A stretch of 64,000 bases of DNA from Leptotrichia sp. oral taxon 498 (GTDB lineage Bacteria > Fusobacteriota > Fusobacteriia > Fusobacteriales > Leptotrichiaceae), in the NCBI RefSeq assembly GCF_002240055.1, contig NZ_CP016753.1, positions 682,001-746,000 of the forward strand, written 5' to 3'. The position numbers and the translations under genes are program-made. Under the pieces are notes generated by a model. That model worked only from the letters and a program-made list of their open reading frames with translations. It had not been told where the DNA came from and did not search any database. Positions within the stretch are counted from its first letter, which is position 1. Each line of letters starts with the position of its first letter. Below, piece after piece: positions 1 through 64,000 of this stretch.

Positions 1-171
1 CTATTTTCCCATCTATTCGCATAAACAGCATTTTTTTTATTTTATCAGGTGTAAGATTCACTTTTTCTTTCTTTTTGTCAAACATTTTACTCAAAAAATC
101 ATTTTTCTTATCAATTAACACATCTCTATAAGGTTTGTAAAACTTCCAATTTATTTTTTTATTTCTTTCAT
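1..171 (-). CDS. Glycosyltransferase family 9 protein, N-terminal part, cut by window edge
   Basis: The reading frame entering from the left edge ends at the edge with residues KKMLFMRIDGKIG, which is the typical first beta-strand and loop of GT9 (ADP-heptose:LPS heptosyltransferase) proteins. Before it lies a charged leader containing WKFYKPYRDVLIDKKN. The only well-placed ATG (171-169) is in another frame: after MKEIKK it hits a stop unless the A7 run (154-160) had eight bases, when it would read MKEIKKINWKFYKP without a break. It follows the next GT9 gene by 15 bp and belongs to the same minus-strand operon. Either there is an indel or the real start is a non-ATG codon further in. The family call is fairly safe; the start is not. 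Confidence 0.55.
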
Positions 172-186
172 TTTCTTCTTTATTTT

Positions 187-1242
187 TTACCTTTCATTTT
201 GTCCATAAATTTTACTTATTTCAAAATTTAGCCACTTTACTGCATCTTCCATGGGGAAATTATAAAGATCGTTTTGAGTTCCGACAATATTTGAAATCAC
301 TTGTAAATTATCGACACCTTTATTTGGTATAGGCGACCATCTGTAAAGGTTTGCTTCATTATTTGCATAAAAACTAAGCACTGGTTTTTTTAGCGCACAG
401 GCAATGTGAACGCTTCCACTATCAACTCCCACAACTATATTTGAAGATGCCAAAAAATTTACGTATTCTTTTATTGAAAGCACTTTAGCTAAAGAAATAT
501 CAATATCATTTTTCAAAAGTGAAGTTAGCTTCTCAAAATATTTTTCACTTCCACTCGTTTTAGACATAACAATTTTTACATTTTCAAAATTTATTTCATT
601 AAAAAGTTTTGCCAGTTCTTCAACTTCTATACATCTATCATTTCCTTGCGGTGCAACTAAAATTTTCACTTTTTTTTCTGTCAGATTCCAATTTTTTTCC
701 ATTTTCAAAACTTCTTGTTGACTTAATTCTATTCTTGGAATTTCTTTTTCAATTTTAAAATATTTTGCTAACTCAGAATACATTAAATAATCAACAATAT
801 GAGAATTTATTGGCGTTACAGTTACAAAATCATAAATTTTTACATTATTTCTGTTAAAATAATGTCCTTCTTTATCTTTTCCAAAACTTATTATTATTTT
901 CGGAGCGAGTAACTTCGTCCAAATAAGTCTTTTTGTATTAATCTGATCTTTAAAATCCAAAAGCAAGTCCCACTTTTTTCGCTGCTTAATTATTTTTTTT
1001 CTATCAACAATTTCATCAACTACTTTTTCTTTTTGATTAACAAGTTCTATAAAATTTTTATTTCTCTCAGTCGAAACAATCCCAATTTTTGCACTCGGAT
1101 ACATTTTTTTCAGCTGCCTTGCGTGACTAAAAGAAATAAGCGTATCTCCCAGTGCATCTTTTGGACTTAAAAGTACCGTTTTTACATCCTTTAAACTTAT
1201 ATTCTTATACTTTTTTTTATTTCCAAGCAGTAAAATTGTCAA
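187..1242 (-). CDS. Glycosyltransferase family 9 (heptosyltransferase-like)
   Basis: A 351-residue protein of the ADP-heptose:LPS heptosyltransferase family, which adds heptose or a related sugar to the LPS inner core at the cytoplasmic face of the inner membrane. The N-terminal Rossmann half has SPKDALGDTLISFSHARQL (about residues 26-44), the GDxL loop of GT9. The C-terminal half has VVGVDSGSVHIACALKKPV (about 272-290), the usual D-SG-xHIA nucleotide-sugar motif. Length matches the family. It is transcribed leftward with the neighbouring glycan genes. The sugar and acceptor cannot be read from sequence. It is one of three GT9 genes in this operon (a fourth is at 32175). Confidence 0.85.
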   Translation of the reverse strand: MTILLLGNKKKYKNISLKDVKTVLLSPKDALGDTLISFSHARQLKKMYPSAKIGIVSTERNKNFIELVNQKEKVVDEIVDRKKIIKQRKKWDLLLDFKDQINTKRLIWTKLLAPKIIISFGKDKEGHYFNRNNVKIYDFVTVTPINSHIVDYLMYSELAKYFKIEKEIPRIELSQQEVLKMEKNWNLTEKKVKILVAPQGNDRCIEVEELAKLFNEINFENVKIVMSKTSGSEKYFEKLTSLLKNDIDISLAKVLSIKEYVNFLASSNIVVGVDSGSVHIACALKKPVLSFYANNEANLYRWSPIPNKGVDNLQVISNIVGTQNDLYNFPMEDAVKWLNFEISKIYGQNER

Positions 1243-1326
1243 TTTTATTTTAATTTTTTTATTACATTCATTATTTTACTCCCGCTATCTTTTTATCCAA
1301 AGTAATTTACTTCAAATTTAATGATT

Positions 1327-2466
1327 TTACTCAAAAACTAGATTTTCCAACAGTTCTTTTAATTTATTTCTGTTACTTTCAATCGAAAAATCTTTTGCAC
1401 GATTTAGCGCTTTTTCACAATAATATCTATACTTTTCTCTATTTTCAAGTTCCAAAATATCTAAAACAAATTTATCTTTGTCATTTAACGGAACAAGTTT
1501 TCCATATTCACTATTTTCTCCCAAAATGTCTTTCGGTCCAGTAGGACAGTCATAGGCGACAACAGGAATCCCAAATGTCATACTTTCGATTAAAACCGTA
1601 GGAAGTCCTTCATATTTCGCCGTATGCACAAATAATTTCGCATTTTTAAAGAATGGATATGGATTTTCCATCTGCCCCAGCAAAAAAACATCATTTTCCA
1701 ATTTATATTCCTGTATTTTTTGACTAAGCAATTCATTTTTTATCCCGCTTCCAATAAAATAAAGTTTTTCTTTTATCCCTTTTTTCTTCAACTTATAATA
1801 AATATCAATTAAATGCTCAGGCTGCTTTTGCTCCGAAAGTCGTGAAACTTGCAAAAAATAATCTTCCTTCAAATATTTTTCATATTTTTTTTCCACATCT
1901 TCCGCTCTTTTTTTTATAAATTCCAAGTCAATTGGATTGTAAATCATCACAACTTTTTCACTATTCATTTTAAGTTTTTCCAAAAACTCTTTTTGCATAA
2001 CTTTTGTAATCGCTATAATTTTTGAATACTTTTTATATTGCTTTTTATATTTTTCAATTTTTTTGCTCGTCAATTTTTCCCCAAAAGTAAGCGAAAAATG
2101 AACCCACGAAATCAAAGGTACATTTACAGAAAAATTTTCATATTTTAATAAATTTGAAGAATAATCTATTACAACATCATATTTTTCTTTTTTTATTTTT
2201 TCTTTTATCAATTTTGAATATTTATTTTTTGCCAAAAATCTATAAAACTCTTTTATAAGTTTATTTTTTCCATCATAAAAATCAAACAAAAATTCATAAT
2301 TTACGCCTTTAGGAATCTCATTTTCAAACAAATTATTTTCTTTATGATTCCAAGTTATAAGTAAATCTATGTTGTGCCCTAAATCTCTTAAATTTTTTAA
2401 TACATTAATTAAAACTCGCTCTTCTCCTCCCATACTCAAATGACCGTGTAAAACCAATATTTTCAT
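1327..2466 (-). CDS. Glycosyltransferase family 4 protein
   Basis: A 379-residue GT-B fold retaining glycosyltransferase. The N-terminus has HGHLSMGGEERVLINVLKNL (about residues 7-26), the acceptor-side glycine loop typical of GT4. The C-terminal donor domain begins near QVSRLSEQKQPEHLI (about 207-221) and contains EGLPTVLIESMTFGIPVVA, the E-x7-E motif that binds the nucleotide-sugar. No signal peptide or membrane segment is evident, so it is probably cytoplasmic or peripheral. It sits between a GT9 gene and a Caps_synth gene in a leftward glycan operon, so a role in LPS core or O-chain assembly is likely. Donor and acceptor are unknown. Confidence 0.85.
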   Translation of the reverse strand: MKILVLHGHLSMGGEERVLINVLKNLRDLGHNIDLLITWNHKENNLFENEIPKGVNYEFLFDFYDGKNKLIKEFYRFLAKNKYSKLIKEKIKKEKYDVVIDYSSNLLKYENFSVNVPLISWVHFSLTFGEKLTSKKIEKYKKQYKKYSKIIAITKVMQKEFLEKLKMNSEKVVMIYNPIDLEFIKKRAEDVEKKYEKYLKEDYFLQVSRLSEQKQPEHLIDIYYKLKKKGIKEKLYFIGSGIKNELLSQKIQEYKLENDVFLLGQMENPYPFFKNAKLFVHTAKYEGLPTVLIESMTFGIPVVAYDCPTGPKDILGENSEYGKLVPLNDKDKFVLDILELENREKYRYYCEKALNRAKDFSIESNRNKLKELLENLVFE

Positions 2467-2483
2467 AATTTTCCTCTCGCTTT

Positions 2484-3488
2484 TTAAATTTCATATAAAT
2501 TTTTAAAATATTCAAAAAAAGTATTTTCAACTTTCTTTTTACTGCTGTCTATTTTAAATGACAACTTGTGAATGCTCACAGAATCAGTTATTTTTTTTAA
2601 TTTTTCTTTGGAATAAGTATCAAACCACACTTTAAAAAGTTCGTGAGGCAATGTGTCTGAAACAATTTTACACCTATCTTTCTTATAATATTTTTCAACT
2701 AATTCCGTATACAAAATCTGCATAAAAAAATAATTTGGAATCTTGTCATTATCTCGCCAAAAAACTAAGAGTAAATCAAGAAGTGTAGCCATTATTTTAT
2801 TATTTTTATGAGAAAATATTATGCTGCTCAACATCTTTATTTTAGATTTTTTATTCCAAGAAAAATAAATCGAATCATAAAGTTCAAATTCTTTTTTATT
2901 TTTGAAATCACCATCTCTTTGAAAAAGAAAATAATCCATTTTAAAATATTCACTCGGCAAATAATCTGTGAGTAAAATTGTCGCATCAATCCAGACTCCA
3001 CCGTAATACTTTAAGAGAGAAAATCTCAAAATATCCGTGAAATGAGCGTATCCCATTTTCTTTTCAGACAATTTTTTCATCACATAATCAGGAAATTCCA
3101 AATATTCGCCGATATTTTCCATATCCAGTCTAATCAAAGTGTAATTTTCTCTATATTTATTCATCGCTCTGTAACAAATTTTTACCACATTTGGCAAATT
3201 TTCATAATCCCAGCCTTGTCCCCAAAATTGCCAAATTATTTTTTCATCATTTAAAAACTTTTTTTTTGGAATAACTTTAGCTATTTCAATTTTATCTTTA
3301 AAATAATCGGCTAAAATTTTATCCCAGTCACTGACAATAGCCTTTTGATTAGAAAAATACACTTCTCTTTGTATTTTATCAAATAAAAAATTTGGCATAA
3401 GTTCTTTGTAAATATATTTAAATGGCTTTTTTTTTAGTTTTTCATTTAATTTATAAATTGTGGAAGCGGTGAATTTGTATTCTTTCAT
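2484..3488 (-). CDS. Caps_synth-type (GT32-like) glycosyltransferase, copy 1
   Basis: A 334-residue protein of the capsular polysaccharide synthesis / GT32-like family. Key motifs are IIWQFWGQGW near residue 66 and AHFTDILRFSLLKYYGGVWIDA near 150; GGxWxDA is the family's DxD-like metal and donor site. The reading frame extends to 3503, but I start at the ATG at 3488: AAAGGA lies six bases upstream, and the encoded MKEYKFTAS aligns with MEYKFRTSK of the paralogue at 4806-5804. With this start the gene lies 11 bp after the O-antigen ligase gene instead of overlapping it. The two paralogues share most of their length, so a duplication is likely. The transferred sugar is unknown. Confidence 0.85.
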   Translation of the reverse strand: MKEYKFTASTIYKLNEKLKKKPFKYIYKELMPNFLFDKIQREVYFSNQKAIVSDWDKILADYFKDKIEIAKVIPKKKFLNDEKIIWQFWGQGWDYENLPNVVKICYRAMNKYRENYTLIRLDMENIGEYLEFPDYVMKKLSEKKMGYAHFTDILRFSLLKYYGGVWIDATILLTDYLPSEYFKMDYFLFQRDGDFKNKKEFELYDSIYFSWNKKSKIKMLSSIIFSHKNNKIMATLLDLLLVFWRDNDKIPNYFFMQILYTELVEKYYKKDRCKIVSDTLPHELFKVWFDTYSKEKLKKITDSVSIHKLSFKIDSSKKKVENTFFEYFKNLYEI

Positions 3489-3499
3489 AATCTGTCCTT

Positions 3500-4777
3500 T
3501 CATTTTTTATTATTTTTCAAAATTTTCCATTTTTGATAAAGATAGCACATAAATACGATTAAAATGGTCAAAGTTAAAATCATGTGCTTATCATTTAAGT
3601 TATCATCAGTCATTCCTTGAATAAGCCAAGCAATAAGCGATACCTTCGTAGCCAGTTCAAATGCCAAAATTTTTGAGCTTAAATTTTTCTCACTTTTAGA
3701 AAATCGTGTCTTAAAAAATATTATTGCAACTTCAACAAATAAAAATATAAAAAATACAAATCCTAAAATTCCATAATCCAATAAATACTGTAAATATGAA
3801 TTATGTGAAGCTACATAGTGCTGTGGTCTAATATTTGGTCCACTTAAAAAATATTTATTCACGTAGTCCATAGCTCCTATTTTCTTATAATAGTCTAAAT
3901 TAAACTGCTTTCGTTCTATTGCCTTCCATCCATAAATCGGCTTTTTCTCAAATGCCGCTACTCCTGTTTCCCAAAAAATCACTCTAAGATTACTTGACGG
4001 ATCCTTTTTATAATCCACTATATATTTAAGTCTGCTTGAAATCGAAGTCGGAAGTAGAAAAAATCCACACGCACAAGCAATCAAAAGTGCAACAACATAT
4101 TTTTTATTTTTCTTAAAAACTAAATAAAAAATAGTTGGCAGAAGAGAAATATAAACCATTTTAGATCTGTTGACAACCACGATAAAAGTAACTAATAATG
4201 CCAAAATAATCAAAACTATTTTTATAATCCTATTTTTTTTCTCATCACTATTTTTATAAAAAAGTATAAAAGAAAGCAAAAACAACAAAATTATACACAT
4301 AATATTAGCAAAATCCTGAACTGTCAAAATAGCAGTTACTCTTGGATAATCAAACCCTACAGGATGCGCCCAAGCATTAAAATTTTTAATAAAATTAAGC
4401 ATCGCAAACATTAACGTTACCGTTCCACCAATTAACAACGCTTTTATAAAATTAAATACCTTTTTATCTTCATTCAAAAAATAAATTAGTGGAAAAAAAG
4501 ACAAATATTTAAAATTATAATTATCAAGCCTTGAATGTAATCCTCCGTCCAGAAAAGCAATGACAAACGGCGTCAATGCCAATAAAAAAACTGCAACAGA
4601 AATTTTTTTCTCCTTAAAAACAAAAATATTTCCCCTATCTTTATCAAAACTTATCGAAATTAAAAATAATACCAAAAGCAGTGGAATTAACACATTATTT
4701 TCAAATTTCTCTGATAAAAATAATGACAATGCAAATAATAAACAAATTCCATATCCTATACTTTTTATTCTTTTCAT
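3500..4777 (-). CDS. O-antigen ligase/polymerase family (Wzy_C) membrane protein
   Basis: A 425-residue integral membrane protein with about ten to twelve hydrophobic segments and a large loop before the last ones. That loop contains the family hallmark ASHNSYLQYLLDYGILGF (about residues 324-341), where the HNxYL stretch is characteristic of O-antigen ligase (WaaL) and polymerase (Wzy) proteins. WaaL joins O-chain to lipid A-core on the periplasmic face; Wzy polymerises repeat units. Sequence alone does not separate them. It sits between two Caps_synth paralogues in the leftward glycan operon. Because the window also has an ABC glycan exporter (57-58.6 kb), a ligase role is the more natural reading, by inference. 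Confidence 0.8.
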   Translation of the reverse strand: MKRIKSIGYGICLLFALSLFLSEKFENNVLIPLLLVLFLISISFDKDRGNIFVFKEKKISVAVFLLALTPFVIAFLDGGLHSRLDNYNFKYLSFFPLIYFLNEDKKVFNFIKALLIGGTVTLMFAMLNFIKNFNAWAHPVGFDYPRVTAILTVQDFANIMCIILLFLLSFILFYKNSDEKKNRIIKIVLIILALLVTFIVVVNRSKMVYISLLPTIFYLVFKKNKKYVVALLIACACGFFLLPTSISSRLKYIVDYKKDPSSNLRVIFWETGVAAFEKKPIYGWKAIERKQFNLDYYKKIGAMDYVNKYFLSGPNIRPQHYVASHNSYLQYLLDYGILGFVFFIFLFVEVAIIFFKTRFSKSEKNLSSKILAFELATKVSLIAWLIQGMTDDNLNDKHMILTLTILIVFMCYLYQKWKILKNNKK

Positions 4778-4805
4778 ATTTTTCTCCTTATTAATTTAAT
4801 TATTA

Positions 4806-5804
4806 TTATATATTATACAACTTTTTTAAATATCTAAAATAAGTATTTTCATATTCTTCCTCTGCCGTTCCCCATTTGAATGACAATTTGTGAATACTTG
4901 TTTTTTCTTTAATCTTTTCAAATTCTTTTTCTTTATATTTTTCATACCAAACTCTCATAAGTTCATGTGAATATGTATCCGAAATAATTTCACACTGATA
5001 CTTTTTGTAGTAATTTTTCATCAATTCGTAATACAATATTTGAAAAAAGAAATATTTTGGAGCTTTTTCATTATCTTTCCAAAAAATTAATAATAAATCA
5101 AGCAATGTTTTTATAACTTTACTATTTTTTTTCGCAAATATTACGCTATTCATAACTCTAATTCTCATGTCTTTATCCCACGAAAAATAGACACTGTCAA
5201 AATCTTCCCATTTTTTCTTGTCTTTTAAATTATCATCCCTCTGAAACATAAAATATTCCATCTCAAAATATTTCTGCGGTATATTATCCGTCAAAAGTAC
5301 AGTTGCATCAAGCCAAACACCGCCATAATGATAAAGAAGCGCAAGTCTTATTATATCCGTAAAATGTGCATAGCTCATTTTTTTATTTTCTATTTTTTCT
5401 AAAATATATTTTGGAATTTTTAAATATTCTTCTATATTATTCATATCCAGATAGTATATTTCACAATCTTTTTTATATTTTTTTACAGAGCTAGAAGAAA
5501 TTTTTATCACTTTAGGTAATTTCTCGTATTCCCATCCCTGTCCCCAAAATTGCCAAATAATTTTATCATTTTTTATTTGTTTTTTTGGAGTAATTTCGCT
5601 TATTTCTATTTTATTTTCAAAATAGTCAACCAAAACTTTATTCCATTCTTTTGCAATCTTTTTTTGAGTTCTGTAATAAATTTTTTTCTGTATTTTTTCA
5701 AAAACTTTTCTTGGAAATATTTCTTTATAGACATATTTATAAGGTTTTTTTCTAAATTTTTTATTAAGTTTATCCAATTTTGAAGTTCTAAATTTATATT
5801 CCAT
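4806..5804 (-). CDS. Caps_synth-type (GT32-like) glycosyltransferase, copy 2
   Basis: A 332-residue paralogue of the gene at 2484-3488, colinear over its whole length. It has IIWQFWGQGW near residue 68 and AHFTDIIRLALLYHYGGVWLDA near 152, which contains the GGxWxDA catalytic signature, and a shared C-terminal region with IHKLSFKW. The start MEYKFRTSK is the first in-frame ATG and fits the N-terminus of copy 1. The two copies flank the O-antigen ligase-like gene, which suggests a duplication followed by divergence of donor or acceptor specificity. It is cytoplasmic by composition, with no signal peptide. Confidence 0.83.
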   Translation of the reverse strand: MEYKFRTSKLDKLNKKFRKKPYKYVYKEIFPRKVFEKIQKKIYYRTQKKIAKEWNKVLVDYFENKIEISEITPKKQIKNDKIIWQFWGQGWEYEKLPKVIKISSSSVKKYKKDCEIYYLDMNNIEEYLKIPKYILEKIENKKMSYAHFTDIIRLALLYHYGGVWLDATVLLTDNIPQKYFEMEYFMFQRDDNLKDKKKWEDFDSVYFSWDKDMRIRVMNSVIFAKKNSKVIKTLLDLLLIFWKDNEKAPKYFFFQILYYELMKNYYKKYQCEIISDTYSHELMRVWYEKYKEKEFEKIKEKTSIHKLSFKWGTAEEEYENTYFRYLKKLYNI

Positions 5805-5864
5805 TCAAATCAAAGCTATCCCTTCTCAATTTTTTTATATAAGACTATCTATTTTATCTAAATT

Positions 5865-6884
5865 CTAACTTTCTTCCAATCTTTTCACAATTTCCCCATA
5901 AACCCTATCTATACTAATCAAAGGAATTCCTTTATAATAATCCTTTTTATATTCATGCTGATGTTCAGGGATTTTCACAATATTATTTTCATAAAACTCA
6001 TTATCCTCAATAACATTACTTTTTTCTTTCCAAGGAAAAAATCCAAGTGACCTTTTTCCTGGTCCAAAAATCCCGATTACAAAAGGTTTAGAAAATCCAC
6101 TTGCAATATGGATGGGAGAACTATCATTTCCAGCAACCACATCCGCAAACGACAGCAGTGCCGAAAATTCCAATAAATTTATTTCTCCCCTCAAATCTAT
6201 CACATTTTTTTTATTAAAGTTCAATGGCAATTTTTTTTCCACTTTACTTCCAGTTATCACAACAAAATTCTTCTCATCATCTGACAACTTTCCTATAACT
6301 TTCCCATATTTTTCAATCGCCCACATTTTCTCCGGCCTTTGACTTCCAGGTGCAACGACAATCATTTTCATAAATTTTTCGTCAAAACCTCTTCCTTTCA
6401 AAATCTCTTTAATTTTTATTTTATTTTCTTCACTTGGATAAATTCTAATCGGAATCCTTTTCCCGCTGTATTCAACTAAATCCAGAAGTCTTTCAACTTC
6501 ATGCTTTTTCATATCATAATGAACTTTTTTATCCAAAAGAAAAGAGCCTGTTGCCACATCAAATCCAACTATTTTGGGAATTTTAGCCATTTTTGCAAGC
6601 GCAATTGAACGGATAAATCTGTGCGGAATAACAGCATAATCATATTTTTTTTCCTTTAAAATTTTTAAAACTCTAAAAAATCCTTTTATTCCTTTATCTT
6701 TTCCTTTCTTGTCATAAAGAAGAATCTCATTTAAATTTGGATTATTGCTTATTATGCTTTTATTTGTCGGCAAAGTCAAATAATCAATTTCTGAATCTGG
6801 ATACATTTCTTTCAATCTCTGTATTAATGGTGTTGACAAAACAATGTCGCCAATAAATGCAGTATGTATGATTAATATCTTCAT
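5865..6884 (-). CDS. Glycosyltransferase family 9, heptosyltransferase II (WaaF)-like
   Basis: A 339-residue GT9 protein that resembles lipopolysaccharide heptosyltransferase II. The N-terminal IIHTAFIGDIVLSTPLIQRL (residues 5-24) is the WaaF-type start. VVAPGSQRPEKMW near 176 and GNDSSPIHIASGFSKPFVIG near 253 are the ADP-heptose binding motifs. It is the first gene of the leftward glycan operon. A possible extended -10 (TGATATAAT on the minus strand) lies about 36 bp upstream, together with the AAAGGAAAATGAT ribosome-binding region. The gmhB gene at 52.5 kb supports an ADP-heptose pathway in this organism. Assignment to WaaF rather than WaaC or WaaQ is uncertain. Confidence 0.83.
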   Translation of the reverse strand: MKILIIHTAFIGDIVLSTPLIQRLKEMYPDSEIDYLTLPTNKSIISNNPNLNEILLYDKKGKDKGIKGFFRVLKILKEKKYDYAVIPHRFIRSIALAKMAKIPKIVGFDVATGSFLLDKKVHYDMKKHEVERLLDLVEYSGKRIPIRIYPSEENKIKIKEILKGRGFDEKFMKMIVVAPGSQRPEKMWAIEKYGKVIGKLSDDEKNFVVITGSKVEKKLPLNFNKKNVIDLRGEINLLEFSALLSFADVVAGNDSSPIHIASGFSKPFVIGIFGPGKRSLGFFPWKEKSNVIEDNEFYENNIVKIPEHQHEYKKDYYKGIPLISIDRVYGEIVKRLEES

Positions 6885-6919
6885 ATCATTTTCCTTTTTT
6901 TAATTTTTCTTTCTTAAAG

Positions 6920-6928
6920 ATTATATCA
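6920..6928 (-). promoter_or_regulatory. Putative extended -10 promoter of the left glycan operon
   Basis: The minus strand reads TGATATAAT here, a TGn-TATAAT extended -10, about 36 bp before the GT9 start at 6884. I see no good -35 hexamer, so this is a weak call. Confidence 0.35.
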
Positions 6929-7004
6929 TAAAATGACACTTTTTTTCTTATTTTTTTCTATTATTTTTTAAGCAGAGGAGTATTTGAAATTTTTACTCTA
7001 TTCT

Positions 7005-7036
7005 ACTTTAAAAAAATAAAAAGAGGAAATACCCCT
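7005..7036 (-). terminator. Intrinsic terminator after the PTS operon
   Basis: On the minus strand the sequence AGGGGTATTTCCTCT folds into a 5-bp stem with one G-U pair and is followed by TTTTTATTTTTTT. It lies just after the last PTS-linked gene (7058-7447). Confidence 0.6.
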
Positions 7037-7057
7037 AAAGATAATCCCTTCTTTTCA

Positions 7058-7447
7058 TTATTTTTTATATTTTTTAACAAATTCAATAAGTTCTGCTATC
7101 TCTTTTTTAGCTTTTTCTGATAAAACTTTTACATCATTGGTCATTTGTTTAGAACGAGCTGTAATAAAGTCCAAATATTCAGTATTCTTAGTTTTCAAAT
7201 ACATATCTTTAGCGTAATACATATCACGAAAATCATTCTTAGCCTGTTTTATAAGCAATTTTTGCCCAACCATAACAATTAGAGCCGCTGCTAACGCTAT
7301 TATTGTTCCATAACCTTTTGTAAATGGATATAAAATCATTCCAATAATCATAAGTCCTGTAACTAAAATAGAACTATTTTTAATATATCCTTCCTTTGGC
7401 GGAACCTTTACAAATTTTTCCACTTTTGAAATCATTTTCTTAAACAT
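7058..7447 (-). CDS. Small two-helix membrane protein linked to the PTS operon, function unknown
   Basis: I do not recognise this 129-residue protein. It starts MFKKMISKVEKFVKVPP at the ATG at 7447, two bases after the IID stop. A longer frame to 7549 would overlap the IID gene and is unlikely. Residues about 25-63 form two adjacent hydrophobic helices (SILVTGLMIIGMILYPF, then TIIALAAALIVMVG). The rest is a charged, helix-rich tail with YYAKDMYLKTKNTEYLDF and a Lys/Glu-rich end, probably cytoplasmic. Its place as the last cistron of the IIA-IIB-IIC-IID operon, followed by a terminator, suggests a role with the transporter, for example assembly or regulation. It does not resemble the ManO/DUF956 sequence as I know it. 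Confidence 0.7.
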   Translation of the reverse strand: MFKKMISKVEKFVKVPPKEGYIKNSSILVTGLMIIGMILYPFTKGYGTIIALAAALIVMVGQKLLIKQAKNDFRDMYYAKDMYLKTKNTEYLDFITARSKQMTNDVKVLSEKAKKEIAELIEFVKKYKK

Positions 7448-7449
7448 AA

Positions 7450-8289
7450 TTATGCCAAAATTCCTAACCAGAATCCGATTATTCCTATTGCAAAGAATCC
7501 AAAGATAATCCAAATAGCATTTACTTTTCTCTTCAATAAGTGCATACATCCAAATGTTAATAATAATGCTAATAATCCAGGTAATAATGAATCTAAAATA
7601 CTTTGGACAGTAGTTACAACTTCTTTTCCTGTTGAATCAGTATATTTAGACAACACCAATGGAACATTTATTGAAGTCCATTTAGAAACCAAGGCTCCCA
7701 TTACGAAAAGCCCTAATATAGAAGCACCTTGAGTTAATTTTTGAATTACTCCACCTTCCATATCCCCAACGATTTCAGTACCTTTTTCATAACCATATTT
7801 TAATCCATACCATCTAGTCAAAACTCTTGCAATATTTATTCCAATGAAGAAAATCAATGGACCTAATAAATTTCCTCCAGCAATAGCCAGTGAAGCTCCA
7901 AGCGCCGCTAAAACTGGTCTTAATGTTCCCCAGAAAATTGGATCTCCAACTCCAGCAAGCGGTCCCATAAGTCCTACTTTAATACCACTTATAGTTGCGT
8001 CATCAATATCTACTCCATTTGCTTTTTCCTGTTCCATCGCAGCCGTAACACCCATTATAGTTGAACCAATCCAAGGTTGAGTGTTAAAGAATTCCAAATG
8101 TCTTTTTAATGCAGCTGCTTGATCTTCTTTCTTAGAATAAAGTCTTTTTATTGCAGGAATCATTGTTACACAAAATCCCATTGACTGCATTCTTTCAAAG
8201 TTGAAAGAACCTAATAAAGTAGTGGATCTCCAATACATACTTTTCAAATCTTTATCAGTTAGTTTTTTTTCTACATTATTTTCTGCCAT
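7450..8289 (-). CDS. PTS mannose/fructose/sorbose-family IID component
   Basis: A 279-residue membrane subunit that forms the sugar channel with IIC. The family's start is clear: LTDKDLKSMYWRSTTLLGSFNFERMQ in outline, with the conserved SFNFERMQSMGF stretch near residues 28-39. AAMEQEKANG near 84 and GPLAGVGDPIFWGTLRPVLAALGAS near 109-133 are typical IID motifs. Hydrophobic segments fill the C-terminal half. Length matches ManZ/IID proteins. It lies 12 bp after IIC. Substrate (mannose, fructose, sorbose or an amino sugar) cannot be decided. Confidence 0.93.
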   Translation of the reverse strand: MAENNVEKKLTDKDLKSMYWRSTTLLGSFNFERMQSMGFCVTMIPAIKRLYSKKEDQAAALKRHLEFFNTQPWIGSTIMGVTAAMEQEKANGVDIDDATISGIKVGLMGPLAGVGDPIFWGTLRPVLAALGASLAIAGGNLLGPLIFFIGINIARVLTRWYGLKYGYEKGTEIVGDMEGGVIQKLTQGASILGLFVMGALVSKWTSINVPLVLSKYTDSTGKEVVTTVQSILDSLLPGLLALLLTFGCMHLLKRKVNAIWIIFGFFAIGIIGFWLGILA

Positions 8290-8301
8290 TTTTCTTACCT
8301 C

Positions 8302-9120
8302 CTATAGTCCTTCCAATTCATCGTCAGCTTCTTCTGCAATTCCGGCTCCACCGCCATCATTTCCACCACTTGGCAAAGCAATAGAAGCGTGATATTTAGG
8401 ATTTAATTGAATGTACAAGATTGCAAGGCATAATCCCAAAATACCTAAACCAACTAAGTTAAATTCTGTAAATGCCGCTATTACAAATCCTAAGAAGAAG
8501 AATGGCATTAAAGCTTTTGCTTCCATCATATTTATAACCATCGCATACCCAACAACTACGATAAATCCTCCTGCAATTTGCAATCCTCTGGTAATTACTT
8601 CAGGAATTGCATGTAATGCTCCTTCTACAGCACTTGTTCCCGCAATCAGACCAACTAGAAGTGCTGGTATCGCAACTCTTAACGCTTGTAAAGCCAATCC
8701 TGCAAGGTGACACATCTCAATCCCTTTAAAATTAGCTTGTTCTGCAAAATCATCCGCTTTATGTTGAAAGAATACTGTTATTGTTCTAACGAAAATTGTA
8801 AGAACTTGTCCTGCTGCTGCAATCGGTACTGCAACTGCGATTCCTTCTCCAATTGACTGTTTACCTACTATTACTAATATCGCTGAAATTACACTTGCTA
8901 GTGCCGCATCTGGTGCCATTGCCGCTCCGACATTCATCCATCCAAGTGCTATCATTTCAAGTGAACCACCTAAAATGATTCCTGTTTTTAGATCTCCCAG
9001 TACAAGACCGACCAAAGTACACGCCACTAATGGACGGTGAGTCTGTCTTTCGTCAAGTACGCTTCCCATTCCTGTTATTGCTGCTACCAATACCAGTAAA
9101 ATTAACTGAACAACATTCAT
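8302..9120 (-). CDS. PTS mannose/fructose/sorbose-family IIC component
   Basis: A 272-residue polytopic protein, the IIC permease of a mannose-family PTS. It starts MNVVQLILLVLVAAITGMGSVLDERQTHRP in outline, and DERQTHRPLVACTLVGLVLGDL near residues 23-44 is the conserved IIC signature. GGSLEMIALGWMNVGAAMAPD near 51-71 is also typical. An unusual acidic, glycine-rich tail (PSGGNDGGGAGIAEEADDE) follows the last helix. It is in the IIA-IIB-IIC-IID operon, separated from IIB by a 97-bp gap with a stem-loop that may adjust expression of the membrane subunits. Confidence 0.93.
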   Translation of the reverse strand: MNVVQLILLVLVAAITGMGSVLDERQTHRPLVACTLVGLVLGDLKTGIILGGSLEMIALGWMNVGAAMAPDAALASVISAILVIVGKQSIGEGIAVAVPIAAAGQVLTIFVRTITVFFQHKADDFAEQANFKGIEMCHLAGLALQALRVAIPALLVGLIAGTSAVEGALHAIPEVITRGLQIAGGFIVVVGYAMVINMMEAKALMPFFFLGFVIAAFTEFNLVGLGILGLCLAILYIQLNPKYHASIALPSGGNDGGGAGIAEEADDELEGL

Positions 9121-9183
9121 TTTTTAGCCCTCCTACAATTTTGAGTTTTTATACTTTACAATGATTTTTAATTTTACTAAATA

Positions 9184-9209
9184 AATCAGGAAATTTTATA
9201 TTTCCTGAT
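9184..9209 (-). terminator. Stem-loop between IIB and IIC genes (attenuator or mRNA processing site)
   Basis: ATCAGGAAAT (9184-9193) and ATTTCCTGAT (9200-9209) form a perfect 10-bp inverted repeat with a 6-base loop. On the minus strand it is followed by TTATTTAG, a poor T-tract, so partial termination or transcript stabilisation between IIB and IIC is plausible. Confidence 0.5.
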
Positions 9210-9217
9210 ATTTTTTA

Positions 9218-9709
9218 CTAGTCAAATGAAATAGAATCCAATTTAGAATTAATATCTTCTTTTGCAGAAGTTACTAATTGTCTCATATCAAGTTCTACTC
9301 CCATAGATCTTAATTTATTGAATGCTTCCAAGTCATCTTTATTAATCGCAACTGCTTTTGAAATTAATTTATCTCCTTCTTTAAAAGTCATTCCTCCAAC
9401 ATTGACTGTTTTAATGTCAACTCCACCTTCGATTAATCTAACAACATCAGCTGGACAAGTAACAAGCAGCATTACTTTTGTTTTAGCATATTTAGGGTTT
9501 TTATAAACTGCGATTGCTTTTTCAACAGGTATTACAAATGATTTTACTCCTTCAGGTGCCACTTGTAATAAAAGTGATTTTCTAATTTTATCTTCTGCCA
9601 CATCGTCATTTACCGCAAAAATTGCTTCAGGTTTAGTTGCTTTTACCCATGAAGTCGCAACTTGTCCGTGTATTAATCTTGAGTCTATTCTTGTTAAAAC
9701 TAATTCCAT
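9218..9709 (-). CDS. PTS mannose/fructose/sorbose-family IIB component
   Basis: A 163-residue cytoplasmic phosphotransfer subunit. It begins MELVLTRIDSRLIHGQVATSW, and His-14 in RLIHGQV is the residue phosphorylated by IIA. AVNDDVAEDKIRKSLLLQVAPEG in the first third and GGMTFKEGDKLI near 104 are conserved in the family. Length fits free-standing IIB proteins; IIA is encoded separately upstream. A 281-bp gap between the IIA and IIB genes is unusually long for this operon and may hold a second promoter. Confidence 0.94.
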   Translation of the reverse strand: MELVLTRIDSRLIHGQVATSWVKATKPEAIFAVNDDVAEDKIRKSLLLQVAPEGVKSFVIPVEKAIAVYKNPKYAKTKVMLLVTCPADVVRLIEGGVDIKTVNVGGMTFKEGDKLISKAVAINKDDLEAFNKLRSMGVELDMRQLVTSAKEDINSKLDSISFD

Positions 9710-9872
9710 AATTCTATTTCCCGCTACCGAAAACTCTGTAATTATTTTTTTTATTTTAATTTAGTTTGCAGTAACGCTCCCTTCTTTTTTATTTTTTATA
9801 TTTTTTTACTTAATTTTTAAAATTTTGTTTTTTCGAGTGTATAAAAATTTTTGTATAAATAGAACAGCAAAG

Positions 9873-9886
9873 TAGTAAATTTACTA
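9873..9886. promoter_or_regulatory. 14-bp perfect palindrome in the IIA-IIB gap
   Basis: TAGTAAATTTACTA reads the same on both strands. It lies in the 281-bp gap between the IIA and IIB genes and could be an operator. AT-rich sequence makes chance palindromes common, and no repressor gene is nearby, so confidence is low. I see nothing else definite in this gap. Confidence 0.25.
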
Positions 9887-9990
9887 AATTCATCTATTAG
9901 TTTACACAAAATTATGGACACTCTCTATTTTCAGCCAAAAAATTTTCACATTTATTTTATATTTCAAATTTACAAATGTTTAGTAAACTT

Positions 9991-10434
9991 TTATAAATCC
10001 AATTCATCCAAATTTTCATCTTCATCGCTTGAACTGTCAACAAATAATTCACTGAAAATCTTAATTCCGTTAATTCCAGAATTTTTTGCAATTTGAACTA
10101 ATTCTGCAACATCGTCTGTTTCTTCTCTAGCATCTAATACTTCTAGTAACATAGGCACATTGACCCCTGTTATTACATCAGTATTTTTTGTTTCAGCAAC
10201 TACACGGCATGCTGCATTATATGGACTTCCACCAAATAAATCCACCAAAAATAATGTTCCTTCACTGTTATATTTTGCAATAATGTCCTGATATTTTTTT
10301 ATCAAATCTTCAGGTCCTTCTCCAGGCACAAAAGTGACAAAATTCAGCTGTTCACTTTCTCCTAAAACCATTTTTGTAAGATTAACAGTTTCCTGCGACA
10401 TTTTTCCATGAGTTGCTACAATTAAATTAATCAT
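9991..10434 (-). CDS. PTS mannose/fructose/sorbose-family IIA component
   Basis: A 147-residue cytoplasmic IIA subunit that passes phosphate from HPr to IIB. MINLIVATHGKMSQETVNL has the phosphorylated His at position 9 (ATHGKMS). LFLVDLFGGSPYNAA, about 70 residues in, is a conserved family motif. The tail SSSDEDENLDELDL is acidic and extends past the usual domain. The frame opens at 10455, but I choose the ATG at 10434 because AAAGGAGAG lies five bases upstream and the protein then starts like other IIA proteins. A promoter with TTGCAA and TATAAT lies about 55 bp upstream. Confidence 0.92.
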   Translation of the reverse strand: MINLIVATHGKMSQETVNLTKMVLGESEQLNFVTFVPGEGPEDLIKKYQDIIAKYNSEGTLFLVDLFGGSPYNAACRVVAETKNTDVITGVNVPMLLEVLDAREETDDVAELVQIAKNSGINGIKIFSELFVDSSSDEDENLDELDL

Positions 10435-10486
10435 AAAAACTCTCCTTTCATCCAAATAAAATTTCTTAAAAGAACTTGTTAATAAA

Positions 10487-10514
10487 ATTATACCTCATTT
10501 TTTTTATATTGCAA
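10487..10514 (-). promoter_or_regulatory. Putative sigma-70 promoter of the PTS operon
   Basis: On the minus strand TTGCAA (10514-10509) and TATAAT (10492-10487) are separated by 16 bp, about 55 bp upstream of the IIA start. Confidence 0.55.
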
Positions 10515-10534
10515 ATTTTTAGTAAAAAAAATTT

Positions 10535-10987
10535 TTATTTTAAAATTTTTTGTTCAAATCTTTTTCCGCCATAGTACATCACATATTTTTTATCTTGCAA
10601 TGCGCCTGGATTTACAAAAATTATTCCATTTTTTTCTTCCAAAAATTCCTTGTGAGTATGTCCAAATATGCAGATATCCACATTTTCATAACGAGCTTTT
10701 TTTTCAAGTTCTTTAAGAGTTGTTTTTACATTGAAAAGATGTCCGTGAGTAAGTAAAACTTTTTTTCCAAATAAATCAAAAATTTTTGTTTCTCTCGTGT
10801 CGAAGTCATCGTAATCAGTATTTCCTTTTACAATTGCAAAAGGAATTTCCCTAAATACAAGTGACATATCAAATGCATCGGTGCTGTGATCTCCAGCAAA
10901 TATGACAACTTCTGGTTCTTCCAGCTCCATCACTTGTTGAAAATAATCGAGTCTTTGGTGGCTGTCAGAGCAAATTAATGCTTTCAT
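10535..10987 (-). CDS. YfcE/MJ0936-family metallophosphoesterase
   Basis: A 150-residue calcineurin-like phosphodiesterase. All metal-binding motifs are present in order: DSH (residues 8-10), GDHS (about 32-35), GNTDYDD (about 56-62), THGH (about 80-83) and GHTHKE (about 109-114). They coordinate two divalent metals. Proteins of this family hydrolyse phosphodiesters in vitro; the cellular substrate is not known. It stands alone between the PTS and Usp-like genes, with GAAAGGAGAAAC in front of the ATG. Confidence 0.88.
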   Translation of the reverse strand: MKALICSDSHQRLDYFQQVMELEEPEVVIFAGDHSTDAFDMSLVFREIPFAIVKGNTDYDDFDTRETKIFDLFGKKVLLTHGHLFNVKTTLKELEKKARYENVDICIFGHTHKEFLEEKNGIIFVNPGALQDKKYVMYYGGKRFEQKILK

Positions 10988-11207
10988 AATTTTGTTTCTC
11001 CTTTCTTTTTCAATTAAAATATTAATTTTTTGTTAAATAAAAAGAAATAACTATTCTAGATAAGAAAAATTGTTTATATCATGTTTTGTGTGTCATAATT
11101 ATAATTAATCAAAATTTTAATTTAGTTAGTTTTTTATTATTCTTTTCTGTTTTTATGTTATTTTTTATAAAATTTTCTTTTATTTAAAATTTTTTATCAA
11201 AAATTCA

Positions 11208-11265
11208 TAAAAAAAAACTATATCCAAAATAAACATCTTTTTATTTAATCTTTTGGATATAGTTT
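11208..11265 (-). terminator. Strong intrinsic terminator after the Usp-like gene
   Basis: AAACTATATCCAAAA (11215-11229) and TTTTGGATATAGTTT (11251-11265) form a perfect 15-bp stem. On the minus strand it is followed by a run of T. It ends transcription of the gene at 11272-12036. The rest of the 284-bp gap (10988-11271) shows nothing definite. Confidence 0.8.
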
Positions 11266-11271
11266 AAAGTA

Positions 11272-12036
11272 TTATACTATAAATATTGGTTTTTTTACAT
11301 TTTCAAGAAGTCTGATTCCCAATTTTCCTGTAATTTTTTCCACCATAATAGTGTATCTTAAGTCCCCCATCAAAATGAAATCATGATTTTTAGTTTCCTG
11401 TAAAAGCGTTTTAAAAGTTTCGCCTTTTTTATAAATCAAATTATAATTTTCACCGAATCTTTGAGCAAGTCCATCTTCTTCCTTTTCAATTTCGCTATTT
11501 ACCCTAAGAACATTTATTTTTTGTTCCCCAAACATGTATAAAAATGTGAATAACGTCTTATTCGCATTATAAGCGCCATCATCCAGTAAAAGTATATTTT
11601 CCATCTCAAATTCTTCCACATTTGGTAAAATAATCAAAGGCTTATAGTTACTTCTCAAAAGTTCTTTTAAAACTGGACTAACTTTTTCATTTTTTACCAA
11701 AACAAGTGCATCGTATTTTTTTAATTCTTCCAGCGCAACTTCATCAGTTTCCCCTTCTTTTGCATAAACTTTTTCAAAAGAGCTGTCCATCTGTTTTTTT
11801 ATTTTTTGAAAAGTTTTTTCTTCCTGGTCCTTGTATTCCTTAACAAAATAATTCATTCCCACATTTACACCAATTCCTTCGACTGCTACAGGAAAAATTT
11901 CATATTTTAAAACATCTTTTACATAAATTACATCCATTTGCACATCATACTTTTCTTTAAATTTTTTTCCAAATTGTGTCAATGCCTTAATTTCATTTTC
12001 TGCTGTAATTAAAAATAAAATTTTTTTAGATAACAT
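11272..12036 (-). CDS. Universal stress protein-like protein (tandem HUP-type domains)
   Basis: A 254-residue soluble protein, best read as two Usp-like alpha/beta halves. The first starts KKILFLITAENEIKALTQFGKKF with VDVIYVKDVL-like spacing (actual QMDVIYVKDVL). The second begins near MENILLLDDGAYNANKTLFTFLY and ends LLENVKKPIFIV, resembling the Usp C-terminal strand (VLxxxxxPVLVV). No clear ATP-binding GxxGxxxxS motif is visible, so nucleotide binding is doubtful. The frame opens at a GTG (12045), but the ATG at 12036 has GGGAAGTG six bases upstream. It lies just after gyrA in the same direction. The family call is moderate and the function is unknown. Confidence 0.6.
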   Translation of the reverse strand: MLSKKILFLITAENEIKALTQFGKKFKEKYDVQMDVIYVKDVLKYEIFPVAVEGIGVNVGMNYFVKEYKDQEEKTFQKIKKQMDSSFEKVYAKEGETDEVALEELKKYDALVLVKNEKVSPVLKELLRSNYKPLIILPNVEEFEMENILLLDDGAYNANKTLFTFLYMFGEQKINVLRVNSEIEKEEDGLAQRFGENYNLIYKKGETFKTLLQETKNHDFILMGDLRYTIMVEKITGKLGIRLLENVKKPIFIV

Positions 12037-12062
12037 TTCAATCACTTCCCAATATCAATTTT

Positions 12063-14621
12063 TTATTTTTTTTCTAATTCAGATGTTTCTGTTATTTTTA
12101 CTGTTGAAACTATCTTTTCACTATTTCTTACTTTCATTATTTTAACTCCTTGTGAAGAACGTCCAAATGTAGAAATACTGTCAACTTTTGTTCTAATAAG
12201 CGTACCTTCAGAAGTTATAAGCATTATTTCGTCATCACTGCCGACTATTTTAACATCTATTATAAGTCCTGTCTTTTCATTTAATTTAGCATTTATAATA
12301 CCTTTTCCGCCTCTGGAAGTCAGTCTGTATTCTGATAATTTAGTCCGTTTTCCATAACCTTCTTCAGTAATTGTCAAAATTTTAATTTCATCATCATCTA
12401 TTTCTGAATTAATAATCGCCGCTCCCACAATTTTATCTTTATCCCTGAGAGTTATTCCTTTTACACCAGCAGCTCCAGTTCCCATGCTTCTTACATCTTT
12501 TTCAGAAAATCTTATTGCAATACCATTTCTAGTTGCCGAAAAAATTTCATCTTCTCCACTTCCACTTGTAAGTCCTACAAACATAACTTCATCTTCGTCA
12601 TTTAATCTAATTGCCCGTTTTCCAGCTTTCATAATGTTGCTAAATAATGTCAATTCAGATTTTTTAACAACTCCATTTCGTGTTACAAAGAATAAGTTTT
12701 TATCCTTTTCAAATTCACGAACTTTTATTATTGTGCTCACTTTTTCGTCACTATCCAGATTTATAATATTTCCTATAAGTTTTCCACGAGCCTGTTTTCC
12801 CGTTTCAGGAATTTCATACACTTTTATACTGAACACTTTTCCTTTTGTTGTAAAAATAAGAAATGTGTCAAGATTTTTGGCGATATACATATCTTTTATC
12901 ACATCGTCTTCCACAGTATTTGTGGCACTTACTCCAACGCCACCTCTTTTTTGTGAACGATATGTGTCGATTGCTATTCTCTTTACATAACCTTTTTCAG
13001 TAAGTGTCACAACCACTTCTTCATCTTTGATTAAATCTTCAATACTGATTTCAGCTCTCGCATCTCTTATTTCTGTTCTTCTCTTGTCACCAAAATCTTC
13101 TTTTAACTTAAGAGCTTCTTCCCTAATTATTTCAAATACTTTACTGTCATCTTCCAAAATTGCTGTTAATTCTGCAATCAGCTTCATAAGTTCATCATAT
13201 TCTTCGTTAATTTTATCTCTTTCAAGCCCAGTTAGCCTTTGTAGTCTCATATCAAGAATTGATTTAGCCTGTACTTCTGAAAATGAAAAGGCATTTATCA
13301 AATCTATTTTTGCAATATTGGCATCTTTTGCAGCCCTAATAATTCTTATTACTTCTTCAATATGGTCCAGTGCAATTTTAAAGCCTTCCAAGATATGAGC
13401 CCTATTTTTAGCTTTATTTAGCTCAAATTTAACTCTTCTTGTAATTACTTCAAATCTATGCTCCAAATATTTTTCCAAAATTTGTTTCAAATTTAAAATT
13501 TTTGGTGCATTGTCAACCAATGCCAGCATTATCACACCAAAAGTATTTTGCAGATCAGTAAATTTGTAAAGACTGTTCAGTACAAGCTCACTTTCTTCGC
13601 CTTTTTTAAGCTCAATTACGATTCTTATTCCGTCTCTGTCAGTTTCATCACGTAAATCCGAAATTCCTGATATTTTTTTCTGTTTTACTAAATCCGCAAT
13701 TCTTTCGATAAGTCTTGCTTTATTCACCTGATACGGCAATTCTGTCACAATTATTGACTGTCTTCCAGTTTTTGATGTTTCCACATCCACACGTCCTGCC
13801 ACTCGAAGTTTTCCACGCCCAGTTCTGTACGCATCATAAATTCCCTGTTTTCCATTAATTATTCCACCTGTTGGAAAATCTGGACCCTTTATGTACCCGA
13901 TTAATTCATCAATCGAAATTTCTGGATTGTCAATCAATGCAACAATTCCATCAACGACTTCCCCTAGATTATGTGGAGGAATATTTGTAGCCATTCCTAC
14001 CGCTATTCCATTTGCCCCATTTAAAAGTAGATTTGGCAATTTTGCAGGAAGCACAACTGGTTCATCCAAACTTTCATCAAAGTTTTTTCTGTAATCAATC
14101 GTGTCTTTATTTATGTCAGCTAGCAATTCCTCCGTAATTTTGTCCATTCTAGCTTCAGTATATCTCATGGCCGCTGCTTCATCGCCGTCAATTGAACCAA
14201 AGTTTCCATGCCCTTCAATTAATTCATATCTCATGTTAAAATCCTGAGCCATTCTTACCATAGCCCCATAAACTGAGGAATCTCCGTGCGGATGGTATTT
14301 CCCAAGCACATCTCCGACAATTCTTGCAGATTTCCTAAATGGTGTCTTATGGGTCATCCCCATTTCATTCATTGCAAAAAGTATTCTTCTGTGAACAGGT
14401 TTTAGCCCATCTCTTACATCAGGCAAAGCACGGCTCACAATGACACTCATCGAATAATCAAGATATGCAGACCTTATTTCTTCTTCGATATAGACATTTT
14501 GCTCATTTGATAAGTCCGTCGTTTTAGAAATTCTTTCTAAAGTTACTTCTTTCTCATTGTTTTCTTTATTTTTTTCTACTTCATCTTTTTTTTCTTTGTC
14601 ATCTCTGAAATCATCAGACAT
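12063..14621 (-). CDS. gyrA: DNA gyrase subunit A
   Basis: An 852-residue breakage-reunion subunit of gyrase, which introduces negative supercoils. An acidic/lysine-rich N-terminal extension of about 40 residues precedes the domain start at [20 protein letters not shown]. The catalytic tyrosine is Tyr-154 in [11 protein letters not shown]. The quinolone region [15 protein letters not shown] has Ser-115 and Gly-119 at the positions of E. coli Ser83 and Asp87. The C-terminal beta-pinwheel contains the GyrA-box-like QKRGGVG (about residues 556-562), which marks it as gyrase rather than ParC. It is 45 bp downstream of gyrB and probably co-transcribed. Confidence 0.97.
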
Positions 14622-14666
14622 TTATTTACCTCATTTCTTTTTCTTTTTCAAAATTTTCTTGCAGTT

Positions 14667-16649
14667 TTAAATATCCAAATTCTTGACATAACTTGCATTT
14701 TCTTCAATAAATTTACGTCTTGGCTCAACTTTATCACCCATTAAAATATTAAACATTTTATCAGCATACGAAGCATCTTCCATTGAAACTTTCAAAAGTG
14801 TTCTTACTTCTGGATCCAATGTAGTTTCCCATAATTGCTCAGGATTCATTTCTCCTAGCCCTTTATATCGCTGAATTGTATATTTTTTATTTTCACTCTC
14901 CAGTACTTTTGTAACTTTTTTTAGCTGTTCGTCTGAATATGCGTATCTGATTGCTTTTCCAGCCTGAATTTTGTATAAAGGAGGCTGCGCTATGTAAATA
15001 TATCCTTCATTTATCAATTCTCTTAAATGTCTGTAAAAGAATGTCAGCATCAATGTTCTTATGTGAGCCCCATCGACATCGGCATCCGTCATTATTACAA
15101 TTTTATGGTATCTCAATTTTTCAAGGTTCATATCATCGCCAAATCCAGCTCCAAATGCAGTTATCATATCACGTATTTCTGCATTTTCAAGCGTACGGTG
15201 CACACTTGCCTTTTCCACATTCAATATTTTTCCACGAAGCGGCAGGATTGCCTGAAATCTTCTATCTCTTCCCTGTTTTGCCGAACCTCCCGCTGAGTTT
15301 CCTTCGACTATGAATATTTCTGATTCAGCAGGATCTTTTGAAGAGCAGTCAGCTAGTTTTCCAGGAAGTGAACCCACTTCCAGATTACTTTTTCTTAGTA
15401 CAAGTTCTCTTGCCTTTTTAGCCGCTTCTCTTGCTTTTTTTGACATTGTCATTTTTTCTATTATTTTTTCAGCCGCTTTCGGATGGTCTTCCAAATAGAA
15501 TTTTAAATTGCTTCCAACAATATTTGAAACAATTCCAGTAACTTCACTATTTCCGAGCTTAGTCTTTGTCTGCCCCTCAAATTGCGGTTCGGGAATTTTT
15601 ACGCTTATTATGCATACAAGTCCTTCTCTCACATCCGTTCCTTGAAATGTACCACTTTTTTCCTTTATCAAATTCATCTGTTTTGCTATATCGTTAATTG
15701 TTCTAGTAAGCGCCGTTCTAAATCCACTGACATGAGTTCCACCCTCATGGGTATTTATATTATTTACAAATGAATAGACGATTTCTCTTTGAGCAGTTGT
15801 GTAATTCATCGCAATTTCCACTTCAACTATTTTTGCCCCAACTTTTTTCATATAAATATTTCCATTTTCGTCCACAGCTTCCACTTCTCTGGCAGGCTGA
15901 GTTTCAAACGAATCCGCCATATAAATAACATCATTTACAATTTTTTCATCGTCCATTATTTCATTCAAAAAATCTTTTATTCCTCCCTCAAAATGAAATT
16001 CCTCCTCTTTTATATCATCTTTTTTTCTCTCGTCAATTAATTTTATTTTAAGCCCCTTATTTAAATACGACAACTCTTTTAATCTTGATTCCAAAACAGA
16101 ATAGTCATAAACTGTCGTCTCAAAAATTTCATCATCCGCCTTAAATCTAATAACTGTTCCATGAGCGTCAAGCGGAGCATCTCCAATCTTTTCTGGAGCA
16201 GAAGTCGGCACGCCTCTTTCAAACTTTTGTCTTACAATCTGTCCATCTCTTGTCACAGTTGCCTCCACCCATTCAGATAGAGCATTTACGACTGAAATTC
16301 CCACTCCGTGCAGTCCTCCTGACACTTTGTAGTTGTCATTGTCAAATTTCCCTCCAGCGTGAAGCACAGTCATAACCACTTCAAGCGTTGATTTTCCTGT
16401 TTTATGCATTGCAACTGGAATTCCACGTCCATTATCTGTTACTTCAACAACATTTCCCTCAAGTATTCTTACTGTAATTTTGTCACAAACTCCCGCAAGT
16501 GCTTCATCAACACTATTATCGACGATTTCCCACACCAAGTGATGCAGCCCTTTTGATGATGTTGAACCTATATACATTCCAGGTCTTTTCCTTACAGCTT
16601 CCAGTCCTTCCAATACCGTGATACTTTCAGCTCCATAATTATTAGCCAT
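14667..16649 (-). CDS. gyrB: DNA gyrase subunit B
   Basis: A 660-residue ATPase subunit of gyrase. The GHKL ATP site includes [13 protein letters not shown] (41-53), TDNGRGIPV (71-79) and [15 protein letters not shown] (111-125). The TOPRIM metal site includes [14 protein letters not shown] (447-460) and [13 protein letters not shown]. The C-terminus ends with the gyrase [18 protein letters not shown] box. The motif usually written EGDSAGG has Asn at residue 451 (codon AAC at 15299-15297), the position of E. coli Asp426. The rest of the active site is intact. An upstream 220-bp AT-rich gap carries a TATAAT on the minus strand. Confidence 0.97.
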
Positions 16650-16743
16650 TTTTTATAATTCCTCTCTTTATCTTCTCTTATATTCTTATAAATAAATTTT
16701 TTAATTAAATTTTTTTATACAAATTTTAAAATTACTTATATAT

Positions 16744-16749
16744 ATTATA
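16744..16749 (-). promoter_or_regulatory. Putative -10 element upstream of gyrB
   Basis: TATAAT on the minus strand, about 95 bp before the gyrB start, in the only sizeable gap upstream of the gyrase genes. No good -35 was seen, so this is a weak call. Confidence 0.35.
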
Positions 16750-16869
16750 CTACATTTTTGTTTTAATTTCCTTAGTGTACTTTTCCCAAACTTTTCTATT
16801 TGCAAAATCTACATTTCATTTTGAACTAAATTTTTAAATTACTTTTAAAATTTTATTTCTCTCTATTTT

Positions 16870-18240
16870 TCATTTTCCCACGCAAAAATTTCCAAATACA
16901 TGGTCTAAAATATCTTCAGATGAAATTTCTCCAGTAATTTCTGAAAGGCTATCAAGCGCTTCTTTCAAATCAACTGAAATCAAATCCATAGGAAGCCCAG
17001 CATCTATTGTCTCAAAAATATTTTTTATTGCCTCTTTCGTCTTTTCAAGCGCCGTTTTATGTCTTATATTTGTAATTACAAGTTTTTCCGAAGAATCTTC
17101 AACTTTTTCAGAAATAATATAAGAATAAATCTTTTCTTCCATATCTTCAATTCCAATATTATCCTTTGCCGAAATTTCCACAACATTTTCCAAATCAAAT
17201 TCTTTTAAATCAATTTTTTTTGCCAAATCAATTTTATTTAACAAAACTATCGCCTTTTTACCATTTTCTTTAATTTTTTCAATCACTTCTCTGTCTTCTT
17301 TTTCCAATTCTTTTGAAGCATCTAGCACAAGTAAAACTAAATCCGCTTTTTCTATAAACTCTTTTGATTTTGTAACCCCAATATTTTCCACAATGTCGTC
17401 AGTCTGTCTAATTCCAGCTGTATCCACAAGCACCAAAGGAATTCCTTTTATGTTTATAACTTCTTCAATTACATCTCTTGTCGTCCCTGCCACATGCGTC
17501 ACAATCGCTCTCTCTTCCCTCAAAAGTGAATTTAGCAAAGTCGATTTTCCCACATTTGGTTTTCCAACAATGACTGTCTTTATCCCCTCTTTTATTTTTT
17601 TCCCTTTATCATACGACTCAATAAGTCTATTCGCTTCTTCATACACATTTTCAAGATTATCTCGTAAATCTTTTGGAAGCGGATCATCAATCCCTTCTTC
17701 AGGATAGTCAAGCACCACATTCACATGTGCTGTAATATCCAAAAGTGCCTTTTTAAAACTATTTACTTTATCCCGCAAATCTCCTCTTAGCTGATCCAGT
17801 GATAAAGACACGCTTTTTTCAGTTTTTCCATGAATGATGTCCATTACCGCTTCAGCCTGAGATAAGTCAATTCTCCCGTTCATAAAAGCTCTTTTGGTAA
17901 ATTCCCCTTTTTCTGCGTGTCTTGCTCCATTTTTCAAAACTAGCTCCAATATTTTTTGCGAAACAACCACTCCTCCATGACAATTTATTTCCACAATATC
18001 TTCACAGGTGTAAGTTTTTGGCGCTTTTAATCTTGCTACCATCACTTCGTCAATCATTTTTTTCCCATCTTTGATAAACCCATAATTTAATTTAGAAAAA
18101 CCCAAATCACTGTTTGGGTTTTGTCTTTTAAATATTTTTTCTAAAATTTCAAATGATTTATCGCCAGATATTCTTATTATTGCAATTCCTCCTTCACCTT
18201 TTGGTGTTGAAATTGCAGCTATTGTGTCATCCCATAACAT
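16870..18240 (-). CDS. mnmE: tRNA-modifying GTPase MnmE
   Basis: A 456-residue GTPase that works with MnmG to install 5-(carboxymethyl)aminomethyl groups on wobble uridine-34 of several tRNAs. The N-terminal folate-binding domain starts [22 protein letters not shown] (5-26). The G domain has [15 protein letters not shown] near 225, [10 protein letters not shown] and NKIDLAKK. The C-terminus is FCVGK, the family's terminal Cys-x-GK motif with its functional cysteine. Length is normal. It lies in the usual order after jag in the rpmH-rnpA-yidD-yidC-jag series; its partner mnmG is across oriC at 27703. Confidence 0.97.
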
Positions 18241-18280
18241 TTTTCTACCTCTTTTTAAATCATTTTTTTAAATCATTTAT

Positions 18281-19077
18281 TTATTTTATTTTGTTATCAA
18301 ATTTTTTTATAACTAAATATCTTTTTGGCTCTTCTCCAAAGCTTTCTGTTTTAAGTCCGTGCATAAATGAAACTTCTTCGTGAATTATTTTTCGTTCTCT
18401 TGCCGACATTGGATTCAATTTTATGGCATTTCCTGTTGAAAGCACTATTTTCCCTTTTTTTCTAGCAAGTTCCCTAAGTGAAATTTCTCTCTTTTCCTTG
18501 TAATTATTTGAATCTACCACAATTTTTATATTTTTAAATTTTCTTAATACGCTTATCAGATATTCAAAATTATTTAGTGTGTTCCCTTTTTCTCCGATGA
18601 TGTATCTCATATCTTTTCCATCCAGTAAAACTAAATATTTATCACTATTTTCCTTCTTTATAGCAATAATTTTTATATCTAGCTTTGTATTAACTATGAA
18701 CTCTTTAAAAAAACCTCTAATTTTATCAACGGTCGCATCTGCTGTACTTTTTTTGATTTCATTTTTAAAATTGTTTTTTTTACTTGAATTTGGTTTTGAA
18801 ATTATCTTCTTTTCTTCTACATCTTTTGAATTATTTTCTATATTTTCTTTTACTTGTTTTTTTTCTTTTTAGAAAATTTATTTTCTAGATTTTCTAACTC
18901 AGATTTTTTTATAATTTCAACTTCATATTCCCCTTTTATGTTGACAAACAATATTTTTTTTGGATATTTTAATATCTTTACACGATAAGTTTCATCTTCT
19001 TGTAAAGTTAGAGAACGCTCTATCATCTCTTTAAGTTCTTCTTCATTTTGTGACTTTAGTATTATTTTCTCCATCAT
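18281..19077 (-). pseudogene. jag: Jag/KhpB RNA-binding protein, split by a homopolymer frameshift
   Basis: Two overlapping frames together make one Jag (SpoIIIJ-associated) protein. The first (18850-19077) has the Jag_N domain, KIILKSQNEEELKEMIERSL, and stops right after KKKKNK. The second frame carries on at once with KQVKENIENN, then a linker, a KH domain with the GxxG-type loop GEKGNTLN, and an R3H domain (ARERKIIHEEV). The switch is at an A8 run (plus-strand T8 18857-18864): one extra A, or a -1 slip, joins them into about 265 residues. The zero-frame codons AAA AAC there form the slippery heptamer A-AAA-AAC. ATG 19077 follows AGGGAG. The gene overlaps yidC, as is common. It may be an undercalled base, programmed frameshifting, or a true break. 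Confidence 0.75.
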
Positions 19078-19720
19078 CACTTCTCCCTTTTAGAATAATA
19101 TATTGTTGCAACAGTGCCAGTGCTCCAGAAACTAAGTAATATAAAGTTACTCCTGATGGCATTCTATAAAATATAAATAACATCATAATTGGCATCATGT
19201 ACATCATTGTCTGCATCTGCTGATTATCTTGTCCAGGTGTTGCCATCATTTTTTGCTGAACAAATGTAATAACTACATTTAGTATTGGCAATAGGTTAAA
19301 CGCAAATGTTCCTATCATAAATAATTTGTCAGGCTGTTTTAATGTGAACCACAAAAATTTTGCATCATTGGGTATTGCTTTACCCATAAATGCATAATAT
19401 AATGCTACAAATATTGGTAATTGAATTAATAGTGGAAGACATCCTCCTAGTGGATTTACTCCAGCTTCACGATATAATTCTGCTGTTTTCTTTTGAAATT
19501 CTTGAGGATTATCTTTATATTTCTCTTTTAATTTATCCATTTCAGGTTGTATTTCACGCATTTTTTTCATTGATTTTTCCTGTTTTAGTGTTAGCGGGAA
19601 TATAATTATTCTCATCAGTACTGTCACAATAATTATTGCTATTCCATAGTTCCCTACAATTTTGTAAATAGCATTTAGTACAAATACAACAAAGTTTACC
19701 AATGCTGGTATTTTGAACAT
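19043..19720 (-). CDS. yidC: Membrane protein insertase YidC/Oxa1
   Basis: A 225-residue polytopic protein that inserts and folds inner-membrane proteins. It has the short Oxa1-type layout without the large periplasmic domain of proteobacterial YidC. The conserved core KQEKSMKKMREIQPEMDKLKEKY in outline begins near residue 47 with KQEKSMKKM, and CLPLLIQLPIFVALYYAF lies near 94-111. The conserved Arg sits in MRIIIFPLTLKQ (about 36-47). About five hydrophobic segments are visible. No lipobox is seen. The order yidD-yidC-jag and the overlap with jag are typical of this cluster. Confidence 0.93.
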   Translation of the reverse strand: MFKIPALVNFVVFVLNAIYKIVGNYGIAIIIVTVLMRIIIFPLTLKQEKSMKKMREIQPEMDKLKEKYKDNPQEFQKKTAELYREAGVNPLGGCLPLLIQLPIFVALYYAFMGKAIPNDAKFLWFTLKQPDKLFMIGTFAFNLLPILNVVITFVQQKMMATPGQDNQQMQTMMYMMPIMMLFIFYRMPSGVTLYYLVSGALALLQQYIILKGRSDDGENNTKVTK

Positions 19721-19760
19721 AAACTTTCCTCCGTATTTTATTTTTATATTAAGTTTTTAA

Positions 19761-19973
19761 TTATTTTAAAGGATCATAACCACCTTTATGAAAGGGATGA
19801 CACTTTAGTATTCTTTTTATGCTTAAGTAAGTTCCTTTTATCGCTCCATATTTTGTAATTGCCTGTCTTGAATATTCCGAACAAGTTGGATAGAATCTAC
19901 ATCTTTTTCCAAATATAGGAGAAATAATCTTTTGATAAATTTTTATTAGAAATAATAAAATTTTTTTTATCAT
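19761..19973 (-). CDS. yidD: Membrane protein insertion efficiency factor YidD
   Basis: A 70-residue protein of the YidD family, which assists YidC-dependent insertion. The hallmark [16 protein letters not shown] (about residues 24-39), the later [14 protein letters not shown] and a short amphipathic N-terminus ([17 protein letters not shown]) are all present. It overlaps rnpA by 4 bp (ATGA) and precedes yidC, the common order. Confidence 0.95.
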
Positions 19974-20296
19974 TTTATCACCTTGCTTAGGTCTTTTTCT
20001 ATATCTTTGTATTTTATATTTTTTAGATTATCTTTTAAAATTGATTTACCTACAAAAACATAGTCTGTATCTTTGTGAAATCTTTCTTTGTTTAGATTTA
20101 CAAATTCTTTAAATAGTCTTCTGATTCTATTTCTATAGACAGAGTTTCCTGTTTTTTTACTTGCTACAAATCCAAATCTTTGTTCTTTTTTGAAATTTTT
20201 TTTTATAAAAATAATAGCATACTTGGTATGCACTTTTTTTGATTTGTTATATATTATTGAAAAATCTTTTGTTTTTTTTATTTTATTGATATACAT
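19970..20296 (-). CDS. rnpA: Ribonuclease P protein component
   Basis: A 108-residue basic protein that binds the RNase P RNA and helps process tRNA 5' ends. The family's RNR motif appears as [19 protein letters not shown] (about residues 47-65). The N-terminal [16 protein letters not shown] is also typical. It overlaps yidD by 4 bp. A strong stem-loop with a T-tract separates it from rpmH. Confidence 0.94.
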
Positions 20297-20328
20297 ACTT
20301 CTTCTTCTTTTTAATTCATTTTTTATTT

Positions 20329-20352
20329 AAAAAACAGGGGAAATATTCCCCT
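20329..20352 (-). terminator. Intrinsic terminator/attenuator between rpmH and rnpA
   Basis: On the minus strand AGGGGAATATTTCCCCT forms a GC-rich 7-8 bp stem followed by GTTTTTT. It would end most transcripts after rpmH and reduce read-through to rnpA, which matches the need for far more L34 than RnpA. Confidence 0.75.
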
Positions 20353-20383
20353 ACAATTTAATTTTGTTTGTAAAACTTATAAA

Positions 20384-20521
20384 TTATGCAGATAATTTAT
20401 TTCTTCCTTTTGCTCTTCTTCTTTTTAATACATTTCTTCCACTTTTATTTTGCATTCTTTTTCTAAAACCGTGATCTTTTTTTCTTTTTCTTTTATTTGG
20501 TTGATATGTTCTTTTTGTCAT
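20384..20521 (-). CDS. rpmH: 50S ribosomal protein L34
   Basis: A 45-residue, very basic protein, too short for a 60-residue ORF cut-off. It reads [19 protein letters not shown], continues through [22 protein letters not shown] and ends NKLSA, a textbook L34. AAAGGAAAAAAG precedes the ATG. It is first in the leftward rpmH-rnpA-yidD-yidC-jag-mnmE series next to oriC, the classic bacterial arrangement, and has a consensus-like promoter upstream. Confidence 0.97.
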
Positions 20522-20582
20522 TTTTTTCTTTTTTCCTTTCTTTTTTTCTTTTCTTTTCAATAATTTTTAGTATTTTATAAAT

Positions 20583-20611
20583 ATTATATACAAAATTTGA
20601 ATAAAAGTCAA
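20583..20611 (-). promoter_or_regulatory. rpmH promoter
   Basis: On the minus strand TTGACT (20611-20606), a 17-bp spacer and TATAAT (20588-20583) lie about 60 bp before rpmH, on the edge of the origin region. Confidence 0.75.
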
Positions 20612-20664
20612 GTAAAATCCCTTTACCAACTTATTAACTTTTTAGTTTTCCATAGTTTTCCACA

Positions 20665-20716
20665 ATCTATTATTATAATATATTATATATTATTATATAT
20701 ATATTATTATTATACA
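20665..20716. other. Probable DNA unwinding element
   Basis: About 50 bp made almost wholly of A and T, with runs of TATTA and TATATA repeats, bordered on the left by a DnaA box (20656-20664) and on the right by degenerate boxes. Among AT-rich tracts of oriC this is the most extreme. Other candidates are 22795-22860 and 23030-23100 in the right half. Confidence 0.55.
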
Positions 20717-21003
20717 ATGTGGAAATGTGGGAATACTGATGAATAAAGGATTTGCCAGAGAATAACATGTGGAAAACTTTTACCTAAATTGTGGAAAACT
20801 TTTTTCCACAAAGTTTCCCACATGTTTCCCACAATTTGATGTGGAAAACTAAAAAAATGTGGAAAAAATGTGGGAATCCAGTAAAATAGGCTATTCATTT
20901 TTATGTGGAAAACTTGTCAATTTTGAGCAAAAATAACAATAAACCAGGTAAATATAGTATCTAGTACCTGTGGAAAACTATGTGGAAAACTTTTTGCTAA
21001 ATC

Positions 21004-21032
21004 TTGATTATTTATTTTATATATGTTATATT
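21004..21032 (+). promoter_or_regulatory. Putative dnaA promoter
   Basis: TTGATT (21004-21009), a 17-bp spacer and TATATT (21027-21032) lie 270 bp before dnaA, with DnaA boxes on both sides (20981 and 21086). This suggests repression of dnaA by DnaA. Confidence 0.5.
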
Positions 21033-21301
21033 CATAATATAAAAATGTATCAAATTTGAAAAAAAGGGGAAAAAAATAAAAAAATTGTGGAAAACTCTCT
21101 AGTTTTTTTATTTATTTAGCAAAAAAATAAAAAATCTAAAAAATGTGGAAAACCAAATGTGGAAAACTCTAAAATTATTGTTTTATTAATGTGGAAAAGT
21201 AAAATTTTAATTTGGATAAAAATTAATAAAATCCTGAAAGAGAGTGACTTTTAAAGCTATTGATTCATTTGAAATAATTTAATTAAAAGGGAGATGAAAT
21301 T

Positions 21302-22675
21302 GTGCAGGAAGCTGAAAAATTATGGGAAAAGTTAAAAAAATTAGTGAAAAAAAGTGTGGAAGAAGTAATTTTTGAAACATTTTTTCAAAATGTCAAGGCT
21401 GTGGAAATTGTGAAGAATACGCTTCTGTTATCCTGTAACTCAAAAATTATTAAAAAAAATGTGGAAAACTACAGAATTGAAATGGAAGAAATCTTAGAAC
21501 TTGTAACTGATGAAAAAATGGAAATAAAAATAGAAATAAAGAAGCAAAAAAAGGAGATAAAACATCCTGAAATGAAGATTTTTACCACAAAGGATCTGGA
21601 AAAGCCTAAAATTAAAAACGAAAAAATGGCAAATACTGGTTTAAATCCAAAACATAGGCTAGACAACTTTGTAGTTGGTGAAAATAGTAGACTTGCATAT
21701 AATGCTTGCCTTGCTGTAGTAAAAAATCCCAAACCTGTTTACAATCCTCTTTTTATCTTTGGAAGTTCTGGACTTGGAAAAACTCATTTAATGCAAGCTG
21801 TAGGAAATGAAATTCTTAAAAAAAGTCCTGAAAAAAGAGTGTATTATTCTACATCCGAAGAATTTGCAAATGAATTTTTTAAAGTTTTAAACAGTGGGAG
21901 AATCCAGAATTTTAGGGATATATTTAGAAATTTAGACGTACTTTTGTTAGATGATATTCAATTTTTTGAAAAAGTTTTTGGACGTGGTGAAGGGACTGTG
22001 GAAGAAGAGTTTTTCCACACTTTTAACAAATTACAGGAATTGGGAAAACAAATTATTATGATAAGCGACAAATCTCCTAAAGAAATAAAGAATTTATCTA
22101 AAAGACTGGAATCTAGATTTTTATCTGGACTTACGGTAGAAATCCAGCGTCCTGGCTTTGAAACTAGAATGATGATTTTAAAAAATATTGCAAAAAGTCA
22201 AGACATAGAAATTGGCGATGATATTTTGGAATATATTTCAGATGCAGTCGTTTCAAATGTTAGAGAACTTGAGGGAATTTTGACGAATTTGAACGCTAGA
22301 GCAAAGCTATTAAATGAACCTATTACAATAGATCAGGTTCAGGAAATGCTTTCTCACAACATAAAAAAGGAGCGCTCAAAGATGACAGCTCAAAAAGTGA
22401 TAGAGATGATTTCATTGCATTATGGTGTAAGTGTTGACGATATGAAATCTAAAAAAAGGCAAAAAAAAATAGTAGAATCTCGACAAATTGCAATGTATAT
22501 ACTAAAGCATAATGTTGAGTTAGATTTAAGTTTAACCGCTATTGGCGGGCTTTTTGGAGGAAAGGACCACAGTACAGTAATAAGTAGCATAAGAAAAGTA
22601 GAAAAATCAAAAGAGGAAGATGACGTATTCAAAAAAGAAGTAGAGAATTTATATAAAAAGATATTTAAAATATAG
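21302..22675 (+). CDS. dnaA: Chromosomal replication initiator protein DnaA
   Basis: A 457-residue AAA+ initiator that binds DnaA boxes, melts the origin and loads helicase. Domain I begins KLWEKLKKLVKKSVEE. Walker A is GSSGLGKTHLM (154-164), Walker B LLLDDIQFF (about 216-224). Sensor and arginine-finger regions follow (SKRLESRFLSGL). Domain IV ends with DHSTVISSIRKVEKS, the DnaA signature that reads the box. The start is GTG at 21302, with GGGAG ten bases upstream. Two exact box sequences also occur within the coding region (21460, 22011). DnaA-box clusters lie on both sides of the gene. Confidence 0.98.
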   Translation: MQEAEKLWEKLKKLVKKSVEEVIFETFFQNVKAVEIVKNTLLLSCNSKIIKKNVENYRIEMEEILELVTDEKMEIKIEIKKQKKEIKHPEMKIFTTKDLEKPKIKNEKMANTGLNPKHRLDNFVVGENSRLAYNACLAVVKNPKPVYNPLFIFGSSGLGKTHLMQAVGNEILKKSPEKRVYYSTSEEFANEFFKVLNSGRIQNFRDIFRNLDVLLLDDIQFFEKVFGRGEGTVEEEFFHTFNKLQELGKQIIMISDKSPKEIKNLSKRLESRFLSGLTVEIQRPGFETRMMILKNIAKSQDIEIGDDILEYISDAVVSNVRELEGILTNLNARAKLLNEPITIDQVQEMLSHNIKKERSKMTAQKVIEMISLHYGVSVDDMKSKKRQKKIVESRQIAMYILKHNVELDLSLTAIGGLFGGKDHSTVISSIRKVEKSKEEDDVFKKEVENLYKKIFKI

Positions 22676-22682
22676 AATTTTT

Positions 22683-23287
22683 TTTTTATTTAGTGTGTGG
22701 AAAGAAATTCTAAAAATGTGGAAAACTATGTGGAAAACTTTTGAAAAATTTAGATAGTTTTCCACAATGTGGAAAAAGTTTTCCACAGGGAAAAAATTAT
22801 TTATAAAAAATTAAATAAAAATTATTATATATTAAAAAAAATAAAAAAATAATTTAAAATGTAAAAAATTTTTTGGGAAAAATGTGGAAAAAAGAGAAGT
22901 TTTCCACAATCTATATTTTTTATGAGAGTAAATAAATCCTTATTTTTAAACGGAAAGAAATAAAAATGTGGAAAACTATGTGGAAAACTGGATTTAAAAA
23001 ATGTGGAAAACTGACAAGATTTATTTTGAATGTTGAAAACTTATAAAAATTTAAATTATATATAAAAAGTATTATAAATTTAATTAAAAATAAAAAGAAA
23101 GAAATGAGTTTTCCACAAAATCCAAAAATAGTAAAATTTTAAAATAAATTTTTAGAATGTTTGAAATCCTCTAAAAATAGGTATAAAATGGTATTGTGGA
23201 AACTATGTGGAAAACTATGTGGAAAAAGTTTTCCACAATAAAATTGAGTTTTCCACAATTCAATTTTAAACATTAATATTATTAATG
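22683..23287. other. oriC: oriC, right half: DnaA-box cluster between dnaA and the S4-domain gene
   Basis: Fifteen exact TGTGGAAAA/TTTTCCACA 9-mers, counted by eye (starts 22717, 22729, 22758, 22768, 22779, 22883, 22900, 22967, 22979, 23002, 23109, 23206, 23218, 23229, 23249), and one near match at 23195. Tandem pairs with 12-bp spacing occur at 22717/22729, 22967/22979 and 23206/23218. Facing pairs make palindromes of the form TGTGGAAAAAGTTTTCCACA at 22768-22787 and 23218-23237. AT-rich stretches of 60-70 bp separate the groups. The perfect palindrome CATTAATATTATTAATG (23271-23287) closes the cluster. No gene is visible here. Confidence 0.88.
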
Positions 23288-23297
23288 ATTAAAAAAA

Positions 23298-23326
23298 TTG
23301 ACTAGAAATTTTTAATAAAGTATAAA
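23298..23326 (+). promoter_or_regulatory. Promoter of the S4-domain gene / recF operon
   Basis: TTGACT (23298-23303), a 17-bp spacer and TATAAA (23321-23326), about 65 bp before the S4-domain gene at 23392. Confidence 0.6.
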
Positions 23327-23391
23327 TTTTTTGGAATTTATGATATAAATATAAATAGTTAAAAATAGAAAATCAATAAGGGAGAAAAAAA

Positions 23392-23598
23392 ATGATAATA
23401 CATACAGAATTTATAAAGTTAGATCAGTTGTTAAAGTGGGCAAATTTAGTTGAATCGGGGGCTATGGCAAAAATGGTAATTTTAAATGGTGATGTGAAGG
23501 TAAATGGGGAAATTGAAACTAGACGAGGGAAAAAAATATATCCAGGCGATGTTGTGGAATTTAATGGAGAAAAAATTGTTATGGAAAAAGAAGTTTAA
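23392..23598 (+). CDS. S4-domain RNA-binding protein (YaaA/RlbA family)
   Basis: A 68-residue protein that is essentially one S4 domain: FIKLDQLLKWANLVESGAMAK is followed by ILNGDVKVNGEIETRRGKK and IYPGDVVEF. Such small proteins between dnaA/dnaN and recF (YaaA in Bacillus) bind RNA and are linked to ribosome assembly; the exact role is unsettled. GGGAGAAAAAA precedes the ATG. It lies 24 bp before recF. No dnaN gene lies between dnaA and recF here, unlike the common order. Confidence 0.88.
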   Translation: MIIHTEFIKLDQLLKWANLVESGAMAKMVILNGDVKVNGEIETRRGKKIYPGDVVEFNGEKIVMEKEV

Positions 23599-23622
23599 AA
23601 AAATAAAAAAGGGAAAAATATA

Positions 23623-24711
23623 ATGTATTTAAGTCAAATAAATTTTAATAATTTTCGTTGCTTGAAAGATGATAAATTGCTGTTTAATAGGAATTTTAAC
23701 TTAATTTATGGGAAAAATGGGCAAGGAAAGACTTCTCTTATTGAAGCTGTTTATTTTCTCGCAACAGGAAAAAGTTTTAGGACAAAAAAAATTAAGGAAA
23801 TGAGAAAGTATAATGTCCATAGAACAATTGTCTTTGGAAAATTTGAGACAAATGATGGAAATAAAATTATTGCAATTGATGTCAACGAAGAAAAGAAGGA
23901 TTATTACATAAATAAAAGTAAAAGTAAATATATAGACTACATCGGAAACTTAAATGTAATTTCTTTTATTCCAGAAGATATTGAGCTAATTGTGGGAAAT
24001 CCTAATATCAGAAGAGGTTTTTTTAATTATGAAATTTCACAGGCGAGAAAAGATTACTTGAAGTCGATTGTAAATTTTGAAAAAATACTAAAAGTCAGAA
24101 ACAAACTTATAAAAGAAAATAAAACTTGTTGCGAAATTTATGAGATTTACAACAAAAAATTTATTGAAGAGGGTGTGAATATTATAGTTCACAGAAGAGA
24201 ATTTATACAAAAGATATCGGTTTTGCTAAATTTTAATTACCAGAAACTGTTTGACAAAAAAGCTAAGTTAAAGTTAAGATATGACTGTTTTTTGGGAGAT
24301 GTAGAAAAAAAAAGTAAGTCTGAATTAGTGGAAAAATTTGAAGAGCAGTGTTTAAAAAAAATGGAGAGGGAAAATTTTTTGGGATACAGTTTGCTGGGAC
24401 CGCAAAAAGATGATTTCGTCTTTGAGTTAAATGGAAAAAATGCAAAATCTTATTCTTCTCAAGGAGAAAAAAAATCAATAATATTTTCACTAAAAATTTC
24501 TGAGATTGACATTTTGATGGCGGAAAAAAATGAATATCCGATTTTTATTATGGACGATATCTCTTCATATTTTGACGAAATTAGAAAAAATAGCATTTTG
24601 GATTATTTCAAAAATAAAAAAATTCAGTGTTTTATAACTTCGACGCAAGATTTGAAAATTTTTGGAAAAAAATTTATTGTTGACGGTGGAAAAACAGAAG
24701 TGGGGGAATAA
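23623..24711 (+). CDS. recF: DNA replication and repair protein RecF
   Basis: A 362-residue SMC-like ATPase that helps load RecA at gaps with RecO and RecR. The N-terminus MYLSQINFNNFRCLKD is typical. Walker A is GKNGQGKT (30-37). The ABC signature is SYSSQGEKKSIIFSLKI, and Walker B is PIFIMDDISSYFDE near residue 308. Length fits the family. It is followed after 2 bp by the DciA-like gene, so the two are translationally close. Confidence 0.95.
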   Translation: MYLSQINFNNFRCLKDDKLLFNRNFNLIYGKNGQGKTSLIEAVYFLATGKSFRTKKIKEMRKYNVHRTIVFGKFETNDGNKIIAIDVNEEKKDYYINKSKSKYIDYIGNLNVISFIPEDIELIVGNPNIRRGFFNYEISQARKDYLKSIVNFEKILKVRNKLIKENKTCCEIYEIYNKKFIEEGVNIIVHRREFIQKISVLLNFNYQKLFDKKAKLKLRYDCFLGDVEKKSKSELVEKFEEQCLKKMERENFLGYSLLGPQKDDFVFELNGKNAKSYSSQGEKKSIIFSLKISEIDILMAEKNEYPIFIMDDISSYFDEIRKNSILDYFKNKKIQCFITSTQDLKIFGKKFIVDGGKTEVGE

Positions 24712-24713
24712 AA

Positions 24714-25787
24714 ATGGAAGATAAAGTCAATAAATTAGGTAATTTAGCTAAATATATATATGATAAGAAAAAAATTTCTTTTTTTAATAATGAAAAATAT
24801 ATTTTGGAGAAAATAAAAAAAAATTGGGAAATATTTGTTGGTGGTCCAATTTTTGAAAGGTCTGAGCCAAAAAGTCTGTTTCAAAAAATTTTGACGGTAA
24901 ATTTGACAGATGCGACGGTTTATCACACATTTCTTCTGCATAAAAATGTGGTAAAGGACAGAATTAATAAATTTTTGGGTGAAGATGTCGTAGGAAATAT
25001 TGAGATTCATAAAGTAAACTATAAAATAAAAAGAGAAATTTTAGATGAATTAATTGAAAATGAAGAAAATTTTGGAACTTTAAAAGTTGGAGAGATGTTA
25101 AGAGAACACGAAGTTACTAAAAGAAGATGGGGAAATAATAAAAAAAAAGTTTTTACTAAAAAATTTACAAAAAAAGGTAAAATTGATATAAATAAAGTTA
25201 TTTTGCCAAAAGAAATAATCGACAAAATTCATAAAGCTATGACTGAAAATCCAAATCGCGATAAAAAACTTTCAGAAAGATTGGAAAGAATTTTGATAAA
25301 GATGGAAAAGCGGAGAATTTGTCTAAAAGAGCTTGGATATGTGGAGTGCAAAATGTGTAAAAGTCTATTTAAGCCAATGAAAGATGAAAAAATTTGTTTT
25401 GAGTGCGAAATGGCAAAGAAAAATAAAATTTTTGAGAGTATGATGAGACTTATTCAAGAAAAACCATTTACTGGGGAAAGACAGGCACTAAAAATTATAA
25501 AGACGGATAAAAAGACATATTACAAGGCACGGGAAGTTTTGGCACAGCAGATTTATAATGAACTTTTATACTTTTGTATTGAAAAAAATAAAGAAATTGG
25601 CAATAATGAAGAATATAGCTTTGAAATACGAAACGAAGCTAAAAAAGAAATGGAAGATATGATAAAAAATTATATTGATTGCAAAATTGGAAGTGACAAT
25701 AAAGAAGTTTTTAAAATTGAGCGAAAAAGAATTTTGTCAAAATTAAAAAAAGATGTGGAATTCAGAATGAAATACAGATACAGATAA
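24714..25787 (+). CDS. DciA-like (DUF721) protein with a C-terminal zinc-ribbon extension
   Basis: A 357-residue protein. Residues about 25-110 resemble DUF721/DciA, the ancestral bacterial helicase loader: ILEKIKKNWEIFVGG, then SLFQKILTVNLTDATVYH and KDRINKFLGEDVVGNIEIH. The rest is a long basic region not found in short DciA proteins. It has a probable zinc ribbon, CKMCKSLF followed by CFECEMAKK (two CxxC pairs about 15 residues apart), then a helical tail. Its place 2 bp after recF, near dnaA, matches the DUF721 gene of Actinobacteria. No dnaC or dnaI gene is in the window. Domain assignment is by eye; the helicase-loading role is inferred. Confidence 0.65.
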   Translation: MEDKVNKLGNLAKYIYDKKKISFFNNEKYILEKIKKNWEIFVGGPIFERSEPKSLFQKILTVNLTDATVYHTFLLHKNVVKDRINKFLGEDVVGNIEIHKVNYKIKREILDELIENEENFGTLKVGEMLREHEVTKRRWGNNKKKVFTKKFTKKGKIDINKVILPKEIIDKIHKAMTENPNRDKKLSERLERILIKMEKRRICLKELGYVECKMCKSLFKPMKDEKICFECEMAKKNKIFESMMRLIQEKPFTGERQALKIIKTDKKTYYKAREVLAQQIYNELLYFCIEKNKEIGNNEEYSFEIRNEAKKEMEDMIKNYIDCKIGSDNKEVFKIERKRILSKLKKDVEFRMKYRYR

Positions 25788-25845
25788 AAATAAAATTTTT
25801 GAAATTGAAGATAAACTAAAGATTTGAAAGAAAGGGAAAAGTCAA

Positions 25846-26865
25846 GTGAATGTGGAGCAACTGCTTTTGGAAGCGGATAAAATGATAGAAAAAAAGGAAT
25901 ATGATAACGCCATGCTTTATTTAAAAACAGTTTTAGAAATAGATGAAAGCAATTTTGTGGCATTGACTGGAATAGTTGAACTGTATTCTGAGTTTGAAAT
26001 GTATGGGGAAGCAGTAAAATATGCAAAGAAGCGTTATAAAAAATATCCTAAAAACAAAGATACCATTTTTTCTCTTGGATACATATATCAGACATTGGGA
26101 AAGTTTAAAAAAGCGATTTCTGTTTACAAAAAATTTTTGGAAGAGGAGGACAACTATTTTGTTTACTTGAATTTAGGAATGTGCTATTCCTTTTTAAAAT
26201 ATTTTAAAAAGGCGATGGAATATGTGGAAAAAGCTATTGAATTGGAACCAAAAAGTGTTGAAGCATATGTCCAAAAAGGTGATATTTTTACAATGATGAA
26301 AAAATATGACAGTGCAATCTTGCAGTATAAAAATCTTGTAAATTTTAAAGGAATAAAATTGGCTAAACTATATGCTCGAATGGGAGATACAATGGTTTAT
26401 TCAAATGATGTTAAAAAGGCTATAAAGTATTACAATATCGCTATAAGCTGTGAAGATGTGCAGGATTACATATTTGAAGATTTTTTTGAAATTTTGCTTC
26501 AAGTGAAGGAATATAAAGAAATTGAACTGTTATTTTTAAATTATGAAAATTCAGGTTTATCAAGAATAAAGATGTTAAATTTAAAGGGGCGATATTATCT
26601 TGCAAGAAAAAAATTTAGTGAAGCTGAAAAAATTTGTCGAAAGATGATAATGATTGAGCCAGAAGTTCCTAGACATTACTACAATTTGATATTTGTTTTG
26701 GAAAAGGAACACAAGTATGACGAAGCTTTTGAGTGCATAAAAAACAATAAAAATATTTTGACAAATGAAAATATTTTAAAGGAACTCAAAAAAAAGTTGA
26801 ATGAAGGTAAAAGAAAATATAAAAAAATTTTAAAAAATAAAAAACAAGAGGTTACAGATGAATAA
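25846..26865 (+). CDS. Tetratricopeptide repeat protein
   Basis: A 339-residue protein built mostly of TPR units. Clear ones are DNAMLYLKTVLEIDESNFVA, then DTIFSLGYIYQTLGKFKKAI and AMEYVEKAIELEPKSVEA, and later RYYLARKKFSEAEKICRKM. It has no signal peptide or membrane segment, so it is probably a cytoplasmic scaffold. It starts at GTG 25846 with AAAGGGAAAAG just upstream. The end overlaps the following LPS-kinase-like gene by 8 bp, which suggests coupled translation and perhaps a shared process. The specific function is unknown. Confidence 0.82.
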   Translation: MNVEQLLLEADKMIEKKEYDNAMLYLKTVLEIDESNFVALTGIVELYSEFEMYGEAVKYAKKRYKKYPKNKDTIFSLGYIYQTLGKFKKAISVYKKFLEEEDNYFVYLNLGMCYSFLKYFKKAMEYVEKAIELEPKSVEAYVQKGDIFTMMKKYDSAILQYKNLVNFKGIKLAKLYARMGDTMVYSNDVKKAIKYYNIAISCEDVQDYIFEDFFEILLQVKEYKEIELLFLNYENSGLSRIKMLNLKGRYYLARKKFSEAEKICRKMIMIEPEVPRHYYNLIFVLEKEHKYDEAFECIKNNKNILTNENILKELKKKLNEGKRKYKKILKNKKQEVTDE

Positions 26866-27667
26866 CTATAAAATAAATAAAAATTATGAAAAGGAAATTT
26901 TGGTAAAAACATTAGAAAATTTTGATAAAATTGGTGAATATGTCGTGGAACCCAGTCGAAATGAGATAAAAAGAGTTGTTATAGATGAAAAAAATTTTTG
27001 TAAAACGCTAAACATAAAAAAATTTAAAAAACCAAATTTTATTTCAAATGTTATTTATAAATATATAAAAGGCTCAAAGGCTAAGCGCTCTTTTGAATAT
27101 GCCAAAAAGCTTTTGGAAAAAAAAATAGGAACACCGGAGCCAATTGCTTATTTTGATAAATTTGGAAAAGATAAAAGGGATTATTATATAAGTGAAGATT
27201 TAAAATATGATTTCACTTGTCGGGAGATATTTTGGCCTGAAGATTATGAAAAAGTTAAAGAGGAGAATTGGTACAAAAAAATTGAAGAAAAACGAGAAAA
27301 AGTTATAAGACAGTTTGCAAAATTTTCGTATGGACTGCACGAAAAGGGGATTTATTTTGAGGATTATTCGCCAGGAAATGTGCTAATTGTAGAAAAAAGC
27401 AAAAATTATGAGTTTTATCTTGTGGATTTGAACAGAATGAAATTTGATGTTAAGATGAGTATTAAAAGTCGGATGAAAAATGTTTCAAGAATGATGGAAG
27501 ATGAAAAACTGACTAAAATTTTTTGCAATGAATATGCAAAATATTGTAAACTATCTGAAAAAATTATCTACAAAAATTTGAATAAATTTATAAAAAAACA
27601 TAAAAATTATGTGTTTATAATGGATTTAACTAGACCAGTTAGAAGAGCCTTTAAAAAGAAAAAATAA
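26858..27667 (+). CDS. Lipopolysaccharide kinase (Kdo/WaaP)-like protein
   Basis: A 269-residue protein kinase-like fold. HEKGIYFEDYSPGNVLIVE is the catalytic loop, with Asp (in EDYSPGN) and Asn in the places used by Kdo/WaaP and RIO-type kinases. YLVDLNRMKFD is the metal-binding DLN equivalent of DFG. The N-lobe motif YYISEDLKYDFTCRE is typical of the LPS-kinase family. Such enzymes phosphorylate Kdo or heptose of the LPS inner core at the inner membrane. A basic C-terminus (RPVRRAFKKKK) could contact the membrane. It overlaps the TPR gene and lies in the oriC-side operon, away from the other LPS genes. Substrate unproven. Confidence 0.75.
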   Translation: MNNYKINKNYEKEILVKTLENFDKIGEYVVEPSRNEIKRVVIDEKNFCKTLNIKKFKKPNFISNVIYKYIKGSKAKRSFEYAKKLLEKKIGTPEPIAYFDKFGKDKRDYYISEDLKYDFTCREIFWPEDYEKVKEENWYKKIEEKREKVIRQFAKFSYGLHEKGIYFEDYSPGNVLIVEKSKNYEFYLVDLNRMKFDVKMSIKSRMKNVSRMMEDEKLTKIFCNEYAKYCKLSEKIIYKNLNKFIKKHKNYVFIMDLTRPVRRAFKKKK

Positions 27668-27702
27668 TTTTAAGAAAAAAATTTTTTTAGAAAGGAAAAA
27701 AG

Positions 27703-29568
27703 ATGAGTAAAAATTATGATGTAATAGTAGTTGGAGCGGGACATGCAGGAGTGGAAGCAGCTCTGGCTTCAGCAAGACAAGGCCTAAAAACAGCTTTATT
27801 TACTATTTATTTAGACAGTATTGCTATGATGTCGTGCAATCCGTCAATTGGAGGACCTGGAAAAAGTCATTTGGTGTCAGAATTAGGGATGCTTGGCGGA
27901 GAAATGGCAAGACATATTGACAAGTATAATTTACAGCTTAAAAACTTAAATCATACAAAGGGACTTGCCTCAAGAATAACGAGAGCTCAAGCCGATAAAT
28001 ATAAATATAGAATTAAAATGAGAGAAATTGTGGAAAATCAAGAAAATTTAGAGGTTGTTCAAGCAATTGTCGTGGATTTAAAAGTTTGTGAAAAAAAAGT
28101 CTGTGGTGTTGTGGACAATTTTGGAATTGAATATGGGGCGAAAGCGGTTGTGCTTTGCACAGGAACATTTTTAGGCGGAGAATACATTATGGGAGATGTT
28201 AAATATTCTTCGGGAAGAGTAGGGGAACCTGCGAGCGTTGATTTACCCAATAGATTGGAAGAATATGGATTTGAGCTGGACAGATACCAGACTGCAACGC
28301 CACCTAGAATTGCTAAAAAATCAATAGATTTTTCTAAAATGCAAAAACTGGGCGGAGAGACAAATCCAAGGTATTTTTCTTATGAAACTGAAAAGGAATA
28401 CAGTGAAACACTTCCCACCTGGCTTACATTTACAACACCAGAAACGATAAAAGCTGGAAAACAAATGTTAAAATATTCGCCGATTGTAACTGGAATTGTG
28501 AGTACAAAAGGACCTAGACATTGTCCTTCGCTTGATAGAAAAATTATGAATTTTCCGCAAAAAACCGACCACCAGATATTTCTGGAGCAGGAATCTATAG
28601 AATCAGATGAGATTTATATAAACGGATTTACGACAGCTATGCCGCCATTTGCACAAGAAACTATGCTGCATACAATCACAGGCTTGGAGAATGCTCAAAT
28701 CGTGCGATATGGGTATGCTGTGGAATATAACTTCATTCCAGCTCATCAGCTCAATTTGACGCTTGAAACGAAGGTTTTGGAAGGGCTTTATACTGCGGGA
28801 ACAATTAATGGGACAAGTGGATATGAAGAAGCGGCGTGTCAAGGATTTATTGCGGGTGTGAATGCGGCTAGAAAAATTTTGGGAAAAAAAGAAATTGTGA
28901 TTGACAGAAGTGAAGGATATATTGGAGTTTTGATTGACGATATAATTAATAAAAAAACGCCAGAACCATATCGGGTACTGCCATCAAGAGCTGAATATAG
29001 ACTTACATTAAGACAGGACAATGTCTTTATAAGACTTCTTGAAAAATCAAAAGAAATCGGAATTTTGGACAAAAATACGACAAAAAAATTGGAAGATGCC
29101 GTAAAAGAAATTTACGATGAAATAAAAAGATTAAAAGAAATTACAATTTATCCGACGAAAGAGAATAATGAGAAATTAAAAAGTATTGAAGGTGGCAAAG
29201 AAAATGGTATGAATAGTCCTGTGTCGGCGTTTGACTTTTTGGCAAGAAAAGAAATTAATTATGATAACTTAAGTGAGTTTTGTAAAACTATAAATTTGTC
29301 AAAATTGGCGAAAGAACAAGTAGAAATAAATGCGAAATATAAAATTTTTATAGAGCGGGAAAAAGCTCAGATTGAAAAATTTAAAAAGTTGGAAGAGATG
29401 GAAATTCCAAAAAATTTTGATTATGAAAATGTAAAAGGACTGAGTAATATAGCAATTTCTGGATTAATCTACGGAAATCCTAAAAATATTGGACAAGCTA
29501 GTAGAATCAGTGGGGTAACCTACAATGACATTTCAATTTTAATTGCGATGTTAAAAAGTTTACAATAA
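27703..29568 (+). CDS. mnmG: tRNA uridine-5-carboxymethylaminomethyl modification enzyme MnmG
   Basis: A 621-residue FAD enzyme that, with MnmE, modifies wobble U34 of tRNAs using methylene-THF and glycine. The N-terminal VVGAGHAGVEAALASARQG (8-26) is the FAD-binding glycine loop. SCNPSIGGPGKSHLVSELG near residue 44, TPPRIAKKSIDFS near 197 and the C-terminal GLIYGNPKNIGQASRISGV are family signatures. Length is standard. AAAGGAAAAAAG precedes the ATG. The partner gene mnmE is on the other side of the origin. Confidence 0.97.
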   Translation: MSKNYDVIVVGAGHAGVEAALASARQGLKTALFTIYLDSIAMMSCNPSIGGPGKSHLVSELGMLGGEMARHIDKYNLQLKNLNHTKGLASRITRAQADKYKYRIKMREIVENQENLEVVQAIVVDLKVCEKKVCGVVDNFGIEYGAKAVVLCTGTFLGGEYIMGDVKYSSGRVGEPASVDLPNRLEEYGFELDRYQTATPPRIAKKSIDFSKMQKLGGETNPRYFSYETEKEYSETLPTWLTFTTPETIKAGKQMLKYSPIVTGIVSTKGPRHCPSLDRKIMNFPQKTDHQIFLEQESIESDEIYINGFTTAMPPFAQETMLHTITGLENAQIVRYGYAVEYNFIPAHQLNLTLETKVLEGLYTAGTINGTSGYEEAACQGFIAGVNAARKILGKKEIVIDRSEGYIGVLIDDIINKKTPEPYRVLPSRAEYRLTLRQDNVFIRLLEKSKEIGILDKNTTKKLEDAVKEIYDEIKRLKEITIYPTKENNEKLKSIEGGKENGMNSPVSAFDFLARKEINYDNLSEFCKTINLSKLAKEQVEINAKYKIFIEREKAQIEKFKKLEEMEIPKNFDYENVKGLSNIAISGLIYGNPKNIGQASRISGVTYNDISILIAMLKSLQ

Positions 29569-29641
29569 AATTTTTTTGTAATGCTAGAAACTTTTTTGAA
29601 AAACAAAATTATTAAGTTAAATAAATTTATAGATAAAAAAA

Positions 29642-29689
29642 CAAAACTAAAAATAGAAAAAATATAATTTTTCAAAATTTTTAGTTTTG
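29642..29689 (+). terminator. Stem-loop after mnmG, probable terminator
   Basis: CAAAACTAAAAAT (29642-29654) and ATTTTTAGTTTTG (29677-29689) form a perfect 13-bp stem 70 bp after mnmG. It is AT-rich and has no T-tract at its 3' end, so its efficiency is doubtful. Confidence 0.45.
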
Positions 29690-29788
29690 CGTAGTCACAA
29701 TTTGTTTTAATTTATTATTTTTTACATTAAAGTATACCTTAATTTTTCAAAATAGTCAATGAAAAGTGAGCAAATTAATTATATAAAT

Positions 29789-29817
29789 TTGTAAAATTTT
29801 TTGAATAGTAGTATAAT
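29789..29817 (+). promoter_or_regulatory. pdxS-pdxT promoter
   Basis: TTGTAA (29789-29794), a 17-bp spacer and TATAAT (29812-29817), about 43 bp before the pdxS ATG. Confidence 0.65.
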
Positions 29818-29859
29818 AATTATATATTAAATTTTTTTATCATGAAAGGATGGAATTTT

Positions 29860-30735
29860 ATGAAAAATGAAAGATATGAATTAAACAAAAATCTGGCACA
29901 AATGTTAAAAGGTGGAGTTATAATGGATGTTTCCACTCCTGAACAGGCAAAAATAGCTGAAGCGGCTGGAGCGGCGGCGGTTATGGCACTTGAAAGAATT
30001 CCAGCTGATATCAGAGCTGTGGGTGGAGTTTCAAGAATGAGTGACCCTAAAATGATTAAAGGTATTCAGGAAGTCGTTTCAATTCCAGTAATGGCAAAAG
30101 TTAGAATTGGACATTTTGTGGAAGCGCAGATTTTAGAAGCGATAGAAATTGACTACATAGATGAAAGTGAAGTATTGTCACCTGCCGATGATAAATTTCA
30201 TGTAGATAAGAAAAAATTTAAAGTTCCTTTTGTATGTGGAGCAAAAGATTTGGGAGAAGCTCTTAGAAGAATAGCTGAAGGAGCTTCAATGATAAGAACT
30301 AAAGGTGAGCCAGGAACTGGGGATGTTGTACAGGCAGTAAGACATATGAGAATGATGAATCAGGAAATAAGAAGAATACAGAATATGAGAGAAGATGAAC
30401 TTTATTTTACAGCTAAGGAATTGCAAGTTCCTTTTGATTTAGTAAAATATGTTCACGAAAATGGTAAATTGCCAGTAGTGAATTTTGCAGCAGGTGGTGT
30501 TGCTACTCCTGCAGATGCGGCTTTGATGATGCAGCTTGGAGCTGAAGGTGTATTCGTTGGATCGGGAATATTCAAATCTGGAGATCCTGTAAAAAGAGCA
30601 CAGGCGATAGTTAAAGCTGTTACTAACTATAATGATCCAAAAGTATTAGCCGAAATTTCTGAAGATTTAGGAGAAGCTATGGTTGGAATCAATGAAAATG
30701 AAATTAAGTTACTTATGGCTGAAAGAGGTAAATAA
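29860..30735 (+). CDS. pdxS: Pyridoxal 5'-phosphate synthase subunit PdxS
   Basis: A 291-residue TIM-barrel synthase that makes PLP from ribose 5-phosphate, glyceraldehyde 3-phosphate and ammonia supplied by Pdx[18 protein letters not shown] opens the barrel. [14 protein letters not shown] has the Schiff-base Lys near residue 80, and [24 protein letters not shown] is highly conserved. [29 protein letters not shown] closes the active site in outline ([10 protein letters not shown]). The frame opens at 29842, but I start at ATG 29860, because AAAGGATGG lies just upstream of it. It overlaps pdxT by 1 bp. Confidence 0.96.
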
Positions 30736-31322
30736 TGAAAATCGGTGTATTGGCTTTACAAGGAGCTTTTGCAGAACATAGAAAAATGCTGAAAAAACTT
30801 GGGATAGAATCATTTGAAATAAGAAAAAAATCTGATTTAAGCAATGCTGTTAATAATAATGATATTGACGGATTAATTATCCCAGGTGGAGAAAGTACAG
30901 TTATTGGAAAGCTGCTTTATGACCTTGATTTATTTGATGACATAAAAAAACTTATTTTGGAAGGATTGCCTGTATTCGGTACTTGCGCAGGATTAATTCT
31001 TTTGGCAAGGGAAATTGAAAATGACAGTCGGACTTATTTGGGAGCGATGGATATAAAAGTTAGAAGAAATGCCTATGGAAGACAGCTTGGAAGTTTTTTT
31101 ACTGAAAGTGAATTTAAAGGGATTGGAGTTATTCCAATGACATTTATTCGAGCACCATATATTTCAAGTGTGGGAAAAAATGTGGAAGTTCTTTCGGAAG
31201 TTGATGGGAATGTTGTCGCAGCAAGGGAGAATAATATTCTTGTGACTTCGTATCATCCTGAGTTAAATGATAATCTTAAAGTACATAAGTTTTTTGTTGA
31301 AATGTGTAAATTAAATAAATAA
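30735..31322 (+). CDS. pdxT: Pyridoxal 5'-phosphate synthase glutaminase subunit PdxT
   Basis: A 195-residue class I glutaminase that feeds ammonia to PdxS. It begins [32 protein letters not shown] near residue 49 and [11 protein letters not shown] near 77 (catalytic Cys in GTCAG) are typical. The catalytic His and Glu are in SYHPEL near the end. Its ATG shares a base with the pdxS stop codon, so the 1:1 subunit complex is probably made by coupled translation. Confidence 0.96.
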
Positions 31323-31468
31323 AAATAACAAAAATATATTTAAGAAAAAATTTTTTATCATTCTTTGGATTGGTGAAGTTAAATATTTAGAAGCAAATAA
31401 AAAATATTTATTAGTGTATTGTCAAGTCAAGTACAATAAAAAAGTAAAAATAATAAAAAAATATCTTT

Positions 31469-31502
31469 TAAGAGCAGAATTTTTTCTGTTCTTAATTTTT
31501 TT
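31469..31502 (+). terminator. Intrinsic terminator downstream of pdxT
   Basis: TAAGAGCAG (31469-31477) and CTGTTCTTA (31486-31494) form a 9-bp stem with one G-U pair, followed by a T7 run. It lies about 145 bp after pdxT. Confidence 0.7.
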
Positions 31503-31554
31503 CTGCTATAGTATTATCAAAATGGTATTTTTCTGCATCTAATTTTTCTATCAA

Positions 31555-31684
31555 CTAAAGTAATAATACAGGTTTCATTTTTTCCATTTTTTTTACTGCA
31601 CCAATTTCATAATATCCCTTTTTAGCAGGAGGGAAAACTTTATATTTTGTAAATGACACAGATTTACTCTGTTTTTTTATGCAT
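31555..31684 (-). pseudogene. Possible short coding remnant between pdxT and the tRNA cluster
   Basis: In the 466-bp stretch between pdxT and the tRNAs, one minus-strand frame reads FTKYKVFPPAKKGYYEIGAV and ends KPVLLL-stop at 31555. The nearest ATG (31684, MHKK) joins it only if an A7 run had six bases. I do not recognise the product; it may be a decayed C-terminus or chance. Apart from the terminator at 31469 and the tRNA promoter at 31740, nothing else is visible in this stretch. Confidence 0.22.
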
Positions 31685-31739
31685 TTTAGTGTTGCACTTG
31701 ATTATACAGTACAACCCTAAAAAAATATCAAAAAAACAC

Positions 31740-31768
31740 TTGACATAAAAGTAAATATATAGTATAAT
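31740..31768 (+). promoter_or_regulatory. Promoter of the tRNA cluster
   Basis: A near-consensus promoter: TTGACA (31740-31745), a 17-bp spacer and TATAAT (31763-31768), ending 20 bp before tRNA-Leu. Confidence 0.85.
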
Positions 31769-31788
31769 TATTTTTGTAAATTTGTTTA

Positions 31789-31876
31789 GCCTTGGTGGCG
31801 AAATCGGTAGACGCACAGGACTTAAAATCCTGTGGAATATTATTCCGTGCCGGTTCAAGTCCGGCTCGAGGCACCA
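31789..31876 (+). tRNA. tRNA-Leu (anticodon TAA)
   Basis: An 88-base class II tRNA with encoded CCA. The acceptor arm pairs GCCTTGG with TCGAGGC. The anticodon stem is ACAGG/CCTGT around CTTAAAA, giving TAA. A long variable arm (GGAATATTATTCC) and T-arm GCCGG-TTCAAGT-CCGGC are clear. It is first in a three-tRNA cluster. Confidence 0.95.
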
Positions 31877-31891
31877 TAGTGTTTAGCTTGT

Positions 31892-31968
<77 letters not shown>

Positions 31969-31974
31969 AATTAT

Positions 31975-32051
31975 GCCTAGATAGCTCAGTTGGCTAGAGC
32001 ATACGGTTCATACCCGTAGGGTCGGAAGTTCGAATCTTCTTCTAGGCACCA
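31975..32051 (+). tRNA. tRNA-Met (anticodon CAT), elongator type
   Basis: A 77-base tRNA with encoded CCA, six bases after the initiator. The acceptor pairs GCCTAGA with TCTAGGC. The anticodon arm is TACGG-TTCATAC-CCGTA, giving CAT. An elongator Met is most likely; a lysidine-modified Ile tRNA also has a CAT gene sequence and cannot be excluded by eye. Confidence 0.85.
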
Positions 32052-32074
32052 TTTTAAAAAATAATTTTAAGTTA

Positions 32075-32101
32075 GGAAGTTAATTAGCTTTCTTTTTTTT
32101 T
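32075..32101 (+). terminator. Terminator of the tRNA cluster
   Basis: GGAAG (32075-32079) and CTTTC (32088-32092) form a short stem with an 8-base loop, followed by a T9 run. It is 23 bp after the last tRNA. Confidence 0.5.
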
Positions 32102-32112
32102 ATTTAAAAAAC

Positions 32113-32141
32113 TTGACTTAATTCGATATTTGATGTATAAA
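32113..32141 (+). promoter_or_regulatory. Promoter of the GT9-tsaD-pth group
   Basis: TTGACT (32113-32118), a 17-bp spacer and TATAAA (32136-32141), 33 bp before the GT9 gene. Confidence 0.65.
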
Positions 32142-32174
32142 ATTTAAATAAATAATAACAAAAGGAAAATAATT

Positions 32175-33230
32175 ATGAAAATTTTAATAATGAGATTTAG
32201 CTCATTTGGTGATGTTTTACTGACGACACCTGTGATCAGAGCGATTAAAAAAAAATATCCAGATGCCACAATTGATTTTGCCGTCTATGACACTTTCTCT
32301 CAAGCGATTTCGCTTAATCCAAATATCCGAAAACTTGTGGTTTTTGAAAAGAAAAAAAGTAAGGATAAAGAATATATAAAAAGTATAATTTCTCAATTAA
32401 AAAAAGAAAAATATGATTTTGTGATTGATTTACATTCTAAAATTTTGTCGAGAATAATCGGAATAAAATTGAAAAATTCTAAAACTAAATATTTTCGCTA
32501 CAAAAAAAGAAAATGGTGGAAAACTCTTTTGGTTAAAGCAAAAATTATTGATTATAACGCCGATTGCACGATTGTGGAAAGTTATTTTTCTGCACTAAAA
32601 AAATTGGGAATTGAATTTTCTTGGAAAAATAAAAAAAATGGACTTGGGGATGCGCTGGAGTTTTATGTGGAAAATTCTGTAGAAAAAAATTTGATTGAAA
32701 AATATGATTTAAAAAATGAAGATTATTTTGTCCTTGCACCTGGAGCTTCTAAATTTACGAAAAAATGGCCATTTTACAATGAATTGGCGAAAGATTTGTT
32801 AAAATATTTTTCCAAAAAAAATATAAAAATTTTTGTGATTGGTGGAAAAGAAGATAAAAAAATTGTGCAAGACGATGAAAATGGGAGAATTATTAATTTA
32901 TGTGGAAAAATTTCTTTTAAAGAAAGCGGAATTATTTTGAAATATGCAAAAATTGCTGTTGTAAATGACTCTGGACCATTTCACATAGCTCGTGCTGTCA
33001 AAACTCCAACTTTTGTATTTTTTGGACCAACAGATCCAAATTTATTTTCTTTTGAGAAAAATACTTTTTTAATAAAGAATCCAAATTGTAAATCTCACTC
33101 GCTTTATGGAGATGATAAATTTCCTAAAAAATACGAAGACTGCATGTCAGGAATTTCTGTAAAAGAAGTGCTACAAAAAATAATTTTTGAATATGAAAAA
33201 ATTACTGAAAATAAAAATAATTTGAAATAA
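32175..33230 (+). CDS. Glycosyltransferase family 9 (heptosyltransferase-like)
   Basis: A 351-residue GT9 protein. The N-terminal ILIMRFSSFGDVLLTTPVIRA (3-23) is the family's acceptor-side strand and loop. VLAPGASKFTKKWPFYNEL near residue 192 and VVNDSGPFHIARAVKTPTFVFFG near 266 are the ADP-heptose binding motifs. It probably transfers heptose or a similar sugar to LPS core at the inner membrane. It lies 10 bp before tsaD, an unrelated housekeeping gene, so the operon is mixed. It is the only GT9 gene on this side of the origin. The sequence is lysine-rich, like its neighbours. Confidence 0.85.
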   Translation: MKILIMRFSSFGDVLLTTPVIRAIKKKYPDATIDFAVYDTFSQAISLNPNIRKLVVFEKKKSKDKEYIKSIISQLKKEKYDFVIDLHSKILSRIIGIKLKNSKTKYFRYKKRKWWKTLLVKAKIIDYNADCTIVESYFSALKKLGIEFSWKNKKNGLGDALEFYVENSVEKNLIEKYDLKNEDYFVLAPGASKFTKKWPFYNELAKDLLKYFSKKNIKIFVIGGKEDKKIVQDDENGRIINLCGKISFKESGIILKYAKIAVVNDSGPFHIARAVKTPTFVFFGPTDPNLFSFEKNTFLIKNPNCKSHSLYGDDKFPKKYEDCMSGISVKEVLQKIIFEYEKITENKNNLK

Positions 33231-33240
33231 GGAGAAAAAA

Positions 33241-34245
33241 ATGAAAATACTCGCAATCGAATCTTCCTGCGATGAAACTTCAGTCGCTGTAATTGAAGAT
33301 GGAAAAAAAGTGTTGAGTAACATCATTTCAACACAAATTGACATTCATAAAGAATTTGGTGGAGTTGTGCCTGAAATCGCCTCTCGTCACCACATCGAAA
33401 ATATTTTGCCAGTTTTTACACAAGCGTTAAAAAAAGCAGATATAACTCTTAAAGATATTGATTACATCGCTGTTACAAATACGCCAGGACTAATTGGATC
33501 ACTTTTAGTCGGACTTATGTTTGCAAAATCCGTAAGTTTTGCCAACAATATTCCGCTTATTCCAATAAATCACATAAACGGACACATTTTTTCAAGTTTT
33601 ATTGAAAGTGATGTAAAACTTCCAGCAATTTCACTTGTCGTCTCAGGTGGGCACACAAATTTGTATTATATTTACGAAAAAGATGAGAAAATTGTGACAG
33701 AGCTTTTGGGAGAAACTTTGGACGACGCAGTTGGAGAAACTTATGACAAAATTGCTAGAATTTTGGGACTTCCATATCCTGGTGGTCCGCAAATTGACAG
33801 ACTTTCAGTTGATGGAAAAGATATTTTAAAAATCAAAAAACCTAAAGTTGACGGATATAATTTTAGTTTTAGCGGAGTTAAAACTTTTATTACAAATTAT
33901 GTGAATCACGAAAGAATGAAAAAAAATGAGATTTCAAAAGAAGATATTTCAAAGTCGTTGCAAGAAGCTATTGTAAACATTTTGTATGACAAAGTGGAAA
34001 AAGCGGTAAAAGAAAAAAATGTAAAAACTTTGCTTGTAGCTGGAGGAGTTTCAGCGAACAAAGGTCTTCGGAAAAAGTTTGAAAATTTTTCAGATATTGA
34101 AGTTCATTTTCCCAAAATGGAATATTGTACGGATAATGCGGCAATGATTGGAGTTGCGGCTTATTACGAACTTAAAAATAAAAAAATTGATGACAAAAAA
34201 AATAATTACGATGTTGATGCGATTTCTACAAAAGAAGAAAAATAA
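33241..34245 (+). CDS. tsaD: tRNA N6-adenosine threonylcarbamoyltransferase TsaD
   Basis: A 334-residue enzyme that transfers the threonylcarbamoyl group to A37 of ANN-decoding tRNAs, acting with TsaB and TsaE. It starts KILAIESSCDETSVAVIEDG. The metal-binding HxxxH is in INHINGHIFSSF (about residues 109-120). VSGGHTNLYYI and GLPYPGGPQID are conserved, and the C-terminal YCTDNAAMIGVAAYY carries the last metal ligand. AAGGAG lies just before the ATG. It sits between a GT9 gene and pth. Confidence 0.97.
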   Translation: MKILAIESSCDETSVAVIEDGKKVLSNIISTQIDIHKEFGGVVPEIASRHHIENILPVFTQALKKADITLKDIDYIAVTNTPGLIGSLLVGLMFAKSVSFANNIPLIPINHINGHIFSSFIESDVKLPAISLVVSGGHTNLYYIYEKDEKIVTELLGETLDDAVGETYDKIARILGLPYPGGPQIDRLSVDGKDILKIKKPKVDGYNFSFSGVKTFITNYVNHERMKKNEISKEDISKSLQEAIVNILYDKVEKAVKEKNVKTLLVAGGVSANKGLRKKFENFSDIEVHFPKMEYCTDNAAMIGVAAYYELKNKKIDDKKNNYDVDAISTKEEK

Positions 34246-34284
34246 AAAAATACAATAAAAAAAATAAAAAGGAGAAATTTTATC

Positions 34285-34854
34285 ATGAAATTAATCGTAG
34301 GATTAGGAAATCCAGGCGAACAATATAAACTAACTAGACATAACATAGGATTTATATTTATTGACAAATATTTAAAAGAAAAAAAAATTACAAATTTTAC
34401 TGAAAAATATAAATCACTTTTTGTAAACACAAATTACAACGGCGACAAAGTTTTTTATCAAAAACCCTTGACTTTTATGAATTTAAGTGGAGAAGCGGTT
34501 GGAGAAGCGGTAAGATTTTTTAAGATTGATCCAAAAACTGAACTTTTTGTAATTTACGACGATATGGATATGCAGTTTGGAAAATTGAAAATTAAGCAAA
34601 ATGGAAGTGCTGGAGGACATAATGGGATAAAATCCATTATTTCACATGTTGGAAATGAATTTGTGCGAATAAAATTTGGAATTGGAAAACCCAAGACGAA
34701 AGAAGAAATATTGGGATATGTGCTTGGAAAATTTACACCTGAAGAAAAGGAAGTTTTAAGAGATTCGAGAGAAAAGATTTTTAATTTAATTGATGATATA
34801 AAAGACGATATGCCAACTCAAAAATTAATGAATAAATATAATTCAAAAAAATAA
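34285..34854 (+). CDS. pth: Peptidyl-tRNA hydrolase
   Basis: A 189-residue enzyme that recycles peptidyl-tRNA released from ribosomes. It starts KLIVGLGNPGEQYKLTRHNIGF, with the catalytic His-20 in RHNIGF and Asn in GLGNPG. FMNLSGEAV near residue 65 and GSAGGHNGIKSI near 110 bind the substrate. Length is standard. AAAAGGAG precedes the ATG. It is probably co-transcribed with tsaD. Confidence 0.97.
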   Translation: MKLIVGLGNPGEQYKLTRHNIGFIFIDKYLKEKKITNFTEKYKSLFVNTNYNGDKVFYQKPLTFMNLSGEAVGEAVRFFKIDPKTELFVIYDDMDMQFGKLKIKQNGSAGGHNGIKSIISHVGNEFVRIKFGIGKPKTKEEILGYVLGKFTPEEKEVLRDSREKIFNLIDDIKDDMPTQKLMNKYNSKK

Positions 34855-34887
34855 TTTTTTATTTTTTTAAAATTGTATATAAAAATG

Positions 34888-34915
34888 TTGACTTATAAAG
34901 TTATTGTGCTATAAT
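34888..34915 (+). promoter_or_regulatory. Promoter of the thioredoxin-like lipoprotein gene
   Basis: TTGACT (34888-34893), a 16-bp spacer and TATAAT (34910-34915). About 100 bp of leader follow before the ATG at 35023. In it TGCAAC (34939-34944) can pair with GTTGCA (35002-35007) just before the ribosome-binding site. Confidence 0.6.
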
Positions 34916-35022
34916 AATTTTGTAAAAAATTAAAAATCTGCAACAACTGTATTTGACCAAAATTTCTAGAAACTTAATGAACAGAATTTAAAAATATATT
35001 AGTTGCATGAAAGGATGTAAAA

Positions 35023-35523
35023 ATGAAAAAAATATTGATTATTTTGTCACTGCTTATGACATTTGTGCTAGGTTGTGCCAAAACTGTTAAAACTTTTGAA
35101 ATCAATGTAGAACCAGGAACTAAAGTTCCAAATTTTGAGCTAAAAGATTTTAGTGCAGCAAAAACACCAGTTAGAAAAATTTTTAATAACGGAAAGCCAA
35201 CTTTATTTATAGTAGCTGCCGAATGGTGTCCAGATTGTCATATGGAACTACCTGATGTACAAAAGTTTTATGAGGAAAATAAAGACAATGTAAATGTGGT
35301 AGTTGTATTTACAAACAAAAAATCTTCATTATTAAATGCAAAAAAATATGTGGAAACACAGAAGTTTACTTTCCCTGTGTACTACGACTTTGATGGTTCA
35401 ATTTCAAAAGGATTTAAAATAACTGAAGTTCCGACTAACGTTAAAATAAATAAATCTGTAATAGAAGATTTCCAAAAAGGAACTATGCAAATTGATGGAT
35501 TAAACAAAATGTTTGAAAAATAA
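35023..35523 (+). CDS. TlpA-like thioredoxin-fold lipoprotein
   Basis: A 166-residue exported redox protein. Residues 1-18 are a lipoprotein signal (KKILIILSLLMTFVLGC) with the lipidated Cys at 18. A redoxin domain follows: PGTKVPNFELKDF, then AAEWCPDCHMELP with the CPDC active site near residue 70, and FKITEVPTNVKI with the cis-proline loop. It is probably tethered to the outer face of the inner membrane or to the outer membrane, where it would act on disulphides. AAAGGATG precedes the ATG. A convergent CPDC protein follows at 35609. Confidence 0.85.
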   Translation: MKKILIILSLLMTFVLGCAKTVKTFEINVEPGTKVPNFELKDFSAAKTPVRKIFNNGKPTLFIVAAEWCPDCHMELPDVQKFYEENKDNVNVVVVFTNKKSSLLNAKKYVETQKFTFPVYYDFDGSISKGFKITEVPTNVKINKSVIEDFQKGTMQIDGLNKMFEK

Positions 35524-35543
35524 AAAAATTTTTTATAAAAATG

Positions 35544-35589
35544 AAAAATACAGGATTTTTATTATTTTAAATAAATTTCCTGTATTTTT
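35544..35589. terminator. Bidirectional terminator between two convergent genes
   Basis: AAAAATACAGGA (35544-35555) and TCCTGTATTTTT (35578-35589) form a 12-bp stem with A- and T-rich flanks, placed between the convergent genes ending at 35523 and 35609. Confidence 0.75.
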
Positions 35590-35608
35590 AATTTAATAAT
35601 TTATAAAA

Positions 35609-36097
35609 TTATTTTTGTAAAGAAAGAAAATATTTTACCAATTCTTCTTCAATTTTATCATTAAATTTTCCAATTCTGTAATTGTATTTTAAATCTTCAA
35701 AATTATCTGGATTTTTTTCCATTTCTTCTCTCACAACTTTTGGAAACTCATTCCAGAATAATTCATAATTTTCTCCCTTTTTGGCAAATAAAGACGGTAT
35801 TTTTATTTTTTCTCCTTCTTTTAGATTTGGAAAAAACTCAGCTCCAGTTTTTCTATTTCGATAATCTATTTTAATTTTATCGTTCAAATCGCTAAATTTT
35901 TTCAAAAATGTAACCGCAGCTCTGCAATCTGGACAGTAAACTTGCGCAATTGCAATAATTTCTATTTTTTTTTCAATATTTTTTATTGCTTTTACCGTTT
36001 TTTCCGAAAGCTGAACTTTTTTTATAATTCTTAACTGTTTTTTATCTTCCTGCTCTTCTGTAACTTCATATTTTAAATAATCTTCAAATGTAGCCAT
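35609..36097 (-). CDS. Thioredoxin-family protein with a CPDC site
   Basis: A 162-residue cytoplasmic protein with no signal peptide. AIAQVYCPDCRAAVTFLKKF (near residue 53) carries a CPDC redox site, and IKIPSLFAKKGENYELFWNE has the usual cis-proline region (IPSLF). N-terminal residues 1-40 are charged and helical. It may be a thiol-disulphide reductase or a bacillithiol/thioredoxin-like accessory; the target is unknown. It is a single-gene unit, minus strand, convergent with the CPDC lipoprotein. Confidence 0.72.
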   Translation of the reverse strand: MATFEDYLKYEVTEEQEDKKQLRIIKKVQLSEKTVKAIKNIEKKIEIIAIAQVYCPDCRAAVTFLKKFSDLNDKIKIDYRNRKTGAEFFPNLKEGEKIKIPSLFAKKGENYELFWNEFPKVVREEMEKNPDNFEDLKYNYRIGKFNDKIEEELVKYFLSLQK

Positions 36098-36211
36098 AAA
36101 ATCTTTATCCTTTCAATCTTTTAAACTATTCAATGATATAATTGAATACTATCATATTTAATTTTATAAGTCAAGATTTTTTTTATATAAACATGGCAAA
36201 ATAATTATTTG

Positions 36212-36260
36212 GTGAACTACTCCCACTTATAGAAAGCCTACGATTTCTTGCTATCTTTTT
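36212..36260 (-). mobile_element. Minimal relic of the IS605-like miniature element (copy 3)
   Basis: Read on the minus strand, this 49-bp stretch starts right after TTTTAAT with AAAAAGATAGCAAGAA and ends CTATAAGTGGGAGTAGTTCAC. The first part matches the left end of the copy at 40666 and the last part matches the right end of the copy at 48243. The interior is missing. It is probably an internal-deletion relic. The rest of the 274-bp gap holds the promoter at 36302. Confidence 0.6.
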
Positions 36261-36301
36261 ATTAAAAAAATGAAAAAATTAACTTAAATTTCACTCTTTC
36301 G

Positions 36302-36330
36302 TTGTAAAATACTTATTTTTTTGGTATAAT
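36302..36330 (+). promoter_or_regulatory. Promoter of the alanine symporter gene
   Basis: TTGTAA (36302-36307), a 17-bp spacer and TATAAT (36325-36330), 41 bp before the ATG. Confidence 0.65.
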
Positions 36331-36371
36331 TTTATTTATAAAGTAAAAATTTTTTAAATAAGGAGAGAAAA

Positions 36372-37802
36372 ATGGATTATGGACAGTTAGTTAAACTGAT
36401 TAACGACATTAATAGCTTTATTGCTAGTAATATTCTGATGTGGGGGTTGCTTGGGGCTGGAACTTATTTGAGCTTCCTTCTTGGATTTCCACAAATTACA
36501 AAAATAGGCTATGCTTTTAAAATGGTATTTGGAGGGCTGTTTAGAAAAACTGAAAATTCTAATGAAGGTTCTATGTCTTCGTTTCAAGCATTGGCGACGG
36601 CTGTTGCGGCACAAGTTGGAACTGGAAATGTGGCGGGAGTTGCTACTGCCATTACTGCCGGGGGACCTGGTGCAGTTTTTTGGATGTGGGTTTCGGCATT
36701 TTTAGGAATGGGAACAATTTTTACAGAAGCGGTTTTGGCGCAAAAATATAGAAAAAGAATTCACGGAGAACTTGTTGGAGGACCTGCATATTACATTTCA
36801 AGAGGACTTAAGAAAACAGGAAAATTCGCCAAATTTTTAGCTAGTTTCTTTTCTGTGACAATTATTTTGGCACTTGGATTTATGGGAAATGCAGTTCAAT
36901 CAAATTCAATAGCTGCGGGAATAAAAGGAATATCTGGACTTGAAAATATAAATCCTGGTATAATAGGAATTATAGTTGCGATTTTAGCCGCTTTAATTTT
37001 TATCGGTGGAATGAATAAAATTGCGAAATTTGCTGAGTTAGTAGTACCTATTATGGCTGCGGTGTATATTTTGGCAAGTATTTTGGTACTGCTGATATTT
37101 CATAAAGAAGTTATACCTACATTTACTTGGATTGTAAAAAGCGCATTTAGTCCTAATGCAGTTGTGGGAGGAATTGCTGGAGCCAGTGTGAAAGTGGCTG
37201 TTCAAAAAGGAATTGCCAGAGGTCTATTTTCAAATGAAGCAGGAATGGGTTCAACTCCTCACGCTCACGCTGTGGCACATGTAAAACATCCTGCAGAGCA
37301 AGGGCTTTCAGCTATGGTTGGAGTATTTATTGATACAATTTTGGTGTGTAGTGCAACTGCGCTATCTATTTTAGTTACAAAGGCTTACATTTTAAAAGAT
37401 GCAAATGGAGATTTTCTTGTGGGAGCACAACTGACGCAAGGTGCTTTCAAAAGTTCTTTTGGAGAATTTGGAGCAATACTTTTAGCCGTTTGTCTGGCAT
37501 TTTTTGCATTTACAACGATAATCGGGTGGTATTATTTTGGAGAATCAAATATCAAATTTTTATTTGGGAAAAAGATGCTTTTGCCATATAGAATTGTTGT
37601 GATTCTTTGTATAATAGCAGGTTCTCTGCAAGAAGTAAAAATTGTATGGTCACTAGCTGATATATTTAACAGTTTAATGGTGCTTCCGAACTTAATTGCG
37701 ATTGTCTGGATGTCATTTGAAGTAAAAGCGCTTTTCAAAGATTATAAAGAAAAGTTTGCAAAAGGGAATGTAACTTATGATTATAGTGAAGAAGATAAAT
37801 AA
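36372..37802 (+). CDS. Sodium:alanine symporter family (AGCS) protein
   Basis: A 476-residue inner-membrane transporter with about eleven hydrophobic segments that takes up alanine or glycine with sodium. AVAAQVGTGNVAGVATAITAGG (near residues 73-94) and GPGAVFWMWVSAFLGMGT are the AGCS signature. ARGLFSNEAGMGSTPHAHA (near 288-306) is the second conserved motif. Length is normal. AAGGAG lies eight bases before the ATG. It is a single-gene unit with its own promoter and terminator. Confidence 0.93.
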   Translation: MDYGQLVKLINDINSFIASNILMWGLLGAGTYLSFLLGFPQITKIGYAFKMVFGGLFRKTENSNEGSMSSFQALATAVAAQVGTGNVAGVATAITAGGPGAVFWMWVSAFLGMGTIFTEAVLAQKYRKRIHGELVGGPAYYISRGLKKTGKFAKFLASFFSVTIILALGFMGNAVQSNSIAAGIKGISGLENINPGIIGIIVAILAALIFIGGMNKIAKFAELVVPIMAAVYILASILVLLIFHKEVIPTFTWIVKSAFSPNAVVGGIAGASVKVAVQKGIARGLFSNEAGMGSTPHAHAVAHVKHPAEQGLSAMVGVFIDTILVCSATALSILVTKAYILKDANGDFLVGAQLTQGAFKSSFGEFGAILLAVCLAFFAFTTIIGWYYFGESNIKFLFGKKMLLPYRIVVILCIIAGSLQEVKIVWSLADIFNSLMVLPNLIAIVWMSFEVKALFKDYKEKFAKGNVTYDYSEEDK

Positions 37803-37838
37803 TTTTTATTAAACACAGAAAATTAAAAAAAAATAAAA

Positions 37839-37880
37839 AAATAGAACTATCTGAAAAATAGTAAAAAGATAGTTCTTATT
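37839..37880 (+). terminator. Terminator after the alanine symporter gene
   Basis: AGAACTATCT (37843-37852) and AGATAGTTCT (37867-37876) form a perfect 10-bp stem, extended by A/T pairs and followed by TATTTATTTT. Confidence 0.75.
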
Positions 37881-37931
37881 TATTTTAAATTAAATGTAAA
37901 ATTAAGTTTTTTATCAAATGAAAAAAATCAC

Positions 37932-37960
37932 TTGACAATTTTTAGTAAAAGTAGTAGTAT
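37932..37960 (+). promoter_or_regulatory. adhE promoter
   Basis: TTGACA (37932-37937), a 17-bp spacer and TAGTAT (37955-37960), 51 bp before adhE. I saw no clear Rex-type operator. Confidence 0.6.
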
Positions 37961-38011
37961 TATTATATCAAAATGAAGTATATACTTATAAATTATTGGG
38001 AGGAATCATAA

Positions 38012-40621
38012 ATGGCAGTTAAAGATTTGGACAGTTTGAAGGAATTGATTGCTCGTGTACGACGAGCGCAAGAAGAATTTTCAACATTTGACCAAGAAAC
38101 AGTTGATAAAATTTTTAGAAAAGTAGCTCAAAAAATTAATGATGAAAGAATTACACTTGCAAAAATGGCAGTGGAAGAAACAGGAATGGGAATAATAGAA
38201 GATAAAGTTATCAAAAATCACTTTGCTTCGGAATATATTTATAATAAATACAAAGATGAAAAAACTTGTGGAGTTTTGGAAGAGGATAGATCTTATGGAG
38301 TTAAAAAAATAGCTACTCCAATAGGAGTTATAGCAGGAGTTATACCGACTACAAATCCAACTTCAACAGCAGCTTTTAAAATATTATTAACATTAAAAAC
38401 GAGAAACGGTATTATTTTATCACCACATCCAAGAGCAAAAAAATGTACGATTTATGCAGCAAAACTTGCATTGGAAGAAGCTATTAAGTACGGAGCTCCA
38501 AAAGATATAATCGGATGGGTGGATGAACCAAGTGTGGAATTATCTAAAGAACTTATGGAAAATGCTGATTTAATCCTTGCAACAGGTGGACCTGGAATGG
38601 TTAAAGCGGCTTATTCATCTGGAAAACCAGCAATCGGAGTTGGAGCTGGAAACACGCCAGTTATAATTGACGAGACAGCTGATATAAAAATGACAGTGAA
38701 TTATATTTTAATGTCTAAAACATTTGATAACGGAGTAATTTGCGCAACTGAACAATCTGTCATTGTGGACAATAAAATTTATGATAGAGTTAGACAGGAA
38801 TTCTTAGACAGAGGTGCCTATATATTAAACGAGGAAGAAAAACAAAAGGTTAGAGAAATTTTGTTTGTAAATGGCAGATTAAATGCGGAAGTAGTTGGAA
38901 AAGGTGCTTATATAATCGCACAAATGGCAGGACTTGAAATTCCTCACGCTGCAAAAGTATTAATTGGAGAAGTTGAATCGACAGGAATGGAAGAACCATT
39001 TGCACACGAAAAATTATCGCCAGTACTTGCAATGTATAGAAGTGAGAATTTTAAAGATGCACTTGATAAAGCGGAAACATTGGTTGAATTAGGAGGACTT
39101 GGACACACTTCGGCTCTTTATGTAAATTTGGCGGAAAGAGAAAAAATTGATGAATTTGGAAGAAAAATGAAAACAGGAAGAACACTAATTAATATGCCGG
39201 CTTCACTTGGAGCAATTGGAGATGTGTTTAACTTTAAATTGGAACCATCATTGACACTTGGATGCGGTTCTTGGGGTGGAAACTCAGTTTCTGAAAATAT
39301 CGGAGTAAAACATCTTATCAATGTTAAAACAATAGCGGAAAGAAGGGAAAATATGTTGTGGTTCAAAGTGCCTCAGAAAGTATATTTTAAATATGGTTCA
39401 CTTCCAACAGCTTTGGAAGAATTAAAAGGAGAACATAAAAAAGCCTTTATCGTAACAGATAGCGTGCTAGCAGAATTGGGATACACAGATCACATTACAA
39501 AAGTCTTGGAAGAAATCGGAATTGACTTTAGAATTTTCTCTGATGTAAAAGCAGATCCATTACTTAGCTCAACTCAAGAGGGAGCAAAAGCTATGCTTGA
39601 ATTTAAGCCAGATGTAATTATTGCGCTTGGTGGAGGTTCAGCGATGGATGCCGCTAAGATTATGTGGGTTCTATATGAATATCCAGAAACTAAATTTAAA
39701 GATTTGGCAATGAGATTTATGGACATAAGAAAAAGAATTTTGCCATTCCCTAAAATGGGACTAAAAGCTAAATTTATTGCAGTTGCAACATCAGCTGGAA
39801 CTGGTTCAGAAGTTACACCATTTTCAATTATTACAGATGATGAAACTGGAGTAAAATATTCACTTGCAGACTATGAATTAACTCCAAATGTGGCGATAAA
39901 TGATCCAGAATTAATGCTTTCAATGCCTAAAGGACTTACTGTGGCTTCAGGAATTGATGTATTTACTCACGCACTTGAGTCTTATGTTTCAGTTATGGCG
40001 ACAGAATATACAAAACCTTATTCATTGGAAGCGGCTAGATTGGTATTCAAATATCTTCCAGAGTCAGTTGATGGTGGAGCAAAAGCTATAAAAGCTAAAG
40101 AAAAAATGGCAAATGCTTCTTGTCTTGCAGGTATGGCTTTCGCAAATGCATTTTTGGGAATTAACCACTCGCTTGCACATAAATTAGGTGGAAAATTCCA
40201 TATTCCTCATGGAATTGCAAATGCACTTATATTAGAAACTGTAATAAGATATAATGCTGCTGACGCACCTACAAAAATGGGAGTTTTCCCTCAGTACAGA
40301 TATCCAAACGCAATGCAAAGATATGCAGAAATGTCTGACCATTTAGGATTTGGAAAAGATGTACATACAAAAGAAGAAAAAATGGAAAAATTAATTGACG
40401 GAATTGTGGAAATTAAAAAACGAATTGGTATACCTATGACAATTAAAGATTGGGGAGTGCCTGAAAAAGACTTTTTAGAAGCGGTTGATGAAATGGCATT
40501 GAATGCATTTGATGATCAATGTACAGCAGCTAACCCTAGATACCCACTAATTTCTGAATTGAAGGAAATTTTACTAGAAGCTTATTATGGAACAAAAGAT
40601 TATAAAAAAGAAGAAGAATAG
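38012..40621 (+). CDS. adhE: Bifunctional acetaldehyde-CoA/alcohol dehydrogenase AdhE
   Basis: An 869-residue fermentation enzyme that reduces acetyl-CoA to acetaldehyde and then to ethanol, consuming two NADH. The N-terminal aldehyde dehydrogenase half has the catalytic Cys in NGVICATEQSV near residue 246 and GVIAGVIPTTNPTSTA near 104. A linker near 440-455 leads to an iron-dependent alcohol dehydrogenase half: ALGGGSAMDAAKIMW binds NAD, and HALESYVSVMATEY with LAHKLGGKFHIPHGIANA supplies the iron-binding histidines. Full length, in line with other AdhE proteins. GGGAGGAATC precedes the ATG. It is a single-gene unit. Confidence 0.97.
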   Translation: MAVKDLDSLKELIARVRRAQEEFSTFDQETVDKIFRKVAQKINDERITLAKMAVEETGMGIIEDKVIKNHFASEYIYNKYKDEKTCGVLEEDRSYGVKKIATPIGVIAGVIPTTNPTSTAAFKILLTLKTRNGIILSPHPRAKKCTIYAAKLALEEAIKYGAPKDIIGWVDEPSVELSKELMENADLILATGGPGMVKAAYSSGKPAIGVGAGNTPVIIDETADIKMTVNYILMSKTFDNGVICATEQSVIVDNKIYDRVRQEFLDRGAYILNEEEKQKVREILFVNGRLNAEVVGKGAYIIAQMAGLEIPHAAKVLIGEVESTGMEEPFAHEKLSPVLAMYRSENFKDALDKAETLVELGGLGHTSALYVNLAEREKIDEFGRKMKTGRTLINMPASLGAIGDVFNFKLEPSLTLGCGSWGGNSVSENIGVKHLINVKTIAERRENMLWFKVPQKVYFKYGSLPTALEELKGEHKKAFIVTDSVLAELGYTDHITKVLEEIGIDFRIFSDVKADPLLSSTQEGAKAMLEFKPDVIIALGGGSAMDAAKIMWVLYEYPETKFKDLAMRFMDIRKRILPFPKMGLKAKFIAVATSAGTGSEVTPFSIITDDETGVKYSLADYELTPNVAINDPELMLSMPKGLTVASGIDVFTHALESYVSVMATEYTKPYSLEAARLVFKYLPESVDGGAKAIKAKEKMANASCLAGMAFANAFLGINHSLAHKLGGKFHIPHGIANALILETVIRYNAADAPTKMGVFPQYRYPNAMQRYAEMSDHLGFGKDVHTKEEKMEKLIDGIVEIKKRIGIPMTIKDWGVPEKDFLEAVDEMALNAFDDQCTAANPRYPLISELKEILLEAYYGTKDYKKEEE

Positions 40622-40665
40622 TTAGTTTTCTAAATTAAAACTTTCTAAACTAAAACTATTTTAAC

Positions 40666-40858
40666 AAAAAGATGGCAAGAAGTCTCCAACTTCTATAAGT
40701 GGGAGATGAATTGCATTTTTGATTAACATTTGTAGCAAAATGTATTACACTAAATATATCAGGGTAGGAACTACCCGAAGAGCTTGGTAAATATATTTGG
40801 CTAACAAAAGCAGATACTTCCCAAGAAGCTCCCGCTTTTAGAAGCGGGAGTAGTTCAC
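40666..40858 (+). mobile_element. IS200/IS605-like miniature element (copy 1), no transposase
   Basis: A 193-bp non-coding element directly after TTTTAAC. The left subterminal hairpin is CTCCAACTT-ctat-AAGTGGGAG (40684-40705). The right hairpin is CTCCCGCTT-ttag-AAGCGGGAG (40829-40850), a perfect 9-bp stem, followed by the end TAGTTCAC. Both hairpins share a core, as expected for TnpA Y1 recognition. Most of the right 110 bp matches the copy at 48243. No tnpA or tnpB gene is present. The TTTAAC flank equals the insertion target reported for IS605. It sits in the 401-bp gap between adhE and oppB, which otherwise holds a terminator and a promoter. Confidence 0.75.
40761..40858 (+). ncRNA. Candidate omega-RNA-like structured RNA, copy 1
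   Basis: This part of the element has a stem GGGTAG-gaa-CTACCC (40762-40776), a conserved single-stranded stretch (CGAAGAGCTTGGTAAATATA), a CAGATACTTCCCAAGAAG segment and the terminal 9-bp hairpin ending GTAGTTCAC. It matches the equivalent part of copy 2, including a compensatory pair change. This layout is that of the TnpB guide RNA scaffold at IS605 right ends, where the guide is the sequence just after the end. A weak promoter (TTGTAG, 17 bp, AATATA) precedes it. Expression is not shown. Confidence 0.35.
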
Positions 40859-40860
40859 TA

Positions 40861-40909
40861 AAACTGCACTTAAAATCTTAAATACAAGATAAGAGAGTGT
40901 AGTTTTTTT
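40861..40909 (+). terminator. Terminator downstream of adhE
   Basis: AAACTGCACT (40861-40870) and AGTGTAGTTT (40896-40905) form a 10-bp stem with one G-U pair, with an inner stem ATCTT/AAGAT, then a T run. The miniature element is inserted between adhE and this terminator, and the first stem arm occupies the position of its would-be guide. Confidence 0.75.
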
Positions 40910-40949
40910 ATATTAAAATAAAAAATATTTGTATACAAAAATAAATAAC

Positions 40950-40978
40950 TTGCAAATATGTATTTTTCTAGATATAAT
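40950..40978 (+). promoter_or_regulatory. Promoter of the opp operon
   Basis: TTGCAA (40950-40955), a 17-bp spacer and TATAAT (40973-40978), 44 bp before oppB. Confidence 0.7.
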
Positions 40979-41022
40979 AAGATATATAAAAATTTTGGAT
41001 AAGGAAGGGAGAAAATCTAAGT

Positions 41023-42000
41023 ATGAAAAATATTTTGAAATTTTTGATTAAACGGATTTTGATGGGGCTTGGAACACTTTGGCTTGTCGTTACGATTACA
41101 TTTTTTTTGATACATATGTTGCCCGGCGATCCATTTCAAGATGAAAAAGCGATACCACCTGCAATTAAAGCAAATTTGATGGCAAAATATCATTTGGATA
41201 AACCTTTAGGCGTTCAGTATGTGGAATATTTAAAAAGTGTTTCAACTGGAGATTTGGGAATGTCTATGAAGGCGTCTGGAAGAACGGTAAACAGCATGAT
41301 AGAGGATGGATTTCCAAAATCAGCTGATTTAGGAGCAAGGGCTTTAATTTTTGCACTTATAGTGGGAATTCCTTTAGGGATTATAGCTGGACTTAATAGA
41401 GGAAAGTATCAGGACAAAATTGCGATGTTGATTGCGATAGTTGGGATTTCTGTGCCAAGTTTCGTACTGGCTGGACTTTTACAAAAATATTCAGTCGATG
41501 TTCACAACAGAATTTTAATTGGTAAATTGCACTTGCCACTTTTAAAAATTTCACTGCTTGGTTGGAGAAAACCTGAGAATAAAATACTTCCTGTAATTTC
41601 ACTGGGGCTTTATACGATAGCGCTTGTGGCTAGACTTTTGCGGGATAAAATGATAGAAGTGATGGGGCAGGATTACATAAAACTTGCGATTGCAAAAGGT
41701 GTGAAACCACGAGATGTGGTTTTTAAACATGCTTTGAGAAATGCAATTTTGCCGATTATTACGATAATGGGACCGACAATTGCGGCGGTTCTTACAGGTT
41801 CGTTTGTAATTGAGCAGATGTTTTCGATTCCGGGACTTGGAAAATATTTTGTTGGTAGTATTAACGACAGAGATTATACTTTAATTTTGGGAGTTACGGT
41901 GTTTTATGCAATCTTTTTGATTTCGATTATGATAGTTATGGACATTATCTATGTTTTGGTTGACCCTAAAATTAAACTTGGGAAAGGAGAAAATGAGTAA
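41023..42000 (+). CDS. oppB: Oligopeptide ABC transporter permease OppB
   Basis: A 325-residue inner-membrane permease with about six helices, one half of the peptide channel. The start IKRILMGLGTLWLVVTITFFLIHMLPGDP in outline is typical of OppB/DppB (FFLIHMLPGDPF near residues 27-38). The cytoplasmic EAA-like loop is QDYIKLAIAKGVKPRDVVFKH near 219, contacting the ATPases. The C-terminus is DIIYVLVDPKIKLG. It ends at the base before oppC, so translation is probably coupled. Confidence 0.92.
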   Translation: MKNILKFLIKRILMGLGTLWLVVTITFFLIHMLPGDPFQDEKAIPPAIKANLMAKYHLDKPLGVQYVEYLKSVSTGDLGMSMKASGRTVNSMIEDGFPKSADLGARALIFALIVGIPLGIIAGLNRGKYQDKIAMLIAIVGISVPSFVLAGLLQKYSVDVHNRILIGKLHLPLLKISLLGWRKPENKILPVISLGLYTIALVARLLRDKMIEVMGQDYIKLAIAKGVKPRDVVFKHALRNAILPIITIMGPTIAAVLTGSFVIEQMFSIPGLGKYFVGSINDRDYTLILGVTVFYAIFLISIMIVMDIIYVLVDPKIKLGKGENE

Positions 42001-42954
42001 ATGACACAAGATATAAAAAATAATGATTATTTGCCAAAACCAGAAGACTTTGAAATAGTGGGACCAAATTTGGCACAAAGTGAAGTTATTTACAAGCCAA
42101 GTTTAACTTTTTGGCAAGACGGGCTGAGAAGGTTTAAAAAGAATAAATTGGCACTTACATTTTTAGTGATAACTACGGTATTTCTATTTTTGGCAATATT
42201 TGGACAGATGATGACAAAATACACTTATAACAGCAATGACTTGTCTTCTAAGTTTTTGACTCCAATGGAAGGAATGAAAAAAGGTCACTTTTTGGGAACT
42301 GATAATTTGGGAAGAGATTTATTTGCAAGACTTTCACAGGGAATTAGAATTTCTATGGAACTTGCGATTGTAACCGCTGCTATATGTGTTGTATTTGGGA
42401 CAATTTATGGAGCAATTTCGGCATATTTTGGAGGAATTGTAGATACAATTATGACAAGATTTGTGGAAATTTTGATGATTATTCCTTCTATGATTTATAT
42501 AATTTTACTTATGGTAATTATGGGAAATGGAATAAAGACAATAATTATTGCGATGTCGCTTACAAGATGGTTAAATTATTCACTGTTAGTTCGTGGAGAG
42601 GTTTTGAAAATAAAAGAAAATGAATTTGTATTGGCTTCAAAATCGCTTGGAGGAAATTTTTGGTGGATAACGCTAAAACATTTGGTGCCAAATACACTTA
42701 GCATAATAATAATAAGACTTACGACGGATATACCAAATATTATTTTTACGGAAGCATTTTTGAGCTTTATTGGACTTGGAGTACCCATTCCACAGGCTTC
42801 GCTTGGAAATTTAGTCTATGACGGGTCGTCTAATATAACTTCTTATCCGTATTTATTTATTATTCCGTCAGTTGTAATTTCACTTATTACATTGTCATTC
42901 AATATTATAGGAGATGCGCTAAATGATGCACTAAATCCTAAATTGAGAAGTTAA
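42001..42954 (+). CDS. oppC: Oligopeptide ABC transporter permease OppC
   Basis: A 317-residue permease, partner of OppB. After about 35 polar residues comes FWQDGLRRFKKNKLALTFLV, the OppC N-terminal domain with the first helix. LGTDNLGRDLFARLSQGIRIS (near residue 98) is the family signature. The EAA-like loop is ENEFVLASKSLGGNFWWITLKH. It starts on the base after the oppB stop codon. Confidence 0.92.
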   Translation: MTQDIKNNDYLPKPEDFEIVGPNLAQSEVIYKPSLTFWQDGLRRFKKNKLALTFLVITTVFLFLAIFGQMMTKYTYNSNDLSSKFLTPMEGMKKGHFLGTDNLGRDLFARLSQGIRISMELAIVTAAICVVFGTIYGAISAYFGGIVDTIMTRFVEILMIIPSMIYIILLMVIMGNGIKTIIIAMSLTRWLNYSLLVRGEVLKIKENEFVLASKSLGGNFWWITLKHLVPNTLSIIIIRLTTDIPNIIFTEAFLSFIGLGVPIPQASLGNLVYDGSSNITSYPYLFIIPSVVISLITLSFNIIGDALNDALNPKLRS

Positions 42955-42989
42955 AATTTAATTTTTTCTAAAAATTGGGAAAGGAAAAA

Positions 42990-44018
42990 ATGGAAAAAAT
43001 GGGAAAAAAATTATTGGAAGTAAAAGATTTAAGTGTTTCTTTTAATACTTACGCAGGAGAAGTTCAGGCGCTTCGTGGAATAAGTTTTTTCGTTGAAAGA
43101 GGAGAAACTTTGGCAATTGTCGGAGAGTCTGGAAGCGGGAAGTCGGTTACAGTTCAGACAATTATGAAACTTATTCAAATGCCGCCGGGAGAGATAAAAT
43201 CGGGAGAAATTTTGTTTGACGGAGAAGATTTGGTCACTATAAGTGATGAGAAAATGGCAAAACTTCGTGGTGGAAAAATTGGGATGATATTTCAAGATCC
43301 AATGACTTCACTAAATCCAACAATGAAAATTGGAAAGCAGATTATGGAAGGAATTTTAATTCATAAAAAAGTAAATAAAATTGAAGCTAAAAAGAGAGCT
43401 ATTGAAATGCTTAAAAAAGTTGGAATTCCAAAGCCAGAAGAGCGATTTAATCAATATCCACATGAATTTTCCGGAGGAATGCGGCAAAGGGTTGTAATTG
43501 CAATCGCTCTTGCGTGTGAGCCAGACTTACTTATCTGTGATGAGCCAACAACGGCGTTAGATGTTACAATTCAAGCACAGATACTGGATTTGATAAATGA
43601 AATAAAAAAGGAATTAAATATAGCGGTCATTCTTATAACTCACGATTTGGGAGTTGTAGCGCAGACGGCGGATAGAGTTATTGTTATGTACGCAGGAGAA
43701 AAATTGGAAGAAGCGCCAGTCAGAGAATTATTTAGAAATCCAAAGCATCCTTACACTTGGGGACTGTTAAAATCACTTCCAAGACTGGATATGAACTCAA
43801 ATGAAAGGCTTACTTCAATTCCTGGTACACCGCCAGATTTGTTAAATCCACCAAAAGGAGATCCGTTTGCGGCTCGTTCTGAATATGCGATGAAAATTGA
43901 CTACGAGAGAAAGCCGCCTATGATTGATTTAGGAGGCGGACATTTTGTAAAATCGTGGCTGTATGTCAAAGGAGCTCCTAAAATTGAATTTTTAAAAGAT
44001 GAAAAAAATGATGACTAG
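42990..44018 (+). CDS. oppD: Oligopeptide ABC transporter ATP-binding protein OppD
   Basis: A 342-residue ATPase that powers the peptide permease. Walker A is [11 protein letters not shown], the signature is [16 protein letters not shown], and Walker B is [14 protein letters not shown]. The C-terminal peptide-transporter extension has [28 protein letters not shown] in outline ([18 protein letters not shown]), normally with iron-sulphur cysteines; here the Cys after PF is replaced by AARSE, so a cluster is doubtful. The frame opens at a TTG (42975), but ATG 42990 has AAAGGA just before it. Confidence 0.92.
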
Positions 44019-44028
44019 GAAGTGAATT

Positions 44029-44958
44029 ATGGAAAAAATAATAGAGATGAAAAATTTAAAAAAATATTTTCCAATGAAAAAAAAGACTGTACTAAAAGCG
44101 GTTGACAATGTGACGATGGATATTTACAAAGGAGAAATCCTAAGTCTTGTCGGGGAATCTGGAAGTGGGAAAACAACGCTTGGAAGAACAATTAGCAGAC
44201 TTTACAAAAAGACAAATGGAGAGATTTTGTATAATGGAAAACCTGTGGAGGATTACAGCTTAAAGGATTTCACAAAAGAGATTCAGATGATATTTCAAGA
44301 TCCACAGGCATCGCTAAATCCCCGAATGACGGTAGGAGATATAGTCGCTGAAGGAATTGACATTCATAAACTTGCAAGTTCAAAGCAGGAGAGAATGGAA
44401 AAAGTTTATAGTTTATTGGAATTAGTTGGATTAAACAGGGAACATGCCAGTCGTTTTCCACATGAATTTTCTGGAGGACAACGGCAAAGAATTGGGATTG
44501 CTAGGGCACTTGCTGTAAATCCAAGTGTTTTGGTGTGTGATGAGCCAATTTCGGCACTAGATGTGTCAATTCAAGCGCAAGTTGTAAATTTATTAAAGGA
44601 TTTGCAAAAGGAGAGAAACTTGACTATGCTGTTTATTGCGCATGATTTGTCGATGGTAAAATATATTTCAGACAGAGTGGCAGTTATGTATCGGGGAAAA
44701 GTTGTGGAACTTGGAACACCTCACGCAGTTTACGGAGATCCTGTTCACAGTTATACAAAATCGTTGATTTCTGCCGTACCAATTGCAGATCCAGATTATA
44801 AAAAGACTGAAACAATTGACATGGACGAATCATATTTGCGAAGTCCAATTGGAAATGTGACTGAAATTAATGAAGTTCCAAGTGAACCGGAGTTTACAGA
44901 ATATAGACCGGGACATTTTGTGGAAACGGCATTTTTGAGAGAAAAAAATTTGATTTAA
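44029..44958 (+). CDS. oppF: Oligopeptide ABC transporter ATP-binding protein OppF
   Basis: A 309-residue second ATPase of the Opp system. Walker A is [15 protein letters not shown], the signature is FSGGQRQRIGIARALAV, and Walker B is VLVCDEPISALDVSIQ. The C-terminal region has the DPVHSYTKSLISAVPIADP motif of OppF/DppF. It starts 10 bp after oppD. The usual Cys-rich loop near the C-terminus is absent, as in the oppD product. Confidence 0.92.
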   Translation: MEKIIEMKNLKKYFPMKKKTVLKAVDNVTMDIYKGEILSLVGESGSGKTTLGRTISRLYKKTNGEILYNGKPVEDYSLKDFTKEIQMIFQDPQASLNPRMTVGDIVAEGIDIHKLASSKQERMEKVYSLLELVGLNREHASRFPHEFSGGQRQRIGIARALAVNPSVLVCDEPISALDVSIQAQVVNLLKDLQKERNLTMLFIAHDLSMVKYISDRVAVMYRGKVVELGTPHAVYGDPVHSYTKSLISAVPIADPDYKKTETIDMDESYLRSPIGNVTEINEVPSEPEFTEYRPGHFVETAFLREKNLI

Positions 44959-45020
44959 ATGTCATTTTAAATAAAAAAACAAAATAAAAATAAATAAATA
45001 AAAAGAAGGATGGTAAAAAA

Positions 45021-46610
45021 ATGAAAAAAATTTTGTTACTTTTAAGTTTAGTTGCGTTTTTTATCGTTTCTTGCGGAAGTGGAAGCGGAGATAATGAGCT
45101 AATTTTAAATTTAAAAGAAGAAGGAAAATCTTATGACCCAGAATTAGCAAATGATTCAACAGGAGAATTTGTAGACTCTCTTGTGACAGAAACACTTACA
45201 AGACAGGCAAAAGATGGAAAATCATTGCCAGGGGTGGCAAAAACTTGGGAACACAATCAAGATTCAACAGTTTGGACATTCCATTTGAGAAACAACGCAA
45301 AATGGTCAAATGGAGATCCGATTACAGCGCAAAACTTTAAAGATGGTTGGGTAAGAGCACTAGATCCAAAAACTGCTTCAAAATATGCGGATAAATTATT
45401 TTACATAAAAAATGCAAAAGAATTTAATTCAGGAAAAATCAAAAATCCTGATGAATTAGGAATAAAAGTTGTGGATAACTACACTTTAGTAGTAACTTTA
45501 AATGATCCATTGCCATATTTTGACTCAATTGTGCGAATTCAAACTTATGCGCCGCTTAACAAAGCGTTTTACGACAGAGTTAAGGATAAATACATGACTA
45601 GTAAAGAAACTTCAATTTCATCAGGTGTTTATAAAATAAAAGAATGGACAAGAGATTCACAAATTGTCTTTGAAAAAAATGAAAATTACTGGAATAAAGA
45701 CAGCATAAAACTTGAAGGTGTAAAAGTTGTGTTTATAAACGATCCGAATGGAAGCTTGAACGCATTTAAAAATGATGAGATAGATTCGACAAATATTTCT
45801 ATTGAACAAGCTAAAGAATTTAAAGATGACAAGAGAAAAATACTTACAGATGATGGTTCTGTCTGGTATATGACTTACAATATGAAAAATAAAGTTCTTG
45901 CCAACAAAAAAATAAGACAGGCGTTGTCTCTTGCTGTGGACAGAGAAAAATTGGTGTCTGATGTGCTTAGTGGAACTGGAAAACCTGCTTATACATATAC
46001 TGCAAAAGGCGTTGGAATAATGGGAGTGCAAAAAGATTTTTCTGAAGAAGCTGGAAAAGTTTTTCCTGCATTTGATGCTGCAAAAGCGAAAAGTTTATTA
46101 GCTGAAGGATTAAAAGAGCTAAATTTACAAAAGTTGCCGACACTTGAAATGATTTTTAACGACAGTGGAAATAATAAAATAATTTCAGAATATATTCAAG
46201 ATCAGCTTCATAAAAATTTAGGTGTCGATATAAAAATACAAGCGATGACTTTTAGCGAAAGACTTTCTAGAATGGAACAGAGAAATTATGAAATTGCACT
46301 TGCCGGCTACAATGGCGATTTTAACGATGCAATCACTTATTTGGACAGATTTGTGACAAAAGATGGAAATAATTACTCAGATTACTCAAATCCAGAATAT
46401 GACAGATTGGTTAAATTTGTAAAATCTTCTGGAGATCAAAAAGCGAGAGTGGCTTCAATGATTCAAATGGAAAAAATTCTTGCTGATGATATGCCAGTTG
46501 GAATACTTTATTACAGACAGAATACAAAATTAGTTAATCCAAGAGTTCACGACATAGTATTTAGTCCAATTGGAAAAGATTATGTACTGGACTATACTTA
46601 TATTAAATAA
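45021..46610 (+). CDS. Oligopeptide-binding lipoprotein OppA, copy 1
   Basis: A 529-residue periplasmic substrate-binding lipoprotein. Residues 1-18 are the signal with lipobox (LSLVAFFIVSCGSG, lipidated Cys at 18). NLKEEGKSYDPELANDSTG opens the mature peptide-binding fold. WTFHLRNNAKWSNGDPITAQNFKDGW is the OppA/SBP5 signature, here in outline (AKWSNGDPITAQNFKDGW near residue 91). KIRQALSLAVDREKLV is the second motif. It lies 62 bp after oppF. A second, related gene follows, which suggests two ligand ranges for one permease. Confidence 0.92.
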   Translation: MKKILLLLSLVAFFIVSCGSGSGDNELILNLKEEGKSYDPELANDSTGEFVDSLVTETLTRQAKDGKSLPGVAKTWEHNQDSTVWTFHLRNNAKWSNGDPITAQNFKDGWVRALDPKTASKYADKLFYIKNAKEFNSGKIKNPDELGIKVVDNYTLVVTLNDPLPYFDSIVRIQTYAPLNKAFYDRVKDKYMTSKETSISSGVYKIKEWTRDSQIVFEKNENYWNKDSIKLEGVKVVFINDPNGSLNAFKNDEIDSTNISIEQAKEFKDDKRKILTDDGSVWYMTYNMKNKVLANKKIRQALSLAVDREKLVSDVLSGTGKPAYTYTAKGVGIMGVQKDFSEEAGKVFPAFDAAKAKSLLAEGLKELNLQKLPTLEMIFNDSGNNKIISEYIQDQLHKNLGVDIKIQAMTFSERLSRMEQRNYEIALAGYNGDFNDAITYLDRFVTKDGNNYSDYSNPEYDRLVKFVKSSGDQKARVASMIQMEKILADDMPVGILYYRQNTKLVNPRVHDIVFSPIGKDYVLDYTYIK

Positions 46611-46648
46611 ATTTTAAAAATAATAAAAAAGAAAGAGAGGATTTTTAG

Positions 46649-48232
46649 ATGAAAAAATTATTGTTGACATTGGCAATGTCGCTATTTTTACTATCTTGTG
46701 GAAATGGCGGGAATGACCAAAACACATTTTCTGTAAATATTGTAACGGAGCCAAGTTCGATTGACCCGCAAATCACAACTGACATTCCTGGAGGAACAGT
46801 CGATGAACTTATTTTAGAAGGATTGCTTCGAAAAGATAAAAATGGAAAATCAGTTGCAGGACTTGCAAAATCGTGGGAAAAATCAAAAGATGGATTAAAA
46901 TGGACATTTCACTTAAGAGATGGAATAAAATGGTCAAACGGAGATCCAGTAACCGCAAAAGACTTTAAAGCAGGATGGCTTCGTGCGCTAAATCCAGCAA
47001 CAGCGGCAAGTAACGCAAATATGTTATTTGTAATAAAAAATGGAGAAAAATATAACGCTAAAAAAGCGAGTGCCGAAGAAGTTGGAATTAAAGTGGTTGA
47101 TGACAAAACTTTGGAAGTTACATTGGAAGCACCAGTTTCATATTTTGATGATTTGGTAACATTTAAAGCATATATGCCTCTAAACGAAAAATATTATAAT
47201 CAAGTTAAAGACAAATATTTTTCAGAAGCTAAATATACAATAGCTGTAGGTCCTTACACTTTGGACGACTGGACACATAATTCAGAATTGAGATTGAAAA
47301 AGAATCCTAATTACTGGGATGCGGCAAATGTTAAGACAGAAAATGTAGTTTTAAAAATGATTGACAGTAATTCGTCTGTAAATGCTTTTAAAAATGATGA
47401 AGTTGATGTTACACCAGTTACATTTGAACAAGCTAAAGAATTTAATGGAAAACCTGAATTAGTGACAGCTAAAGATGGAGGAATTTATTATTTGTTATTT
47501 AATGTAAACGATCCAGCTTACAAAAATGTGAAAATCAGAAAAGCTATTTCAATGGCAATCAATAAAAATGATTTGTTGACTAAAGCACTTTCAAATTCTG
47601 AAAAAGCGACTAAGACTTTCACACCGCAAGGAATTGGACTTAACGGACTAAAAGGTGATTTTGCCAAAGAAGTTCCAACAGATCAGCCAAAATATGATGT
47701 GGCAGAAGCTAAAAAATTGTTAGCTGAAGGAATGAAAGAAGCAGGGATTTCTAAATTGCCAAATATAAAAATATTATTTAATGACAGTGGAAGCAGAAAA
47801 GCGATTGTGGAATATATTCAAGATAATTTAAAAACTAATTTAGGCGTTCAAGTTGATGCGGAAATGGTTACAAGTAAAGAGCGTGTAAACCGTACAAAAG
47901 AAAATAACTTTAACATTGCTCTAATGAACTGGACTGGAGATTTCTTAGATCCAATCACATATTTAGATTTATTTGAAAGTACAAATGCAAATAATCGTGG
48001 AAAATTTGTAAATTCAAGATATGACCAGCTTGTAAAAACTGTAAAATCGACAGACAATCCACAGACAAGAGTACCAGCGATGATAGAAATGGAAAAAATA
48101 ATTTCACAGGAAGCTCCAGTTGTAATTTTATTCCAAAAACAAAAACAATATTTAGTTAATCCAAGAGTTACTAATTTAGGATTTGTTTCAATTGGTGGAG
48201 AGTTCTTTATAAGAGATGTTGTATTAAAATAA
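46649..48232 (+). CDS. Oligopeptide-binding lipoprotein OppA, copy 2
   Basis: A 527-residue paralogue of the preceding protein, same fold and length. The signal KKLLLTLAMSLFLLSCGNGG has the lipidated Cys at 17. GIKWSNGDPVTAKDFKAGW and KIRKAISMAINKNDLL match the family's signatures. NSSVNAFKNDEVDVTPVTFEQAKEF aligns with the first copy's NGSLNAFKNDEIDSTNIS region. It is last in the opp operon, and its stop is 3 bp before the TTTTAAC flank of the miniature element at 48243. Confidence 0.92.
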   Translation: MKKLLLTLAMSLFLLSCGNGGNDQNTFSVNIVTEPSSIDPQITTDIPGGTVDELILEGLLRKDKNGKSVAGLAKSWEKSKDGLKWTFHLRDGIKWSNGDPVTAKDFKAGWLRALNPATAASNANMLFVIKNGEKYNAKKASAEEVGIKVVDDKTLEVTLEAPVSYFDDLVTFKAYMPLNEKYYNQVKDKYFSEAKYTIAVGPYTLDDWTHNSELRLKKNPNYWDAANVKTENVVLKMIDSNSSVNAFKNDEVDVTPVTFEQAKEFNGKPELVTAKDGGIYYLLFNVNDPAYKNVKIRKAISMAINKNDLLTKALSNSEKATKTFTPQGIGLNGLKGDFAKEVPTDQPKYDVAEAKKLLAEGMKEAGISKLPNIKILFNDSGSRKAIVEYIQDNLKTNLGVQVDAEMVTSKERVNRTKENNFNIALMNWTGDFLDPITYLDLFESTNANNRGKFVNSRYDQLVKTVKSTDNPQTRVPAMIEMEKIISQEAPVVILFQKQKQYLVNPRVTNLGFVSIGGEFFIRDVVLK

Positions 48233-48300
48233 GTGTTTTAACAATATTTAGCAAGAAGTCTCCTTCTTCTATAAGTGGGAGATGAATTGCAGAATATAGC

Positions 48301-48329
48301 TTGAAATAACAGCTCTTATATGGTATAAT
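48301..48329 (+). promoter_or_regulatory. Internal promoter of miniature element copy 2
   Basis: TTGAAA (48301-48306), a 17-bp spacer ending TGG, and TATAAT (48324-48329): a near-consensus, TG-extended promoter inside a non-coding element, directed at the conserved stem beginning at 48341. The predicted start is near 48336. Confidence 0.6.
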
Positions 48330-48335
48330 ATTCAT

Positions 48336-48437
48336 AGTCAGGGCAGGGACTGTCCGAAGAGCTTGGTAAATATATTTGGCTAGCAAAAACAGATACTTCC
48401 CAAGAAGCTCCCTCTTCTACAAGTGGGAGTAGTTCAC
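48336..48437 (+). ncRNA. Candidate omega-RNA-like structured RNA, copy 2
   Basis: Downstream of the internal promoter are a stem GGGCAG-gga-CTGTCC (48341-48355), the conserved stretch CGAAGAGCTTGGTAAATATA, the segment CAGATACTTCCCAAGAAG and the terminal hairpin ending at 48437. Against copy 1 the stem shows T-A changed to C-G and G-C to G-U, so pairing is kept. A TnpB-type guide would be the following bases, AAGATTGAAATACATCGTGT in this copy. A TnpB partner would have to be encoded elsewhere. Confidence 0.42.
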
Positions 48438-48481
48438 AAGATTGAAATACATCGTGTCAAAATAAAGAATCTAAAATAAAT

Positions 48482-48514
48482 AAAAAAGTCGGGAAAAATT
48501 TCTCGGCTTTTTTA
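48482..48514. terminator. Bidirectional terminator between the opp operon and cobK
   Basis: AAAAAAGTCGGGAAA and TTTCTCGGCTTTTTT form a stem with A- and T-runs at either side, between the convergent opp and cob operons. Confidence 0.7.
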
Positions 48515-49279
48515 AATATGATTTATAAGTTTATCAATGTCAGAATAAACATTTCTGTAGTTCACAAAAGGTCTTTTTAGCACTAAAACAACTGTTCCAA
48601 ATTCTTTACAGGCATCAATTTTCTCTTTTTCTCCGCCAGTTTTTCCACTCTCTTTTGTAATCAAAAAATCAATTTTAAAACTTTTAAGCATAGCTAAATT
48701 CAAATTTTTGTCAACAGGCCCTTGAATTGCAATTATATTTTTAGGTAAATATCCAAGATTTTCCGCCTTTTGAATGGAAGCAGTTGTTGGAAGTATCCGC
48801 ACAAAAAGATTATTTTTTTTACTCATAGCTTTTATTTCTTCTAGATTATTTGATCCAAGTGTACTCAAAATGTTTTTATTTTCATATTTTGAGATAAATT
48901 CATTCATTTGACTCAAAGTTTCAAATTTAAAGACGTTTTCATCTCCATAATCAAGCATTTCCCGCTCAAATCTCACATATTTAGTCCCAAGTTTTTTTGT
49001 AACTTTCAAAATGGAACGGCTCACATTTTCAGCATATGGATGACTTGCGTCAACGATGAGATTTATATTTTTTTTGGTGATGACTTTTTCCATTTGTTCT
49101 TCGTCCAATTTTTTACAAATAACTTGAATATTTTTTTTGCTATCCAAAGTATATTTTTTCAAAAGTTCTCCGCCGTAGGAAGTGGCAGTACTAACAAGAA
49201 TATCCTTTTTATTTTTCACACTGACAAGTTTTTCCAAAATATCTCTTCCGTCTTTCGTTCCGCCAATTATCCAAATCAT
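48512..49279 (-). CDS. cobK: Precorrin-6A (cobalt-precorrin-6A) reductase CobK/CbiJ
   Basis: A 255-residue NAD(P)H-dependent reductase of the corrin ring in cobalamin synthesis. It starts IWIIGGTKDGRDILEKL, the family's nucleotide loop. LIVDASHPYAENVS (near residue 73) and RFEREMLDYGD near 101 are conserved, and TKESGKTGGEKEKIDAC near the end is the CobK C-terminal signature. It is the last gene of the leftward gmhB-hemL-cobT-cobC-cobK operon. The rest of the corrin pathway is not in the window. Confidence 0.88.
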   Translation of the reverse strand: MIWIIGGTKDGRDILEKLVSVKNKKDILVSTATSYGGELLKKYTLDSKKNIQVICKKLDEEQMEKVITKKNINLIVDASHPYAENVSRSILKVTKKLGTKYVRFEREMLDYGDENVFKFETLSQMNEFISKYENKNILSTLGSNNLEEIKAMSKKNNLFVRILPTTASIQKAENLGYLPKNIIAIQGPVDKNLNLAMLKSFKIDFLITKESGKTGGEKEKIDACKEFGTVVLVLKRPFVNYRNVYSDIDKLINHI

Positions 49280-49332
49280 ATTTCTCTCTTTCCAAAATTT
49301 TTTATTTATTTTACTATAATTCTTAAATAATT

Positions 49333-49947
49333 CTATTGAAAAAATTTACCATTTTCAAAATAAAATATTCGACATTCTCCATTTCCAATAAGTTTTCTCT
49401 CATCTAAATCGTCTGCTTCCCTGTTTTCAATATAGTTAAAGAAAAGCTCTAAAACAGTTCCGTGTGTGACAATCAAAATATTTCCGCTTTCGTGAGCTTT
49501 CACGATTTTATCAAGTCCTTGTAAAAATCTAGCTAGTCCATCTTTCAACTCTTCTCCGCCAACATTTGTCGCACAGTAATTTTTTACATCATAAAAATAG
49601 TTGTGAGCTTCCTGCGGAGAAAAATCAAAAATCTCGATAAAAGTCATCCCTTGCCATTTCCCAAAATAAATTTCATTAAGCTCGGGAATTTCTTGAAGTT
49701 CTGGTTTCTCATTTTTATTATCTTCCAAAATAATTTTTGCAGTTTCAACCGTTCTTCCCATTTGACTAGTATAAACAGCATTAAATTTAACATCTTCCAA
49801 TTCTTTCGCAGTTTTCTTAACTTTTTCAATCCCTTCTTCTGTAAGTGGCGAATTCATCTGTCCCTGAAATTTTTCCAGGACATTCCATTCAGTTTGTCCA
49901 TGTCTTACAATGTATAATTTTAATTTATTTTCTTTAATTTCTTTCAT
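49333..49947 (-). CDS. cobC: Histidine phosphatase family protein, probable alpha-ribazole phosphatase
   Basis: A 204-residue phosphoglycerate mutase-like phosphatase. LYIVRHGQTEWNVLEKFQGQ (near residues 12-31) holds the phosphorylated His in RHG. YTSQMGRTVETAKII is the second motif, and ILIVTHGTVLELFF holds the second catalytic His. In the cobalamin operon, next to cobT, alpha-ribazole-5'-phosphate phosphatase is the likely activity, since that enzyme acts on the product of CobT. Sequence alone cannot separate it from GpmB-like enzymes. The 179-bp gap upstream is nearly all poly-T/poly-A tracts. Confidence 0.75.
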   Translation of the reverse strand: MKEIKENKLKLYIVRHGQTEWNVLEKFQGQMNSPLTEEGIEKVKKTAKELEDVKFNAVYTSQMGRTVETAKIILEDNKNEKPELQEIPELNEIYFGKWQGMTFIEIFDFSPQEAHNYFYDVKNYCATNVGGEELKDGLARFLQGLDKIVKAHESGNILIVTHGTVLELFFNYIENREADDLDERKLIGNGECRIFYFENGKFFQ

Positions 49948-50126
49948 TTTTTATTTTTTTTTCCTTTCTCTTTTTCTTTCGTTTCTTTAATTTCTTTAAG
50001 TTATTTCTTTTCTTTCTTTTATATATATTTTTTTAAAATTTATTTCTTTTTTTTTTTAAATTTTAATTTTTAAATTTTAAATTCTTATATTTTATTTTTT
50101 TAATTAAGTCAATTGAGTTAAGTTAA

Positions 50127-51176
50127 TCAAACATCTGGATAAGTTCTCACATCTTCAGTTATTCTACAAGCCGCTTCTATGATTGGAAACATCATAATAG
50201 CTCCAGTTCCTTCGCCAAGCTTCATATTCATCAGAAGTGGCGCGGTTAAATTAAGCTCACTCATAATATATTTCATCCCTGGCTCACAGCTCAAGTGCGA
50301 ACCAATCATATAGTCACGAGCATTCGGACATAATTTTTGTGCAATTAATGCCGCAACAGCTGAGATAAAGCCGTCTATGACAACAGGAACGCCATTTTTA
50401 GCGCAACCTAAAAAAGTTCCAGACATTCCTGCAATATCCAGTCCGCCAACTTTGGAAAGCATGTCAATCGGATCTTTTTTATCAATTTTTTTAGTCGAAA
50501 TCGCTCTTTTTATAACTTCTTTTTTATGTTCCAAAGTCTTTTTATTAATTCCGCTTCCAAATCCAACAATATCGTCCAGCGGCAAATCTGAAAAAACTTT
50601 TAAAATAGCGCCGCTCGTCGAAGTATTTCCAATTCCCATTTCTCCAGTCGCAAAAAGATTATAACCTTTTTTCACAAATTCGTCCACCATTTTTATTCCA
50701 ATTTCAATGGCGGATACAGCGGTTTCATAACTCATAGCAGCTTCGTCTGCAATATTATTCGTCCCAAATGGCATAAGTTTTTTGTCAATAATTCCTTTAA
50801 AATCAAATTTTTTTGAATTGCTTGAACTTTCATCAATTCCCAAGTCGACTACTTTTACATCAGCACCAAAACTTTTTGCCAGAGAATTTATCGAAGAAGT
50901 GCCGTTTAACATCGCTTCTACGACATATTGAGTTATAACTCTTTTGGATTTGCTTACTTTTTCACGCTCTACACCATTGTCAGCCGCCATAACGAGTACC
51001 ATTTTTTTCTTAGGTTGATAATTTTGCTGCATTCCTTCTAGTTTTATTGCCAAATCTTCAATAATTCCAAGTCCTTTCGGAGTTTTTAGCAAAGAATCAA
51101 GTTTTTTTTCTTTTTCTTCCATCCGCTGTCTATTCGCCATTTCAATTTGAGTCAAAGTTTTTTTCAAAATCTCCAT
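50127..51176 (-). CDS. cobT: Nicotinate-nucleotide--dimethylbenzimidazole phosphoribosyltransferase
   Basis: A 349-residue enzyme that activates the lower ligand base of cobalamin by transfer to nicotinate mononucleotide. LLKTPKGLGIIEDLAIKLEG near residue 30 is the family's base-binding region. VLVMAADNGVEREKVS, NLFATGEMGIGNTSTSGAIL, and the C-terminal FPIIEAACRITEDVRTY with the catalytic Glu are all present. Length matches CobT/CobU (about 350). It lies between hemL and cobC. Confidence 0.94.
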   Translation of the reverse strand: MEILKKTLTQIEMANRQRMEEKEKKLDSLLKTPKGLGIIEDLAIKLEGMQQNYQPKKKMVLVMAADNGVEREKVSKSKRVITQYVVEAMLNGTSSINSLAKSFGADVKVVDLGIDESSSNSKKFDFKGIIDKKLMPFGTNNIADEAAMSYETAVSAIEIGIKMVDEFVKKGYNLFATGEMGIGNTSTSGAILKVFSDLPLDDIVGFGSGINKKTLEHKKEVIKRAISTKKIDKKDPIDMLSKVGGLDIAGMSGTFLGCAKNGVPVVIDGFISAVAALIAQKLCPNARDYMIGSHLSCEPGMKYIMSELNLTAPLLMNMKLGEGTGAIMMFPIIEAACRITEDVRTYPDV

Positions 51177-51197
51177 TTTTCTCCTAAATTTTTACTT

Positions 51198-52496
51198 TTA
51201 CAAACTATTTTTTATTTTCTCAAATGCTTTTTTCAACGCAAAATAAAATTTTTCATAATCTTCGTCGGAATGAACATAGGAAATGAAATGAGCTTCATAT
51301 TTTGACGGCGGCACAATAATCCCATTTTCTAACATTGTGTCAAAATAAATGGCAAACATTTCATCACTTGTGTCAATTGCATCTTCCAGATTTTCTATTT
51401 TATCCTTTGCAAAAAAGATTGTAAATAAGCTATTAACATAGTTCACAGTCGCAGGAATTTCATATTTTTGAATTAAGTTTTCTATTTTAGAAACCAGTTC
51501 TTTCGTTCTTTTCTCCAAAGTCTTGTAAATTTCAGGATTTTCTTTCAAAATGGAAATCGTTTTAATTCCAGCGGCGACAGAAACTGGATTTCCAGAAAGA
51601 GTTCCAGCGTGATAAACATTTCCAACTGGTGAAATCGAATCCATAATTTCTTTTTTTCCACCGAATGCACCAACTGGATATCCGCCGCCAATGATTTTCC
51701 CAAGAGTGACCAAATCTGGCTGTATTCCAAACACTTCACAAGCGCCACCAAGCGAAATTCTAAATCCTGTAATAACTTCGTCAAAAATTAGAACAATATT
51801 TTTTTTACGAGTAATTTCTCGCAAAAATTCCAAGAATTCTTTTGAAGTCTCAATAACTCCCATATTTGCTGGAATAGGTTCAACAATGACACAGGCGATG
51901 TCATTTTCATCTTCAATAATTTTGTTCGTTTTTTCAAAATCTCCAAATGGAGCAGTTATTGTGTCTTTGGTTACGGCTTCAGTAATTCCGTTGCTGTCCT
52001 GATGCTCAAAAGTAAGAAGTCCAGACCCCGCTTTTACAAGCAGTGAATCCGAATGCCCGTGATAACATCCTTCAAATTTCAAAATTTTATTCTTTTTTGT
52101 AAATGCCCTGGCAAGTCTCACAGCCGCCATCGTAGCTTCAGTCCCAGAAGTTGTAAGCCTAATTTTTTCAATCGCAGGAAAACATTCTTTTACAAGTTCT
52201 GCCAATACAACTTCTTTTTTTGTCGGAAGCCCAAAAGATGTCCCTTTTTCCATCTCGGATTTCACAACTTCAAGAACTTCAGGGTAATTATGCCCAAGTA
52301 TCATAGGTCCCCAAGATCCAATCATATCAATATATTCATTCCCATCTTCATCAAAAAGTTTGCTTCCTTTTGCACTTTCAATAAAAATGGGATAGTCTTT
52401 TTTTACGGACTGAAAAGCTCTGACTGGACTATTTACACCACCTGGAATAGATTTTTTTGCTTCTTCAAAAATTTCTTTAGATTTATTTGTATTCAT
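51198..52496 (-). CDS. hemL: Glutamate-1-semialdehyde 2,1-aminomutase
   Basis: A 432-residue PLP enzyme that converts glutamate-1-semialdehyde to 5-aminolevulinate, the first tetrapyrrole intermediate. SIPGGVNSPVRAFQSV (near residue 16) is the family start. RLTTSGTEATMAAVRLARAFT, CYHGHSDSLLVKAGSG and the PLP-binding Lys in VTLGKIIGGGYPVGAFGG (near 264) are clear. VYHAGTLSGNPVSVAAG follows. The gene overlaps gmhB by 4 bp (ATGA). In this operon it would feed corrin synthesis. No hemA or hemB is in the window. Confidence 0.96.
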   Translation of the reverse strand: MNTNKSKEIFEEAKKSIPGGVNSPVRAFQSVKKDYPIFIESAKGSKLFDEDGNEYIDMIGSWGPMILGHNYPEVLEVVKSEMEKGTSFGLPTKKEVVLAELVKECFPAIEKIRLTTSGTEATMAAVRLARAFTKKNKILKFEGCYHGHSDSLLVKAGSGLLTFEHQDSNGITEAVTKDTITAPFGDFEKTNKIIEDENDIACVIVEPIPANMGVIETSKEFLEFLREITRKKNIVLIFDEVITGFRISLGGACEVFGIQPDLVTLGKIIGGGYPVGAFGGKKEIMDSISPVGNVYHAGTLSGNPVSVAAGIKTISILKENPEIYKTLEKRTKELVSKIENLIQKYEIPATVNYVNSLFTIFFAKDKIENLEDAIDTSDEMFAIYFDTMLENGIIVPPSKYEAHFISYVHSDEDYEKFYFALKKAFEKIKNSL

Positions 52497-53062
52497 TGAT
52501 TTTCTCCTTCTTCAATTAAGTTGGCAAATTCCAAAATGTCGTTCACAACAATGGAATCTAAGCCATTTTCTTTAAGTTTTGAAATGTTTTTAACTCCATA
52601 TCCAGTTTTGACGAGGACGGTTTTCATTCCTAGTTTTTTTGCAGGAATCAAATCTGTCACTCTGTCGCCAATCATAAAAGAGTTTTTTTCATCTATTTCA
52701 AATTCTTTTATTGCCAACTCAAAATTTTTCGTATTTGGTTTCCGACATTCGCAATTTTTTTTGTATTTCCCAATCCCATCAGGATGATGCGGACAAAAAT
52801 ACGACTTTTCAATTTTAATTCCCTTTTTTCGCAAATCTTCTTCAATAAATTTTTGCAATTTAAAATAATCTTCTTCGCTGTAAAATCCTTTAGCAATCCC
52901 AGCCTGATTGGTAATAATGACAAATTTATAACCCAAATCTCTCAATTTTGCTAGCCCAGAGACAACATTTTTTTCATATTCAAATTCTTCAATTCTATGC
53001 AAATAATTTTTTTCAACATTAATCACGCCATCTCTGTCGAGCAAAATAAATTTATTTTTCAT
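52493..53062 (-). CDS. gmhB: D-glycero-D-manno-heptose 1,7-bisphosphate 7-phosphatase GmhB
   Basis: A 189-residue HAD phosphatase of ADP-heptose synthesis. FILLDRDGVINVEKN (5-19) has the DxD nucleophile pair, and FVIITNQAGIAKGFYSEED is the second motif. CPHHPDGIGKYKKNCECRKPNT in outline (Cys-x-His ... Cys-x-Cys) is the zinc loop typical of GmhB. MIGDRVTDLIPAKKLGM holds the final Asp. It is the first gene of a cobalamin operon, which is unexpected, but fits the heptosyltransferase genes elsewhere in the window. Confidence 0.93.
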   Translation of the reverse strand: MKNKFILLDRDGVINVEKNYLHRIEEFEYEKNVVSGLAKLRDLGYKFVIITNQAGIAKGFYSEEDYFKLQKFIEEDLRKKGIKIEKSYFCPHHPDGIGKYKKNCECRKPNTKNFELAIKEFEIDEKNSFMIGDRVTDLIPAKKLGMKTVLVKTGYGVKNISKLKENGLDSIVVNDILEFANLIEEGENQ

Positions 53063-53160
53063 ATTTTTTTTAAAACTCCTTCCTTTTCACAAACAATTAT
53101 GCTTACACAAATTATATAGAAATTACTTCCAAAAATCAATAAATTCTTTTTACATTTCAG

Positions 53161-53189
53161 TTGAATTATGCTCTAATTTGTGCTATACT
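53161..53189 (+). promoter_or_regulatory. Promoter of the polysaccharide operon
   Basis: TTGAAT (53161-53166), a 17-bp spacer and TATACT (53184-53189), 40 bp before the sugar transferase gene. Confidence 0.65.
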
Positions 53190-53228
53190 TTTTACTGAGA
53201 AACTAAGAAGTTTTTAAGGGAAAAAGAT

Positions 53229-54524
53229 ATGAAAATAAAAAAAATCGTTATAATTCGAATAATATATATTATTGTTCTGTATTTAATTTACAATATACTG
53301 TTAAATCAATACGATTATGTAACAAGATATTTGACAAATTTTATCTTTTTGGTTTTCATATTTATAAAATTTATTTTTGGACAATTGGATTTTTATGCTG
53401 AAAGATTTAGATTAAAAAATATCTTTGTAAATTTTTCAATTGACGCAATTTTTGCGTTTATGCTTTTTATTTTTTTAAAAAAAGTTGAGATATTTTATGT
53501 TTTCAGTGCAGTTTTCTTCTTTCAAATAATATTTCGGAAAATAATATCTTCGATTTACATGAAAAAGAAAAATGTCCTGATTTTTGGATCAAATCATATT
53601 GAAAACAATATTCAAGAAGATATTATAGCTAGCTTAGATTACAACTACATCGGTTATATTTCCGACAATAAAAGCCGTGCAACAAAATATTTAGTTGGAA
53701 ATTATGCTGAAATGGAAAAGATAATAAAAGAAAAAAAAATTGATCTTCTTGTAATTGTAAAAGATATGAAAAGTCCAAGTTTTAAAAAGTATTTAAAGCG
53801 ACTTTTTGATTTGAAAATAAATGGATTAAAAGTTTTGAGCTATGAAATATTTAATGAAGAAATTCAAAAAAAAATAGATGCAAGTAAAATTGACGAAGAG
53901 TGGTTATTGCAGTCTAATGGTTTTGATATTTTAAACGATGGAATGCAAAAAAATATGAAACGTGGAGTAGATTTAGTCATAGCTTCAACACTAATGATTT
54001 TGCTCTCGCCAATGGCACTAATCGTGGCAATTTTAATAAAGTTGGAATCAAAAGGTCCAGTTATTTTTAAACAGGTGAGAATTGGAGAAAATATGGTTCC
54101 ATTTAAAGTTTATAAATTTAGAAGCATGAAAATACACGATCCCCAAAAATATTCAAAATATGCACAGGACAACGACAATAGAGTGACAAAAATCGGAAAC
54201 TTTATAAGAAAGACAAGAATTGATGAATTGCCACAACTTTTCTGTATTTTAAAAGGAACGATGAGTTTTGTGGGTCCAAGACCAGAATGGGATATCTTAG
54301 CCAAAGAGTATGAAAAGCAAATACCATACTACAATTTAAGACACATGATAAAACCTGGACTTACAGGCTGGGCGCAAGTGATGTATCCTTACGGCGAAAA
54401 TATTGAAGATACAAAAAGAAAGTTAGAATACGATTTATACTATTTAAAACATCAGGATTTAATTTTAGATGTTTTGATAATCTTTAAAACAGTCAAAGTG
54501 ATACTATTTGGAAAGGGAAAATAA
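53229..54524 (+). CDS. Initiating sugar transferase (polyprenyl glycosylphosphotransferase, WcaJ/WbaP family)
   Basis: A 431-residue membrane enzyme that starts a surface glycan by moving a sugar-1-phosphate onto undecaprenyl phosphate. About four N-terminal helices (to residue 115) are followed by a nucleotide-binding-like middle domain (VLIFGSNHIENNIQEDI). A further hydrophobic helix near 240-270 leads to the catalytic domain: VIFKQVRIGENMVPFKVYKFRSM, then TRIDELPQLFCILKGTMSFVGPRPEW, with the conserved Asp-Glu in RIDELPQ, and KPGLTGWAQV. AAGGGAAAAAG precedes the ATG. It is first in the operon. The sugar is unknown. Confidence 0.9.
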   Translation: MKIKKIVIIRIIYIIVLYLIYNILLNQYDYVTRYLTNFIFLVFIFIKFIFGQLDFYAERFRLKNIFVNFSIDAIFAFMLFIFLKKVEIFYVFSAVFFFQIIFRKIISSIYMKKKNVLIFGSNHIENNIQEDIIASLDYNYIGYISDNKSRATKYLVGNYAEMEKIIKEKKIDLLVIVKDMKSPSFKKYLKRLFDLKINGLKVLSYEIFNEEIQKKIDASKIDEEWLLQSNGFDILNDGMQKNMKRGVDLVIASTLMILLSPMALIVAILIKLESKGPVIFKQVRIGENMVPFKVYKFRSMKIHDPQKYSKYAQDNDNRVTKIGNFIRKTRIDELPQLFCILKGTMSFVGPRPEWDILAKEYEKQIPYYNLRHMIKPGLTGWAQVMYPYGENIEDTKRKLEYDLYYLKHQDLILDVLIIFKTVKVILFGKGK

Positions 54525-54549
54525 TAGTTAAATAAAATTGGAGGATTTT

Positions 54550-55416
54550 ATGAAAGGAATTATTTTAGCGGGAGGAAGTGGAACAAGGCTTTATCCTTTA
54601 ACAAAAGCAATTTCAAAACAAATTATTCCAATATATGATAAACCTATGATTTATTATCCATTATCAGTATTGATGTTAGCAAATATAAGAGAAATTTTAA
54701 TTATTTCTACTCCTAGAGATCTTCCAGTATTTGAAGAATTGTTGGGAGATGGAAGTCAATTGGGTTTAAAACTGGAATATAAAGTGCAAGAGCATCCAAA
54801 CGGCTTAGCTGAAGCATTCATAATAGGTGAAGAGTTTATAGGAAACGACAATGTCTGTTTGATTTTAGGGGATAACATCTTTTACGGAAGTGGTCTTTCA
54901 GGATTACTGGAGGAAGCTTCAAAGTTAAAAGAGGGAGCAGTGGTATTTGGTTATCCTGTAAAAGACCCGAGAGCCTACGGAGTTGTAGAGTTTGATAAAA
55001 ATGGAAAAGCAATTTCGTTGGAAGAAAAGCCGAAAAATCCAAAATCAAATTATGCAATACCAGGATTATACTTCTATGATAATACAGTTATTGAAAAAGC
55101 TAAAATTATAAAACCATCCTCTAGAAATGAATTAGAGATTACAGCGATAAATGAAGAATATTTGAAAAAAGGTAAATTAAATGTTAAAAGTTTGGGAAGA
55201 GGAACTGTGTGGCTAGATACAGGTACTCATGAAGCTTTGTTACAAGCTGCCAATTATATGGAAGCTATTCAAAAAAGGCAAGGATTTTATATCGCTTGTA
55301 TTGAGGAGATTGCTTATCAGAAGGGGTGGATTACACCAGAAAGATTGAATAAATCAGCTAAATCTATGATGAAAACAGCATATGGACAATATTTAGCTGA
55401 TTTGTTGAAGGGATAA
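54550..55416 (+). CDS. rmlA: Glucose-1-phosphate thymidylyltransferase RmlA
   Basis: A 288-residue nucleotidyltransferase that makes dTDP-glucose, the first step to dTDP-rhamnose and related sugars. [20 protein letters not shown] holds the nucleotide loop [40 protein letters not shown] (with catalytic Asp) and [20 protein letters not shown] are all typical. The frame opens at a TTG (54538), but the ATG at 54550 has GGAGGA just upstream. rmlB, rmlC and rmlD are not in the window, so the final sugar is not certain. Confidence 0.95.
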
Positions 55417-55418
55417 AA

Positions 55419-56309
55419 ATGAAAGTAGAAATATTGATGGCTACTTACAATGGAGAAAAGTATCTAAGAGAACAGATAGATTCTATTTTAAAACAAACTT
55501 TTAAAGATTGGAAATTGATAATGAGAGATGATGGTTCTAAAGATAAAACTATAGAAATTTTAAATGAATACGAAAAAAAAGATAAGAGAATCAAAGTTTT
55601 ACAAGATAACAAAGGAAATCTTGGAGTTGCAAAGAATTTTGAAGAGTTACTTAAAAATTCTTCTGGAGAGTATGTTATGTTTTCCGATCAAGATGATTAT
55701 TGGATGGAAAATAAAATAGAGAAATATATAAAAGTTCTTGAAAAACTAGATAAAGAAAATTTAAAAAATCCACTACTGATACATTCTAATTCATATGTTT
55801 GTGATAAGAATTTAAATATATTGAAAAAGGAATTTATAAATTCTAAAATAGCAAAAGAAAATAATGGGAACAGTTATTTTTTTTGTTATATTGTTCAAGG
55901 TGCAACATTATTGGTAAATAGAAGAGTGGTAGAATTAGCTTTACCTTTTTTAAAAAGTGTAAAATTGCATGATAGATACTTTCATTTATTATCAGAGTTC
56001 TTTGGAAAAAGGATATTTATAGATGAAAGTTTGACAAAATATAGGCAGCATGGTGGTAATGAAATAGGAGCAAAAGGAAGTATTGTAAATAAAATCTTAA
56101 AAAAAAGATATTTTGATAAAAATGATAGAGAATTAATTATTGAAATAAGTAAAAAATATGATAAAATTTTAAAGAAAAGTAACTTAAAAGATATTGAAAA
56201 ATATATAGAGGTAACAGATAGAAGTAAAAATAGAATAAAGAGATTTTTATTAAGTAAATATTTTGAAATGAAATTAATAAAAAGATTATTTTTATTAATA
56301 AAAGGATAA
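55419..56309 (+). CDS. Glycosyltransferase family 2 (rhamnosyltransferase-like)
   Basis: A 296-residue GT-A fold transferase. VEILMATYNGEKYLREQIDSIL (residues 2-23) is the family's N-terminal strand. MRDDGSKDKTIEIL (near 36) and MFSDQDDYWMENKI (near 93), with the metal-binding DxD in SDQDDYW, match rhamnosyltransferase-like GT2 enzymes. The gene starts 2 bp after rmlA, consistent with use of dTDP-rhamnose or a related donor. Cytoplasmic, no membrane helix. Donor is inferred from context only. Confidence 0.85.
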   Translation: MKVEILMATYNGEKYLREQIDSILKQTFKDWKLIMRDDGSKDKTIEILNEYEKKDKRIKVLQDNKGNLGVAKNFEELLKNSSGEYVMFSDQDDYWMENKIEKYIKVLEKLDKENLKNPLLIHSNSYVCDKNLNILKKEFINSKIAKENNGNSYFFCYIVQGATLLVNRRVVELALPFLKSVKLHDRYFHLLSEFFGKRIFIDESLTKYRQHGGNEIGAKGSIVNKILKKRYFDKNDRELIIEISKKYDKILKKSNLKDIEKYIEVTDRSKNRIKRFLLSKYFEMKLIKRLFLLIKG

Positions 56310-56312
56310 AAA

Positions 56313-57172
56313 ATGTTAAAGAAAAAAGGAATTATAGGAGTAGCATTTCATAAAAAATATTTTAGTTACGAAGATGATATTATTACTCCAATTTATGTTG
56401 GTGCAAAAATAAACAAGGAAAATTTGAAATATTTAAAAGATTCTACAGGAGATAATATTTCAGAAAAAAATGAAAATTTCTGTGAACTTACAGGTATTTA
56501 TTGGATTTGGAAAAATGTAGATGCTGATTTTTATGGAATGATGCATTATAGAAGGTATCTTTCTTTTGAAGACAGACTAGAATATAAAATAAAGCGGATT
56601 ATATATGTTTTTTCACGTCTTTTTTATTTAAATTCAATAATAAATATGTTAGATATGAAAGAATTATTTCAAATAAAAATATGTGAAGAAGAAATAATTA
56701 GAAAAGAAATAATGAAAGTATCTAAAAATATTATAAATAAAATTCAAAAATACGATATATTTTTACCCAAAAAAGAAATTTTTAATAAAAGTGTCTATGA
56801 ACAGTATAAAAATGTTCATATAGTGGAACATTTGGATAAATTATTGGAGATAATAGCAGCAGAATATCCAGAGATATATCCCTATTATGAAAGAAAAATA
56901 AAAAAAGGAAATAAAATTTATCCATTAAATATATTTATTATGAAAAAAAATATTTTTTTGAGTATTCAGAATTTATCTTTGACGTGCTATTCAAATTAGA
57001 AAAAAAAATAAAAATTCCTTTGGATACTTATCAAAAGAGAGTTTTTGGTTTTTTATCAGAGAGAATGATGTTGCCATTTATTGAGTACTTAAAGGATAAA
57101 AAAAATGTAAGAGTAAAAGAGGGAATAGTACTTTATTTAAATAGAAAGGAAAAAAATGAAGGAGATATTTGA
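56313..57172 (+). pseudogene. DUF4422 glycosyltransferase-like protein, frameshifted
   Basis: Two frames give one DUF4422-type protein. The first (56313-56999) has KKGIIGVAFHKKYF, then ENFCELTGIYWIWKNVDADFYGMMHYRRYLSF, shown here in outline (FCELTGIYWIWKN and GMMHYRRYLSF), typical of DUF4422. After PLNIFIMKKN it runs into an unrelated tail and stops. The other frame continues FEYSEFIFDVLFKLEKKI and KRVFGFLSERMMLPFIEY, ending at 57172. The switch lies at ATG-A8-TA-T7 (56940-56959); one extra A or T joins the halves into about 286 residues. This is a sequence undercall, a phase-variable tract or a true break. It overlaps the ABC permease start by 17 bp. Confidence 0.75.
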
Positions 57173-57920
57173 ATATAGAGCGCTTTTGATTGAACTAGTA
57201 AAAAGAGATATAAAAAAGAAATACAGGAGATCAATATTAGGGATACTGTGGAGTATGTTAAATCCATTTTTTACAATGCTAATTATAGCGATGGTGTTTT
57301 CAAGTTTTTTTAAGTTCGCAATTAAAAATTTTCCTGTATATTTATTAACAGGACAATTAATATTTAATTTTTATTCAGAAGCAACAAATACAGCAATGGG
57401 TTCGATATTAGAAAATGCTTCGCTAATAAAAAAAGTTTATGTTCCAAAACATATTTTTCCAATAGCAAGAGTATTATCAAGTGGAGTAAACTTTATATTA
57501 TCTTTACCAGGTTTAGTTCTAGTAATATTAATAACAAAGGCTCCTGTTAAATTTCCTATAGTATTCTCTTTTGTTCCAGTACTGTATGTCCTCTTTTTTT
57601 GTTTCGGAGTAGGATTGTTATTAGCATCAATAACGGTTTATTTTAGAGACATGTTTCATTTATATGGAGTGCTTTTGACTGCAATAAGTTATTTAACGCC
57701 ATTATTTTATCCAAAAGAAATAGTTCCTGAAAAATATATGTTTTTGATAAAATTAAATCCAATGGTTTATTTTGTTGATTTATTTAGAGATATGGTATAT
57801 TATGGAAAAATGCCAACTTTAGATGAACATCTAAATTGTATATTTATTATTATTATTTCGCTTTTTGTTGGAGTAGTAGTATTTAATATGAATAAAAAGA
57901 AATTTATACTTCATATATAG
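57156..57920 (+). CDS. Polysaccharide ABC transporter permease (Wzm-like)
   Basis: A 254-residue ABC-2 permease with about six helices. EYRALLIELVKRDIKKKYRRSILGILWSML is the family start in outline (VKRDIKKKYRRSILGILW near residues 15-32). SLIKKVYVPKHIFPIARV (near 89) is the conserved coupling region, and NPMVYFVDLFRDMVYYG is the C-terminal motif. It carries a lipid-linked glycan across the inner membrane with the ATPase that follows 9 bp later. Confidence 0.92.
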   Translation: MKEIFEYRALLIELVKRDIKKKYRRSILGILWSMLNPFFTMLIIAMVFSSFFKFAIKNFPVYLLTGQLIFNFYSEATNTAMGSILENASLIKKVYVPKHIFPIARVLSSGVNFILSLPGLVLVILITKAPVKFPIVFSFVPVLYVLFFCFGVGLLLASITVYFRDMFHLYGVLLTAISYLTPLFYPKEIVPEKYMFLIKLNPMVYFVDLFRDMVYYGKMPTLDEHLNCIFIIIISLFVGVVVFNMNKKKFILHI

Positions 57921-57929
57921 GAGGAAATC

Positions 57930-58658
57930 GTGGAAGAAATAGTAAAAGTAAAAAATATTTCTATGAGATTTAATATGAGTTCAGAAATAATACATTCTTT
58001 CAAAGAATATGTAATAAAATTGTTAAAGAGGCAACTATTTTTTAAAGAATTTTGGGCTTTGAGAGATGTTTCGTTTTCTTTAAGAAAAGGAGAAATATTG
58101 GGGATAGTAGGATTTAATGGTTCAGGAAAAAGCACAATATTAAAAGTAGTGGCAGGAGTATTGGAGCCAACTTCAGGAAGTATAGAAGTTATTGGGAAAG
58201 TTGCACCTCTTATAGAGTTAGGAGCTGGATTTGATCCAGATTTGACAGCAAGAGAAAACATATTTTTGAATGGTGCTGTATTGGGGTATGATAAAAAATT
58301 TATGGAAGAAAAATTTGATGAAATAGTAGATTTTTCTGAATTGGGAGAATTTTTAGATACACCGTTAAAGAATTTTTCTTCTGGAATGTATGCAAGATTA
58401 GGTTTTGCAATAGCAACTGTAGTTAGACCGGATATTTTAATAGCTGACGAAATTCTTGCAGTAGGAGATTTCCATTTTCAGGAAAAATGTGAACGGAAGA
58501 TAAAGGAAATGATGGCACAAGGTACAAGTATACTTTTTGTATCACATTCAATCGAACAAGTAGAACAGCTATGTGATCGTGTGGTTTGGTTAGAAAAAGG
58601 GAAGTTGAGGATGGTCGGAGAAACTTTAGAAGTTTGTGAAGCATATAGAAATAGCTAA
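57930..58658 (+). CDS. Polysaccharide ABC transporter ATPase (Wzt-like), short form
   Basis: A 242-residue ATPase. Walker A is GFNGSGKSTILKVVAG, the signature is FSSGMYARLGFAIAT, and Walker B is ILIADEILAVGD, as in Wzt/TagH/KpsT-type exporters. The protein ends soon after the ATPase domain, with no C-terminal carbohydrate-binding domain. In systems with such short Wzt proteins export does not depend on terminal modification of the chain. It starts at GTG 57930 with AGGAGGA upstream. Confidence 0.92.
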   Translation: MEEIVKVKNISMRFNMSSEIIHSFKEYVIKLLKRQLFFKEFWALRDVSFSLRKGEILGIVGFNGSGKSTILKVVAGVLEPTSGSIEVIGKVAPLIELGAGFDPDLTARENIFLNGAVLGYDKKFMEEKFDEIVDFSELGEFLDTPLKNFSSGMYARLGFAIATVVRPDILIADEILAVGDFHFQEKCERKIKEMMAQGTSILFVSHSIEQVEQLCDRVVWLEKGKLRMVGETLEVCEAYRNS

Positions 58659-58708
58659 AAATTTTAGAAAGGAGAAAAATAGTTAATTTTAACTATTGAA
58701 AAGTATAA

Positions 58709-59812
58709 ATGAAGTATGATTATTTAGTAGTAGGAGCAGGACCTTTTGGGGCAACATTTGCGTATGAAGCAAATAGAAGAGGGAAAAAAGTTTTAGTGAT
58801 TGACAAAAGAGATCATGTTGGTGGAAATATGTATTGTGAAAATATTGAAGGAATAAATGTTCACAAATATGGAGCACATATTTTTCATACTAGTAATAAA
58901 AAAGTATGGGATTATGTAAATCAGTTTTGTACATTTAATAATTATATAAATTCACCAATAGCAAATTATAAAGGTGAAATATACAATTTACCATTCAATA
59001 TGAATACTTTTAATAAATTGTGGGGAGTTGTGACTCCGGCAGAAGCTAAAGCTAAAATTGATGAACAAATAAAAGAATCTGGAATTACAGAACCTAAAAA
59101 CTTAGAAGAACAAGCAATTTCTTTGGTAGGAAAAGATATTTATGAAAAATTGATAAAAGGTTATACTGAAAAACAATGGGGAAGAAGTACAACAGAATTA
59201 CCAGCATTTATTATTAAGAGATTGCCTGTAAGATATACTTATGATAATAACTATTTTAATGATAAATATCAAGGAATTCCTGAAGGTGGATACAATGTAA
59301 TTTTTGATAAGTTGTTAGAAGGAATCAATGTAGAATTGAATGTTGATTTCTTTGAAAAAAAAGAAGAATTATTGGCTAAAGCTGATAAAGTAGTGTTTAC
59401 AGGTATGATAGATCAATATTTTGATTATAAATTTGGTGTTTTAGAATACAGAAGTTTAAGATTTGAACATGAAATATTAGATGAAGAAAATCACCAAGGG
59501 AATGCAGTAGTAAACTACAATGAAAGAGAAGTACCTTATACAAGAATAATAGAACATAAACATTTTGAATTTGGAAAACAGTCAAAAACAGTTATAACTA
59601 GAGAATATCCAGCAGAATGGAAACAAGGAGATGAGCCTTATTATCCAGTAAATAACGATAAAAACGCTGAAATCTTTAAAAAATATCAAGAATTAGCAAA
59701 GCAAGAAAAAAAAGTGATATTTGGTGGAAGATTAGCTAATTATAAATATTATGATATGCATCATGTATTTGAAGTTGCTTTGGAAGTAGTGGAAAATGAA
59801 TTTGAGAAATAA
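58709..59812 (+). CDS. glf: UDP-galactopyranose mutase
   Basis: A 367-residue FAD enzyme that converts UDP-galactopyranose to UDP-galactofuranose. VVGAGPFGATFAYEANRRG (6-24) is the FAD loop and IDKRDHVGGNMYCE is the adjacent motif. GAHIFHTSNKKVWDYVNQF (near residue 56), YTEKQWGRSTTELPAF (near 151) and EHKHFEFGKQSKTVITREYP in outline (FGKQSKTVITREYP) are Glf signatures. Length fits. It supplies the donor for the GlfT2-like enzyme encoded next. Confidence 0.96.
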   Translation: MKYDYLVVGAGPFGATFAYEANRRGKKVLVIDKRDHVGGNMYCENIEGINVHKYGAHIFHTSNKKVWDYVNQFCTFNNYINSPIANYKGEIYNLPFNMNTFNKLWGVVTPAEAKAKIDEQIKESGITEPKNLEEQAISLVGKDIYEKLIKGYTEKQWGRSTTELPAFIIKRLPVRYTYDNNYFNDKYQGIPEGGYNVIFDKLLEGINVELNVDFFEKKEELLAKADKVVFTGMIDQYFDYKFGVLEYRSLRFEHEILDEENHQGNAVVNYNEREVPYTRIIEHKHFEFGKQSKTVITREYPAEWKQGDEPYYPVNNDKNAEIFKKYQELAKQEKKVIFGGRLANYKYYDMHHVFEVALEVVENEFEK

Positions 59813-59831
59813 AATAGAAAGGAGAGCGATT

Positions 59832-61619
59832 ATGAATTTACAAAGAGCGGTATTTCCTAAATTTGAGATGTGTACAGAAGGAGAACTTTATTTTAGAATA
59901 AATCAATTTGCGAGTATAGATATAGCAAATTCTGTAGTACGTTTAGAAAAATTAGGAATGGTTCATACAGATACATATTTTAATGGATTTAGCATTGGAA
60001 AGTGGAAAAGATATACTAATATTGAAGATTTAGGAATCTTTTTAAAATTTAAAGGAAAGATAAAAGTAAGGTTTTATCAGCATAGACTTTATTATAGTTA
60101 CAGAGCTTTAAAAGAAGTATATTTTGAAAGTGATAAGGTTAAAGAAGTAAAAATTCCATTAGAATTTTGGAAGACTTTAGAAGATGGGATGTTGGCTTTT
60201 GATATAGAGGGATTAGAAAGTAGTGAAATATATAATTTTGGATATTATACAGAAACAAAGCCACTTAATAAAATAAATTTAGGAGTTTCTATAACACATT
60301 TTAATAGAAAAGATTATGTATTACCTGCATTAGAGAGACTGAAAAGAGAGCTTTTGGGTGATAGCAATTTTTTAGGTAAAGTTTCTATCTATGTTGTTGA
60401 TAATAGTAAAAATCTTCCCAATGTTGAAGGTGTAACCATCATTCCAAATGAAAATTTAGGTGGAGCCGGTGGCTTTACAAGAGGCTTGATGGAATTAAAA
60501 GAATCAGGAGAATTTACTCATTGTTTATTTATGGATGATGATGCTTCATGTGAGATAGAAAGTATAAAAAGGACTATAAATTTATTAGAACATGCCACAA
60601 AACCTAATTTAGCTGTATCGGGAGCAATGCTTAGAGAAAATGAAATGTTTAGACAAACAGAAAATGGAGCTCAATTTAATGGAGCATGTAAGCCACTTAA
60701 AGATGGACTGGATTTAAGATTTTATAGGGATTTGCTTTTAAATGAACAGGAAGAAAAAATAGATTATGCAGGTTGGTGGTTTTTTGCTTTTCCAATTTCA
60801 GAAGTAAAACACTATGCTTTCCCTTATTTCGTTCGTGGAGACGATTCAGGATTTAGTTTAGTTCATGATTTTAAGATAATAACTTTAAATGGTATTTCAT
60901 CTTGGCAAGAGGATTTTGCTCTAAAAAATGGACCATTGCCACAATATTTAGATACTCGTTATCATATAATGCATTATTTTCATAATTTGGTAAAAAGCAG
61001 CAGAAGAAATATTATAAGAACAAGTAGAGGTATGATATTGCGAAATTTACTTACATATCAGTATGAAACAGCACTAGCTGCGATATGTGCTTTGGAGGAT
61101 GTTGCCAAAGGAAGTGATTTCTGGAGAAATAATGTAGATATGATGAAGAGAAGACCAGAAATATTAGCATTAGTGAAAAATGAAAAGGCAATTGAGATTT
61201 CACCTGAAATTATGGCACATGCTAAAATAAAAGCAAGTATGGAAGAAGATATAATTAAGAGAGAAGAAAAGAAAAAGCGAAATGGTGGAAAAATAAAAAG
61301 AATAATGAGTCTAGTGACATTAAACGGGCATTTAGTTCCTAAAATATTTTTAAAAAACAGTATAGTGGCACAACATAAAGGTTATGGAGGTGTATTAAAG
61401 GAGATTTTTTTACATAAGAAAGTTTTATATATACATCAACCGACGCATAAAGGATTTATAGTTGAGCAAAGTAAAGGGAAGTTTTTTGGATACTTGTTTA
61501 GATATTTTAAAGCATTGACTGTATTATTATTAAAATATAAAAAATTATCTAAAGATTATCAAAGCACTTATGATGAGCTTACAAGTTCTGAGTTTTGGAA
61601 GAAACAATTTAAAAAATAA
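59832..61619 (+). CDS. Galactofuranosyltransferase GlfT2-like GT2 protein
   Basis: A 595-residue transferase. An N-terminal beta-rich domain (to about residue 150, FRINQFASIDIANSV) precedes a GT-A domain with VSITHFNRKDYVLPALERL, NLGGAGGFTRGLME and the metal-binding DDD in HCLFMDDDASCEIES. WWFFAFPISEVKH and a downstream VHDFKIITLNGISSW with a likely catalytic His follow, then a helical C-terminus. This layout resembles mycobacterial GlfT2, which polymerises galactofuranose. The frame opens at 59796 inside glf, but I start at ATG 59832, which has AAAGGAGAG five bases upstream. Adjacent glf supports a Galf donor. Confidence 0.83.
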   Translation: MNLQRAVFPKFEMCTEGELYFRINQFASIDIANSVVRLEKLGMVHTDTYFNGFSIGKWKRYTNIEDLGIFLKFKGKIKVRFYQHRLYYSYRALKEVYFESDKVKEVKIPLEFWKTLEDGMLAFDIEGLESSEIYNFGYYTETKPLNKINLGVSITHFNRKDYVLPALERLKRELLGDSNFLGKVSIYVVDNSKNLPNVEGVTIIPNENLGGAGGFTRGLMELKESGEFTHCLFMDDDASCEIESIKRTINLLEHATKPNLAVSGAMLRENEMFRQTENGAQFNGACKPLKDGLDLRFYRDLLLNEQEEKIDYAGWWFFAFPISEVKHYAFPYFVRGDDSGFSLVHDFKIITLNGISSWQEDFALKNGPLPQYLDTRYHIMHYFHNLVKSSRRNIIRTSRGMILRNLLTYQYETALAAICALEDVAKGSDFWRNNVDMMKRRPEILALVKNEKAIEISPEIMAHAKIKASMEEDIIKREEKKKRNGGKIKRIMSLVTLNGHLVPKIFLKNSIVAQHKGYGGVLKEIFLHKKVLYIHQPTHKGFIVEQSKGKFFGYLFRYFKALTVLLLKYKKLSKDYQSTYDELTSSEFWKKQFKK

Positions 61620-61637
61620 CAGGAGGGATTTATTTAA

Positions 61638-63818
61638 ATGCTAGAAAAATTAAATAGTGGAAAAATAAAACATTTATTCTTATCAACGAAAATAAAAATC
61701 AATGTTTTGGATTTGTTATATGCTAGTATAATTTCTTTATCTATATTGTTAATATGTACTTTTTCTGATAAAAATTTCTTTTTCTATGACGATGCTCAGC
61801 ATAATTATTTACCTTATTTGCAATCAGCTGGTAAAATTTGGTTAAAAGGCGAAATACCTTTTATGATAAAAAATACATTTATTAGTCAAAATCAAGTTGT
61901 TGATATAGATAAAGCTATTTTTTTACCTCAGAATATATTCTTGTCAATTTTGGCAGCTAAAATAACTTCCTTTACAGTTGTTGCAAATATTTTTGCGTTC
62001 ATTAATATGTTCATAATGAGTTTTTTTGCTTTAAAAATAGCAAATGCTTTTTCATTAAGTAAAAAAATAGGAATTATTATAGCTTTTTTATTTTGTATGA
62101 ATCCTGTATTTTTATATTTTTATTTACCTTCTTGGTGGAATGTTCCAGCAGGACAGGCATGGTTTGTTGGAGCATTAGCGAGTATTTTATTATTAAGAAA
62201 AAATTTTAATTTAAGATATTTGATTTTAAATATTTTTACTGTTCTTTCATTATTAGGGGCAGCATGGCCTCAATCAATAATGGCTTATTTTGTAGTAGCG
62301 ACGTTTTTTGTTTTTGAATTGTTAAAAAATAAAGAATACAAAAAAATGTATATATTTTTTTCAATTTCTTTTGGGATAATTTTGATTGGATTGAATGTTT
62401 ATTCAGAATATATTTTATCATTAAATTTATTAAATAGAGATTCTAGATTTGGAAACTTTGGAAATCTTTTTACGCCATCATTTAATCATATTTTTATGAC
62501 ATTTAATCCAGTTTATTATAATTTTTTAAGTAGATTTCAGGGATATTTAATTACATATATTCCAATAGGATATTCTTCTATATATATATTATTTTTAATA
62601 TGTTTCAAAAAAAATTTTTGGAACTTACTTAAAGATAAAAATTTTAAATTTTTAAGTTATTTAGTTTTGTTTTTTGCAATACTAAGTCAATTACCGTCTA
62701 ATTTTAGTCAGTTAAGATATAATTTTAGATTTTTACCATATTTATCTGAAATTTTAATAATAATTTCTTTATATGGAATAAATAAATTTGAGTTAGAGTT
62801 TTCTAAAAAAAGAATTCAAACTTTTATTGGAATATTGATGCTTTCATCATTGTTATCTTTTTTTGCACTTGAAGATAATTTTTGGAAAGTTTTTCGAGTA
62901 AATATTATATTTTTAATTTTATCGGTTTCTTATCTTTATAGTTTTATAAAGAATAAGAAAATGGATTTTTTATCTTCAATAGTGTATACAATATTTATGT
63001 TGTTACTTATGCTTTTTGTTCAAAAATCTGTAGATGGAGTTTTACCTTTTCCAAATATAAAAAAAGAAATTAATAGAGAAAATTATTTTAGCAAAACGGG
63101 TTATCTATTATCATTAACAAATGGAAGAGAGGGAGTAAAAGAAAATATAGAAGATTTGTATTCAGCACAGTTTTTATTATATAATATTAAAGCAATTAAT
63201 GGATATTCAGCTATAGGAAGTAGAAAGCTTGAAAAATCAATGGATACATATTGGTCACAACATTTTTTCAATGAAGAAAAAACAGTAGATAAAATGTCAA
63301 ATAGATTTAATGGAGTTTGTTATTTTGATTTATTTAATATAGATTCTATTGTTATATATAAGGAAAAATTAACAGAAGATATGAGAAATAAAATTCAAAG
63401 TTGTGGTTACAGTCCTAGAGAAGTAAAAGCAAAAGATGTTTTATTTTTTAATAAACCTGTTAGAAATATAGGAAATATTTCATATGTTTCTGATGGAATA
63501 AAAATAAACAAAATGTTAGAAGATAGAAATAACATAGAAAAATATTCAATAACTTCCACTAAGAGTGGAATAATAATATTAAGTAAGCCTTATTGGAGAG
63601 GTTATAGAGCATATGTAAATAATAAAAAAGTAAATATTTCTGAAGAAGGAGGATTATTGAAGCTCGATAATATACCTCAAAATTTAAATAATGCAAACTT
63701 AGAGATAAAATATTTTCCAGTAAGTTGGAAAATAACTTTATGGCTAGGATTGATAGGAATTATTGAAATATTTTTGGTATTAAGATATTTAAAAAAATGG
63801 AGGATAGGAATTAATTGA
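61638..63818 (+). CDS. YfhO-like polytopic membrane protein
   Basis: A 726-residue membrane protein with about twelve to fourteen hydrophobic segments. An outside-facing loop after the first helix has FFFYDDAQHNYLPYLQSAG, with the acidic pair expected of GT-C-type glycosyltransferases. The C-terminus holds a beta-rich domain (GIIILSKPYWRGYRAYVNNKKV) before the last helix, as in YfhO-family proteins. Such proteins use polyprenyl-linked sugars to decorate cell-surface polymers. It lies after the GlfT2-like gene and overlaps the GtrA-like gene by 4 bp, which supports a glycan-decorating pair. Family assignment is by pattern only. Confidence 0.65.
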   Translation: MLEKLNSGKIKHLFLSTKIKINVLDLLYASIISLSILLICTFSDKNFFFYDDAQHNYLPYLQSAGKIWLKGEIPFMIKNTFISQNQVVDIDKAIFLPQNIFLSILAAKITSFTVVANIFAFINMFIMSFFALKIANAFSLSKKIGIIIAFLFCMNPVFLYFYLPSWWNVPAGQAWFVGALASILLLRKNFNLRYLILNIFTVLSLLGAAWPQSIMAYFVVATFFVFELLKNKEYKKMYIFFSISFGIILIGLNVYSEYILSLNLLNRDSRFGNFGNLFTPSFNHIFMTFNPVYYNFLSRFQGYLITYIPIGYSSIYILFLICFKKNFWNLLKDKNFKFLSYLVLFFAILSQLPSNFSQLRYNFRFLPYLSEILIIISLYGINKFELEFSKKRIQTFIGILMLSSLLSFFALEDNFWKVFRVNIIFLILSVSYLYSFIKNKKMDFLSSIVYTIFMLLLMLFVQKSVDGVLPFPNIKKEINRENYFSKTGYLLSLTNGREGVKENIEDLYSAQFLLYNIKAINGYSAIGSRKLEKSMDTYWSQHFFNEEKTVDKMSNRFNGVCYFDLFNIDSIVIYKEKLTEDMRNKIQSCGYSPREVKAKDVLFFNKPVRNIGNISYVSDGIKINKMLEDRNNIEKYSITSTKSGIIILSKPYWRGYRAYVNNKKVNISEEGGLLKLDNIPQNLNNANLEIKYFPVSWKITLWLGLIGIIEIFLVLRYLKKWRIGIN

Positions 63819-64000
63819 AAGGTCAAATAAAAGAAATATTTAGGTATGGTGTTGTTGGAATAATTACAACCGCTGTAAATTTACTTTTGTTAAAAATATT
63901 AATAGAATTGGGAATGTATTATATCTTAGCAAATACAATTTCTTATACAGTTGGAGTTATTTTGAGTTATTTTCTGAATCAACAATATGTATTTTTAGAT
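63815..64000 (+). CDS. GtrA-like membrane protein, N-terminal part, cut by window edge
   Basis: Sixty-two codons are visible: MKGQIKEIFRYGVVGIIT, then a helix, then LANTISYTVGVILSYFLNQQYVF. FRYGVVG at the start and SYFLNQQYVF are the two best-known GtrA-family motifs. GtrA proteins are small, four-helix membrane proteins that help flip polyprenyl-linked sugars. The start is TTG at 63815, overlapping the upstream stop (TTGA), with GGAGGATAGGAA upstream. The remaining two helices lie beyond the window. Confidence 0.8.
   Translation, partial: MKGQIKEIFRYGVVGIITTAVNLLLLKILIELGMYYILANTISYTVGVILSYFLNQQYVFLD

What the first reader, a model, noticed from the sequence alone, without database searches (positions are those of the whole stretch)
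20641..23287. Bipartite oriC with an unusually dense array of DnaA boxes
I count 13 exact 9-mers left and 15 right of dnaA, with two more inside the gene. Typical origins have about 5 to 15. The box is TTTTCCACA rather than TTATCCACA in nearly all cases, so the DnaA preference in this lineage may have shifted.
Basis: partly seen in the sequence, partly recalled or inferred. Interest (0 to 1): 0.5.

Follow-up and report, generated by a model that had tools for sequence, protein, structure and literature searches.

The report
Replication origin crowded with DnaA boxes
This is the place where a Leptotrichia-type bacterium starts copying its chromosome; it is built like other known origins but carries far more binding sites for the starter protein DnaA than comparable origins, and comparing it with relatives suggests that the sister family, to which Fusobacterium belongs, has replaced DnaA by a plasmid-type protein.

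Summary
In detail: 30 exact TTTTCCACA (13 left of dnaA, 2 inside, 15 right), no TTATCCACA. GC skew flips here and roughly opposite on the 2.15-Mb chromosome: this is oriC. The right array occurs in 14 of 14 genomes of Leptotrichia plus a sister genus and in 0 of 15 other relatives with dnaA, on one branch. Boxes are better conserved than flanks. Sixty control dnaA loci hold at most 10 boxes; seven origins of this group hold 18-39. A shifted DnaA preference is not supported: TTTTCCACA fits TTWTNCACA, occurs in outgroups and is the cyanobacterial box. Its genome-wide excess is coding composition.

Side result: family f4 (Fusobacteriaceae) has no DnaA in 61 of 61 genomes; 59 of 61 encode a plasmid-type Rep, found beside rnpA in the 12 origin loci read and at the skew minimum in the two closed genomes checked.

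The parts
20656..21198 (.). Left DnaA-box module: 13 exact TTTTCCACA starting at 20656(+), 20768(-), 20790(-), 20802(+), 20840(-), 20858(-), 20904(-), 20969(-), 20981(-), 21086(-), 21144(-), 21158(-), 21190(-)
   Evidence: conservation per box: 20656, 20768 and 20981 are a box in 13 of 13 other genomes, 21144-21190 in only 1-2 of 13
20668..20714 (.). 47-bp run of A/T only, candidate DNA unwinding element
   Evidence: its end ATATATTATTATTAT is identical in all 14 aligned origins
20702..20713 (+). TATTATTATTAT, trio-like repeat of the unwinding core; outgroups G024, G025, G097 have TAGTAGTAG and a G cluster at this place
   Evidence: rule (.A.){3,} from PMC8287927 (passage)
20718..20726 (-). 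Imperfect DnaA box ATTTCCACA next to the trio-like repeat
   Evidence: TGTGGAAAT in 14 of 14 origins of the group
20726..20734 (-). Second imperfect box ATTCCCACA, overlapping the first by one base
   Evidence: outgroups have TGTTNAAAT-like sequence at the same offset
21004..21032 (+). Conserved promoter-like TTGATT-17-TATATT, presumed dnaA promoter; tandem boxes 20969 and 20981 lie just upstream
   Evidence: promoter activity inferred
21302..22675 (+). dnaA, 457 aa, GTG start
   Evidence: PF00308 8.2e-56, PF08299 1.7e-23; TIGR00362 452.5 bits, cut-off 343.9
21460..21468 (-). Box inside dnaA (codons for N-V-E-N)
22011..22019 (+). Box inside dnaA (EFFHTF); a box here in 12 of 14 origins of the group, while other genera mostly use a spelling that is no box
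22717..23257 (.). Right DnaA-box module: 15 exact TTTTCCACA starting at 22717(-), 22729(-), 22758(+), 22768(-), 22779(+), 22883(-), 22900(+), 22967(-), 22979(-), 23002(-), 23109(+), 23206(-), 23218(-), 23229(+), 23249(+)
   Evidence: present in 14 of 14 of the group and 0 of 15 other DnaA-bearing relatives
22791..22860 (.). 70-bp run of A/T only in the right module, possible second melting region
23392..23598 (+). S4-domain protein (YaaA-like; that name is recalled) between oriC and recF
   Evidence: PF13275 1.5e-30
23623..24711 (+). recF (named from its sequence and place; no family scan run)
24714..25787 (+). DciA (helicase operator domain, residues 25-98) with a long C-terminal extension
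   Evidence: PF05258 8.3e-8
19970..20296 (-). rnpA, left flank of the origin

Best explanation
This is the single chromosomal origin, oriC, in two parts around dnaA. DnaA binds the strong TTTTCCACA boxes of the left module and is guided onto the weak boxes at 20718-20734; from there a DnaA filament runs onto the adjacent trio-like repeat and opens the A/T run 20668-20714, where helicase is loaded with the help of DciA, encoded 2 kb downstream. The tandem boxes at 20969 and 20981 lie just upstream of the presumed dnaA promoter and let DnaA repress its own gene. The right array is a younger module, gained in the ancestor of Leptotrichia and a sister genus, that holds a store of DnaA next to the origin, touching the left part by looping and titrating DnaA so that initiation fires sharply. 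Shown here: origin position by skew, box counts, conservation, spacing, one-branch distribution of the right array, the conserved core. Inferred: unwinding site, autorepression, looping, titration.
For: GC-skew sign changes here and roughly opposite. Box columns conserved above non-box columns: 0.758 vs 0.492 left (0 of 660 circular shifts as high) and 0.799 vs 0.547 right (0 of 639). The distance from the first + box to the first - box, which bracket the A/T run, is 110-112 bp in 14 of 14 origins although the distance to dnaA varies by about 275 bp. Trio-like repeat and first weak box are kept in 14 of 14; class and order outgroups G024, G025, G097 show TAGTAGTAG, a G cluster and a box at the same place. 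Spacing: 5 of 26 within-array neighbour distances are exactly 12 bp (P 0.001 under random placement) and 8 of 26 are 10-12 bp (P 0.0009) (the simulated spans were about 10 bp too long). Right array on one branch of the DnaA tree, support 100/99. Outside the origin only 1 of 47 boxes in 461 kb is intergenic.
Against: No binding, footprint or melting data exist here for this organism. The repeat is TAT, not the TAG/TAA of the described motif, and A/T-rich DNA satisfies the loose rule easily. The right module also has a 70-bp A/T run, so melting there is not excluded. Many boxes are kept in few relatives (20802 in 6 of 13; 21144, 21158, 22883 in 1 of 13), so not every box can be essential. The skew minimum coincides with a change of gene direction.
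Confidence: 0.72

Rival explanations
1. As in Bacillus subtilis and Helicobacter pylori, unwinding happens in the part downstream of dnaA (right module), and the left module is the helper.
For: In both model bipartite origins only one half unwinds; in B. subtilis it lies between dnaA and dnaN (PMC6669920, passages), in H. pylori it is oriC2 (PMC4285127, passage). The right module has the longest A/T run, 70 bp at 22791-22860.
Against: The right module is absent from 15 of 15 other DnaA-bearing relatives, which must still unwind. The strictly conserved core and the cumulative skew minimum (20501-20750) are on the left.
Confidence: 0.12
2. The array is mainly a DnaA sink (datA-like titration or inactivation site) that happens to sit at the origin; most boxes take no part in opening DNA.
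For: Many boxes are lineage-specific; the number varies from 10 to 38 exact boxes within the group; extra intergenic boxes cluster at the origin only.
Against: Phased 12-bp tandem pairs and conserved spacing suggest cooperative complexes. A datA-like site also needs an IHF site, which was not sought.
Confidence: 0.3
3. The boxes are a by-product of base composition or of local duplication without selection.
For: Genome-wide TTTTCCACA counts in Leptotrichia exceed the reversed control 1.8- to 4-fold; short direct repeats surround some boxes.
Against: The genome-wide excess is coding: 46 of 47 sampled boxes are in reading frames and 40 of 46 in one frame (GTG-GAA-AAN), and the maximal-order expectation is 50.4 for 47 seen. 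Boxes at the origin are intergenic and better conserved than their flanks.
Confidence: 0.03
4. DnaA of this lineage changed its preferred box from TTATCCACA to TTTTCCACA.
For: 30:0 here, 38:1 in G006, 31:1 in G012, against mixtures elsewhere in the group. Their DnaA shares a Ser where other Leptotrichia have Thr, two residues before a conserved Gln of domain IV.
Against: The Arg that corresponds to E. coli R399 and the DHxT core of domain IV are kept, and DHST is shared with genera that lack the array (residue numbers recalled). TTTTCCACA is the commonest of the two forms in most DnaA-bearing relatives. The E. coli consensus allows both.
Confidence: 0.15

Closest known systems
Bipartite oriC of Bacillus subtilis with its basal unwinding system
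   Same: DnaA-box clusters on both sides of dnaA; weak tandem boxes next to a trinucleotide repeat and A/T-rich DNA (PMC6669920, PMC8287927; passages)
   Different: Proposed unwinding core lies upstream of dnaA, repeat is TAT-type, dnaN is not the next gene, and there are 30 strong boxes
Bipartite oriC of Helicobacter pylori (oriC1 - dnaA - oriC2)
   Same: Spacer is dnaA; one half holds the unwinding element (PMC4285127, passages)
   Different: Box is TTTTCCACA, not TCATTCACA; core proposed on the upstream side
Cyanobacterial oriC with TTTTCCACA boxes
   Same: Same 9-mer; binding by DnaA domain IV shown in vitro (PMC4674748, passages)
   Different: 1-12 boxes there, often next to dnaN (same passages); here 30 around dnaA
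Streptomyces coelicolor oriC
   Same: High box number, 19, the top of the range in the review (PMC4285127, passage)
   Different: Continuous origin, box TTGTCCACA (same paper)

Membership tests
Bacterial chromosomal origin (oriC) | Sits at a GC-skew sign change with a second one roughly opposite | tested here: met
Bacterial chromosomal origin (oriC) | Cluster of DnaA boxes beyond chance | tested here: met
Bacterial chromosomal origin (oriC) | Initiation of replication in the cell | not testable with these tools
   needs marker-frequency or minichromosome assay
Bipartite oriC | Two box clusters separated by a gene, usually dnaA | tested here: met
   13 left, 15 right of dnaA
Bipartite oriC | One half holds the unwinding element and both are needed | not testable with these tools
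   left half proposed from conservation; need for both not tested
Basal unwinding system (box - spacer - DnaA-trio) | Box within 16 bp of at least three N-A-N triplets | tested here: met
   box 20718-20726 (one mismatch), repeat 20702-20713, 4-bp gap; rule
Basal unwinding system (box - spacer - DnaA-trio) | Consensus 3'-GAT-5' trios with G-rich spacer (the commonest form, not obligatory) | tested here: not met
   TAT repeats and no G cluster here; canonical form in outgroups G024, G025, G097
datA-like titration site | Box cluster plus IHF site, lowers DnaA-ATP | not tested
   no IHF site search was made
Canonical DnaA | Full-length DnaA model above cut-off | tested here: met
   TIGR00362 452.5 bits, cut-off 343.9

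The most novel reading that the evidence does not exclude
The origin slot beside rnpA has changed hands inside one bacterial order. Leptotrichia kept DnaA and added a second array that makes its origin the densest TTTTCCACA origin seen here. Its sister family (f4, Fusobacteriaceae) lost DnaA altogether and starts its chromosome with a plasmid-type Rep protein in dnaA's place, captured once from a megaplasmid-like replicon. If true, a whole family of bacteria that includes Fusobacterium runs its chromosome on a plasmid-type initiator.
Probability: 0.75. Interest if true: 0.85.

Novelty: new variant of a known kind. Interest (0 to 1): 0.5.

Why it matters
The window gives a compact, well-conserved natural series (10 to 38 exact boxes in one group, 0 to 4 in sister genera) for asking what extra DnaA boxes do, with an unwinding core that can be followed from canonical TAGTAGTAG outgroups to the TAT form here. 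It also marks the DnaA side of an apparent initiator replacement in the same order: if Fusobacteriaceae really start replication with a plasmid-type Rep, the rule that free-living bacteria rely on DnaA has a family-wide exception, directly testable in Fusobacterium nucleatum laboratory strains.

Tried and rejected
Genome-wide box enrichment as a DnaA titration system: rejected. Counts in Leptotrichia looked high (175-267 against controls of 67-106), but sampled boxes outside the origin are 46 of 47 coding and 40 of these 46 in one frame.

Right array as ancestral: rejected, absent from 15 of 15 other relatives with dnaA; a relaxed box TTWTCMACA gives these 0-7 on the left and 0-2 on the right. 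Three of these (G088, G092, G095) were read with only 396, 327 and 65 bases upstream, so their left counts are lower bounds.

[quoted passage not shown] Iterons near rep: none convincing with a crude 10-mer count. Relatives of Rep in viral contigs: 124 pattern matches, none confirmed. Solved structures: only weak hits, best E 0.02, to winged-helix proteins; not used as evidence.

Rows dropped: in the 60-locus control, 15 of 75 loci (L201-L275) were left out for short flanks, and the five Fusobacteriota loci L196-L200 were not used. Controls were scored for TTWTNCACA; phyla with other boxes (TTGTCCACA and so on) are undercounted by it, but the commonest single NNNNNCACA 9-mer reached 7 at most. 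Of the 14 origins of the group, 7 were scored in the same way in that call.

No structure prediction was made: the sequences worth folding came from the fetch from genomes, which is not among the sources that structure prediction names. IHF sites and RNA families were not searched.

Full report
WHAT IS THERE. TTTTCCACA occurs 38 times in the window (1.98 expected), 30 of them between 20656 and 23257: 13 left of dnaA, 2 inside, 15 right. TTATCCACA is absent from the region. dnaA is 21302-22675, a normal DnaA by its ATPase and DNA-binding domains. Left of it rnpA and a yidC-like gene point away; right of it lie an S4-domain gene, recF and DciA (recF and yidC named by eye).

IT IS THE ORIGIN. The window is 682001-746000 of a single 2,152,181-bp contig. 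GC skew is negative up to about 20 kb of the window and positive after it; the cumulative minimum is reached in 20501-20750, on the left module. Sampled stretches show the reverse change between 1.74 and 1.94 Mb, roughly opposite. A local exception, negative skew at 48-54 kb of the window, does not disturb this.

THE CONSERVED CORE IS ON THE LEFT. I compared 29 loci with a dnaA gene from the same phylum. More distant relatives G024, G025 and G097 have TAGTAGTAG, a G cluster and TGTGGAA at this place, which is the box - spacer - DnaA-trio order of the described basal unwinding system (PMC8287927 and PMC6669920, passages seen). G040 has a shorter TAG/TAT version without a perfect box. For G013, G092 and G095 my pattern found no such repeat (G092 and G095 truncated upstream). 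The best reading is an unwinding core of the known kind, upstream of dnaA, with TAT instead of TAG triplets and weak boxes that an exact search does not see. A promoter-like TTGATT-17-TATATT at 21004-21032 is kept as well, with the tandem boxes 20969/20981 just upstream; the box at 20981 is kept in 13 of 13 relatives and that at 20969 in 11 of 13.

THE DENSE ARRAY IS SPECIFIC TO ONE GROUP. Exact boxes left/inside/right: 13/2/15 here, 17/2/19 in G006, 12/3/16 in G012, 10 to 26 in total in the other ten Leptotrichia, and 9/3/14 in G022. All 15 other relatives with dnaA have 0-4 left, 0-1 inside and 0 right (three of them with truncated upstream sequence). A relaxed box gives these 0-7 on the left. 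On the DnaA tree the 14 lie on one side of one branch (100/99), which fits one gain of the right array, though it does not prove it. Against 60 dnaA loci of other phyla (median 3, maximum 10 TTWTNCACA within 1.5 kb) the seven origins of the group scored the same way hold 18-39. A review gives 5 to 19 boxes for studied origins (PMC4285127, passage).

THE BOXES ARE UNDER SELECTION, BUT NOT ALL ALIKE. Box columns are more conserved than the rest on both sides (0.758 vs 0.492; 0.799 vs 0.547; no circular shift as high in 660 and 639). Some boxes are near-universal (20656, 20768, 20981 in 13 of 13; 20790, 20858, 20969, 22758, 23249 in 11 of 13), others exist in 1-4 of 13. Twelve-bp steps between neighbours are over-represented (5 of 26 against 0.8 expected; 8 of 26 against 2.4 for 10-12 bp), as expected of neighbouring DnaA molecules. 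Eleven of 13 left boxes and 9 of 15 right boxes point the same way. The extended box is AG-TTTTCCACA-T (23, 23 and 18 of 30). The in-gene site EFFHTF is a box in 12 of 14 origins of the group, while other genera mostly use a spelling that is none.

NO SHIFT OF PREFERENCE, NO GENOME-WIDE SYSTEM. TTTTCCACA lies within the E. coli consensus (PMC5835720, passages) and is the cyanobacterial box (PMC6323995 and PMC4674748, passages). Outgroups carry it. The TTATCCACA form has nearly vanished only in the clade G000/G006/G012. Real box drift is seen elsewhere: G015 uses TTTTCAACA (5 left) and its DnaA reads DHAT in domain IV. Genome-wide counts look enriched but follow from Val-Glu-Lys/Asn codons: outside the origin 46 of 47 sampled boxes are coding, 40 in one frame.

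MECHANISM. DnaA fills the strong boxes, is passed to the weak boxes at 20718-20734, and extends over the trio-like repeat, opening 20668-20714; DciA then helps load helicase. The right array probably stores and positions DnaA for this step or buffers it. Counts, positions, conservation and spacing are shown; binding, melting, looping, autorepression and titration are inferred.

THE SIDE RESULT. Searching the phylum for DnaA, 32 of 33 genomes of this family and the single genomes of f2, f3, f5 and f6 have it at E of 4e-45 or better (the miss, G089, is 82% complete), but 0 of 61 genomes of family f4 do; their only hits, best 3.4e-12, are short ATPase frames of the IstB/DnaC kind (that reading is mine) (PF08299 0 of 14). 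In the 12 f4 origin loci where I located it (11, G054), a 560-640 aa protein stands next to rnpA where dnaA would be; recF follows it in 3 of the 5 loci listed (G069, G030, G054) and not in G033 and G080. Of the 59, G077, G082 and G086 show only partial or second-type copies; the misses are G066 and G072. It matches genes at the start of the Ilyobacter and Haliovirga megaplasmid records (36-39% identity). Pfam RPA, replication initiator protein A, is matched by 3 of 8 at best 3.4e-6, about at the cut-off, and by an Ilyobacter plasmid copy at 1.9e-4. NCBIfam has no match for the 4 scanned. In the two closed f4 genomes sampled the skew flips between rep and rnpA (G030 at about 279 kb; G054 at about 611-612 kb). 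Thirty-six chromosomal copies form one side of one branch (100/100) with 15 plasmid or second copies on the other (several 'plasmid' labels are second copies on unnamed contigs, and branches are long). I therefore think that DnaA was replaced once by a plasmid-type initiator. A parallel exists: a dnaA deletion in Synechococcus elongatus moved initiation to an integrated plasmid (PMC7198777, passage). In the held library I found no paper that says this of Fusobacteriaceae (searches; listings and the passages cited); one paper places the F. [quoted passage not shown] Subscription papers and preprints were not searched.

VERDICT. The window feature is a real origin of a known kind with an extraordinary number of boxes: a new variant of a known kind. 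Its comparison opened a more surprising question next door.

Noticed in passing
L172:3942-5729 (+), L169:3599-5338 (+), L170:7563-9308 (-), L168 and other f4 loci: Family f4 (Fusobacteriaceae) has no DnaA in 61 of 61 genomes; 59 of 61 encode a plasmid-type, RPA-like Rep, which in the origin loci examined stands beside rnpA where dnaA would be and, in the two closed genomes checked, at the GC-skew minimum..
   Followed up: partly
L097/L098 (G015), also G019 and G040: Sister genera use TTTTCAACA beside or instead of TTTTCCACA; in G015 (0 TTTTCCACA, 5 TTTTCAACA upstream) DnaA domain IV reads DHAT rather than DHST/DHTT. A possible natural case of box and DnaA changing together.
   Followed up: partly
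window 24714-25787: DciA here is 357 aa with the DciA domain only at residues 25-98; the C-terminal extension holds CxxC pairs that look like a zinc site.
   Followed up: no
window 48001-54000: GC and AT skew turn negative for about 6 kb inside the positive arm, which may mark an inversion or an acquired segment.
   Followed up: no
window 20969-21032: Tandem 12-bp spaced boxes directly upstream of a strongly conserved promoter-like sequence, a likely dnaA autoregulation site.
   Followed up: partly
NZ_CP084075.1 (L327): A 2.1-Mb Fusobacterium vincentii record listed as plasmid carries the f4-type Rep; by size it may be a mislabelled chromosome.
   Followed up: no
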